Of a DNA stretch of 33,122 nucleotides, positions 1 to 33,122 are shown one piece after another. Where the stretch lies: positions 1 through 33,122 of IMG/VR virus record IMGVR_UViG_3300049811_000061; one strand, written 5' to 3'. Numbering within the stretch: position 1 is the first letter of the stretch; the number at the start of each line of letters is the position of its first letter. The translations under genes and the position numbers were made by a program. Source of the DNA: a virus. The notes below the pieces were generated by a model. It was not told the DNA's origin. It saw only the letters and a list, made by a program, of their open reading frames with translations, and did not search any database.

Positions 1-44
1 CACTCCGGCGACCCTTGAACTACGTTGTGAATCTGGCGGTTCAT
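1..44 (-). CDS. YqaJ/lambda-exonuclease-like viral recombinase, N-terminal fragment
   Basis: Only 14 codons are in the window; the gene continues past the left edge. An ATG at 44 follows a strong GGGAGG ribosome site by six bases and overlaps the stop of the Bet gene as ATGA. The visible peptide begins MNRQIHNVVQGSPE, and a Q-I-H-N-x-x-Q-G-S-x-E start is typical of phage YqaJ-type exonucleases, which chew one strand of a duplex end and hand the overhang to a RecT/Bet annealing protein. The Bet gene immediately upstream makes this partner role likely. The catalytic PD-(D/E)xK residues are outside the window, so the call rests on a short N-terminus and context. Confidence 0.55.
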   Translation of the reverse strand, partial: MNRQIHNVVQGSPE

Positions 45-943
45 GCTTGACCTCCCATTTCCATTGCGGTGACAAAATCTGCGTCGATCACGCCGTCGTC
101 GTCGATGTGAGCGGGCGGGAAGGGCGCGCGGATAGCCGCCTGCTGTTCCTCGGTGAGCATCGCCTTCGTGGAAATCATGGCGATGATGTCGTCGGCCGTT
201 TTCTTGCCAGCCTCGATGTACTTGCGCCACGTCGGCAGGTTGGCGGCGAAAGCCTCGTCTCCGTAGAACTTCGGCTCGGGCCGGTTCGTGGCCTGGCTCA
301 CAACCTCGGCGGCGCCCATGTCGATTTCCTTGCCTTCCATTTCGTCCGCAGTAGGCTGGTTTCCGACCTCGGGGAAGCCCTTGCGAAGCGCCTGGGCCTC
401 GGCGCACTTGGCAAGCTGCGCATACGGACGGCGGCGCCACATGGCGTTGGGCGCGTCGTTGTCGCGGCCGGCCGTCGCGTAGTTCTCCTTCCAGCGTTCG
501 ACCGCCGAGAACTCAACGATCTGACCGCCAGGCATCAGGCGCTTGACGGTCACGCGGCACCACTCGGGATAGGTCACACTGACGCCGCCGAGTGTTTCCG
601 TTCTGTCAGACCCGAACTCAGGCTCGGACGTGCCTGCGTGTTGCCCGGTGCGCGAGGCGTCAGTCCGGTAGTCGTTGATGCCGGGCATGATGACATCGCG
701 CATTTCGGTTTCGTCGTAGCCGTTCGCCTTCTTGCGGCCTGTCTTAACCGACATCGGGACGATGTGGTAGGGCTTCTTGAGCGGGTCTTTTCCGGACGCA
801 CGGCAGGCGCCGATAACCAGCTTGATGCTTTCGAGCTTGGCGCCCGGATAGACCGAGCTTTGCAGCACGTCGATCAGTTCGCCCTCGTTCATTGCAAGCG
901 CCGGCACGGTGGGCGGCTGCTTTGCGACTGTGATGTTGCTCAT
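41..943 (-). CDS. bet: RecT/Bet-family single-strand annealing recombinase
   Basis: A 300-residue protein of the RecT/Bet family. It should anneal complementary single strands during phage homologous recombination with the exonuclease encoded next. The central region has family hallmarks: an early A-C-R-A-S-G-K-D-P-L segment, then YPEWCRVTV and a WRRRPYAQLAKCAEAQALRK helix, ending in GFPEV. The start is at 943, where GGAG stands eight bases upstream; a longer open frame to 1039 has no ribosome site and runs through the preceding gene. The 3' end overlaps the exonuclease start by 4 bp, implying coupled translation. It is a distal gene of the leftward early operon, as in lambda. Confidence 0.9.
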   Translation of the reverse strand: MSNITVAKQPPTVPALAMNEGELIDVLQSSVYPGAKLESIKLVIGACRASGKDPLKKPYHIVPMSVKTGRKKANGYDETEMRDVIMPGINDYRTDASRTGQHAGTSEPEFGSDRTETLGGVSVTYPEWCRVTVKRLMPGGQIVEFSAVERWKENYATAGRDNDAPNAMWRRRPYAQLAKCAEAQALRKGFPEVGNQPTADEMEGKEIDMGAAEVVSQATNRPEPKFYGDEAFAANLPTWRKYIEAGKKTADDIIAMISTKAMLTEEQQAAIRAPFPPAHIDDDGVIDADFVTAMEMGGQA

Positions 944-944
944 A

Positions 945-1142
945 TCAAACTCTCCTTGTCTTACCGGACTTAAATTCCGGATTGTTGCGTTCGGCCAGGC
1001 GCTTCGCCTCGGCCTCGTCGTGGGCGCGGACGTAGGCAACTTTCTGCCTGACGTTCTGGCCTTCGTTGATCGTTTCTTTGCGCCGCATCGAAACCTCGAA
1101 GTCGAGCATTGGCGCTTTGAGCATCCCGAAAATAAAATTCAC
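945..1142 (-). CDS. Small hypothetical protein upstream of bet
   Basis: A 65-residue charged protein of unknown function. The start taken is GTG at 1142, which overlaps the stop of the HNH-like gene as GTGA and has AAAGG eight bases upstream; ATG codons at 1124 and 1109 are alternatives with poorer ribosome sites. The C-terminal part has a helical segment (VRAHDEAEAKRLAERNNPEF) of a kind common in small phage proteins. It stops one base before the bet start codon, and the bet ribosome site lies inside its last codons. No domain recognised. Confidence 0.65.
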   Translation of the reverse strand: MNFIFGMLKAPMLDFEVSMRRKETINEGQNVRQKVAYVRAHDEAEAKRLAERNNPEFKSGKTRRV

Positions 1143-1777
1143 TTTGACGCCTTTCGTGTTTTTTCAATGTGCGCCGCATATCTGTTTGGTTTCGTAATCG
1201 CGTCTTCGGCCGACATTCCTCTGCGAATTCGCATGTACAAAGTTGATTTTTTTATCCCAAACTTTTCAGCCATTGATGCGACTGACCCCGTGCAGCCAAG
1301 AAACTCAAGTTGAACCACTCTCCTGGTATTGTTTGATTGCTCTTTAGGTGTCGCCCACCGGCAGTTCCCTGGCTCGTAATTTCCGTTCGTGTCAATACGG
1401 TCAATTGACCTTCCTTCTGGTGCATCTCCCATGTCTGACAGGAAGTTTTCAAAAGATCGCCAGCGTTCGCACACAGTTATTCCTCGTCCACCGTAGTTTT
1501 TGAACTGCTCTCTGGAAGAATTTGTGCATCTCTGAATCATCCCTTTCCAAATGCGGTGGGTTCTTGACCCGCTTTTACCGTGTCTTTTGCAGCCACAAGA
1601 AACTATGTCTCCGACCCTTAAGTGATCGAGCGTTGCAACAATTGAATTTCCGCATTCGCACTTGCATACAAAAGACCTTCTTGTGCGGCTTGCTCCAATT
1701 TTTGGGCTGCTTTCAAACTCAATTGTTAGCATTCCAAACCTGTCACCCGGCAGAACAACAAGAGGTTTCGGCATCAT
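1139..1777 (-). CDS. HNH-type homing-endonuclease-like protein
   Basis: A 212-residue protein resembling freestanding phage HNH/AP2-type endonucleases. Cysteines at 38, 40, 42, 61 and 63 suggest a zinc-binding knuckle. Residues 126-143 (DRID, then NGNYEPGNCRWAT) form the hallmark motif of this family, and residues 165-195 look like a helix-turn-helix DNA-recognition tail (SMAEKFGIKKSTLYMRIRRG). ATG at 1777 is chosen; the open frame extends to 1888 only by running through the neighbour's codons. It overlaps the upstream gene by 35 bp. Base composition looks lower in GC than the neighbours, which fits a mobile cassette. Such genes are usually selfish passengers; cutting activity is inferred. 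Confidence 0.8.
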   Translation of the reverse strand: MMPKPLVVLPGDRFGMLTIEFESSPKIGASRTRRSFVCKCECGNSIVATLDHLRVGDIVSCGCKRHGKSGSRTHRIWKGMIQRCTNSSREQFKNYGGRGITVCERWRSFENFLSDMGDAPEGRSIDRIDTNGNYEPGNCRWATPKEQSNNTRRVVQLEFLGCTGSVASMAEKFGIKKSTLYMRIRRGMSAEDAITKPNRYAAHIEKTRKASK

Positions 1778-2084
1778 TAAATTCCGATGAACAGTGTTTA
1801 CATCCGAAGCCGTGGCACTGGCAGCTATCCCACTCGGCCGTGATCTGGCGTTCGGCTTCTTCCTTGGCGCGGCGCTCCCAATAGCCAAAGCTGATGTTCA
1901 ACATCGCGTTGCCGAACTTCTCGGCGCCGAGCGGAATCGACTTCTGGAAATACTGGTAGTCGCGCTCGCCCATTTCGCTGAACGCCTCAAGCAAAGCCTG
2001 CGGCGTGTCGTGTGGAAATTGCTCGACCATCAGGGCAGCGGTGCGCTCGATGACCAGGGCGGCGCGGAGTTCGGCGGCGCTCAT
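1743..2084 (-). CDS. Hypothetical protein with cysteine-rich C-terminus
   Basis: A 113-residue protein. The first 85 residues are predicted mostly helical, and the tail carries a C-x-C-H-x-x-G-C-x-x-C pattern (around residues 88-98) plus a terminal CC, suggesting a small zinc-binding knuckle. The ATG at 2084 overlaps the upstream stop as ATGA. No family recognised. The 3' end is overlapped by the HNH-like gene, so the last residues may have been altered if that gene inserted here. Confidence 0.7.
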   Translation of the reverse strand: MSAAELRAALVIERTAALMVEQFPHDTPQALLEAFSEMGERDYQYFQKSIPLGAEKFGNAMLNISFGYWERRAKEEAERQITAEWDSCQCHGFGCKHCSSEFNDAETSCCSAG

Positions 2085-2407
2085 TGCTGCCCTTTCACGC
2101 GGGCGACTGCTTCCTTTGCCGCTTTGATACGACTGGTGCTCAGTCCGTTTTCTACGATGTCATCAAGCGCATGGAGCAGTTCGTCGCGCTGCCGCCTGAA
2201 AGCAAGGTGCTCGTTGAAGATGCGGATGAACTCGCTCTGGTCGCACTCAAGTTGTTCGTTCGGGATGCCTTTGCAGGCATTCACGCAAGCAACGATGCGG
2301 CGACGGCTTTCCTCGGTCGCGTGAGAAAGGTTCCCGACCAAGCCCGAGTCGCGCGATTCAATCGTGCCGTCGTCTGCGATGACCCAAGGTTCTTTGGCGT
2401 GGGTCAT
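2081..2407 (-). CDS. Hypothetical phage early protein
   Basis: A 108-residue protein starting MTHAKEPWVIADDGTIESRD and containing RRRIVACVNACKGIPNEQLE. This W-x-x-x-x-D-G-T...I-V-A-C-V-N-A-C pattern recurs in small proteins of many phage early regions whose function is not known. The start overlaps the upstream stop and its own stop overlaps the next start by 4 bp, so it is translated within a tight operon. Confidence 0.75.
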   Translation of the reverse strand: MTHAKEPWVIADDGTIESRDSGLVGNLSHATEESRRRIVACVNACKGIPNEQLECDQSEFIRIFNEHLAFRRQRDELLHALDDIVENGLSTSRIKAAKEAVARVKGQQ

Positions 2408-2640
2408 TTGGCACGCTCCGCAAGCATGGCGTCGGCCATTTGGTAGGCGTATTCGGCGCCGAACTTGACGCTGCTGCTCGGCGCGGTTCCCATCGACTGA
2501 GAAAGAAGCCCTTGCATCGCCTTCGCTGCGAAGTAGTCGCGCATGGTCATGCCTTGTTCGTAGGTTTGGTTCCAGCCACCGTTCTGCGTTTCATGCTGCT
2601 CGGTAGGAAACGCCGGCCCGCCGTCGTATTTGGCGCTCAT
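2404..2640 (-). CDS. Hypothetical phage early protein (GGPAFP type)
   Basis: A 78-residue protein beginning MSAKYDGGPAFPTEQ and carrying GMTMRDYFAAKAMQGLL. These two motifs define a widespread family of small phage proteins of unknown function. The start at 2640 has a GGGG ribosome site; the frame stays open to 2757 but that extension overlaps the neighbour and has no recognisable content. Coupled by short overlaps on both sides. Confidence 0.8.
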   Translation of the reverse strand: MSAKYDGGPAFPTEQHETQNGGWNQTYEQGMTMRDYFAAKAMQGLLSQSMGTAPSSSVKFGAEYAYQMADAMLAERAK

Positions 2641-2825
2641 GCCAACCCCAACACAACGAAGCAGAAGGCGGCCAGCAGGCCGGCCCCCGCAAGGTAGGTG
2701 ACAACCTCGCCAACGGTCGGCAAAGGCTCTTGTTCTTCCCATTGGGCCAGCGGCCACGGGTCGGTATTGAGGTAACGCTGCGGGCCGATACCGGCTGCGA
2801 ACTTCGGTTCTTTTTTGGTGGTCAT
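2637..2825 (-). CDS. Small membrane protein, one C-terminal membrane segment
   Basis: A 62-residue protein with a charged N-terminus and a hydrophobic segment from about residue 40 to the end (YLAGAGLLAAFCFVVLGLA), so it probably sits in the inner membrane with its N-terminus in the cytoplasm. The start at 2825 follows a GGAGG ribosome site. Function unknown; small membrane proteins in early-left regions are sometimes exclusion or host-takeover factors, but nothing here shows which. Confidence 0.7.
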   Translation of the reverse strand: MTTKKEPKFAAGIGPQRYLNTDPWPLAQWEEQEPLPTVGEVVTYLAGAGLLAAFCFVVLGLA

Positions 2826-2836
2826 GATTCCCTCCT

Positions 2837-3211
2837 TCACGCTGCCAACTTCTTCGGGGCGACTTCCTCGACCTTGAAGCCGAGCGCCTGGATGTTCATC
2901 AGGTCGGCATTGCTCAAGGTCTTCTTGCCGGCGATCGCCGCGAAGATTTCTGCCGGGACGTTGGCCGGGTAGATCATTTCTTTTCCGAAGACGTTGCGGA
3001 CCTCGACCTTGACCGACCTCCGCAGCAAATTGGTCGGGCTGTTCATGTTGTAGGCATCAACGATCTCGTCGCGGAACGCTTCGATGGTCGGGTCGCTGTC
3101 GTCGTTCAGGGCGAAGAGTCCAATCCGTGCAACCTCGATTCCGCTTTCATCAGCGATGTTGTTGCGGTAGCAACCTTTCCTGAGAAACTTCGGGAAACTT
3201 CCTGCTTTCAT
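2837..3211 (-). CDS. Hypothetical early protein, first gene after the second left promoter
   Basis: A 124-residue protein of unknown function. The start is ATG at 3211, eight bases after AAAGGAG. An in-frame ATG at 3244 would fall in the promoter itself (the -10 is at 3243-3248) and is rejected. The N-terminus is basic (MKAGSFPKFLRKGCYRNN) and the C-terminus (ADLMNIQALGFKVEEV) is predicted helical. It lies directly downstream of a repressor-operator promoter, so it should be expressed on induction. Confidence 0.75.
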   Translation of the reverse strand: MKAGSFPKFLRKGCYRNNIADESGIEVARIGLFALNDDSDPTIEAFRDEIVDAYNMNSPTNLLRRSVKVEVRNVFGKEMIYPANVPAEIFAAIAGKKTLSNADLMNIQALGFKVEEVAPKKLAA

Positions 3212-3242
3212 TTCGATCTCCTTTCGTTCATCCCACGGCTTC

Positions 3243-3271
3243 ATTGTGTAGCCGGCGGCTAGTCTTGTCAA
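3243..3271 (-). promoter_or_regulatory. Second leftward early promoter (PL2)
   Basis: Read on the minus strand, a perfect TTGACA (3266-3271) is followed after 17 bases by CACAAT (3243-3248); TACACA with a 15-base spacer is the alternative -10. A 13-bp operator fills the end of the spacer and a second lies just upstream of the -35. Downstream, the leader GTGGGATGAACGAAAGGAG closely matches the leader of the first left promoter, so the two cassettes are related copies. It should be a repressor-controlled internal promoter for the distal left genes. Confidence 0.75.
3249..3261. promoter_or_regulatory. Operator O1, 13-bp inverted repeat
   Basis: TAGCC-GGC-GGCTA is a perfect 5-bp inverted repeat around three bases, placed between the -35 and -10 of the second left promoter. 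It shares its half-sites with four other copies found only at promoters of this immunity region. Confidence 0.75.
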
Positions 3272-3284
3272 TAGCTTTAAGCTA
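3272..3284. promoter_or_regulatory. Operator O2, 13-bp inverted repeat
   Basis: TAGCT-TTA-AGCTA abuts the upstream edge of the -35 of the second left promoter, 23 bp (about two helical turns) from O1. That spacing would allow two repressor dimers to bind on the same face and cooperate. This is the only promoter here with two operators side by side. Confidence 0.7.
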
Positions 3285-3311
3285 CACAATCGAACAAATT
3301 TTTTTGACGGG

Positions 3312-3491
3312 TCATTCGCGCCGGTGCGGGCCGTGGCGCCAGTCGAGAATCAGCAGCGCGGCCGTGAAAAGCAGGGCGCCACACAGCTTACCGAACAGCG
3401 GGTCGGTGCCCAGGATGCCGAACAGCGCGGCGACCAGGTAGGCGAACGGCAGCGCAGCGTAGAGCCAATTTGGCAGGTAGCGCCCGAACAT
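3312..3491 (-). CDS. Small membrane protein, 59 residues
   Basis: A short gene with ATG at 3491 and stop at 3312-3314, starting MFGRYLPNWLYAALPFAYLV. Two hydrophobic stretches, about residues 9-27 and 37-50, are separated by a short G-T-D-P loop, and the end is basic (WRHGPHRRE). It is thus a probable two-span inner-membrane protein with both ends in the cytoplasm. A GGAGGG ribosome site overlaps the last codons of the LPD29 gene, whose stop is three bases before this start. No family recognised. Confidence 0.7.
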   Translation of the reverse strand: MFGRYLPNWLYAALPFAYLVAALFGILGTDPLFGKLCGALLFTAALLILDWRHGPHRRE

Positions 3492-3494
3492 GGT

Positions 3495-4340
3495 TTAGCC
3501 CTCCATCCCGCTGCACTTCTCGTTAATCAGGCCGGCCCAACAGTAGGGGCCGCAGCCGCGGGCGCCGATCACCGGCGAGGTATTCCAGGCGCGGCCTTCG
3601 TTGTAGTCCTCGATGGTCGGGTAGCTTTCCGCCGGGTATTCCGCTTTGAGTTCCTCGATCGCCTTGGCGACCAGGGCATCGGAGTAGCTGCGGCTGGCGA
3701 AGGTGTAGCGCGCGCTGCCGAACAGGGAGTTCCAGGCCGTGTTGCAGTAGGTGTAGCTGTCGTCCATGCCGCTGAACGATCCGCCATCGAAGCGATCGAG
3801 GATTTCTTCGACCGCTGCCGTCGTCGGGCCATCGGTCCAGCGCACGGTGACGTTGTTGCCGCCGCTGTACTTGCTGGTTGTGACCGACATCTTGACGCCG
3901 GGGAACGCCGCCTTGAGCAGCTTGCGCAGGTTCTTGGCCGCGACCACCGGGCCGTTGCCGATTTCGAGATTTGGGTACTCGGCTTTGAGGCGCTCGACCT
4001 CGGCCGAAAAGGCGTTCTTTTCCGCGTCCTTGTCGGCCTTCGCTTTGGCTGCGACGATCGCCGCGTTCGCCAGGAGCGCCGCGATTTCTTCCGCGTCGGC
4101 CAGGCCGGGCGCCACGAAGAAGCGGCAACCGGGGCCGCCCGAGAAGCTGGCGCCGTCGATGCAGATCTCGCGTCCATCGTCGAGGACCAGCTTGCCGATG
4201 TCAGCGTAAGGTCCGGTTCCGACTTCGACGATGACGCCGCGCCCGGAGGCGTTCGCCATGTCGCCGGTGTAGCGGACGCGCATCCCGGCTTCCAGCTTGA
4301 CCGGCTCGACGGGCTTCATGGTGGAAAGGTTGTAGAGCAT
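3495..4340 (-). CDS. LPD29-domain protein of the early-left operon
   Basis: A 281-residue protein. Residues 137-198 match the pattern of the large polyvalent protein-associated domain LPD29: K-x-x-F-P-G-V-K-x-S-V, then SKYSGGNNVTVRWTDGPT and FDGGSFSGMDD. LPD domains usually occur in very long phage or conjugative-element polyproteins; here one occurs in a short protein. Residues 15-75 resemble a small beta-rich region with G-x-V-V-like turns, and 85-120 is an alanine/lysine-rich helix. ATG at 4340 follows GGAG by seven bases, and the same GGAGATCACCATG start cassette precedes the neighbour. The LPD29 function is unknown; a role against the host or in DNA transfer is speculation. Confidence 0.75.
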   Translation of the reverse strand: MLYNLSTMKPVEPVKLEAGMRVRYTGDMANASGRGVIVEVGTGPYADIGKLVLDDGREICIDGASFSGGPGCRFFVAPGLADAEEIAALLANAAIVAAKAKADKDAEKNAFSAEVERLKAEYPNLEIGNGPVVAAKNLRKLLKAAFPGVKMSVTTSKYSGGNNVTVRWTDGPTTAAVEEILDRFDGGSFSGMDDSYTYCNTAWNSLFGSARYTFASRSYSDALVAKAIEELKAEYPAESYPTIEDYNEGRAWNTSPVIGARGCGPYCWAGLINEKCSGMEG

Positions 4341-4353
4341 GGTGATCTCCTAA

Positions 4354-4593
4354 TTACGATTCGGTGTATCCATCAGCAACGGCCTTCGCGGCACGCTCGT
4401 TAAGCATTGCAATTGCCGCACCTTCGTCTGCTACCGTGACCGTGGGCATATCGGTTAGCGTTCCGCCTTTTGTGCCGGCGCGCTCCTCAAAAAACCATCC
4501 GTTCTTGGTCGGTCTAATTTCCAGCTTGATAACTTTCTCGAACGCCGAGTAGGCAAACCCCCCGCTTTCTTTTTTTAGCAGAACCTTTTTCAT
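4354..4593 (-). CDS. Hypothetical early protein
   Basis: A 79-residue protein starting MKKVLLKKESGGFAYSAFEK, with an alternating pattern suggesting a small beta-sheet followed by a C-terminal helix (AAIAMLNERAAKAVADG). The start at 4593 uses the same GGAGATCACC ribosome cassette as the next gene. Not recognised. Confidence 0.7.
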   Translation of the reverse strand: MKKVLLKKESGGFAYSAFEKVIKLEIRPTKNGWFFEERAGTKGGTLTDMPTVTVADEGAAIAMLNERAAKAVADGYTES

Positions 4594-4617
4594 GGTGATC
4601 TCCTGGTGATCTTCTGG

Positions 4618-4890
4618 TTAGTTCGCTTTGAGAATTTCGTTGATCTTTGCAACACGTGATTCGACGATCAGATCGTTGATCTTCGAGGCCAACGCCTTGG
4701 CTTCGCGCAGCAGCGTGAAGCGGCCGGCGACGAAGCCGCAGCGTTCTTCCGGGTCGCCTTCGTAGGTCACGAACTCGCGCCCATCCTTCTCGACGAACGC
4801 GCCCTTGATGCCGTTCGCTTCCAGGTATTTCGCCAGCATCGCCGGGCTGTTGTCGTAAATGGTGGCGTTGATTTCGTTGGACAGCTTCAT
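4618..4890 (-). CDS. Hypothetical early protein
   Basis: A 90-residue protein beginning MKLSNEINATIYDNSPAMLA. The pattern is an N-terminal alpha/beta part with a C-terminal helical stretch (REAKALASKINDLIVES). ATG at 4890 overlaps the upstream stop as ATGA; a longer frame to 5001 lacks a ribosome site and overlaps the neighbour heavily. No family recognised. Confidence 0.7.
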   Translation of the reverse strand: MKLSNEINATIYDNSPAMLAKYLEANGIKGAFVEKDGREFVTYEGDPEERCGFVAGRFTLLREAKALASKINDLIVESRVAKINEILKAN

Positions 4891-5216
4891 TTCATCCCTC
4901 CGTCCTTGATCTGCTTCAACAGGGCGACCGCGGCGCGCTTCTGGCCGAGCCAGAACATCCGGTCGGCGCGGTCGTAGGTGTCGGCCAGGTTCTCTTGGCA
5001 AGTTTCGCGGTAGTAGTCGATCCGGTCCTGGATTTCGGCGACTTCGCGCTCGGTGAAGTCGATGACCACGGCTTTCGCTTTGGCCGGTGCCGCATTGAAG
5101 GCGTCGTCGACCTTGAAGTACATGCTGTCGGTTTCCTGCGGGTACTTGCCGCCGCGCGCATCCTCGATAGCCGGCGCCATTTCTTGCAGAATCGTCACGG
5201 TGATTTTCAGTTTCAT
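4887..5216 (-). CDS. Hypothetical early protein
   Basis: A 109-residue protein beginning MKLKITVTILQEMAPAIEDA. A long charged helix (REVAEIQDRIDYYRETCQENL) occupies the middle and the C-terminus is also helical. The start at 5216 is one base after the upstream stop. The N-terminal MKLK-type start resembles the following gene (MKLSNEI), but the rest does not. Not recognised. Confidence 0.7.
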   Translation of the reverse strand: MKLKITVTILQEMAPAIEDARGGKYPQETDSMYFKVDDAFNAAPAKAKAVVIDFTEREVAEIQDRIDYYRETCQENLADTYDRADRMFWLGQKRAAVALLKQIKDGGMK

Positions 5217-5217
5217 G

Positions 5218-5379
5218 TCACAGCCCCTTGTCGTAATCGGCGCGAAGGTCATTGATCTCTTGCCCCTTGAGTCCGTACTTCTTTGCCGCCTGGTACTCGG
5301 CATCCGGGTATTCCCAACCCGAAGCAATCAGCCGCTTGAGATACCCAAGGGCAAGCTCAATCTTTTCTTCCCGTCTCAT
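5218..5379 (-). CDS. First gene of the early-left operon, small hypothetical protein
   Basis: A 53-residue protein, MRREEKIELALGYLKRLIAS onward, predicted helical and charged. The start at 5379 follows AAAAGGAG by seven bases and lies about 22 bases after the expected transcription start. The in-frame ATG at 5418 lies upstream of the predicted transcript start and is excluded. As the first product from the strong left promoter it should be made immediately on induction, the position of lambda N, but no arginine-rich antiterminator motif is evident. Confidence 0.65.
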   Translation of the reverse strand: MRREEKIELALGYLKRLIASGWEYPDAEYQAAKKYGLKGQEINDLRADYDKGL

Positions 5380-5407
5380 TTCAATCTCCTTTTCATCCCA
5401 CGCCTTT

Positions 5408-5436
5408 ATTGTAGCCAAAGGCTAAAACAATGTCAA
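5408..5436 (-). promoter_or_regulatory. Main leftward early promoter (PL1)
   Basis: On the minus strand, TTGACA (5431-5436) and TACAAT (5408-5413) are separated by exactly 17 bases, close to the sigma-70 consensus. Operator O3 covers the downstream spacer and the first two bases of the -10, so a bound repressor would exclude RNA polymerase. Transcription should start near 5401 and run through the left arm. Confidence 0.85.
5412..5424. promoter_or_regulatory. Operator O3, 13-bp inverted repeat
   Basis: TAGCC-AAA-GGCTA, a perfect 5-bp inverted repeat overlapping the -10 of the main left promoter. Same half-sites as the other four copies. Confidence 0.78.
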
Positions 5437-5467
5437 GCCCAATCGCACCCAGGGCTTTCCGCGGGCG

Positions 5468-5491
5468 AAAAAAATCCGCCTCGCGGGCGGA
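5468..5491 (-). terminator. Rho-independent terminator of the repressor gene
   Basis: On the minus strand a TCCGCC/GGCGGA stem (5486-5491 with 5475-5480) closes a five-base loop and is followed by seven T. It begins 20 bases after the repressor stop codon and ends upstream of the left promoter, so it insulates the left operon from repressor transcription. Confidence 0.8.
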
Positions 5492-5510
5492 CTCTTGGGG
5501 TGGCCGGTGG

Positions 5511-6188
5511 CTAGATGCGCTCGGACTGCTTGTAGATGATGCGCCCGACGATCTTCACGTCTTCGGTGCACAGCTTGGGCGCGTAGCGGCGCTGGTCGGC
5601 GTTGTCGCTGGCCGCCCACCATTCGCCGGCATCCCGGCGCAGGCGCTTGATGACTAGCTCGCCCTCGTAGTTGATGGCGAAGGCGTCGCCGTCGCGCGGT
5701 GCCGTGTCGTCCGTATTGACCACGACCAGATCCCCGTCGTAGAGCGCGGGTTCCATGCTCTCGCCGGTGACGCGCACCGCGAATAGCTTTTCCGGGCGGT
5801 AGCCGTGCGTGTCGAACCAGTCACGCCGGAAAAATACCGGCTTGCCGTTGCCGGCCTCTGGCTCGATCGCATACCCGGACACTCCGGCCGACAACTTGAA
5901 GCGGACCCGCGGCACTTGCGCAAGGTCGGGATGGTTGCCCAGGTCGACCTGGCGCGCGTGCTCGACATCGAGCCAGCCTGTCGGCAACCGGCAGCGGTCC
6001 TCGATGTAGCGCGCCGTGGCCGTACTCATGCCGCGCTGCTTGCCCGTGGCCGAGTGCGTCGCGCCCTGGACCCACTGGCTGACCTGGCTATCGCTCTTGC
6101 CCAGGTGCTCGGCAAAGCGGGCGAGGCCGCCGTATTGGTCGCGCAGCACAGCCAGGTTGTCGCGGCGGATGTCGTCGATCGGTTTCAT
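5511..6188 (-). CDS. LexA/CI-type prophage repressor (HTH plus S24 peptidase)
   Basis: A 225-residue repressor. Residues 1-75 form an atypical helix-turn-helix DNA-binding domain (GGLARFAEHLGKSDSQVSQW). Residues 130-221 are an S24 self-cleavage domain with catalytic Ser144 (VTGESMEP) and Lys181 (ELVIKRL). An Ala-Gly pair at 101-102 is a candidate cleavage site, so RecA-stimulated autocleavage on DNA damage is expected. It diverges from the cro-like gene, and five 13-bp inverted repeats at nearby promoters are its likely operators. No good ribosome site precedes the ATG; a -10-like TCTAAT ends six bases upstream, so its message is probably leaderless. The gene ends at a clear terminator. Confidence 0.93.
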   Translation of the reverse strand: MKPIDDIRRDNLAVLRDQYGGLARFAEHLGKSDSQVSQWVQGATHSATGKQRGMSTATARYIEDRCRLPTGWLDVEHARQVDLGNHPDLAQVPRVRFKLSAGVSGYAIEPEAGNGKPVFFRRDWFDTHGYRPEKLFAVRVTGESMEPALYDGDLVVVNTDDTAPRDGDAFAINYEGELVIKRLRRDAGEWWAASDNADQRRYAPKLCTEDVKIVGRIIYKQSERI

Positions 6189-6194
6189 GGACCT

Positions 6195-6223
6195 ATTAGA
6201 TAGCTAACGGCTAAACAAATGAA
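6195..6223 (-). promoter_or_regulatory. Probable repressor maintenance promoter (PRM-like)
   Basis: On the minus strand TTCATT (6218-6223), a 17-base spacer and TCTAAT (6195-6200) lie directly upstream of the repressor ATG. Both boxes are weak matches, as expected for a regulated maintenance promoter. Operator O4 occupies most of the spacer, giving a simple route to negative autoregulation. The start point would fall at or next to the ATG. Confidence 0.5.
6201..6213. promoter_or_regulatory. Operator O4, 13-bp inverted repeat
   Basis: TAGCT-AAC-GGCTA, an imperfect copy (one mismatch between arms) inside the predicted repressor promoter spacer. Confidence 0.7.
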
Positions 6224-6235
6224 TTCGCAAAAGGC

Positions 6236-6265
6236 TTGACGCTTTGACTAGCTAATGGCTACACT
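6236..6265 (+). promoter_or_regulatory. Rightward early promoter (PR-like)
   Basis: TTGACG (6236-6241), an 18-base spacer and TACACT (6260-6265). Operator O5 overlaps the first two bases of the -10 exactly as O3 does in the main left promoter. Initiation six to eight bases downstream would fall at the cro-like ATG (6273). Confidence 0.75.
6249..6261. promoter_or_regulatory. Operator O5, 13-bp inverted repeat
   Basis: TAGCT-AAT-GGCTA, one mismatch between arms, overlapping the -10 of the rightward promoter. It lies 48 bp from O4 in the divergent control region. Confidence 0.72.
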
Positions 6266-6272
6266 ATTTCGC

Positions 6273-6509
6273 ATGAAGCTAAACGACTATCTCAATGCGA
6301 ATCCCGGCAGCGGGTCGCGCCTGGCCGCCGACCTCGGCGTGAATCCAGTCATGGTCACGCAATGGCGGCACGGAAAGAAGCGCGTGCCGGCCGAGCGGTG
6401 CCCCGAAATCGAGCGCGCTACCAGCGGCAAGGTGACGTGCGAAGAACTCCGGCCTGACCTGTCCGGCGAGTGGGCATACCTGCGCGAAAGTAAGCGAAGG
6501 GCCGCATGA
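6273..6509 (+). CDS. Cro/YdaS-like DNA-binding protein
   Basis: A 78-residue helix-turn-helix protein. Residues 14-33 (GSRLAADLGVNPVMVTQW) are the DNA-reading helices and the following VPAERCPEIERATSGKVTCE is the hallmark of the YdaS/Cro-like family. It should bind the same operators as the repressor and favour the lytic state. The ATG at 6273 is preceded seven bases upstream by the -10 box and has no ribosome site, so the message is probably leaderless; an in-frame ATG at 6255 lies upstream of the -10 and cannot be used from this promoter. Confidence 0.88.
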   Translation: MKLNDYLNANPGSGSRLAADLGVNPVMVTQWRHGKKRVPAERCPEIERATSGKVTCEELRPDLSGEWAYLRESKRRAA

Positions 6510-6510
6510 A

Positions 6511-6777
6511 CTACTTGCGCAGCGCGGCGATACGCCGGTCGATGTCGTCGACCGACTGCATGACCGCCTCGGACATGACCCGGTACGCATCCAGGCAGGC
6601 GCCGACGATCTTCTCGTCGCCGCGGAATTCGATGGCCTGCGCCTGGCATTCGGCTCGCTGGCGCAACAGATCCGCATGGAGCGCCGCGCGGTCTGCTTCG
6701 AGCGCCGCAATGCGCTCTTCCGCGGGCGGGCCGGAGCAACCGGCGATCAACAGGAGGGCAGCGAGTGAGTAGCGCAT
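6511..6777 (-). CDS. Antisense small lipoprotein, possible lysogenic-conversion gene
   Basis: An 88-residue predicted lipoprotein. Residues 1-14 form a signal peptide ending in a lipobox L-I-A-G-C, with Cys14 as the lipidated residue (after MRYSLAALLLIAG). The mature part is a charged helical or coiled-coil segment of about 70 residues with two further cysteines. It is transcribed against the rightward operon, between the cro-like gene and the replication genes, and overlaps the next plus-strand gene by 13 bp. No ribosome site is seen; a good -10 (TAGAAT) ends six bases before the ATG, hinting at another leaderless message. It could serve surface exclusion in lysogens, or be an outer-membrane subunit of something else; function not proven. 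Confidence 0.68.
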   Translation of the reverse strand: MRYSLAALLLIAGCSGPPAEERIAALEADRAALHADLLRQRAECQAQAIEFRGDEKIVGACLDAYRVMSEAVMQSVDDIDRRIAALRK

Positions 6778-7007
6778 CGGTGGATTCTACCGCGCTGTCG
6801 CGCAATGGCACGGTTGAACTGCGCGTCGATGTCGACGCCGAGGATATGGCTGTCCTGGACGCATACAACATGGCGACCGGGACATCGCGCAAGGATGTCA
6901 TCGTCAAGCTCCTTCGTCAGTGGTCCGATCGTAAGCGGCATGAGGCCACTGTAATCGTCAACGTCACCCGCGTCATTCCGACGCTATCGGAAACGGACCG
7001 GAAATGA
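6765..7007 (+). CDS. Ribbon-helix-helix-like small phage protein
   Basis: An 80-residue protein with the pattern V-E-L-R-V-D (strand), MAVLDAYNMATGTSRKDVIV (helix-turn-helix) and LLRQWSDRKRHEA, which fits a ribbon-helix-helix DNA-binding fold seen in similar early phage proteins. The start is GTG at 6765, seven bases after a perfect AGGAGG. It may regulate early transcription; the target is unknown. It overlaps the antisense lipoprotein start. Confidence 0.72.
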   Translation: MSSASVDSTALSRNGTVELRVDVDAEDMAVLDAYNMATGTSRKDVIVKLLRQWSDRKRHEATVIVNVTRVIPTLSETDRK

Positions 7008-7252
7008 CTGCCCCGAGAAAGATCAACGGCCGGACGCGCGAAGCCGCCGAGCGGATGTGTTTGAGCAAGGTCCGCTGGTCCGACGAACTCGCCGCCAGGG
7101 CCGGCGCTATGCAGGCGCTCGAAGCCCGGCCCGATGTCCGGCGGCTCTACACCTACAAGTGCCTGATCTGTTCAGGATGGCACCTGACCCGGAAGTGGGT
7201 CCGCGGATGCCAGCCGGTGAAGGCCGAGAAGGGGGTTGCTCATGCAGTTTAA
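7004..7252 (+). CDS. Small zinc-motif phage protein
   Basis: An 82-residue basic protein containing C53-x-x-C56 and H60 in YTYKCLICSGWHLTRKW, a half zinc-ribbon pattern common among small proteins near phage replication genes. The ATG overlaps the upstream stop by 4 bp and the gene overlaps the HNH gene by 11 bp. Probable nucleic-acid binding, function unknown. Confidence 0.7.
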   Translation: MTAPRKINGRTREAAERMCLSKVRWSDELAARAGAMQALEARPDVRRLYTYKCLICSGWHLTRKWVRGCQPVKAEKGVAHAV

Positions 7253-7736
7253 GGACCAATACAAGCATCCGCTCTGGCAGAAGAAGAGGCTTGAGGCTTT
7301 GGAATATGCCGGATTTCGCTGCGAGTCATGTGAAAGCACAGAGGACCAGCTTCATGTCCATCACCGCGTTTACGTGAAAGGGCGGCTGATATGGGATTAC
7401 GAAGTGACCGAGCTATCTGTCTTGTGTCACTCATGCCATGAGCAGGCGCACGTCCACATCGAGCGATTCCGCCAGGTTCAGATGCTTATTCCGCCTTCGA
7501 TGATCGGACGCGCCGCGCAGCTACTGGAGGGATGGGCGGACTATCAGGGCTTAGTAAGCCCAAGCCCAGGCTTGTTTGGCACTTCTGATCCCGATGCTTT
7601 TGATCCCGACGCCTTCTATGCAGGACAGTTAGCCGGATACATGGAAACAGAGCTTGGCGGGGTGCTTAGTGACATGGCTTGTCGCATATCACCCGACAGG
7701 ACAGAGGCGTTTATAAGGGGGGAATGCCAGAAATGA
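7242..7736 (+). CDS. HNH endonuclease-like protein
   Basis: A 164-residue protein with a C27-x-x-C30 / C62-x-x-C65 zinc knuckle framing the HNH core L-H-V-H-H (residues 37-41), W51-D-Y, and L-C-H-S-C-H-E-Q-A-H (61-70). This is an HNH nuclease arrangement. The C-terminal 90 residues are acidic and not recognised. ATG at 7242 is chosen because GGGGG stands about seven bases upstream; TTG at 7236 is a worse choice. Lower GC than the neighbours hints at a recent acquisition. It could be a homing-type nuclease or a DNA-processing nuclease. Confidence 0.75.
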   Translation: MQFKDQYKHPLWQKKRLEALEYAGFRCESCESTEDQLHVHHRVYVKGRLIWDYEVTELSVLCHSCHEQAHVHIERFRQVQMLIPPSMIGRAAQLLEGWADYQGLVSPSPGLFGTSDPDAFDPDAFYAGQLAGYMETELGGVLSDMACRISPDRTEAFIRGECQK

Positions 7737-8488
7737 TGCGTCTGCACGTAAAGAACTGGCACGAATTCCAGCACTACAAGGACCGCGCGCCGCCCTGGAT
7801 AAAACTGCACAAGGGGCTGCTAGACAACTACGAATATCAACGCTTGCCGGTTGCTAGCAGGGCGCTAGCGCCGATGTTGTGGCTGCTAGCAAGCGAGTCC
7901 GAAGACGGATCAATCGAGTACGACTGCGACAAGATCGCCTTCCGCTTGCGCACATCCTGCAAGGACGTTGCTGACGCCATCGACCCCTTGATAAAGGCCG
8001 GATTCATGGTCGTTTCCGGCGTTGCTAGCAACTCGCTAGCAGAACGCGAGCAAGACGCTATGCCAGAGAAAGAGGTAGAGGAAGAGGCAGAGCTAGAGGA
8101 AGAGGAGAGGCAGAGCAAGGTCCGCACAAGTCGCGGACACAGACTGCCAGGCGACGCCGCTCTGACCGAGTTGTGGGTAGCAGAAGCAAAAGCGATACGG
8201 CCTGACCTCGAACAACAAGCCCTTGGTGCCATCTTCGCGGAATTCCGTGACTACTGGATCGCGCAGCCAGGACAGAAGGGGACCAAAACCGACTGGATCG
8301 CCACTTGGCGAAATTGGGTTCGCCGAGAGAAGGGCTTTAAGCCGTCTTTGGCGACGAGGCCACTGAACGGACGCCAGGCCGCAATCAGCAGCTACGCCGC
8401 GCAGGCCGCGGCAGCACGGGGGGATGGACATGGATTTGCCACAGCACCAGAACGCGACATCACCAGCGAGGCCGTCCGTGTTGCCTGA
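7733..8488 (+). CDS. O-like/DnaT-like phage replication initiator
   Basis: A 251-residue protein. Residues 8-105 look like a RepA/lambda-O-type winged-helix domain (WHEFQHYKDRAPPWIKLHKG at the front). An acidic linker (residues 110-127, mostly E) joins it to a C-terminal domain with FRDYWIAQPGQKGTKTDWIA and TWRNWVRREKG, a motif shared with DnaT and other primosome-type phage proteins. It should bind the phage origin and recruit the P-like loader encoded next. ATG at 7733 overlaps the upstream stop and is ten bases from a G-run; 7724 and 7736 are alternatives. The coding sequence itself contains a cluster of GCTAGC palindromes, as lambda O contains ori. Confidence 0.8.
   Translation: MMRLHVKNWHEFQHYKDRAPPWIKLHKGLLDNYEYQRLPVASRALAPMLWLLASESEDGSIEYDCDKIAFRLRTSCKDVADAIDPLIKAGFMVVSGVASNSLAEREQDAMPEKEVEEEAELEEEERQSKVRTSRGHRLPGDAALTELWVAEAKAIRPDLEQQALGAIFAEFRDYWIAQPGQKGTKTDWIATWRNWVRREKGFKPSLATRPLNGRQAAISSYAAQAAAARGDGHGFATAPERDITSEAVRVA
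7853..8040. repeat. Cluster of five GCTAGC palindromes inside the O-like gene (candidate origin)
   Basis: GCTAGC occurs at 7853, 7864, 7885, 8024 and 8035. Neighbour spacings are 11, 21 and 11 bp in the close groups, matching one or two helical turns. Four of five copies extend to YGCTAGCA. A purine-rich tract (8065-8120) follows. Lambda-type phages place initiator-binding iterons at the same position, inside the O gene, so this is a candidate replication origin; binding is inferred. Confidence 0.5.
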
Positions 8489-9032
8489 CGACTGGATCGA
8501 GAGGTTGTTCCGTCGCTTCGAGGACTTCTACGGGGCGAAGTGGGCCGCGCAGTTCGGCGACTTCCCAAGGGATCGCGTCAAGCGGACATGGGCCGAAGAG
8601 TTGGGCGGGTTCGCCGACAAGCCGGAGGCCATTGGCCGCGCCCTGGATGCGCAGAAGACCAGCCCTTACCCGCCGACGTTGCCCGAATTCCTTGCGCTTT
8701 GCCGCGACGCCGCCAAGCGCATCAGCACCGACAAGCCGGCCCTGCCGTACAAGCCGACCGCCGAGGATGTCGAGCGCCAGCGCGAAATGTCGAAGCGCCT
8801 TGGCGACGTGATCGGCGCCGGCAAGATGCGCGACGGCATCGACGCGCATTGGGCAACGCACCCGCGCAACGCCGTGCAACTCGGGATGATCTTCGACGCC
8901 GCCAAGCGCGACGCGCGCTTCCAGCCGTGCATCGCGCAGATGGTCGCTGACGGGATCTGCACCGCCGAGGGCCAGTTGCTCAAGGCGTACCTCGGCATGA
9001 ACTCTTGGGAATCCGTGCGGAGGGCCGCTTGA
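8430..9032 (+). CDS. P-like replicative helicase loader
   Basis: A 200-residue protein of the lambda P family type. The N-terminal part (DDWIERLFRRFEDFYGAKWA, then a W-x-x-E-L-x-G helix and KTSPYPPTLPEFLALCR) is characteristic of proteins that load the host DnaB helicase at the phage origin. It follows the O-like initiator and overlaps it by 59 bp. ATG at 8430 is chosen because GGGGGG lies six bases upstream; GTG at 8478 with GAGG upstream is a possible shorter start that still keeps the whole conserved region. Confidence 0.82.
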   Translation: MDLPQHQNATSPARPSVLPDDWIERLFRRFEDFYGAKWAAQFGDFPRDRVKRTWAEELGGFADKPEAIGRALDAQKTSPYPPTLPEFLALCRDAAKRISTDKPALPYKPTAEDVERQREMSKRLGDVIGAGKMRDGIDAHWATHPRNAVQLGMIFDAAKRDARFQPCIAQMVADGICTAEGQLLKAYLGMNSWESVRRAA

Positions 9033-9223
9033 ATGTCGAGCCTTTCGACGAGGATAAGCGCCACCGCTGCGAAGTCGCCTGGGTCATCCGCGCGTTCTTC
9101 CCGGATGGCAACGCCGCTGCGGACTACTTCAAGGCCGTCGAGAAGAAGCGCAACAAGGCCGCAGCCGACCGCTTGCGCGACGACTGCCGAACGGCCTGGG
9201 CGGAAAGGGTGAGGACAAAATGA
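9029..9223 (+). CDS. Small hypothetical protein after the P-like gene
   Basis: A 64-residue protein. The start is TTG at 9029, overlapping the upstream TGA as TTGA and preceded by GGAGGG at four to five bases. The sequence (RHRCEVAWVIRAFF, then KAVEKKRNKAAADRLRDDCR) resembles small helical proteins often found after the P gene in phages of GC-rich proteobacteria. Function unknown. Confidence 0.65.
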   Translation: MNVEPFDEDKRHRCEVAWVIRAFFPDGNAAADYFKAVEKKRNKAAADRLRDDCRTAWAERVRTK

Positions 9224-9651
9224 CACTTCAACAGCAGTGGGACATATGGCTTTGCGCATCGTTTGACAAGTTTCCGAATTTTCCAATCTCCGTCTGTATC
9301 TCAAAGTTTGCGAGTCGAATGGGCATCGAGTCTGATGATGTTTGTCTTTCTGGATTGAAGCGATTTCCCGAAGGGTTTTCCGCAAAAAACAGCAGCGTGT
9401 CGCGCTTTATCTGCGGTTACATCGCGGGTGGAGCGGACATCGTTTTCGGCGAAGGAAACGCAATCCAGAAGGCGATGAAGCTGTCGCTGTGCAAATCGAG
9501 CGCAACGCCCGTGGATGTCTTGAAAACAAGGGCGGAGACAACCGAGAAGCAGCGCGCAAGAAAAGAGTTCAAGCGAGGAAACGACGAGTTTTCCCTGGGC
9601 CAAAAGCAGCGCGAAGCGTATGCGCGACGGAATTGGAGCGCCTGCAAGTGA
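9220..9651 (+). CDS. Hypothetical protein, lower-GC insertion-like gene
   Basis: A 143-residue protein that I do not recognise. It has an N-terminal mixed alpha/beta part with several cysteines and a basic, helical C-terminus (KTRAETTEKQRARKEFKRG). Codon use is visibly more AT-rich than its neighbours, consistent with recent acquisition. It is nevertheless well fitted to the operon: ATG overlaps the upstream stop as ATGA and its stop overlaps the ninB start as GTGA. Confidence 0.65.
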   Translation: MTLQQQWDIWLCASFDKFPNFPISVCISKFASRMGIESDDVCLSGLKRFPEGFSAKNSSVSRFICGYIAGGADIVFGEGNAIQKAMKLSLCKSSATPVDVLKTRAETTEKQRARKEFKRGNDEFSLGQKQREAYARRNWSACK

Positions 9652-10103
9652 GGCCGCTCGTCATCACCGGGGAAGTCGCGCGCAAGGCGATCTGCCGGCA
9701 CGTCCTGGCCGCGCCCGAGGGCTACGTCGTCAAGATCAGCGAGCCGAAGAAGAAGCGCGCCCAAGAAGAAAAGTACCACGCCATGATCGGCGACATCGCC
9801 AAGCACTGCACGTTCATGGGCAAGGCGCGCGACGAGGAAACCTGGAAGCGCCTACTGATCGACGCCTATGTGCGCGTCGCCCGCGAAAACGCGAAAGCCG
9901 AGGGCAAGCCCGACCCATTCGCCGGCCAGGGCGAGGTCGTGCCTTCGCTCGACGGCACCGGAATCGTGCAGCTTGGAGTCCAGTCGCGCCGCTTCAAGGT
10001 GTCACAGGCCGCCAATTTCATCGAGTACCTGTTCGCCTATGGCGCCGAGCACGGCGTCGAGTGGTCCGAACCAACCGCAACGGAGGAACGCCATGCAGCT
10101 TGA
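9648..10103 (+). CDS. ninB: NinB-family recombination protein
   Basis: A 151-residue NinB (YbcN/Orf) family protein. In lambda this protein binds single-stranded DNA and supplies RecFOR-like function in recombination. The family pattern is seen in RKAICRHVLAAP, then RAQEEKYHAMIGDIAKHC, ETWKRLLIDAYVRVARE and a C-terminal RRFKVSQAANFIEYLFAYG, with E-H-G-V-E-W-S near the end. The start is GTG at 9648 with GGAG nine bases upstream; a much longer open frame from 9342 is a shadow of the neighbour. It fits with the Bet and exonuclease genes on the left arm. Confidence 0.88.
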   Translation: MRPLVITGEVARKAICRHVLAAPEGYVVKISEPKKKRAQEEKYHAMIGDIAKHCTFMGKARDEETWKRLLIDAYVRVARENAKAEGKPDPFAGQGEVVPSLDGTGIVQLGVQSRRFKVSQAANFIEYLFAYGAEHGVEWSEPTATEERHAA

Positions 10104-10440
10104 TTTGCTCTCGCCGTCCGTCAGTGCCGCGCGCCTCCTGCGTGATGCCGGCATGGGCGCCGCCATTGAACACGCTGACGCCGTGAGCGAAGGGTGGAGC
10201 GATCGCGCCTACTCCTTCCTCGTCGATTATGTCGGCGCCAACCCGTCGCGCGCCTTCATGGCCGAGGACGTGCGCGCCAGCGCCGAGAAGGAGGGGCTTC
10301 CGCCGCCGCCGGATAACCGCGCCTGGGGTGGCGTCGTCGCCCGTGCCGCCCGCGCCAAGGTCATCCGTCGCCTTGGGTACGGCGCGCAGAAGTCCGTGAC
10401 GTGCCATTGCAGCCCGAAGTCGATATGGGTGGGGCGGTGA
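10093..10440 (+). CDS. Hypothetical phage protein, winged-helix-like
   Basis: A 115-residue protein starting MQLDLLSPSVSAARLLRDAG. The C-terminal two thirds (SRAFMAEDVRASAEKEGLPP, then NRAWGGVVARAARAKVI, ending in VTCHCSPKSIW) is a conserved block of small proteins in the nin-like region of phages and looks like a winged helix with a C-x-C end. ATG at 10093 follows GGAGG at six bases. Function not known. Confidence 0.72.
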   Translation: MQLDLLSPSVSAARLLRDAGMGAAIEHADAVSEGWSDRAYSFLVDYVGANPSRAFMAEDVRASAEKEGLPPPPDNRAWGGVVARAARAKVIRRLGYGAQKSVTCHCSPKSIWVGR

Positions 10441-10709
10441 AAAAAGCCAATGCCCACGAACGTCGGCACATGGACCGGGTGGCTGGCCTGGGGTGCGTGA
10501 TCTGCGGATCGCCCGCGGAAGTGCACCACATCCGGGAAGGCCAGGGCATGAGCCAGCGCGCGCAGCACTACCTGACCGTGCCGCTGTGCCCTGAGCATCA
10601 CCGCGGAAACCAGGGCATCCACATGCTAGGGCCGTCGATGTTTTACACCCGCTACAAGTGCGACGAACTCGACTTGCTCGCCATGACCATCGAAAGGATG
10701 TCCCTGTGA
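10437..10709 (+). CDS. Ref-like RecA-dependent nuclease
   Basis: A 90-residue protein similar to the nuclease core of phage P1 Ref (RecA_dep_nuc family), an HNH-type enzyme that cuts DNA within RecA-made joints. Zinc and catalytic residues are visible: C20-x-x-C23, H30-H31, then C51-x-x-H54-H55. HHIREGQGMSQRA and LCPEHHRGNQGIH match the family closely. The start is GTG at 10437 (GTGA overlap); ATG at 10425 is the alternative. Its place beside NinB suggests a role in phage recombination or resolution. Confidence 0.82.
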   Translation: MKKANAHERRHMDRVAGLGCVICGSPAEVHHIREGQGMSQRAQHYLTVPLCPEHHRGNQGIHMLGPSMFYTRYKCDELDLLAMTIERMSL

Positions 10710-10936
10710 CCGACATCATCGACGACGCCAACGAACGCGCCGACAAGTGGCTGACCGCGCAGATCGAGGAACACCAGTACATGATGGGGCACGCCGTCAG
10801 CGCCTTCGAGGCCGGCCGCTGCCGCAACTGCGACGAGAAGCTGGACGACGGCCGGAATTACTGCGACGAGAACTGCCGCGACGACCACTGGAAACGCATC
10901 TGCGCCGACAAGCGGCGCAGTAACCGGAGCCGCTGA
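10706..10936 (+). CDS. Small zinc-finger protein
   Basis: A 76-residue protein with an N-terminal acidic helix and a C39-x-x-C42 / C53-x-x-x-C57 zinc-binding pattern in GRCRNCDEKLDDGRNYCDEN, followed by a basic tail. The GTG start at 10706 overlaps the upstream stop, and AAAGGA stands about eight bases before it. It resembles small phage proteins with a DksA-like or ribbon-like finger; whether it binds RNA polymerase or DNA cannot be told. Confidence 0.72.
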   Translation: MTDIIDDANERADKWLTAQIEEHQYMMGHAVSAFEAGRCRNCDEKLDDGRNYCDENCRDDHWKRICADKRRSNRSR

Positions 10937-10938
10937 CC

Positions 10939-11262
10939 ATGTGCGAGACGCGCGTGAATACCGAAACCGTCCTGGCCGCGATCCGCGAGTTTCCGATCGA
11001 GTCCTTCACCACCTTCGAGATCGCCGAGGCGATGGGCGTCCCGGAATACCCGGTGCGCGCCGCAATGTCCTGGCTGGTCGCGCGCAAGATCGTCATCCGC
11101 GCCGGCGCCCGCAAGCTGATGGTTCCCCGTCGCCGAGAACGCAACGGGTTTTCGCCAGGCAAGCCCGAGCCGTATTGGGCAACGACCTACGTTCTCCGGG
11201 AGGAATCCGCGGCGCCTGACATTGCCACCCTGTACGGAGCTTTTTGCTGTGGTCGCCGGTAG
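10939..11262 (+). CDS. Winged-helix DNA-binding protein
   Basis: A 107-residue protein whose residues 8-56 form a winged helix-turn-helix (TFEIAEAMGVPEYPVRAAMS as the recognition part). The rest is basic. It lies in the late part of the early-right operon, where lambda-type phages keep the late regulator, so it is one candidate for a late-gene activator; there is no direct evidence. Spacing to the upstream gene is two bases. Confidence 0.68.
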   Translation: MCETRVNTETVLAAIREFPIESFTTFEIAEAMGVPEYPVRAAMSWLVARKIVIRAGARKLMVPRRRERNGFSPGKPEPYWATTYVLREESAAPDIATLYGAFCCGRR

Positions 11263-11662
11263 CCAATCCATAAGCGCCCGCGAATTGCTGTACGCGCAGC
11301 GCCGCGAGGCGAAGGTCGCGCGGAAGTCGCGCAAGTACGGCAATCAGCCGTGCGTGATCGACGGAATCAACTTCGACTCGAAGGCCGAGGCGCGTTACTA
11401 CCTGAAACTCAAGGCGGAATTGCAGGCCGGCAAGATCCGCAACCTGCGTATGCAAGTGCCGTTCGAGCTGGCGCCGTCCTGCGTGATCGCCGGAAGGAAA
11501 CGGCCCCCGCTGCGCTACATCGCCGACTTCACCTACGAGCGGGTGAGCGACGGGGCTTTCGTGGTCGCCGATGTCAAGGGCGTGTCGGCGGATGTGTATC
11601 GGGTAAAGCGCCATCTTATGAAGGCTTACCTGAACATCGACATTGAGGAGATCCGATCGTGA
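11249..11662 (+). CDS. DUF1064-family PD-(D/E)xK nuclease (possible junction resolvase)
   Basis: A 137-residue protein of the DUF1064 family, predicted to have a restriction-endonuclease-like fold. Candidate catalytic residues are E47 (FDSKAEARYY), D93 (YIADF) and D108-x-K110 (VADVKG), in the expected order. Proteins of this family sit where other phages carry RusA-type Holliday-junction resolvases, just before terminase, so a role in debranching DNA before packaging is likely. The start is GTG at 11249 with CGGAG nine bases upstream; the frame is open to 11222 but that part overlaps the neighbour more. Confidence 0.8.
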   Translation: MVAGSQSISARELLYAQRREAKVARKSRKYGNQPCVIDGINFDSKAEARYYLKLKAELQAGKIRNLRMQVPFELAPSCVIAGRKRPPLRYIADFTYERVSDGAFVVADVKGVSADVYRVKRHLMKAYLNIDIEEIRS

Positions 11663-12030
11663 GCATGAGCGAAAAAGAAGCTCTGTTAAGCAACAATCTG
11701 ATTCATTTGAAGCGAGTGTTTGACAAACTGAAGCGTTATTACCTGCGTCGGGTTGCGGCGACAAAGGCTTTGCGTAAGGACAACATTCGTCTAAAGAAGT
11801 CTCTCGGGGATCTACCAAGAGAGGTTTTGCGCATGAAGAAACAGGTTGCAGACTTACAAAAACGTCGTGGTCCAGACGCTCTTAAAAGACTCGCAACGCA
11901 AACCGAGCGAAGGAGAGTACTCGGTGAAAAGCTACGAGAGGCAAACGCAATTATTGAATCGCTTGGCGGGGCGCCAATCGAGTTTCCCGTGTTTGGCCCG
12001 GTGGAAACTGTTGAAGAGCCGGAGACTTGA
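11659..12030 (+). CDS. Coiled-coil hypothetical protein
   Basis: A 123-residue basic protein, nearly all predicted helix or coiled coil between residues 5 and 100 (LKRYYLRRVAATKALRK, then REVLRMKKQVADLQKRRG). More AT-rich than its neighbours. The GTG start at 11659 (GTGA overlap) has GAGGAG eight bases upstream; ATG at 11665 is too far. It precedes the terminase genes by 20 bases. Function unknown; a regulator or packaging accessory is possible. Confidence 0.65.
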   Translation: MSMSEKEALLSNNLIHLKRVFDKLKRYYLRRVAATKALRKDNIRLKKSLGDLPREVLRMKKQVADLQKRRGPDALKRLATQTERRRVLGEKLREANAIIESLGGAPIEFPVFGPVETVEEPET

Positions 12031-12050
12031 TCGTGATGGATTCATCATAG

Positions 12051-12476
12051 ATGGCCCTTACTGGCAAACAATCGTCGTTCGTCCGTGAATACCTGGTCGA
12101 TAAGAATGCGACCCAGGCGGCTATTCGCGCCGGTTACAGCAAGAAAACCGCCGGGGCCATCGGCGACGAGAACTTGAAAAAACCAGCAATTCGAGCCGCC
12201 GTTGATGATGGACTCAAGGCGCTGGCCGAGAAAACGGAAACGGAAGCCGAGTGGATCAGGCGGCGCTTGCGCGACGAAGCGACAGACTTCAGCGAGTTCG
12301 CCTCGCATTCGGCGCGGATTCGCGCGCTTGAACTTCTCGGGAAAATCAACGGCATTTTCGAGGTCGACAACAAGCAGAAGACCGACCCGCTGGCCGCGCT
12401 GTTCTCTGCCATCGGCGGCGATGTGTTTGGCGTCTCGTCGTCCGAAAAGCTGATCGAGCATGACGACGATGAATAA
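12051..12476 (+). CDS. terS: Terminase small subunit
   Basis: A 141-residue protein of the Terminase_2 type. The N-terminal LTGKQSSFVREYLVDKNATQ and AAIRAGYSKKTA is the family helix-turn-helix that recognises the packaging site. The middle (ARIRALELLGKINGIFEVDN) is the oligomerisation region and the C-terminus is acidic. It should form the ring that feeds phage DNA to the large subunit encoded next. The ribosome site is weak. It overlaps terL by 17 bp. Confidence 0.88.
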   Translation: MALTGKQSSFVREYLVDKNATQAAIRAGYSKKTAGAIGDENLKKPAIRAAVDDGLKALAEKTETEAEWIRRRLRDEATDFSEFASHSARIRALELLGKINGIFEVDNKQKTDPLAALFSAIGGDVFGVSSSEKLIEHDDDE

Positions 12477-14034
12477 CCGAGACGGCATCATCGCCCGGCT
12501 TGGCAACAAGGACTGGCGCCTGTCGAATTTGTACAAAATTATCGTCAAGGGCGATGACAGCGCCGACGACCTGGTGATTCAGTTCAAGCCGAACCGGGCG
12601 CAGCGCCGCCTGATGACCCGGCTGCACCATCGCAACATAATCCTTAAAGCTAGGCAGCTTGGTTTCACTACGCTGATCGCAATCCTGTGGCTCGATACCG
12701 CGCTGTTCAGCAAGAATCCGATACGCTGCGGCATCATCGCCCAGGACCGCGAGGCGGCCGAGGCCATCTTTCGGGACAAGGTGAAGTTCGCCTATGACAG
12801 CCTGCCCGACCTGGTGCGCTCCATGTTCCCGCTTGCCAGGGATTCGGCCAGCGAGTTGCTGTTCGCGCACAACGGCGCGTCTATCCGCGTCGCCACGTCG
12901 ATGCGCTCGGGCACGATTCACCGGCTGCACGTCTCGGAATTCGGGAAGATCTGCGCCAAATTCCCGGACAAGGCGACCGAAGTTGTCACCGGCTCGATTC
13001 CAGCAGTGCCGACCTCGGGCATCCTGATTATCGAATCGACCGCCGAGGGGCGCGACGGCGAGTTCTACAAGATGACGCAGCGCGCGATGGCGACGCACCA
13101 GACCGGGCGCGACCTCGGGCCGAAAGACTACCGCTTCCACTTCTTCCCGTGGTGGGAAGAGCCAGGCTACGCGATCGACCCGGCGCACGTCGTCATCACC
13201 GACAAGGACCGCAAGTATTTTGGCGAGATCGAGGCGCAGATCGGGCGCGCGCTCGACGACCGGCAGCGCGCCTGGTACGTCGCCACGCGCGAACACGACT
13301 TCTCGGGAGACAGCGAAAAAATGTGGCAGGAATACCCAAGCACCGCCGAAGAGGCATTCCAGGTATCGACCGAGGGCTGTTTCTACGCCGAGCAACTGGC
13401 CGCCGCCCGGAAAGAGGGGCGCATCCTGCGCATTCCCGTGGTCGCCTCGCCGGTCAATACCTTTTGGGACTTGGGGCACTCCGGCCGCTCGGACGCGACC
13501 GGCATCTGGTTCCACCAGCGCGTCGGCATGGAGAACCGCTTTCTGCGCTACATCGAGTGGGAATCGGGCGAGACGCTATCCGAGTACGTGCGCTACCTGC
13601 AATCGACCGGCTATATCTTCGGCCGTCACTACCTGCCGCACGATGCCGAGCATCAGCGCCTTGGCACGGACCCGGACAAGAACCGCAGCATCCGCGACAT
13701 GCTCGAAGAGTTGCTACCGGGCCAGAAGTTCGAGACGGTGCCGCGCGTGACAGACATCCATACCGGCATCCAGGCCGTGCGCAACGTCTTTGCGTCCTGC
13801 TGGTTCGACGAAGAGGGCTGCAAGCTCGGCCTCGACAAGCTGGCCGGCTACCGCAAGGAATGGGACGACAAGCACGGCATCTGGCGCGGGACGCCGCGGC
13901 ACGACCAGAGCAGCCACGGCGCTGACTCGTTCCGCCAGTTCGGCCAGGAGGCGGACGCCGGCAATCAGTTCAGGGAAGGCTACGGGCGCCAATCGAGCGG
14001 CCGGCGCTCGACCGGAAGCTGGCGGGCAGCATGA
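12460..14034 (+). CDS. terL: Terminase large subunit (packaging ATPase and nuclease)
   Basis: A 524-residue terminase. The ATPase domain shows a Walker A-like KARQLGFTT (63-71), Walker B ending in LHVSE (156-160) and the motif III-like ESTAEG (192-197). The nuclease domain has FWDLGHSGRSD (about 335), PHDAEH (about 392) and HGADSFR (about 486), three acidic clusters as in RNase H-like terminase nucleases. It pumps DNA into the prohead through the portal encoded downstream. The Q-rich C-terminal tail is typical. Start at 12460; ATG at 12469 is also possible. Confidence 0.94.
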   Translation: MTTMNNRDGIIARLGNKDWRLSNLYKIIVKGDDSADDLVIQFKPNRAQRRLMTRLHHRNIILKARQLGFTTLIAILWLDTALFSKNPIRCGIIAQDREAAEAIFRDKVKFAYDSLPDLVRSMFPLARDSASELLFAHNGASIRVATSMRSGTIHRLHVSEFGKICAKFPDKATEVVTGSIPAVPTSGILIIESTAEGRDGEFYKMTQRAMATHQTGRDLGPKDYRFHFFPWWEEPGYAIDPAHVVITDKDRKYFGEIEAQIGRALDDRQRAWYVATREHDFSGDSEKMWQEYPSTAEEAFQVSTEGCFYAEQLAAARKEGRILRIPVVASPVNTFWDLGHSGRSDATGIWFHQRVGMENRFLRYIEWESGETLSEYVRYLQSTGYIFGRHYLPHDAEHQRLGTDPDKNRSIRDMLEELLPGQKFETVPRVTDIHTGIQAVRNVFASCWFDEEGCKLGLDKLAGYRKEWDDKHGIWRGTPRHDQSSHGADSFRQFGQEADAGNQFREGYGRQSSGRRSTGSWRAA

Positions 14035-14091
14035 TGTAAATGCTGGCGGGCGTCGCAAAATCCCGTGCAACTATTCTCAACGGGGTTTCAG

Positions 14092-14541
14092 ATGCCAGTC
14101 CTCATTGGCGGGCCGCGGGCCTGGAAGGTGCGCCGACACGGTGACATCGGCGTGTCGTTTCAGTGGGTCAATGGCGACCCGGCAATGATCCTGTTCCCGG
14201 CGAACAAGGCATTGCCCGGCGCCGGCGCTTACGTCATTCCGATTGACAGCGCCCACAAGTACGCGGATTCACGCACCGGCGCCCCGACTCCGTGGCTGGT
14301 GATGCAGTGCATCGTTGCGGCGAAGCAACTCGGGTTCATGGAGACGGATCGCTTTGCAGCGCGGCGCATCGCCGACGTGATCGTGGATTCGCTGCCCGAC
14401 CTGATCGACATGCCGCCCGAGCCGCAATCGTTCAATGAGCAGCAGGCTGCCGCCATCGGCGAAATGAGCATCAAGCTCGACGGCAAGACGATCGCCGAGC
14501 GCGACGTGACCGCGCCGACCGCGGAAGAGTTCGCAGCATGA
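14092..14541 (+). CDS. Hypothetical protein between terminase and portal
   Basis: A 149-residue protein starting MPVLIGGPRAWKVRRHGDIG. The N-terminal half looks beta-rich (GVSFQWVNGDPAMILFP) and the second half helical. It is coupled to the portal gene by an ATGA overlap. Its position suggests a head-assembly or packaging accessory. Start at 14092 behind GGGG; a GTG at 14065 is less likely. Confidence 0.75.
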   Translation: MPVLIGGPRAWKVRRHGDIGVSFQWVNGDPAMILFPANKALPGAGAYVIPIDSAHKYADSRTGAPTPWLVMQCIVAAKQLGFMETDRFAARRIADVIVDSLPDLIDMPPEPQSFNEQQAAAIGEMSIKLDGKTIAERDVTAPTAEEFAA

Positions 14542-16856
14542 GCGGCAACGGCTTCACCAACGTCCGCGCCTCGTCCGCGATGGATGACGACACCCGCTTC
14601 GGCGGCGTTGCCGAGTACGAAGAGGCCAAGGCGCCGGAACACAAGCTCGATTCGCCGTCGATGCTCGCGCTCCATCGCAAACTGACCGAATGGTACGACC
14701 AGGAAATGCAGCGCCAGGCCGCGAACCGCTACCAGATGGCGCTTGACTGCGACTACTACGACGGCCTGCAATGGTCCGAAGAGGACGCGCAAATCCTGCT
14801 CGACCGCAACCAGGCGCCGCTGGTCTTCAACGAGATCAAGCCGACAATCGACTGGATGATCGGCACCGAGCGCCGCACGCGCGTCGACTTCAAGGTGCTC
14901 GGCCGCGAGAAGGCGGACAACGACAGCGCCCAAGCCAAGACGCAGTTGCTCAAGTACCTCGCCGACACGAACAAGTCGGTCTTCAACCGCTCGGCCGCGT
15001 TCGCCGATGCCGTGCGCGCCGGGGTGGGCTGGATCGAGGTCGGCCTGCGCGGCGACCCGACCGAGGAACTGCTGTACCAGCGCCATGAATCGTGGCGCAA
15101 CGTCCTGTACGACTCGAACGACATCACCCGCGACCTGGCCGAAGCGCGCTACATTTTCCGCTGGAAGTATCTCGACGAGGACATCGCCCTCGCCTATTTC
15201 CAGGACCGCGCCGGCGTCATCCGCAGCGCCGTGACCGATGGCCTGTCCCTGACCAACGAGGACGACGAGGAAATCTGGTACATGGGCGCCCGCGTCACGT
15301 CGCCCGGCCAGGACTACGCCGGCGCCTCGGTCGGCCGCTTCGCCCCGATCGACCATGCCGCGCTCGCCTGGTCGCGCCGGCCGCGCGTCAAGCTGATCGA
15401 GTGCTGGTATCGCAACCCGGTGATGCGCAAGAAGTTCGCCGATGGCCCCTGCTGCGGCGAGTATTTCGACGCCAAGAATCAAGACCATGTGACCGCCGAG
15501 CAGTCCGGTTACAGCCTGTTCGACCGCATGGACCTCGAAGTTCGCGTCGCCATCTTCACGTCGGCTGGCCTGGTATTCGAGTCCGCTTCGCCGTACCGGC
15601 ATAACCGCCTGCCGTTCGTGCCGATCTGGTGCTATCGCCGGCAGCGCGACAACGCGCCCTATGGCGCCATCCGCCAGATCCGCGACCCGCAAGACGACCT
15701 CAACAAGCGGTCCTCGAAATCCCTGTGGATTCTGTCGACCAACCAGGTCGAAATGGAAGAGGGCGCCGTCGAAGACATCGAGGAACTGCGCGCCGAAGTT
15801 GCCCGGCCGGACGCCATCATCGTCAAGAACCGCGGCAAGGAACTCAAGGTAACGCGCGACACGCAACTGGCCGAGCAGCACTTGAAACTGATGGACCGCG
15901 ACGCGCTGCATATCCGCAACGTCGGCGGCGTTACCGCGGAAAACCTCGGGCGCGAGACGAACGCGGACAGCGGCAAGGCGATCCTCGCCCGCCAGGACCA
16001 GGGCGGCATCGTCACCGCGGAAATCTTCGACAACCTGCGCTTCGCCGTCCAGCTTGAGGGCGAAATGACCCTGGCGATGGTCGAGCAATATTACTCCATG
16101 CCCAAGGTCGTGCGCATCCTCGGCGAGCGCGGCGCCGCCAAGTACCACCAGATCAATGCGATCGACCCGGAGACCGGGGGCATCATCAACGACATCACGG
16201 CCTCGCACGCCGATTACGTCGTTTCCGAGCAGGATTTCAAGTCGAGCCTGCGCATCGCCATGTTCGAGTCGCTGTTCGACATCGTGGGCCGCCTGGCGCA
16301 GATGGACCCCAAGGTGGCGCTCAACTTGCTCGATCTGGTCGTCGAAATGGCCGACGTTCCGGGGCGCGACGAACTGGTGGCGCGCATCCGCAAGATCAAC
16401 GGGCAGCGCGACCCGGATTCCGATGCGACGCCGGAAGAAATGCAGGCCGAGCAGGAGCGCGCCGCCCAGGACAAGGAACGCGCGCAACTCGAACTCGACA
16501 CCGCCAGGGGCGAACTCGAAAAGATCCGCGCCCAGGTGCGCGACATCATCGCGGGCGCCGTCAAGAAGGGCACCGAAACCGCCTATGCCGCGATGCAGGC
16601 CGGCCAGGTGATCGCCACCATGCCCGCGGTTGCGCCGATCGCCGACGAAGTAATGAAGGGCGCCGGGTATCAAGACCCGAACCCATCCGGCGTCGATCCG
16701 AACTTCCCCGTTCCACCCGCGGCGATGGCGCCGCAAGTCGATTTCCCGACCAACACCAGCCCCATGCTGCCGGCGACCGCCGGCGTCGGGGAAATGGCCG
16801 GGATTGAAACGCAACGCGCCGATGGCGTGATTGCGCAACCTCAACCGAAGGAGTGA
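14538..16856 (+). CDS. P22-type portal protein
   Basis: A 772-residue portal protein of the P22 gp1 family. Characteristic pieces are the N-terminal YDGLQWSEEDAQILLDRNQA, PLVFNEIKPTIDWMIGTERR and the RHESWRNVLYDSNDITRDLA block. It should form the dodecameric ring at one capsid vertex through which DNA enters and to which the tail attaches. A glutamate-rich helical region near residues 640-690 and an Ala/Pro-rich tail probably form the barrel. The length is close to P22 gp1. ATGA overlap with the upstream gene. Confidence 0.93.
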   Translation: MSGNGFTNVRASSAMDDDTRFGGVAEYEEAKAPEHKLDSPSMLALHRKLTEWYDQEMQRQAANRYQMALDCDYYDGLQWSEEDAQILLDRNQAPLVFNEIKPTIDWMIGTERRTRVDFKVLGREKADNDSAQAKTQLLKYLADTNKSVFNRSAAFADAVRAGVGWIEVGLRGDPTEELLYQRHESWRNVLYDSNDITRDLAEARYIFRWKYLDEDIALAYFQDRAGVIRSAVTDGLSLTNEDDEEIWYMGARVTSPGQDYAGASVGRFAPIDHAALAWSRRPRVKLIECWYRNPVMRKKFADGPCCGEYFDAKNQDHVTAEQSGYSLFDRMDLEVRVAIFTSAGLVFESASPYRHNRLPFVPIWCYRRQRDNAPYGAIRQIRDPQDDLNKRSSKSLWILSTNQVEMEEGAVEDIEELRAEVARPDAIIVKNRGKELKVTRDTQLAEQHLKLMDRDALHIRNVGGVTAENLGRETNADSGKAILARQDQGGIVTAEIFDNLRFAVQLEGEMTLAMVEQYYSMPKVVRILGERGAAKYHQINAIDPETGGIINDITASHADYVVSEQDFKSSLRIAMFESLFDIVGRLAQMDPKVALNLLDLVVEMADVPGRDELVARIRKINGQRDPDSDATPEEMQAEQERAAQDKERAQLELDTARGELEKIRAQVRDIIAGAVKKGTETAYAAMQAGQVIATMPAVAPIADEVMKGAGYQDPNPSGVDPNFPVPPAAMAPQVDFPTNTSPMLPATAGVGEMAGIETQRADGVIAQPQPKE

Positions 16857-16860
16857 AAGC

Positions 16861-17700
16861 ATGGGTATCAAGGATGAAGATTTGGCCGGCCTGTCCGACG
16901 AAGAGCGCGCCGCGCTGGAGGATGAGGACGATGAAGGCAGCGAAGACACCGAGGCCGATGGCGCCGAAGACGACGAAGGCGATGCTGGCGACGAACCCGC
17001 TGCCGCTGCTGCTGACGATGCCGATGGCGACGACGACGCGGGCGATGACGCCGGAAAGGAGCCGCCCGTAGCCGAAGAGTTCCAGCCGGAATTCAAGGCG
17101 TCCGCACCGGAAAACCTGGCGGATCGACTTGCTGAACTTGACCAGAAGGAATCCGACATCGAAAAGAAGTTCGATGACGGTGAAATCGACCGTGACGAAC
17201 TGCGCCGGCACCTCAAGGTTATTTCCGAAGAACGCCAGGACTTGAAGATTGCCGACGCATTGGCGAAGCAGGCCGAGAAACAGAACACCGACTCGCGCGA
17301 ACAGCGGTGGAAATGGGAGCAGGAACGGTTCTTCGGCAAGAAAGAGAACGCCGACACCTACAAGGATGGCGTGCTCGTTGCCGCGCTCGACGCCCAGGTG
17401 AAGCAACTCGCCGGCGACCCGGCCAATGCCAAGCGCCCGGCCGGCTGGTTCCTCGAAGAAGCCGATCGCCTGGTGCGCGAACGCTTCGGCGGGCCGCAGA
17501 AAGCGCCGGCCGCCAAGTCGCGCCAGCCTGACCTGTCCGCCGTGCCGAAGACCCTGGCGCAGATGCCGGCCGCTGACATCGCCGAGACGGGCGACGGCGA
17601 GTTCGCCTACCTGGACAAGCTCGACGGCCTCGCGCTCGAAAAGGCGCTCTCCAAGATGACGCCGGAGCAGGAGGCGCGTTACCTGGGGATGGCAGCATGA
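16861..17700 (+). CDS. Scaffolding protein
   Basis: A 279-residue protein. Residues 12-75 are extremely acidic low-complexity sequence (mostly D, E, A, G). The rest is charged helix (NLADRLAELDQKESDIEKKF, then EIDRDELRRHLKVISEERQ), ending in a helical C-terminus (KMTPEQEARYLGMAA). That pattern and its place between portal and coat identify a scaffold that guides prohead assembly and then leaves. ATG at 16861 follows GGAG; the frame open from 16831 overlaps the portal. Confidence 0.85.
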   Translation: MGIKDEDLAGLSDEERAALEDEDDEGSEDTEADGAEDDEGDAGDEPAAAAADDADGDDDAGDDAGKEPPVAEEFQPEFKASAPENLADRLAELDQKESDIEKKFDDGEIDRDELRRHLKVISEERQDLKIADALAKQAEKQNTDSREQRWKWEQERFFGKKENADTYKDGVLVAALDAQVKQLAGDPANAKRPAGWFLEEADRLVRERFGGPQKAPAAKSRQPDLSAVPKTLAQMPAADIAETGDGEFAYLDKLDGLALEKALSKMTPEQEARYLGMAA

Positions 17701-17792
17701 GGCTGACAATTATTGCAATGGCTGTTCGCCATGCCTGCCAGCATATCGGCCGTGAGTGGCGCGCGAAGCAGGCGCAAGGAGTCGTCAAGTGA
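17697..17792 (+). CDS. Possible 31-residue small protein
   Basis: A short frame, MRLTIIAMAVRHACQHIGRE onward, joined to the scaffold gene by ATGA and to the next gene by GTGA. The last codons carry the AAGGAG ribosome site of the next gene. The chain of 4-bp overlaps on both sides favours real translation, at least as a coupling peptide, but there is no other evidence of a function. Confidence 0.4.
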   Translation: MRLTIIAMAVRHACQHIGREWRAKQAQGVVK

Positions 17793-18199
17793 GCGCCGAC
17801 GTCCTAATCGAAATGGAGATCCGCGCGGCCGGCAAGACCGCGCCGCGCGTCACTCCGCAGGACATCGAGGAGAACATTGTCAGCGAGTCGTATTTCACGG
17901 CAGCAGATGGCTATAAGGGCGCTGTGCTGGATGCGAACCCGGAACAAACCGCCTCCATCCAAAACGTCCCTTATCCAAGCGGATTGCAACTCCTGACCTT
18001 CTGCGTCCTCGTCCTGCGTAACGGCTTCACCGTCACGGGCGAGAGCGCCTGCGCCAGCCCGGAGAACTTCGACGCCGAACTCGGCCGCAAGATTGCCCGC
18101 CAGAACGCCGTGGCGAAGATCTGGCCGCTGATGGGCTATGCCCTCAAGCAAGACCTGTTCGAGCGGCGCGACGTTGGCACTTGCGGGGCGCAAATCTGA
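17789..18199 (+). CDS. Gp49/gp66-family phage protein
   Basis: A 136-residue member of the Phage_gp49_66 family (named for N4 gp49 and Sf6 gp66). The signature is clear: VTPQDIEENIVSESYFTAAD, then LLTFCVLVLRNGFTVTGESA and CASPENFDAELGRKIAR. The function of the family is not established. GTG start at 17789 with AAGGAG seven bases upstream, in the last codons of the preceding short frame. Confidence 0.88.
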   Translation: MSADVLIEMEIRAAGKTAPRVTPQDIEENIVSESYFTAADGYKGAVLDANPEQTASIQNVPYPSGLQLLTFCVLVLRNGFTVTGESACASPENFDAELGRKIARQNAVAKIWPLMGYALKQDLFERRDVGTCGAQI

Positions 18200-18200
18200 C

Positions 18201-18413
18201 ATGAGCATGAAAGTCGACCTCCGCGTGGGCGAGTCGCTGCGCTTCGACAATGGGCGCATCGTGGTCACGCTCCTGGAAAAATCCGGGCAGCGTGCCCGCG
18301 TCAGCGTGGAGGCCGATGATTCAGTCGCCATTCAGGTGCCGGAGAAGGATGACATGCCCGCCAGCCGCGGGCTGTCGTTCGGTTCAGAGAAAATGCTGGC
18401 GGGCAGCGTATAA
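18201..18413 (+). CDS. CsrA-like small protein
   Basis: A 70-residue protein that resembles the RNA-binding regulator CsrA/RsmA in layout: L-R-V-G-E-S-L (7-13), I-V-V-T-L-L (20-25) and SGQRARVSVEADDSVAI (28-44) parallel the CsrA strands R-V-G-E-T-L, V-T-V-T-V-L and G-x-x-V-R-I-x-V-x-A-P-x-x-V-A-V. The basic residue that follows in CsrA (Arg44 of HREEI) is replaced here (Q-V-P-E), so RNA binding may be lost or changed. It sits directly before the structured coat leader. The ribosome site is weak. A head-associated beta protein is the alternative reading. Confidence 0.6.
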   Translation: MSMKVDLRVGESLRFDNGRIVVTLLEKSGQRARVSVEADDSVAIQVPEKDDMPASRGLSFGSEKMLAGSV

Positions 18414-18509
18414 CGTCGGCAAGTACCCGAATGCAGGCGCGTTCGGGTGATTTAAGGGTGCGCAAGAGTGCGCCTTGGACAAGAGGTAATTTGACCAAGG
18501 AGCAATCTC
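18414..18509 (+). promoter_or_regulatory. Structured leader of the coat gene
   Basis: This 96-base gap is the longest untranslated stretch in the late region. It can fold three consecutive hairpins: a 7-bp ACCCGAA/TTCGGGT stem (18425-18448), a 9-bp stem with GU pairs closed by an AAGA loop (18455-18476), and a weaker TTGG/CCAA stem (18475-18498; it competes with the second for two bases) that ends inside the AAGGAG ribosome site (18497-18502). No T-run follows, so they are not typical terminators. They may stabilise or regulate the coat message. Confidence 0.5.
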
Positions 18510-19625
18510 ATGCCTCGTACCATCGTGGGTGTCGGCGATCCCAAAGCCGTCAAGAAGTTTTCCGCGTTCCTGGCGGTTGATACCAGCCGCAAGTCGTACT
18601 GGAACAAGAAGTTCATGGGTGTGGGCGAAGAGGCCCAAACCCCGCTGCAAACCCTCCCGCATCTGGAAAACGATGCCGGCGACCAAATCAGCTATGACCT
18701 GGTGATGCAGTTGAAGATGAAGCCGGTGCAGGGCGATACCAACCTGCGCGGCAAAGAGGAAGACCTGAAGTTCTACACGGACAACCTCTACATCGACCAA
18801 CTGCGCGGCGGCGTCAATACCGGCGGCAAGATGTCGCGCAAGCGTACTGTCCATGATCTGCGCAAGATCGCCCGCGTCCGCCAGTCGGATTGGTGGTCGC
18901 GCCTGTTCGACGAGACGCTGTTCATGTACCTGTCCGGTGCGCGCGGCGTCAATCCCGACTACATCGAGGATGTCGGTTTCGCTGGCTACGCTGGCAACGC
19001 CTTCGTTGCCCCGGACACGCAGCACCTTATGTACGGCGGCGACGCAACGCTCAAGTCGAACCTGGACGCGAACGACAAGTTCACGCTCAAGCTGATCGAC
19101 CGCGCCGTGGCCCGCGCCGAAGTGATGGGCGGCGGCACGACCGGCATTCCGGCCATCCAGCCGGTGATGATCGACGGCGAGGAACACTTCGTCCTGGTCA
19201 TGCACCCCTGGTGCGAATACGACCTCCGCACCGACACCGGCACCGGTGGCTGGCTGGACATCCAGAAGGCGCTCGCCACCGCGGACGGCAAGGCTTCGCC
19301 GATCTGCAAGGGCGGCCTCGGGATGCACAACAACGTCATCCTGCACAAGCACAAGGGCTGTATCCGGTTTAGCGACTACGGCGGCGGCACGATCGCTGCG
19401 GCCCGCAACCTGTTCCTCGGCCGCCAGGCTGGCGTCGTCGCCTTCGGTTCGCCGGGCACCGGCCTCCGTTTCGACTGGAACGAGGAACTGGAAGACCGCG
19501 GCAACCAGGTGGTCATCACCACGGCGTCGATCTTCGGTGTGAAGAAGTCGCGCTTCACCATCGACGGTACGGGCTACGACTTCGGCGTGATCGCGCTGGA
19601 TACTGCCTGCGCCGACCCGAGCTAA
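18510..19625 (+). CDS. Major capsid protein, N4-gp56 family
   Basis: A 371-residue coat protein of the N4-gp56 (DUF4043) family. The start (IVGVGDPKAVKKFSAFLAVD) and blocks such as NDAGDQISYDLVMQLKMKPV, DNLYIDQLRGGVNTGGKM and KGGLGMHNNVILHKHKGC are diagnostic. The fold should be HK97-like and build the icosahedral shell. It has the strong AAGGAG ribosome site expected of the most abundant protein. Pairing an N4-type coat with a P22-type portal is a known mosaic in podoviruses. Confidence 0.93.
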   Translation: MPRTIVGVGDPKAVKKFSAFLAVDTSRKSYWNKKFMGVGEEAQTPLQTLPHLENDAGDQISYDLVMQLKMKPVQGDTNLRGKEEDLKFYTDNLYIDQLRGGVNTGGKMSRKRTVHDLRKIARVRQSDWWSRLFDETLFMYLSGARGVNPDYIEDVGFAGYAGNAFVAPDTQHLMYGGDATLKSNLDANDKFTLKLIDRAVARAEVMGGGTTGIPAIQPVMIDGEEHFVLVMHPWCEYDLRTDTGTGGWLDIQKALATADGKASPICKGGLGMHNNVILHKHKGCIRFSDYGGGTIAAARNLFLGRQAGVVAFGSPGTGLRFDWNEELEDRGNQVVITTASIFGVKKSRFTIDGTGYDFGVIALDTACADPS

Positions 19626-19645
19626 CCGAAGAAGGAGACTGAATC

Positions 19646-20101
19646 ATGGCTCTGCTCAAATCCGCACACGCCAAGGGCGTGATCCCCACCCCGGTCTCTG
19701 CCGGCTGCGAAGTCGTCGTCTGCCGCGCCGAGTTCGTCCTGACTGCCGACATGGCGCTCAACGACATCATCGAAATGATGCAGCTTCCGGCCGGGCACGT
19801 TCCGGTCGACATCATCCTCGACACCGATGACCTGGGCACCACCGGCGCTGTCGGCGTCGGCCTGCTGAACTCCGGCAAGACCGACATCGACACCACGGCC
19901 TCCGGCGGCGCCGCCTGGCTCACCGGTGGTGATGTCAACACCGCGGCAACCGGCTTGCGTGCCGACGCCGGCGGCCTGCGCGCCATGTCGCGCTGCGCTG
20001 TCGACAACAACGCGAACCGCTCGGTCGGCATCAAGATTTCGACCGACACCACGGCGACATCCGGGACCATTGGCCTGACCCTGATGTACCGCTCCGCGTA
20101 A
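19646..20101 (+). CDS. Head-associated protein, possible capsid decoration
   Basis: A 151-residue Ala/Thr/Gly-rich protein, predicted mostly beta (VIPTPVSAGCEVVVCRAEFV, then PAGHVPVDIILDTDDLGTTG). It follows the coat gene with its own AAGGAG site and is followed by a terminator-like hairpin, so it is probably made in large amounts like the coat. Decoration protein is the best inference; no family is recognised with certainty. Confidence 0.72.
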   Translation: MALLKSAHAKGVIPTPVSAGCEVVVCRAEFVLTADMALNDIIEMMQLPAGHVPVDIILDTDDLGTTGAVGVGLLNSGKTDIDTTASGGAAWLTGGDVNTAATGLRADAGGLRAMSRCAVDNNANRSVGIKISTDTTATSGTIGLTLMYRSA

Positions 20102-20121
20102 CGGCGGGCGACCAACCGAAG

Positions 20122-20156
20122 CGCCGTCCCTGCCACAAGCTCGGGCGGCGTTTCTT
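20122..20156 (+). terminator. Terminator-like hairpin after the capsid genes
   Basis: CGCCGTCCC (20122-20130) pairs with GGGCGGCG (20143-20150), leaving one bulged T, around a 12-base loop, and is followed by TTTCTT. It would cut back transcription after the coat and decoration genes, leaving less message for the connector genes. Confidence 0.6.
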
Positions 20157-20167
20157 CAAGGAAAGAC

Positions 20168-20425
20168 ATGAAGATCCAACTGCTGATTCGCCGCAAGCAC
20201 GGCTCGACCACGACCCTGGGCGACAAGTCCTACGTCTTCAACGACGCGAACGACCATACCTGCGAAGTCACCGACGAGGCGCACATCGCCTGGATGCTCG
20301 GCCCGCACACGGGCGGCGTCTATGTCGAGAAGGCAGAGAAGCGCGCCGCCGCGAAGGTCGAGGCGATCGAAGAGGCGCCGGCAGAGGCGCCGCGCAAGAA
20401 GCCCGGACGCAAGCCGAAGGCGTAA
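20168..20425 (+). CDS. Small head protein with lysine-rich tail
   Basis: An 85-residue protein: a short beta-rich N-terminus (KIQLLIRRKHGSTTTLGDKS, then TDEAHIAWMLG) and an Ala/Glu-rich linker ending in KKPGRKPKA, an AT-hook-like basic tail. It stands where many podoviruses encode a small head-completion protein. DNA contact by the tail is a guess. Confidence 0.68.
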   Translation: MKIQLLIRRKHGSTTTLGDKSYVFNDANDHTCEVTDEAHIAWMLGPHTGGVYVEKAEKRAAAKVEAIEEAPAEAPRKKPGRKPKA

Positions 20426-20428
20426 GCA

Positions 20429-21079
20429 ATGAACCTGCGCGCCATGATCGTCCGCTGCCGCTTGCGCACGCAAGACGTGGATCGAAAACCGCATCTGTGG
20501 GCCGACGAAGAGTTCATTGACGGACTCAACGAAGCCGGCGACGAGGCTTGCATCCGCGCCCGGCTGATCGAGAAGGACGACATCGAACTCGACCAATCTG
20601 CGAACGAAGCCTATGCGGATCTGCCGGACGAGTTGTTCTCCGTGCAGCGCGTGACGTTCAACGGACGCAAGCTGATGCTCTGCGACAAGCAGATGCTCGA
20701 CGAGGTTGAGGGCGAAGAATGGGAGGCGCGCACCGCAGATGTCCCGGTCGCCTGCTACGAAGTTGGCGGCCGGCTGCGTTTCTACCCGATCCCGACAACT
20801 ACCGGCGTTGTGATCGCGCAAGGCTTTTGCACGCCTGCCGAGCCGATGGTCGATGACGATGATTCGCCCGACTGGTTGCCCCCTCGACTGCATGAAAAGC
20901 TGGTTGATTGGGCGCTGCACGTCGCGTACTTGAAGCAGGACGCCGACACCTTCGACCCGAAGGCGGCCGAGAAATACGCGGCCGAGTTCGAGCGCACGTT
21001 CGGGCCGCGCCCCGACGAAAAGGCCATGCGCCGGCTGCGGATCAATGTCCGGCGCGCTGTCAGCGGGGCGTACTTCTGA
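20429..21079 (+). CDS. Head-tail connector/adaptor-like protein
   Basis: A 216-residue protein. The start (MNLRAMIVRCRLRTQDVDRK, then LWADEEFIDGLNEAGDEACI) and the C-terminal helix pair (DWALHVAYLKQDADTFDPKA, then EFERTFG) match phage adaptor proteins that dock below the portal, of the DUF6682/gp4-like type. The middle is beta-rich. Position after the head genes supports the call. Confidence 0.75.
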   Translation: MNLRAMIVRCRLRTQDVDRKPHLWADEEFIDGLNEAGDEACIRARLIEKDDIELDQSANEAYADLPDELFSVQRVTFNGRKLMLCDKQMLDEVEGEEWEARTADVPVACYEVGGRLRFYPIPTTTGVVIAQGFCTPAEPMVDDDDSPDWLPPRLHEKLVDWALHVAYLKQDADTFDPKAAEKYAAEFERTFGPRPDEKAMRRLRINVRRAVSGAYF

Positions 21080-21396
21080 TGAAGTTCCTCCTGAAAAACG
21101 GCACGCTCTACGCGGACGGGATGTTCCTTTGTTTTGCGGAGGTCAATCATGGAAGCAGCGATCTACAACCTGGACGATATGCGCTCTCAACGTCGTACAG
21201 CCACGCCCACGGCCGCGACCTTGTGCTTGCGGCTGATGGCGGATGGATTGGCGGCGAGCCTGAGTGCGCAATCATTCTTTGCACAGTACGTGGTCGCGGT
21301 GAGCCGATTCCATGTCGCAATGCTGAACGCCGGCTGTTCGCCCTCGTTGAAACCGACGAAGAGCGAGGACGCTCATGTTCGCTGGTGATCGAATGA
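21079..21396 (+). CDS. Hypothetical protein, overlapped by another frame
   Basis: A 105-residue frame starting MKFLLKNGTLYADGMFLCFA, joined to the upstream stop as TGATG and to the downstream start by ATGA. Beta-rich, with ERGRSCSLVIE at the end. It looks like a small phage protein with a repeated V-x-G-R turn pattern, loosely DUF5675-like. No good ribosome site precedes the ATG, so it may rely on coupling. A second frame (21149-21388) with a strong ribosome site lies inside it. Confidence 0.55.
   Translation: MKFLLKNGTLYADGMFLCFAEVNHGSSDLQPGRYALSTSYSHAHGRDLVLAADGGWIGGEPECAIILCTVRGRGEPIPCRNAERRLFALVETDEERGRSCSLVIE
21149..21388 (+). CDS. Hypothetical protein nested in another frame
   Basis: A 79-residue frame starting MEAAIYNLDDMRSQRRT, preceded by a strong GGAGG at six bases. 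The N-terminus of the type N-L-D-D-x-R is common in small phage proteins, and the middle (AASLSAQSFFAQYVVAVSRF) is a plausible amphipathic helix. It lies entirely inside the 21079-21396 frame. Both may be real; the ribosome site favours this one and the overlapping stops favour the other. Confidence 0.5.
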   Translation: MEAAIYNLDDMRSQRRTATPTAATLCLRLMADGLAASLSAQSFFAQYVVAVSRFHVAMLNAGCSPSLKPTKSEDAHVRW

Positions 21397-21623
21397 CCCT
21401 GCTGCCCGACTGGAAAGACGTGCTGAAGAAGGCGTGGAGCGTCAAGTTCCTCGGCCTCGCCGCGCTCGTCTCAGGGTGCGAGGTGGTGCTCCAAGTCGCT
21501 GGTGCTTCGTTCCTGCCTCCGGGTGTAGCCCCGGCACTGATTGGCGTGCTGTCCGCGCTCGGCATCCTGGCACGGGTACTGGCACAGAAGGAAGCCGAGG
21601 ATATTGCGGAGGACGAAAAGTGA
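21393..21623 (+). CDS. Holin-like membrane protein (DUF7940 type)
   Basis: A 76-residue protein, LLPDWKDVLKKAWSVKFLGL at the start, with two hydrophobic segments: about residues 16-36 and 42-60. The LPDW...AWS opening and the terminal ARVLAQKE are shared by a family of small phage membrane proteins found next to endolysin genes. A holin or holin partner is likely. Start at 21393 (ATGA overlap); ATG at 21375 has a GAGGA site and is possible. Confidence 0.72.
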   Translation: MTLLPDWKDVLKKAWSVKFLGLAALVSGCEVVLQVAGASFLPPGVAPALIGVLSALGILARVLAQKEAEDIAEDEK

Positions 21624-21838
21624 TTACCGCGCTCCCCGCTTCCACCACGTTCACACCAAAACAGGCGCTTCTGTCGGCACTTGAGTTTTCAGACCACGAC
21701 AACCTGCAAGATGTATTGATCGTCGGTTATGACGCAGAGGGTTGCTTGCTTGTTCGTTCGTCACGAATGGACAGGAAGGATGCGCTTTGGCTGGCTGAGA
21801 TGCTTAGGGATTGGGCGCTAACTGGTGGCCTCGAATGA
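21620..21838 (+). CDS. Hypothetical protein before the endolysin
   Basis: A 72-residue protein of a type seen in many phages: TFTPKQALLSALEFSDHDNL, then DVLIVGYDAEGCLLVRSSRM and a C-terminal helix. A small alpha/beta fold is expected. GTG start at 21620 with GGAGGA upstream and a GTGA overlap. Function unknown. Confidence 0.72.
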   Translation: MITALPASTTFTPKQALLSALEFSDHDNLQDVLIVGYDAEGCLLVRSSRMDRKDALWLAEMLRDWALTGGLE

Positions 21839-22293
21839 ACGACAAAGCCCGCCGCATCGCCGCCGCTACTGCTCTCGCTACGGCCATCGCCATTCCGGCA
21901 GAAGGATTGCGCCAGTTGGCTTACTACGACCCGCCGGGCATTTTGACCGTTTGCTACGGATCGACCAAAGATGTCCAGAAAAATCGCTTTTATGAGCTTG
22001 AGGAATGCAAACAGCGCCTTACAGCGGACATGCTTGAAGCGGTCGAAGCTGTCGAGAGGTGTCATCCGAACCTTCCGGTCAACGTACACGCTGCGTTCGC
22101 GGACGCCGTATACAACATCGGGCCTCGCGTCGCTTGTGAAAGCACAGCCTCGAAGTATCTGGCTGCGGGCGAGATTGAAATGGCGTGTAAGGAATTGCCT
22201 CGCTGGAACAAGGCCCGTGTCGGTGGGGTTCTTGTTCCGCTTCCGGGACTGAGCAAGCGACGCAACGCGGAGATGCAGCTATGCCTTTCCTGA
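21835..22293 (+). CDS. SAR-type endolysin, GH24 lysozyme
   Basis: A 152-residue lysozyme. The catalytic pattern E-x8-D-x5-T is exact: Glu23, Asp32, Thr38 in AEGLRQLAYYDPPGILTVC. Residues 8-20 (IAAATALATAIAI) form a weakly hydrophobic Ala/Thr-rich segment just before the catalytic Glu, typical of signal-anchor-release enzymes that are exported by Sec, held inactive in the membrane and released when it depolarises. It cuts the glycan backbone of peptidoglycan. ATG at 21835 (ATGA overlap); the longer frame from 21811 is not used. Confidence 0.88.
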   Translation: MNDKARRIAAATALATAIAIPAEGLRQLAYYDPPGILTVCYGSTKDVQKNRFYELEECKQRLTADMLEAVEAVERCHPNLPVNVHAAFADAVYNIGPRVACESTASKYLAAGEIEMACKELPRWNKARVGGVLVPLPGLSKRRNAEMQLCLS

Positions 22294-22760
22294 GCCTGCC
22301 GGCCATCTGGCTGATCGTCTTCCTGCTCTGCACCAACGGCATCGCCGGGATCATGTGGTTCGTCAAGGCCACCGAGGCGACCGCGTACAAGGAACGTGCT
22401 GCTGCCTGCCAGGCCAAGCACGATGTCTTCATCGAACAGACCCGCGCTGCCGGCAAGCTCGCAGCCGAGAAGGCGAAGGCCAAGGAAACCGAGAACCGGA
22501 GAATCCATGATGAAACCGCAAAGGGTTGGGCTTCTGCCCTCGATGTTGTTCGCCGCGATGCTGACAAGCGGATGCGCCAGTACGCCAACGCAAGTGCCCG
22601 TGTCAGTCCCGTGCCCGGCGCTGCCGTCGATACCGTCCGAATTGCTGAAACCCCCGCCGAGCCTCTACCTCCTGTCGCCCGAGTCGTTACCGACTGCGCC
22701 GAAACAACCCTGATGCTCGTCTGGCTCCAACACCACGTTAAACAGGTGCTCCATGAGTGA
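22281..22760 (+). CDS. Rz: Inner-membrane spanin (Rz-like)
   Basis: A 159-residue protein with an N-terminal membrane anchor (about residues 6-28, LPAIWLIVFLLCTNGIAGIM) and a periplasmic charged helix (KERAAACQAKHDVFIEQTRA onward), the layout of an i-spanin. It should pair with the outer-membrane lipoprotein encoded in another frame within it and fuse the two membranes at the end of lysis. ATG at 22281 has GGAG eight bases upstream. It overlaps the lysozyme by 13 bp. Confidence 0.82.
   Translation: MPFLSLPAIWLIVFLLCTNGIAGIMWFVKATEATAYKERAAACQAKHDVFIEQTRAAGKLAAEKAKAKETENRRIHDETAKGWASALDVVRRDADKRMRQYANASARVSPVPGAAVDTVRIAETPAEPLPPVARVVTDCAETTLMLVWLQHHVKQVLHE
22510..22713 (+). CDS. Rz1: Outer-membrane spanin lipoprotein (Rz1-like), nested in Rz
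   Basis: A 67-residue lipoprotein in the +1 frame inside the Rz-like gene. The signal peptide ends in L-T-S-G-C (Cys22), and the mature part is proline-rich (VPCPALPSIPSELLKPPPSL), as in Rz1. ATG at 22510 has GGAGA seven bases upstream; ATG at 22507 is the alternative. Full nesting as in lambda Rz/Rz1. Confidence 0.88.
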   Translation: MKPQRVGLLPSMLFAAMLTSGCASTPTQVPVSVPCPALPSIPSELLKPPPSLYLLSPESLPTAPKQP

Positions 22761-23142
22761 CCCCCACGGCTTCGTGGCCGAACACTTCCCCCGCCTCTAC
22801 CTGTGGCTGATGGACTTGCGCACAGAAGCGCACTTCATGGCGCTTGGCATGGTTGCAAGCAGAGACACGGTGAACCCGGCTGACTGGCTCAAGATCATCG
22901 TCGGCGTCATCGCCTCGGCATGGGTTTCCGCTTACGCCACGGGCGAGAGAACCGCCGCTGAACTCAAGCAGTACGCCATCGCGCAGGCTGAGTTCAGGCA
23001 AGAGGTAAAGGAATACATGCGCAACCAGGAAGTCAAGGTCGAAGTCATGCGCGACCGGCTGACCAGGATCGAGGTCACTGCGTATCCGAATGGGCACGCC
23101 AGCCAACAGGGAATGAGCATGGCCGGAAAGGTGCCGAAATGA
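22753..23142 (+). CDS. Membrane protein of the lysis cassette (holin-like)
   Basis: A 129-residue protein with one clear membrane segment (residues 44-62, DWLKIIVGVIASAWVSAYA), followed by a charged coiled-coil (AELKQYAIAQAEFRQEVKEY). A weaker amphipathic stretch lies near 12-33. It overlaps the Rz-like gene by 8 bp. Membrane anchor plus coiled coil fits a holin, antiholin or tail-associated membrane protein; holin-like is the contextual choice. Confidence 0.65.
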   Translation: MSDPHGFVAEHFPRLYLWLMDLRTEAHFMALGMVASRDTVNPADWLKIIVGVIASAWVSAYATGERTAAELKQYAIAQAEFRQEVKEYMRNQEVKVEVMRDRLTRIEVTAYPNGHASQQGMSMAGKVPK

Positions 23143-23390
23143 TCCCGATTTTCTACCCTTCCGCAGACGACATGATCCAGTTCGGGCGGGTCATCATGTT
23201 CAGCGCCCTGTTCGTGCTCGGCATCTGGCTGTTGGCCGAGTGGGTGCTGAAAATGAAACGCCGCATGGAGGCTGAACATGAAGAACAAATGCAATCCGCA
23301 CCGGCTGACCCCGCTCAGTTTGATGCTCCTTGGGGCATGGATGATCGGGTGGTACGTCGCCGCAAGAATCGTGATCGGGGGCTGACGTAA
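23139..23390 (+). CDS. Small membrane protein
   Basis: An 83-residue protein with one membrane segment (residues 17-37, RVIMFSALFVLGIWLLAEWV) and a basic, then acidic, cytoplasmic tail. ATGA overlap upstream and TAATG overlap downstream. Part of the lysis or membrane cluster. It contains a second short frame (23278-23385) with its own ribosome site. Confidence 0.68.
   Translation: MIPIFYPSADDMIQFGRVIMFSALFVLGIWLLAEWVLKMKRRMEAEHEEQMQSAPADPAQFDAPWGMDDRVVRRRKNRDRGLT
23278..23385 (+). CDS. Nested 35-residue membrane peptide
   Basis: A frame inside the preceding gene, starting MKNKCNPHRLTPLSLMLLGA and ending five bases before the outer stop. It has a basic N-terminus and one membrane span (about residues 12-34). 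A GGAG site stands seven bases upstream of the ATG. The charge and hydrophobicity pattern is that of a real small membrane protein, but it is short and overprinted. Confidence 0.45.
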   Translation: MKNKCNPHRLTPLSLMLLGAWMIGWYVAARIVIGG

Positions 23391-24040
23391 TGGCGACCAA
23401 GAAGGAACTAGAAATCATCCGTGGAAAGACATTTGAACTGGATGTCTTTTGGAGCAACCGCGATGTGATCGTCAGAAAGCCGATTGCCGCCATTTCTTAC
23501 GCATTGGGCGCCCCCCGCCTGACTGTCACAGGGCATGGCATGGCGAGCGGGATGGCAGGCTTCGTTACCCTGGTCGACGGCCCTGATGAAATCAACGAGG
23601 AAGACCCATCCAATCCAAGGTTGACTGACGCAAACGTGGTTACGGTGATCGACCAAAACACGGTCGAGTTCAACGCAGTTACGCCAGTTCGTGAAAACGG
23701 CGACCCCTGGGACGCTTATGTTGCCGGCGGGTTCCTTTGCTACTACGCGCCGATGGACCTTTCCGGCGTCGTTGCGCGGGTTGATTTTTACGACAAGCCG
23801 GGTGGAACTGTTTGGGCGTCTTCGCAGGCCGCAAACGCACCGCTTGATATCGTTTCAGTCACCGTCGACGCGGCCAACAAGTACATACGAATCCGCATCG
23901 AAGAAGAAGACACCGACGCCCTCGTTCCGCGCAAAGGGGTTTGCGAAATGGAAGTGGAAACCCCTGACGGCACTGTTCGCCGACTCAAACTGACGAGCAC
24001 AAGCGCGTCTGTTCACGACCCCGTAGTTGTCCTCAAGTAA
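23390..24040 (+). CDS. Virion structural protein, unassigned
   Basis: A 216-residue beta-rich protein: ELEIIRGKTFELDVFWSNRD at the start, then Ig-like stretches (YIRIRIEEEDTDALVPRKGV) near the C-terminus. The I-I-R-G-K-T-F opening is found in phage baseplate or tail-tube-like proteins. Start at 23390 joined as TAATG to the upstream stop. I cannot name its place in the virion. Confidence 0.7.
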   Translation: MATKKELEIIRGKTFELDVFWSNRDVIVRKPIAAISYALGAPRLTVTGHGMASGMAGFVTLVDGPDEINEEDPSNPRLTDANVVTVIDQNTVEFNAVTPVRENGDPWDAYVAGGFLCYYAPMDLSGVVARVDFYDKPGGTVWASSQAANAPLDIVSVTVDAANKYIRIRIEEEDTDALVPRKGVCEMEVETPDGTVRRLKLTSTSASVHDPVVVLK

Positions 24041-24058
24041 TCGACAAGGAGAAGCAGC

Positions 24059-24775
24059 ATGAACAAAGACATCCAAACCAAAGAAGGCGCATTGGTGAAA
24101 ACCAACGCCGATGCGTCCGCAGCGCGTTCCGTTTCCTCGAACGAAGGCGCGGAAGCCCACGGTTTCTACCGCGCCAGTTGTATCGGCCCGGTGGAGCACA
24201 TGCGCGACCGTTACGTGGCCTTGCGCGACCGCTTGAGCAACAACAGCCTGCTCGGGTTTCTCGACCGCCTGGCGAACGGCAAAAGGCTGATCGAGGAGTT
24301 TCTTTCCATCCCGCTGGAAGAAAAGTGGGAAGACGCATTCGAGAACGTCGTGTGCACGGTCGGAAAGAACCTGGCGCTGGATACCTACCTGGCCGGTTCT
24401 GCCTACACGGTGACAGGCCCGTTCATGGGGCTTATCAACACGAACGCCTCTTCGGCCGCCGCTGGCGACACGATGGCCTCGCACGCCGCATGGCTCGAAG
24501 TCGGCGGCACGAACGCCCCGGCCTATACGTCGCCGAGAAAGACCTGCGCCTGGTCCGCCGCCGCCTCCGGGTCAAAAGCCCTGTCGTCAGCCCTTGCGTT
24601 TCCGATTACCAGTGCTGGAACGGTCGGCGGGTGCTTCATCGTCTTCGGTTCCGGCGCTGTCAGCACCATCGACTCGACCGCCGGCACGCTGTATTCGGCA
24701 GGCGCCTTCTCCGGCGGCTCGAAGACCGTCAGTAACGGCGACACGCTTTCCGTGTCGTACTCCACCAGCCTGTAA
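24059..24775 (+). CDS. Virion structural protein, unassigned
   Basis: A 238-residue protein. The N-terminal 100 residues are helical and charged (LSNNSLLGFLDRLANGKRLI); the rest is Ala/Ser/Gly-rich beta sequence (SSALAFPITSAGTVGGCFIV, then GGSKTVSNGDTLSVSYSTSL), a jelly-roll-like end common in phage tail proteins. AAGGAG site upstream. Probably a tail or appendage component. Confidence 0.7.
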   Translation: MNKDIQTKEGALVKTNADASAARSVSSNEGAEAHGFYRASCIGPVEHMRDRYVALRDRLSNNSLLGFLDRLANGKRLIEEFLSIPLEEKWEDAFENVVCTVGKNLALDTYLAGSAYTVTGPFMGLINTNASSAAAGDTMASHAAWLEVGGTNAPAYTSPRKTCAWSAAASGSKALSSALAFPITSAGTVGGCFIVFGSGAVSTIDSTAGTLYSAGAFSGGSKTVSNGDTLSVSYSTSL

Positions 24776-24787
24776 TAGGAGCAAGTC

Positions 24788-24988
24788 ATGTCCAAATCCC
24801 CTTTCAAAGTCGGCGATCCGGTTCGTCAAGTCCTCCCCGCTCCGATTGAGGGCGTCGTGAGTGCCATCACGCTTGACCCGAATGACGGGTCGCGCCTGTT
24901 CCTCGTCGTTTCGCCTGACGCGGACGGTGATGGGCAGGCCGAGTCGCGCTACTTCACAGAAGAGCAGATCGAGCTTGCGAATGGCTAA
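24788..24988 (+). CDS. Small SH3-like hypothetical protein
   Basis: A 66-residue protein, FKVGDPVRQVLPAPIEGVVS then FLVVSPDADGDGQAESRYFT, with the K-V-G-D-x-V...I-x-G-x-V pattern of a small beta barrel. It is followed by an 8-bp overlap with the next gene. AGGAG site eight bases before the ATG. Function unknown. Confidence 0.7.
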   Translation: MSKSPFKVGDPVRQVLPAPIEGVVSAITLDPNDGSRLFLVVSPDADGDGQAESRYFTEEQIELANG

Positions 24989-25556
24989 CGATCTGACAGT
25001 CACGGAGTCCGATGTTGGGCGGCTGATCGAAGAACTGAACGAAGCGTTCTTCGACATCCCGTTCGAGAACTCGGACTTCCAGACCAAGGCATTCGTAGTC
25101 GCGGCACAGCTTACTCCGGCGCGGGCATACCGGGCTATTGGCCTGCGCATGTCGGCGAAGATCAGGGCAGTTACAGATTACCGCTGTGCAAAAGCCCTGT
25201 CTGAAATCGACATCGAGGAAAAGGAAGCCAAGATCGCCGATCTTGCGACCTCGGAGTTCGACCGGCGCCGCCTGCGCATCGAGATACTCAAAATCCGGTC
25301 GAACGAAGCATTCAACGAGAAGCTGCTCAACGATGCGCTTCGGGAGCTCTCCTGCCTTTACACGGAGTTCAAGAAGCTGCCGCGCTATACCCGCGCACAG
25401 TTCGAGGCCGAAGAGCCTGCGCACTACGAAGAAAGCCTGAATCGCCAGTTGCACAACAACGGCGCCCAGGCCGCACTGGCAAACATGCACCACGACTTCC
25501 TGCATTGGGATGACACGGTGGCGAAGGGGGCCGCGCTCCTGGAGATCAAGGACTGA
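24981..25556 (+). CDS. Helical protein, possible tail-assembly factor
   Basis: A 191-residue, almost all-helical protein (EEKEAKIADLATSEFDRRRL, then EKLLNDALRELSCLYTEFKK). It is placed between small structural genes; tail-assembly chaperone is one possibility. Start ATG at 24981 inside the last codons of the neighbour; the frame open from 24861 is not used. Confidence 0.65.
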   Translation: MANDLTVTESDVGRLIEELNEAFFDIPFENSDFQTKAFVVAAQLTPARAYRAIGLRMSAKIRAVTDYRCAKALSEIDIEEKEAKIADLATSEFDRRRLRIEILKIRSNEAFNEKLLNDALRELSCLYTEFKKLPRYTRAQFEAEEPAHYEESLNRQLHNNGAQAALANMHHDFLHWDDTVAKGAALLEIKD

Positions 25557-26404
25557 TGCTCCACAAGAAGATCAACAGCTTCCTGTGGAAGTTCTCGAAT
25601 TACACGACGCCGAGCGCCACGCCCGGTACGTCGGTAACGCCGGGCGCCTCCAACGCGGAAGGGTCTTGGGTCCAGATCGCCACTGCGGCGAACATGGCCT
25701 ACGACTCTCTGTTGATGTTCATCGCCGTGGGCGGTGGCAACACGTCGGGCGCGCAGAAGGACCACCTTCTCGACATTGGCGTTGATCCGGCCGGCGGCAC
25801 CAGCTACACGGCCATCATCAACAACATCGTCTGCGGCCAGTCGCAGGCCGTGACTACCGGATTCGACGAGTTCGTGTTTCCGATCCGCATCAAGGCCGGT
25901 TCATCGGTCGCTGTGCGTGTGCAGGGCAACAACGCCACGGCAGGCACCGTCCGCGTCGTCGCCACCTTCTACGGTCGCCCGACGAACCCTGAAATGGTCC
26001 CGGTCGGCCAGTGGTCGGAAACCATCGGCACGATCTCGGGCAGCGGCGGAACCGCCGTCGCACCGGGCAACGCAGCGGAAGGATCGTGGGTCAGCTTGGG
26101 CACTACGACCAAAGACATGTGGCGCTGGCAGATGGGCATCCAGTTGAGCAACGGCACGATCACGGCGCAGTACGCGACCTATGACCTGGCCTACGGCGAC
26201 GCGACCAACAAGGAGTTCATCATCGAAGACCAGCACATCGGCTTCTACGGCACGTCGGAAATCAAGGCGAGCATCTTGCGCGGGCGCCAGATCATCGAAG
26301 GCTTCCGCTACGTCCCTGCCGGCTCGACGATCTACGCACGGGGCCGCTGCTCGACCACGCCCGGCACCACCTACAACGTCACAGCAATAGGAATCGGGGG
26401 CTGA
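25556..26404 (+). CDS. Tail or appendage protein with two related halves
   Basis: A 282-residue beta-rich protein. The halves look related: S-N-A-E-G-S-W-V-Q-I-A-T near residue 33 and G-N-A-A-E-G-S-W-V-S-L-G-T near 172, each followed by a similar run ending in I-x-A-G-S-S/P-A-G-S-T and V-R-V-x-G/Y-A-R-G. An internal duplication is likely. It is probably a virion surface or tail protein; start by TGATG coupling at 25556. Confidence 0.7.
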   Translation: MLHKKINSFLWKFSNYTTPSATPGTSVTPGASNAEGSWVQIATAANMAYDSLLMFIAVGGGNTSGAQKDHLLDIGVDPAGGTSYTAIINNIVCGQSQAVTTGFDEFVFPIRIKAGSSVAVRVQGNNATAGTVRVVATFYGRPTNPEMVPVGQWSETIGTISGSGGTAVAPGNAAEGSWVSLGTTTKDMWRWQMGIQLSNGTITAQYATYDLAYGDATNKEFIIEDQHIGFYGTSEIKASILRGRQIIEGFRYVPAGSTIYARGRCSTTPGTTYNVTAIGIGG

Positions 26405-26405
26405 T

Positions 26406-26744
26406 ATGGCAATCGCTGAACTGTATTCCGGGTCGCAAACCGCGACCATCAACACCGAGCACACGCTGAACTCCCCGACGCCCAACACCACGGACGGCGT
26501 GTTTCAGATATTCGTTGATTGCAACGCGATGGTGGCGGGCGATGTCCTCGAACTGCGGGTCAAGGAGAAGTGCCGGTCGACTGACGCCATCCGGCAGGTA
26601 CTCATGTCCACGCTAGCTGGCGTGCAGTCTGATCCGCTATGGGTTTCCCCGTCACTTATCCTGATGCACGGGTGGGACGTAACGCTCAAGCAAACCGCAG
26701 GGACGGGCCGCGCCTTTCCTTGGTCGATCCGACAGGTCGCCTAA
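26406..26744 (+). CDS. Small tail protein, unassigned
   Basis: A 112-residue beta-rich protein starting MAIAELYSGSQTATINTEHT, ending GTGRAFPWSIRQVA. The I-F-V-D-C-N-A-M-V-A-G-D-V-L-E-L-R segment is seen in small proteins beside phage tail-fibre genes. One base separates it from the upstream stop and its TAA abuts the next ATG. Confidence 0.68.
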   Translation: MAIAELYSGSQTATINTEHTLNSPTPNTTDGVFQIFVDCNAMVAGDVLELRVKEKCRSTDAIRQVLMSTLAGVQSDPLWVSPSLILMHGWDVTLKQTAGTGRAFPWSIRQVA

Positions 26745-29700
26745 ATGTCGTGGGGGTTCTCGCCCCTCCTGCCCGCGTCTGCGCATCAGCAGAGCAACCC
26801 GTTCGCAAAGAGTGCTGACGAAGCAGCAACGGCATCAGAAACCAGCGGCGCGACGGTAGCGACGACGATCTTCGCTAGCAGCATCGAGTATTCCGGCGTA
26901 GCGGGGGTGGGTTACGGGTACTTCTGTGGCGGCACCAACAACGGGTCCAATGCTTCCACGGCGGTTGATCGCATCAACTACCAGACGAAAGCCATAGCGG
27001 CGAGCGCGAATGCGCTCAATGTGCCGACAAGGAACGCCAGCGGAATTCAGTCAAGAACCCACGGGTACGTCACCGTGCACGACGGCGATTGCGAAAAACT
27101 GACGTTTTCCAATGAAACGGTCGCATCGGGTTTTTCGCAGAACTCGCGGCTGTACGGTGCGTCAGCATCATGCGAATCACACGGGTATTGGATTGGCGGA
27201 CCTGTCGGCCTGAGCCGGGTGCTTACCAAAATGCCGTGGGCGACAGAAGTAAACACCGATCTGTCGTCGTCTATGAGCCAACTTAGATACTGCGGTGCCG
27301 GCGCTTGCCAGAACAATTTGTTCGTCGCTGGCGGATATGAACCCGGCGGCGGCACGTATCCATACTTCATATACAAGTATGACCTGGCAACGGACTCAGA
27401 GTTGTCCATGTCTTCATACCTGAATACATACGGACGATCTGAATCGGCGAGCATGGCGTTTACGACGTGCCTTTACTTCTATGGCGGGTACAACAGCGGA
27501 AACGGCTTTTTGACTGACGTAGAGAAGCTGGTGGAAGCCACGGAGGCTGTCACCACACTCAGTCTGACGCTATCCGTATCAAGACAGTCTCCCGGCGTCG
27601 CCAATGGCGTTCATGCTGGATATGTTGCCGGCGGCAACGTGTCAGCCGTTCCTGTTTCCTCAACCGAAGAATTCGTTCAATCGTCAGAATCGCGCACCGC
27701 CCTCGGCGCAACAATCGGAGCGGCGGTATATGGCATTGCCGGGCTGAGTACGCAATACTTTTCATCTTCGGCCATCAGCACGCACGACGCAAAACCGTGG
27801 GTGCGGGTGGACGTTCCAGAGATAGCCGCGTGGCCCAAGGGCGCCGGCTACGTTGTCTGCGGGCGAGAACCAGACGACGGCGGGTACGAAACACGGGTCA
27901 ATACGGTCGACAAACTTTCGTTCTCGACAGAGACGATTTCCATCCTGGCTGCGACATGCTCTGAGCAACGATGGGCCGGACCCGCCGGAGTAACATCGGA
28001 CAGGAAAGGGTTTTTTGCTGGCGGGAGACTGCTGACACCCACAACATCAATCGACGCGATGGCCTATGCCGTTGAAACCATTGCTGCGATTACAGCCACG
28101 CTGTCGTATGCGCGGGTGTATTCCGGGACGATCTCGGCACCAAATTCCGCCGGGTATATTGTCGGCGGGCGCAGCGGCGGCGCTGGTTATGGCGACATCG
28201 AGAAACTGGCCTTCACTGCCGAGACGGTGTCCACTCTTTCCGCTACGGTGCAGTACCTCTACCAGTACGGAATCGGAGCGTGCAACGGCATCAATGGATA
28301 CCTCTTTACTGGTTACAACGACATCAACGGAGCATCCAGTGCGCTGGAGGTTTTGCGGCTGTCCGACGAAACGCGGCTCTCCGTTACGACCAGTGGATCG
28401 GCGCTTGGGGTGCACATGTCTTCAGGGGCGCAGTCGACCGCCGACCTGTACACGTTCGGCGGCTTCACTGGCGCCGCTGTATCGAACGGGTGCAACAAGG
28501 CAAACCTTGCATCCTACACCCTGTCGGTCGTGTCGATTGCGCTTGCCACTTCACGGTATCATTCGGCGGGCGTTGGGCATTCCGGCGCCGGGTACACCGC
28601 CGGAGGCGTGAACTCAAGCGGAACTTTCATCGACAGCATAGAGCGGCTCGCGTATAACACGGAGACGTACAGCACGCTTGCGGCTGTGCTGACGGCAACG
28701 AGGACGCAGAGCGGCAACGTGTCGACGCCTATCGGGGTGGCAGACAACCCGAGCGCAACCAACACCGTCGGCGGCCAGCAGGATGTAGCCATAGTTCAGA
28801 GTGCGTCTGCTGCCGAGAGCATCATCCCGCTTGTTTCCTACACCATCGAGTCCATTGAGGCGACAGCCTCCACGGATACGCCTCTGGCCGGAGCAACCTT
28901 CCCCATTGGCAGCACGGAGCCAGCGGCGGCGACCGACCTCGCCGCCGGGGTTCGCTTGGCGATATGCGCGGCGCTCGACGCCCTTGCCGCAACCAGCGCA
29001 GAAAACTTGCTGCTTACTCGCAACGTGTCGCGCGCCGAGCCGCTTTCTTCCGTAGACGGGAGCAGCACAGAATTTACCCTGTCCGCAGGCAGCGCTGATG
29101 CCTTGACGCTGACTGATACACAATCGGGCGGAACGGCTTTTGGAGGGGCGCTGTCCGAAACGGCTTCGCCCGTGGATTCTGCCCTCGGCGCGGTTGCCTT
29201 TGGTGTTGCCGGTAGCGCCGTTGCCGCGTCGACTGACACTGCCGCGACGACAGCGGCGATTTTGGCAACCTCTGCTGACATTCTGGTGCTCGTCGAAGCA
29301 GAGTCCGCTACGGCGCTCTTCGTCTCTTCGCGCAGCGAGCCGGCCAGCGCAGCACACACCAATGGCGCGGCCGCCCAGCTCGTTTCGTCAGGCATGGAAC
29401 CAGCCTTCGCGGCAGACGCCCAAGGAGCAGCAAGAACGCAAAACGCGGCCCGCGCAGAGGGCGCCTCCGCCGTGGATACGCCATCGGTAGCAGTGACGTT
29501 ACTTGGTACGCTCACGGATGCCGCGACCGCGACCGACGTTATTTCATCGACCAGCGGCACGCTTCATTCAAGCTCTGCTGGTGAGTCTGCCGCATCCGCT
29601 GATGCGCAGACAGTGACAAGCGCGTTCGTCGCGTCGGCGGCAGAAGCGGCAACAGTATCGGCGGCGCAAAATGCCAGCGCCTTGCTCTACGCCATCAGGT

Positions 29701-30140
29701 CCGATGTATTGACGGCTGCGCACATGCAAGGGGCGCAGGCACTTGTAGTCGCCGTGGCCGGCGATGGCGCTAGCGCAAGCAGCATTCAAGTTCCATCAAC
29801 CGTGTGGGCAGTCAATAGTTCTGCACTGGCTGCGGCCATTGCGGATCAGTCTGGCGCATCCAGCCTGTCGGCGGCGATCTTTGAAGCGTTGAACGCAATC
29901 TTCTCTGCTTCTGCCGGGGTTAGCGCGTTCGTTCGCCCGAAGCGATTCATCGTCTATGTGCTTACCGGCAGGGAGGTGCAGCGCGTCGAGTTTTCGCCCG
30001 CTACGGCGTTCGCTGTCACCGGGAGCGAGAAGTCTGCCCCGGCCACCGGAAGGGATACCGCTGCGGCCAAGACAGCTAAACCGACCGCTGCGCCGCAACA
30101 CCGCAGGAACACAGTTCACGGAGAGGGCGAAAATGAGTGA
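26745..30140 (+). CDS. Kelch-like beta-propeller protein with 20-residue repeat stalk (tail appendage)
   Basis: A 1131-residue protein in three parts. Residues 55-665 carry about twelve kelch-like units marked by G-Y/F-x-x-G-G (57, 147, 191, 242, 291, 367, 421, 469, 517, 567, 615 and weaker copies), each followed by a strand such as V-E-K-L-x-F-x-x-E-T. Residues 703-1064 are about eighteen tandem 20-residue repeats with consensus near S-A-E-P-A-S-A-T-D. The last 67 residues are a short beta piece and a basic tail. The layout suggests a receptor- or polymer-binding propeller on a repeated stalk, as in tail fibres; no signal peptide is present. The N-terminus has one repeat-like copy near residue 23. 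Confidence 0.75.
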   Translation: MSWGFSPLLPASAHQQSNPFAKSADEAATASETSGATVATTIFASSIEYSGVAGVGYGYFCGGTNNGSNASTAVDRINYQTKAIAASANALNVPTRNASGIQSRTHGYVTVHDGDCEKLTFSNETVASGFSQNSRLYGASASCESHGYWIGGPVGLSRVLTKMPWATEVNTDLSSSMSQLRYCGAGACQNNLFVAGGYEPGGGTYPYFIYKYDLATDSELSMSSYLNTYGRSESASMAFTTCLYFYGGYNSGNGFLTDVEKLVEATEAVTTLSLTLSVSRQSPGVANGVHAGYVAGGNVSAVPVSSTEEFVQSSESRTALGATIGAAVYGIAGLSTQYFSSSAISTHDAKPWVRVDVPEIAAWPKGAGYVVCGREPDDGGYETRVNTVDKLSFSTETISILAATCSEQRWAGPAGVTSDRKGFFAGGRLLTPTTSIDAMAYAVETIAAITATLSYARVYSGTISAPNSAGYIVGGRSGGAGYGDIEKLAFTAETVSTLSATVQYLYQYGIGACNGINGYLFTGYNDINGASSALEVLRLSDETRLSVTTSGSALGVHMSSGAQSTADLYTFGGFTGAAVSNGCNKANLASYTLSVVSIALATSRYHSAGVGHSGAGYTAGGVNSSGTFIDSIERLAYNTETYSTLAAVLTATRTQSGNVSTPIGVADNPSATNTVGGQQDVAIVQSASAAESIIPLVSYTIESIEATASTDTPLAGATFPIGSTEPAAATDLAAGVRLAICAALDALAATSAENLLLTRNVSRAEPLSSVDGSSTEFTLSAGSADALTLTDTQSGGTAFGGALSETASPVDSALGAVAFGVAGSAVAASTDTAATTAAILATSADILVLVEAESATALFVSSRSEPASAAHTNGAAAQLVSSGMEPAFAADAQGAARTQNAARAEGASAVDTPSVAVTLLGTLTDAATATDVISSTSGTLHSSSAGESAASADAQTVTSAFVASAAEAATVSAAQNASALLYAIRSDVLTAAHMQGAQALVVAVAGDGASASSIQVPSTVWAVNSSALAAAIADQSGASSLSAAIFEALNAIFSASAGVSAFVRPKRFIVYVLTGREVQRVEFSPATAFAVTGSEKSAPATGRDTAAAKTAKPTAAPQHRRNTVHGEGENE
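28851..29936 (+). repeat. Tandem 60-bp (20-residue) repeat array in the kelch-like gene
   Basis: Eighteen consecutive units; seventeen are exactly 20 codons and one has 22. Position 3 is usually E or D, position 9 often D and position 17 usually L, F, or another hydrophobic. Units include STEPAAATDLAAGVRLAICA, RAEPLSSVDGSSTEFTLSAG and RSEPASAAHTNGAAAQLVSS. DNA identity between units is low, so the array is old or diversified and constant in length. Confidence 0.8.
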
Positions 30141-32265
30141 CGACTTCGGAAAGCCCTTTGGCGTTTTCCCAACCTTTCTTGGGAACAGGGAAAAGGTGAA
30201 GTTGCGCGTCGGTCTTACGCATACTGACGGGCCTGACTCGATACGAACGCGCAACCTGGGCGGCGGCGCGCAACTTCGCACGCGGGGCGGGTTTCCTCTG
30301 GTCAAGGGAGCGGTGGACGAAGAGGAAAAGCCAATCAGGGTCGGCGAGCAACTTCACGGAGAAATCAGGAACAAGAAGCTGCACATCTACGATGACAAGC
30401 TGAACATACCAACGGGCCTTACGTCGCCAAGCCCGTGGACGCTTGATTGGAACTTGCTTAACCCGCGTTCATCACGATCACAAACAACGAACTACATAGC
30501 CAACATCGACCTGACTGCGGCGCCAAAGCCATACTCGAACCCTGCCCAAGTAATTTTTTCGGCGCCGCCAGGAGAAAGCTGCACGTTCGGCGGTGCTCAG
30601 TGGTTAACAACTGCCGAAGATGGGAACGGGATACACATGGGCGTTGATTACACGCTCAACTGTATGCAGTGGTTGTATCAAGCCGACAACGGCAAAAAGT
30701 TCTTGTTGAGCTACTACGTCACGAAGGTTACGCCGACAAATGCCAGCGGGATATTTCCTTCGGGAGAAACACACGACTTCGAGTTCAACCTGTTTGCGAA
30801 AGAAATTCTCGACGCGAACGGAACGCTGTCTACAAACTACAAGGCATTGTTGACTGGTGCGCCGTTTACGGTAACAAACCCGGCTGCGCATAAGCTGGAG
30901 CGGAATTTCGGGTATTACGGCGTTGGTGACTACGCGAACCTCGAAGTCTCGCATCGCCATGCCAGTTATTCACCAACCGGAAACGAAATGCTTTACATGG
31001 TTCCGGCGTACGAGGCCCGCACAACCGATACTGTGCCGTGGTACACGGGGCGCGGAAAGGCGCTTGAGCTAAAGCTCGGAGAACATCTGATAAAGGTGAT
31101 GCGCGTCCAGATCACTGGTAATACCTACGCGACATTGAGCGCCAGCCTTTCGACATACATGAACGAAACAGACTGTTTCCAGTTTGACCAAGTTGAAAAC
31201 GAATTCCTGACCGAAATCCGCGATGTGGTCGTATGGAATTGGGTTTTTGACCCGAGCGGCGGGTCGCCTGAAGACCGTATGCGCGCCCCGTCTGTTATCG
31301 GTACGGAGCAGTATTCAACGTCATACGAGAAATACAAGTACAAAGCCTACCTGCTTGTTGGCTACGCACCACGCAAAGATGGTGCCGCGCAGATTGTCAA
31401 AATACACGCATACGCGGAAGAACAATACGGGTTTCCAGGCAACTCGGACACAAGTTCTTACACCGAAACCGGAACCATGCGGTATGTGTGGGACGCGCCC
31501 AATTCAAGGTGGGCTTGGTGGTCAACTGACACAGTGAATACATCATCCTCCGCGTCGACACAACACCAGGACAAGTGGCGTTCAAGCGTCAAGCTATACC
31601 ACGACAATACACTTGTCTATGAGTACATTACGACCAGCAATGCGTACTCCTATGTGTCATTGTCAACAGACGAGCGCCACCAACAAGCCGGGGAGGCAAC
31701 TACTTCATACAAGCATACTTCAAGCACGAAGACATATTTAGAGCATGATGGCGACAGACTAATACAGCATTACCCGGAGCAAATGACTATTGTTGCTTTT
31801 GGTTGGCCGCAAGGGTGGTCGTCTGTATACGAGTATGAAGAGCAAAACGGCGTTGTTCTGAAAGACGGAACCGCCTCGGGGCCGGAGCCGTACTGGATCG
31901 CAAAGCGCCCGGTGCGAGTCATTCCAGAGGTTGTGACAAATAATGTCGTAGGGCTTACGCCGGGCTATTGGCAAGGAACTGTTCCGCTCAACAGCGGAAT
32001 CGAGCCAGAAATACACAACCATGTCGGCGCGTATGTTGCACTCGGGTATAACGGTGACGCGCCAGCCATGAAGCTGGTCCCTAGGTACAGTCACTACTAC
32101 GCCCCTGGGTACGGCGGAGCTACGACGCTTTTTGCTACGCCGGGCCTGGTTTCTTGGAACCCGCGCCGGCCGCGCCTTTGGAGCGTGTCAGAGTCTCCTG
32201 GGTACTTTGACACATACGGCATGACGTGGATTGGCAAAGCGATTTATATGAGAGGATGGGTATGA
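30133..32265 (+). CDS. Large tail or appendage protein, unrecognised
   Basis: A 710-residue protein with no family that I recognise. It is rich in Tyr, Trp, Thr and Asn and predicted beta throughout (YTLNCMQWLYQADNGKKFLL, then TRNLGGGAQLRTRGGF near the N-terminus), typical of secreted or virion-surface proteins. It is more AT-rich than the head genes. Start ATG at 30133 after GAGGG, overlapping the kelch-like gene by 8 bp. It and the kelch protein probably form one appendage or neck structure. Confidence 0.72.
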   Translation: MSDDFGKPFGVFPTFLGNREKVKLRVGLTHTDGPDSIRTRNLGGGAQLRTRGGFPLVKGAVDEEEKPIRVGEQLHGEIRNKKLHIYDDKLNIPTGLTSPSPWTLDWNLLNPRSSRSQTTNYIANIDLTAAPKPYSNPAQVIFSAPPGESCTFGGAQWLTTAEDGNGIHMGVDYTLNCMQWLYQADNGKKFLLSYYVTKVTPTNASGIFPSGETHDFEFNLFAKEILDANGTLSTNYKALLTGAPFTVTNPAAHKLERNFGYYGVGDYANLEVSHRHASYSPTGNEMLYMVPAYEARTTDTVPWYTGRGKALELKLGEHLIKVMRVQITGNTYATLSASLSTYMNETDCFQFDQVENEFLTEIRDVVVWNWVFDPSGGSPEDRMRAPSVIGTEQYSTSYEKYKYKAYLLVGYAPRKDGAAQIVKIHAYAEEQYGFPGNSDTSSYTETGTMRYVWDAPNSRWAWWSTDTVNTSSSASTQHQDKWRSSVKLYHDNTLVYEYITTSNAYSYVSLSTDERHQQAGEATTSYKHTSSTKTYLEHDGDRLIQHYPEQMTIVAFGWPQGWSSVYEYEEQNGVVLKDGTASGPEPYWIAKRPVRVIPEVVTNNVVGLTPGYWQGTVPLNSGIEPEIHNHVGAYVALGYNGDAPAMKLVPRYSHYYAPGYGGATTLFATPGLVSWNPRRPRLWSVSESPGYFDTYGMTWIGKAIYMRGWV

Positions 32266-33122
32266 AAGACTTTATTTTCGGGCCGTTTCTCGGCATCAAC
32301 AACCGGCTTCCTCCGTTCGCTATGGTTACGGAAAAAGGGGCGTACCTTTCCAGCGCCATCAACGTCGACATCGACAAGTCAGGCCGTATCAGGCGGCGCG
32401 AGGACGCGCTGCTTGTCTCTCCAATGGTCGGCGGGCATTCGGTATTCGCTGTTTCAGACACCGATGGCTACTTCGTGCGCGCTTCCGCGCTGTACCGTTT
32501 TTCAGCCCCGCTCGGCGGCCTGTTTTCAGAGCAGCTTGTAACGGCGTTGAGCAGCAATGCCGCAATGAGTTTTGCGGAGTTCGACGGCGTTGTGTACTTC
32601 AGCAACGGCGCGGATACAGGCACCGTCGTTGGAATCGTGTCGTCCCCGTTGGGGTTTGCTACGCCAGATGCGCCGGCCCTGTCGAGCGGCGCCGGGACGC
32701 TTCCCGTTGGCAAGTACAAGGTCGCGGTCAGGTACGTTAATGCGACCACCGGGGAAGCCGGTGGAATGTCGGCACAGGCGGTGCGTGACCTTGGTATTTC
32801 CGGCGGGATAGCCGTCACGCTGCCAGCGGCGGCGGCCGGGGCGACGCATGTTCAGGTGTTCCTGTCTGACACCAACGGCTCCGAGACATACCTGCACACG
32901 ACCGCACCGACCGGAACCGCGAGCATCGTTATTGCAACCCTTGGGTCGAGGACCACCACGGCGCCATCGGATTACCTCGTTCCGTTCCCGGCGGCGGCCG
33001 GCCTGTTTTGTGTCAACGGTCGCCTGTTCGGCATCAGCGGAGACTCGCTGGTGTTCAGCCCTGGGTATCGAATGAAGTACCACGATCCGATTGCCGGCCG
33101 GATAACACTGGCCGGTGATATA
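32262..33122 (+). CDS. Tail protein (GINN-type), 5' part only
   Basis: The first 287 codons of a gene that runs past the right edge. It starts MKDFIFGPFLGINNRLPPFA, and continues LSSAINVDIDKSGRIRRRED, a G-I-N-N...N-V-D-x-x-x-x-G-R-x-R-R-R opening found in tail or tail-nozzle proteins of podoviruses. A fibronectin-like stretch follows (TLPVGKYKVAVRYVNATTGE, then THVQVFLSDTNGSETYLHT). ATG overlaps the upstream TGA as ATGA. Position at the end of the tail genes supports the call. Confidence 0.72.
   Translation, partial: MKDFIFGPFLGINNRLPPFAMVTEKGAYLSSAINVDIDKSGRIRRREDALLVSPMVGGHSVFAVSDTDGYFVRASALYRFSAPLGGLFSEQLVTALSSNAAMSFAEFDGVVYFSNGADTGTVVGIVSSPLGFATPDAPALSSGAGTLPVGKYKVAVRYVNATTGEAGGMSAQAVRDLGISGGIAVTLPAAAAGATHVQVFLSDTNGSETYLHTTAPTGTASIVIATLGSRTTTAPSDYLVPFPAAAGLFCVNGRLFGISGDSLVFSPGYRMKYHDPIAGRITLAGDI

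Follow-up and report, generated by a model that had tools for sequence, protein, structure and literature searches.

The stretch of DNA analysed here (the window) is IMG/VR virus record IMGVR_UViG_3300049811_000061, which is 33,122 bases long, and it carries an O-like replication initiator gene with a P-like helicase loader gene next to it. Residues 1–127 of the initiator match PHROG 26426, a 'replication protein' family (E 8e-32), and the C-terminal half matches the primosomal and replication initiation PHROGs 3992 and 1408; the PHROG 26426 profile was also matched by 32 of 32 aligned N-domains. A Pfam search of the initiator returned no significant family, including Phage_rep_O, so that homology to lambda O was not detected, and RepA_N, and a sequence search with the initiator against solved structures gave no match. 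In relatives, DnaC-like or helicase genes stand in place of the P-type loader. Genes encoding an HNH protein, a YdaS/Cro-like regulator and a divergent S24-type repressor lie 5' of the initiator gene, an early-region gene order that is usual for a temperate phage. The divergent repressor (window 5511–6188, minus strand) and regulator (6255–6509, plus strand) likely form the immunity switch. The genes and predicted protein domains are as follows.

7733–8488, plus strand: O-like replication initiator gene, 251 aa (PHROG 26426; PHROGs 3992 and 1408).
8424–9032, plus strand: P-like helicase loader gene (phrog_109, E 1e-5).
7808–8023, plus strand: winged-helix N-domain, residues 26–97 (AlphaFold; N-domain model pLDDT 90, pTM 0.80).
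8120–8332, plus strand: C-terminal domain, residues about 130–200, primosomal-type, helical, with a W..TWRNWVR motif (profiles, AlphaFold).

The original prediction described five GCTAGC palindromes, spanning 188 bp inside the initiator gene, as a candidate replication origin, and the five were confirmed at 7853, 7864, 7885, 8024 and 8035, with steps of 11, 21, 139 and 11 bp. The remaining copies in the window are those at 26612, 26874 and 29769 only, as had been noted. The window as a whole holds no excess of this hexamer (8 copies vs 6.07 expected), and CTAG is scarce (18 vs 46 expected). Clustering of five copies within 188 bp was reached in none of 2,000,000 random placements of eight sites, and GCTAGC-N5-GCTAGC occurs twice in the window vs 0.00 expected. 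The copies are read in two codon frames, as had been claimed, with the sites at 7853 and 8024 in the Ala-Ser frame (GCT AGC) and those at 7864, 7885 and 8035 in the x-Leu-Ala frame (nnG CTA GCn). The cumulative GC skew has its minimum at 6102 and maximum at 12556, which is uninformative since gene direction switches near 6.2 kb.

While the list of five perfect copies stands, it had overlooked two degenerate sites and a purine tract, and the boundaries of the cluster have to be redrawn, as the core, consisting of four slots at 11-bp steps and the tract, reaches to about 8119. The three upstream sites look like an accessory of those phages that carry GCTAGC (the GCTAGC clade). The sites, with their retention among 85 protein-selected representatives or their distance from the start of the tract, are listed below.

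7853–7858, no strand: GCTAGC, upstream trio site 1 (offset 0), kept in 65 of 85 representatives.
7864–7869, no strand: GCTAGC, upstream trio site 2 (offset +11), kept in 47 of 85.
7885–7890, no strand: GCTAGC, upstream trio site 3 (offset +32), kept in 38 of 85.
8024–8029, no strand: iteron slot 1, GCTAGC, at -42.
8035–8040, no strand: iteron slot 2, GCTAGC, at -31, the most conserved linker slot.
8046–8051, no strand: iteron slot 3, degenerate GCGAGC, at -20 (relatives mostly GCAAGC, GCTTGC or GCTATC).
8057–8062, no strand: iteron slot 4, degenerate GCTATG, at -9 (relatives mostly GCTATC).
8066–8119, plus strand: purine tract (GAGNNA)n, candidate opening or helicase-loading element (purine asymmetry, third-base A).

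When members of the GCTAGC clade are aligned on the tract start, the commonest readings of the four slots are GCTAGC, GCTAGC, GCAAGC and GCTATC. Slot 4 is followed by CCA and then by (GAGNNA)n from 8066, and the most purine-asymmetric 54-mer of the window begins at 8067. The purine fraction of the tract is 0.88–0.92, with an AT content of 0.42–0.50 that does not rise there, unlike classical unwinding elements; this weighs against reading the locus as an origin, and an AT-rich unwinding element was ruled out. In the tract, the codons after GAG end in A in 234 of 258 cases in the GCTAGC clade (73 expected) and in 180 of 191 cases in a sister clade carrying GATATC (67 expected). Repeat slippage is not an easy explanation of this third-base A, which is constant across differing amino acids. 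By our own criterion, the acidic, GAG-rich tract was recognisable in 63 of the 85 representatives; that about a quarter of the protein-selected relatives have no recognisable tract also weighs against an origin. In the AlphaFold model the residues encoded by the lattice (101–114) have a pLDDT below 50; the lattice, like the tract behind it, is predicted to encode a disordered linker that joins the initiator's two folded domains, unlike the trio at 7853–7890, which encodes a helix (residues 40–53).

The GCTAGC pattern with 11/21 steps was found in at least 120 stretches of IMG/VR. Of the 123 matches examined, 120 lie in phase within a homologous initiator gene, the three exceptions, as read from the exception list, being two in L109 and one in L125. 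A GCATGC control of the same composition and with the same steps was found in 4 stretches, and a pattern with the middle site moved by one base in 2, neither in the homologous gene. In most members a second pair of GCTAGC with the 11-bp step lies at +159 to +215, and the 11-bp spacing is constant among relatives while the length of the linker varies. Loci with this initiator are also present in bacterial assemblies from phyla as distant as Pseudomonadota, Planctomycetota, Gemmatimonadota and Nitrospirota (L233–L271); most of them keep GCTAGC in the gene, although part of these contigs could come from free phages that were binned with a genome.

The original prediction held that the sequence is tuned although it must also code, and two kinds of evidence bear this out. 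Synonymous codon permutation within the gene gave a mean of 0.48 GCTAGC, and five copies in none of 20,000 trials. Relatives (80 viral loci and 39 from bacterial genomes) were then gathered through protein motifs encoded upstream of the sites, a selection on which the codons of the sites themselves could have no influence. In 85 representatives, GCTAGC has a density of 4.24 per kb in the gene vs 0.10 in the flanks, with 294 copies vs 46 expected under synonymous permutation. In the numbering of alignment A1 (the full-protein number minus two), Ala39 is encoded by GCT in 90% of representatives vs 23% elsewhere in the genes, Ser40 by AGC in 95% vs 28%, and Leu43 by CTA in 87% vs 12%. An origin would have been refuted, according to the original prediction, if relatives had lost copies through synonymous changes; the codon was instead identical in 88% (Ala39), 97% (Ser40) and 71% (Leu43) of 3,747 diverged pairs, vs 43%, 36% and 31% for codons of the respective amino acids at other positions, percentages that are effect sizes and not probabilities, as the pairs are not independent. 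Little or no excess over other codons was seen at Ala44 (42%) and Leu50 (38%), and relatives have more often lost the sites at 7864 and 7885.

Some relatives have no GCTAGC, namely phages PBR31 and DC33 and the Manatee Spring genomes MW202462 and MW202640, and in these four the matching slots hold GATATC at an 11-bp spacing, with the same purine tract after them. Among the matches listed for three GATATC at 11 bp, 93 of 123 lie in the homologous gene with the tract, and several of the remaining listed loci are homologues that the filter missed. The density of GATATC is 4.67 per kb in the sister-clade genes vs 0.10 in the flanks, and the CTATAG control, while frequent (68 stretches), was found in none of the homologous genes and never ahead of a tract. 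Mapped on a tree built from 132 N-domains, the labels for repeat type require 10 changes vs an average of 41.6 when shuffled, a figure that shows clustering and not the number of independent switches, many of the loci having been found by motif. The GATATC members form one well-supported side of this tree, together with one GATGCC member and one GCTAGC member. The latter (L003) belongs by protein to the GATATC clade, yet has GCTAGC at +116 and +173; it may represent a switch back, without the residues usual in the GCTAGC clade. The residues that separate the clades include 41, 43, 44 and 46 (full-protein numbering), which are not simply readable as specificity residues because some overlap the trio. 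The repeat sequence changes between clades and the architecture of 11-bp slots and tract stays.

A search that began from the tract, with repeated GAGACA as query, yielded 186 loci, which were sorted by what lies upstream: GCTAGC in 83, GATATC in 57 and neither in 46. Against a null of codon shuffling, autocorrelation at 11 bp reached z 18.5 and 19.3 in the two main classes and 14.7 in the deduplicated 'neither' loci, many of which have different initiators. Clear single cases of other repeats are L392 (CGCAAACGGAT), L458 (GACGCCAAAGC) and L481 (AACCGTAACGA); other cases are unclear, in some the step is 10 or 12 bp, and a few of the loci with a tract encode unrelated proteins. These three and two further loci, L425 (CGATCG type) and L460 (CGATGGCAAAC), represent different initiator families, and their 11-bp repeats stand directly 5' of the same GAGACA tract. 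In the primosomal gene of L483 (Burkholderia phage Bcep176 gp11) there is a strong 22-bp repeat of GGAAACAGTCCC type in the linker-coding part, twice the 11-bp step, and in the DnaT-like gene of L488 (Pseudomonas phage Ostro) CGATC-type repeats are followed by (GGGACA)n, a variant of the tract.

The layout of short, evenly spaced repeats with a purine stretch behind them recurs in hundreds of other phages, sometimes with a different repeat, and similar lattices and tracts are seen in other initiator families. The generality of lattice and tract across initiator families is suggestive but not proven. That a single architecture, with 11-bp iterons and a fixed-phase (AGAGNN)n tract, is common to several families with different proteins and different iterons (GCTAGC, GATATC, and CCGTAAC-, GACGCC-, CGATCG- and CGCAAACGGAT-type repeats), the tract acting as a sequence-specific rather than AT-rich opening or helicase-loading element and the iterons switching while lattice and tract persist, is a serious possibility that we would place a little short of an even chance.

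Sequence comparison shows that the locus is an array of short palindromic iterons, conserved at the level of the DNA and set on a lattice of 11 bp (one helical turn), with a purine hexamer tract at a fixed distance. This array is very probably the replication origin of the phage, nested in its own initiator gene in the manner of lambda. The parallel with lambda ori had been drawn in the original prediction, and it gains support from the PHROG 26426 initiator and the phrog_109 loader next door. The origin reading is favoured because the initiator and loader genes adjoin; because the constraint exceeds that of the protein, as seen in the permutation, the codon identity and the third-base A; because the 11-bp spacing is fixed despite changes in linker length, with controls; because GATATC fills the matching slots in the sister clade; because the lattice encodes a disordered linker; and because the order matches that of lambda, with four iterons behind the N-domain in O and then the opening region. 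The N-terminal winged helix would bind the iterons along a single face of the double helix and build a complex like the lambda O-some, which would open the adjacent purine tract, and the C-terminal domain together with the P-like protein would deliver the host helicase to it. The upstream trio (7853–7890) may extend this complex or serve regulation.

Other explanations of the array were considered. It might be an operator array at which the initiator or a repressor controls transcription of the replication genes rather than the start of replication, since palindromes suit dimeric regulators and origin iterons often double as operators; the core, however, sits about 290 bp inside the gene, and the fixed-phase purine tract and the order resembling lambda ori fit an origin better, making this an improbable reading, if the least improbable of the alternatives. 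Clustered palindromes also serve as packaging, partition or modification targets, but at the loci examined the array is always in the initiator gene and never with packaging or partition genes, and such a site is considered quite unlikely.

Adjacent palindromes could also form hairpins of 6 bp with 5-nt loops in the mRNA, and both GCTAGC-N5-GCTAGC and GATATC-N5-GATATC are able to fold so. Yet where the +11 or +32 site decays (to GATAGC, ACTAGC or GCTTGC), site 0 remains GCTAGC, with no compensation seen by eye, and several related arrays (L392, L458) are not self-complementary; an RNA element is disfavoured on both counts and has very little probability. The trio does encode a conserved helix (residues 40–53), as would be expected if the sites had arisen through codon bias and the conservation of a peptide (ASRALAP..WLLA) and had no function in the DNA. 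This is contradicted by the third-base A and is ruled out by the synonymous permutation and codon identity tests, while the linker slots lie in a disordered segment of variable length and the sister clade encodes a different peptide, DDINVISERYQDD, from GATATC, leaving it with a probability that is close to nil.

Origins nested in phage initiator genes are already known. In the open literature searched, which is limited evidence, no earlier description was found of the GCTAGC/GATATC repeat family or of the purine hexamer tract. The signature locates candidate origins in many uncultured phages and prophages, and it provides matched pairs of protein and site, with at least two specificities, for studying how initiators change their sites. 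It also points to an opening element that is not AT-rich and has a directly testable consensus, and constraint from coding and from the origin on the same bases becomes separable from codon choice alone.

Among known systems, origins inside the initiator gene are known for Firmicutes phages with DnaD-like or replisome organizer initiators, and the present N-domains show some similarity to them, with 12 of 32 matching the DnaD-like helicase loader PHROG 186 and weak matches to DnaD_N and Phage_rep_org_N. The hosts here, however, are mostly Gram-negative, and these repeats with the tract were not found reported for that group. In the mycobacteriophage RepA replicons of Miko and Rachaly the origin was placed upstream of or inside repA, and no repeats were seen by the authors between the tail genes and parS-L (PMC7157519). 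Initiators of other mycobacteriophages share their C-terminal domain with the present protein; no clear lattice with tract was found on scanning the initiator genes of Huphlepuff and LOCV2. The RepA_N initiators of plasmids and satellites bind iterons through a DnaD-like winged-helix N-domain and have a C-domain that varies (PMC7145576); those of pSK41, pTZ2162 and PLE RepA are among the best fold matches of the N-domain (4pta / 5kbj). These matches are not significant (TM about 0.45, E 0.4–0.8), the modelled likeness being a lead only, and its weakness weighs against an origin. The RepA_N iterons are longer, and the Pfam family is not matched here.

The model for the proposed mechanism is lambda, in which iterons in the middle of O are followed by an AT-rich opening region (PMC7466680). 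As in lambda ori and the origins of Stx phages, the iterons lie inside the initiator gene, in the linker-coding part behind the DNA-binding domain; they are four in number, a region of purine bias comes after them, and the gene for a P-type loader lies downstream. The iterons of lambda, however, are 18–19 bp long with steps of 20, 24 and 23, whereas those here are 6-bp palindromes with a step of 11, and AT content is 0.69 in the 61 bp after iteron 4 of lambda compared with 0.42–0.50 here. Since iteron size and spacing, AT-richness and homology to O all differ in this way, the locus probably works in a lambda-like manner without belonging to the lambda family.
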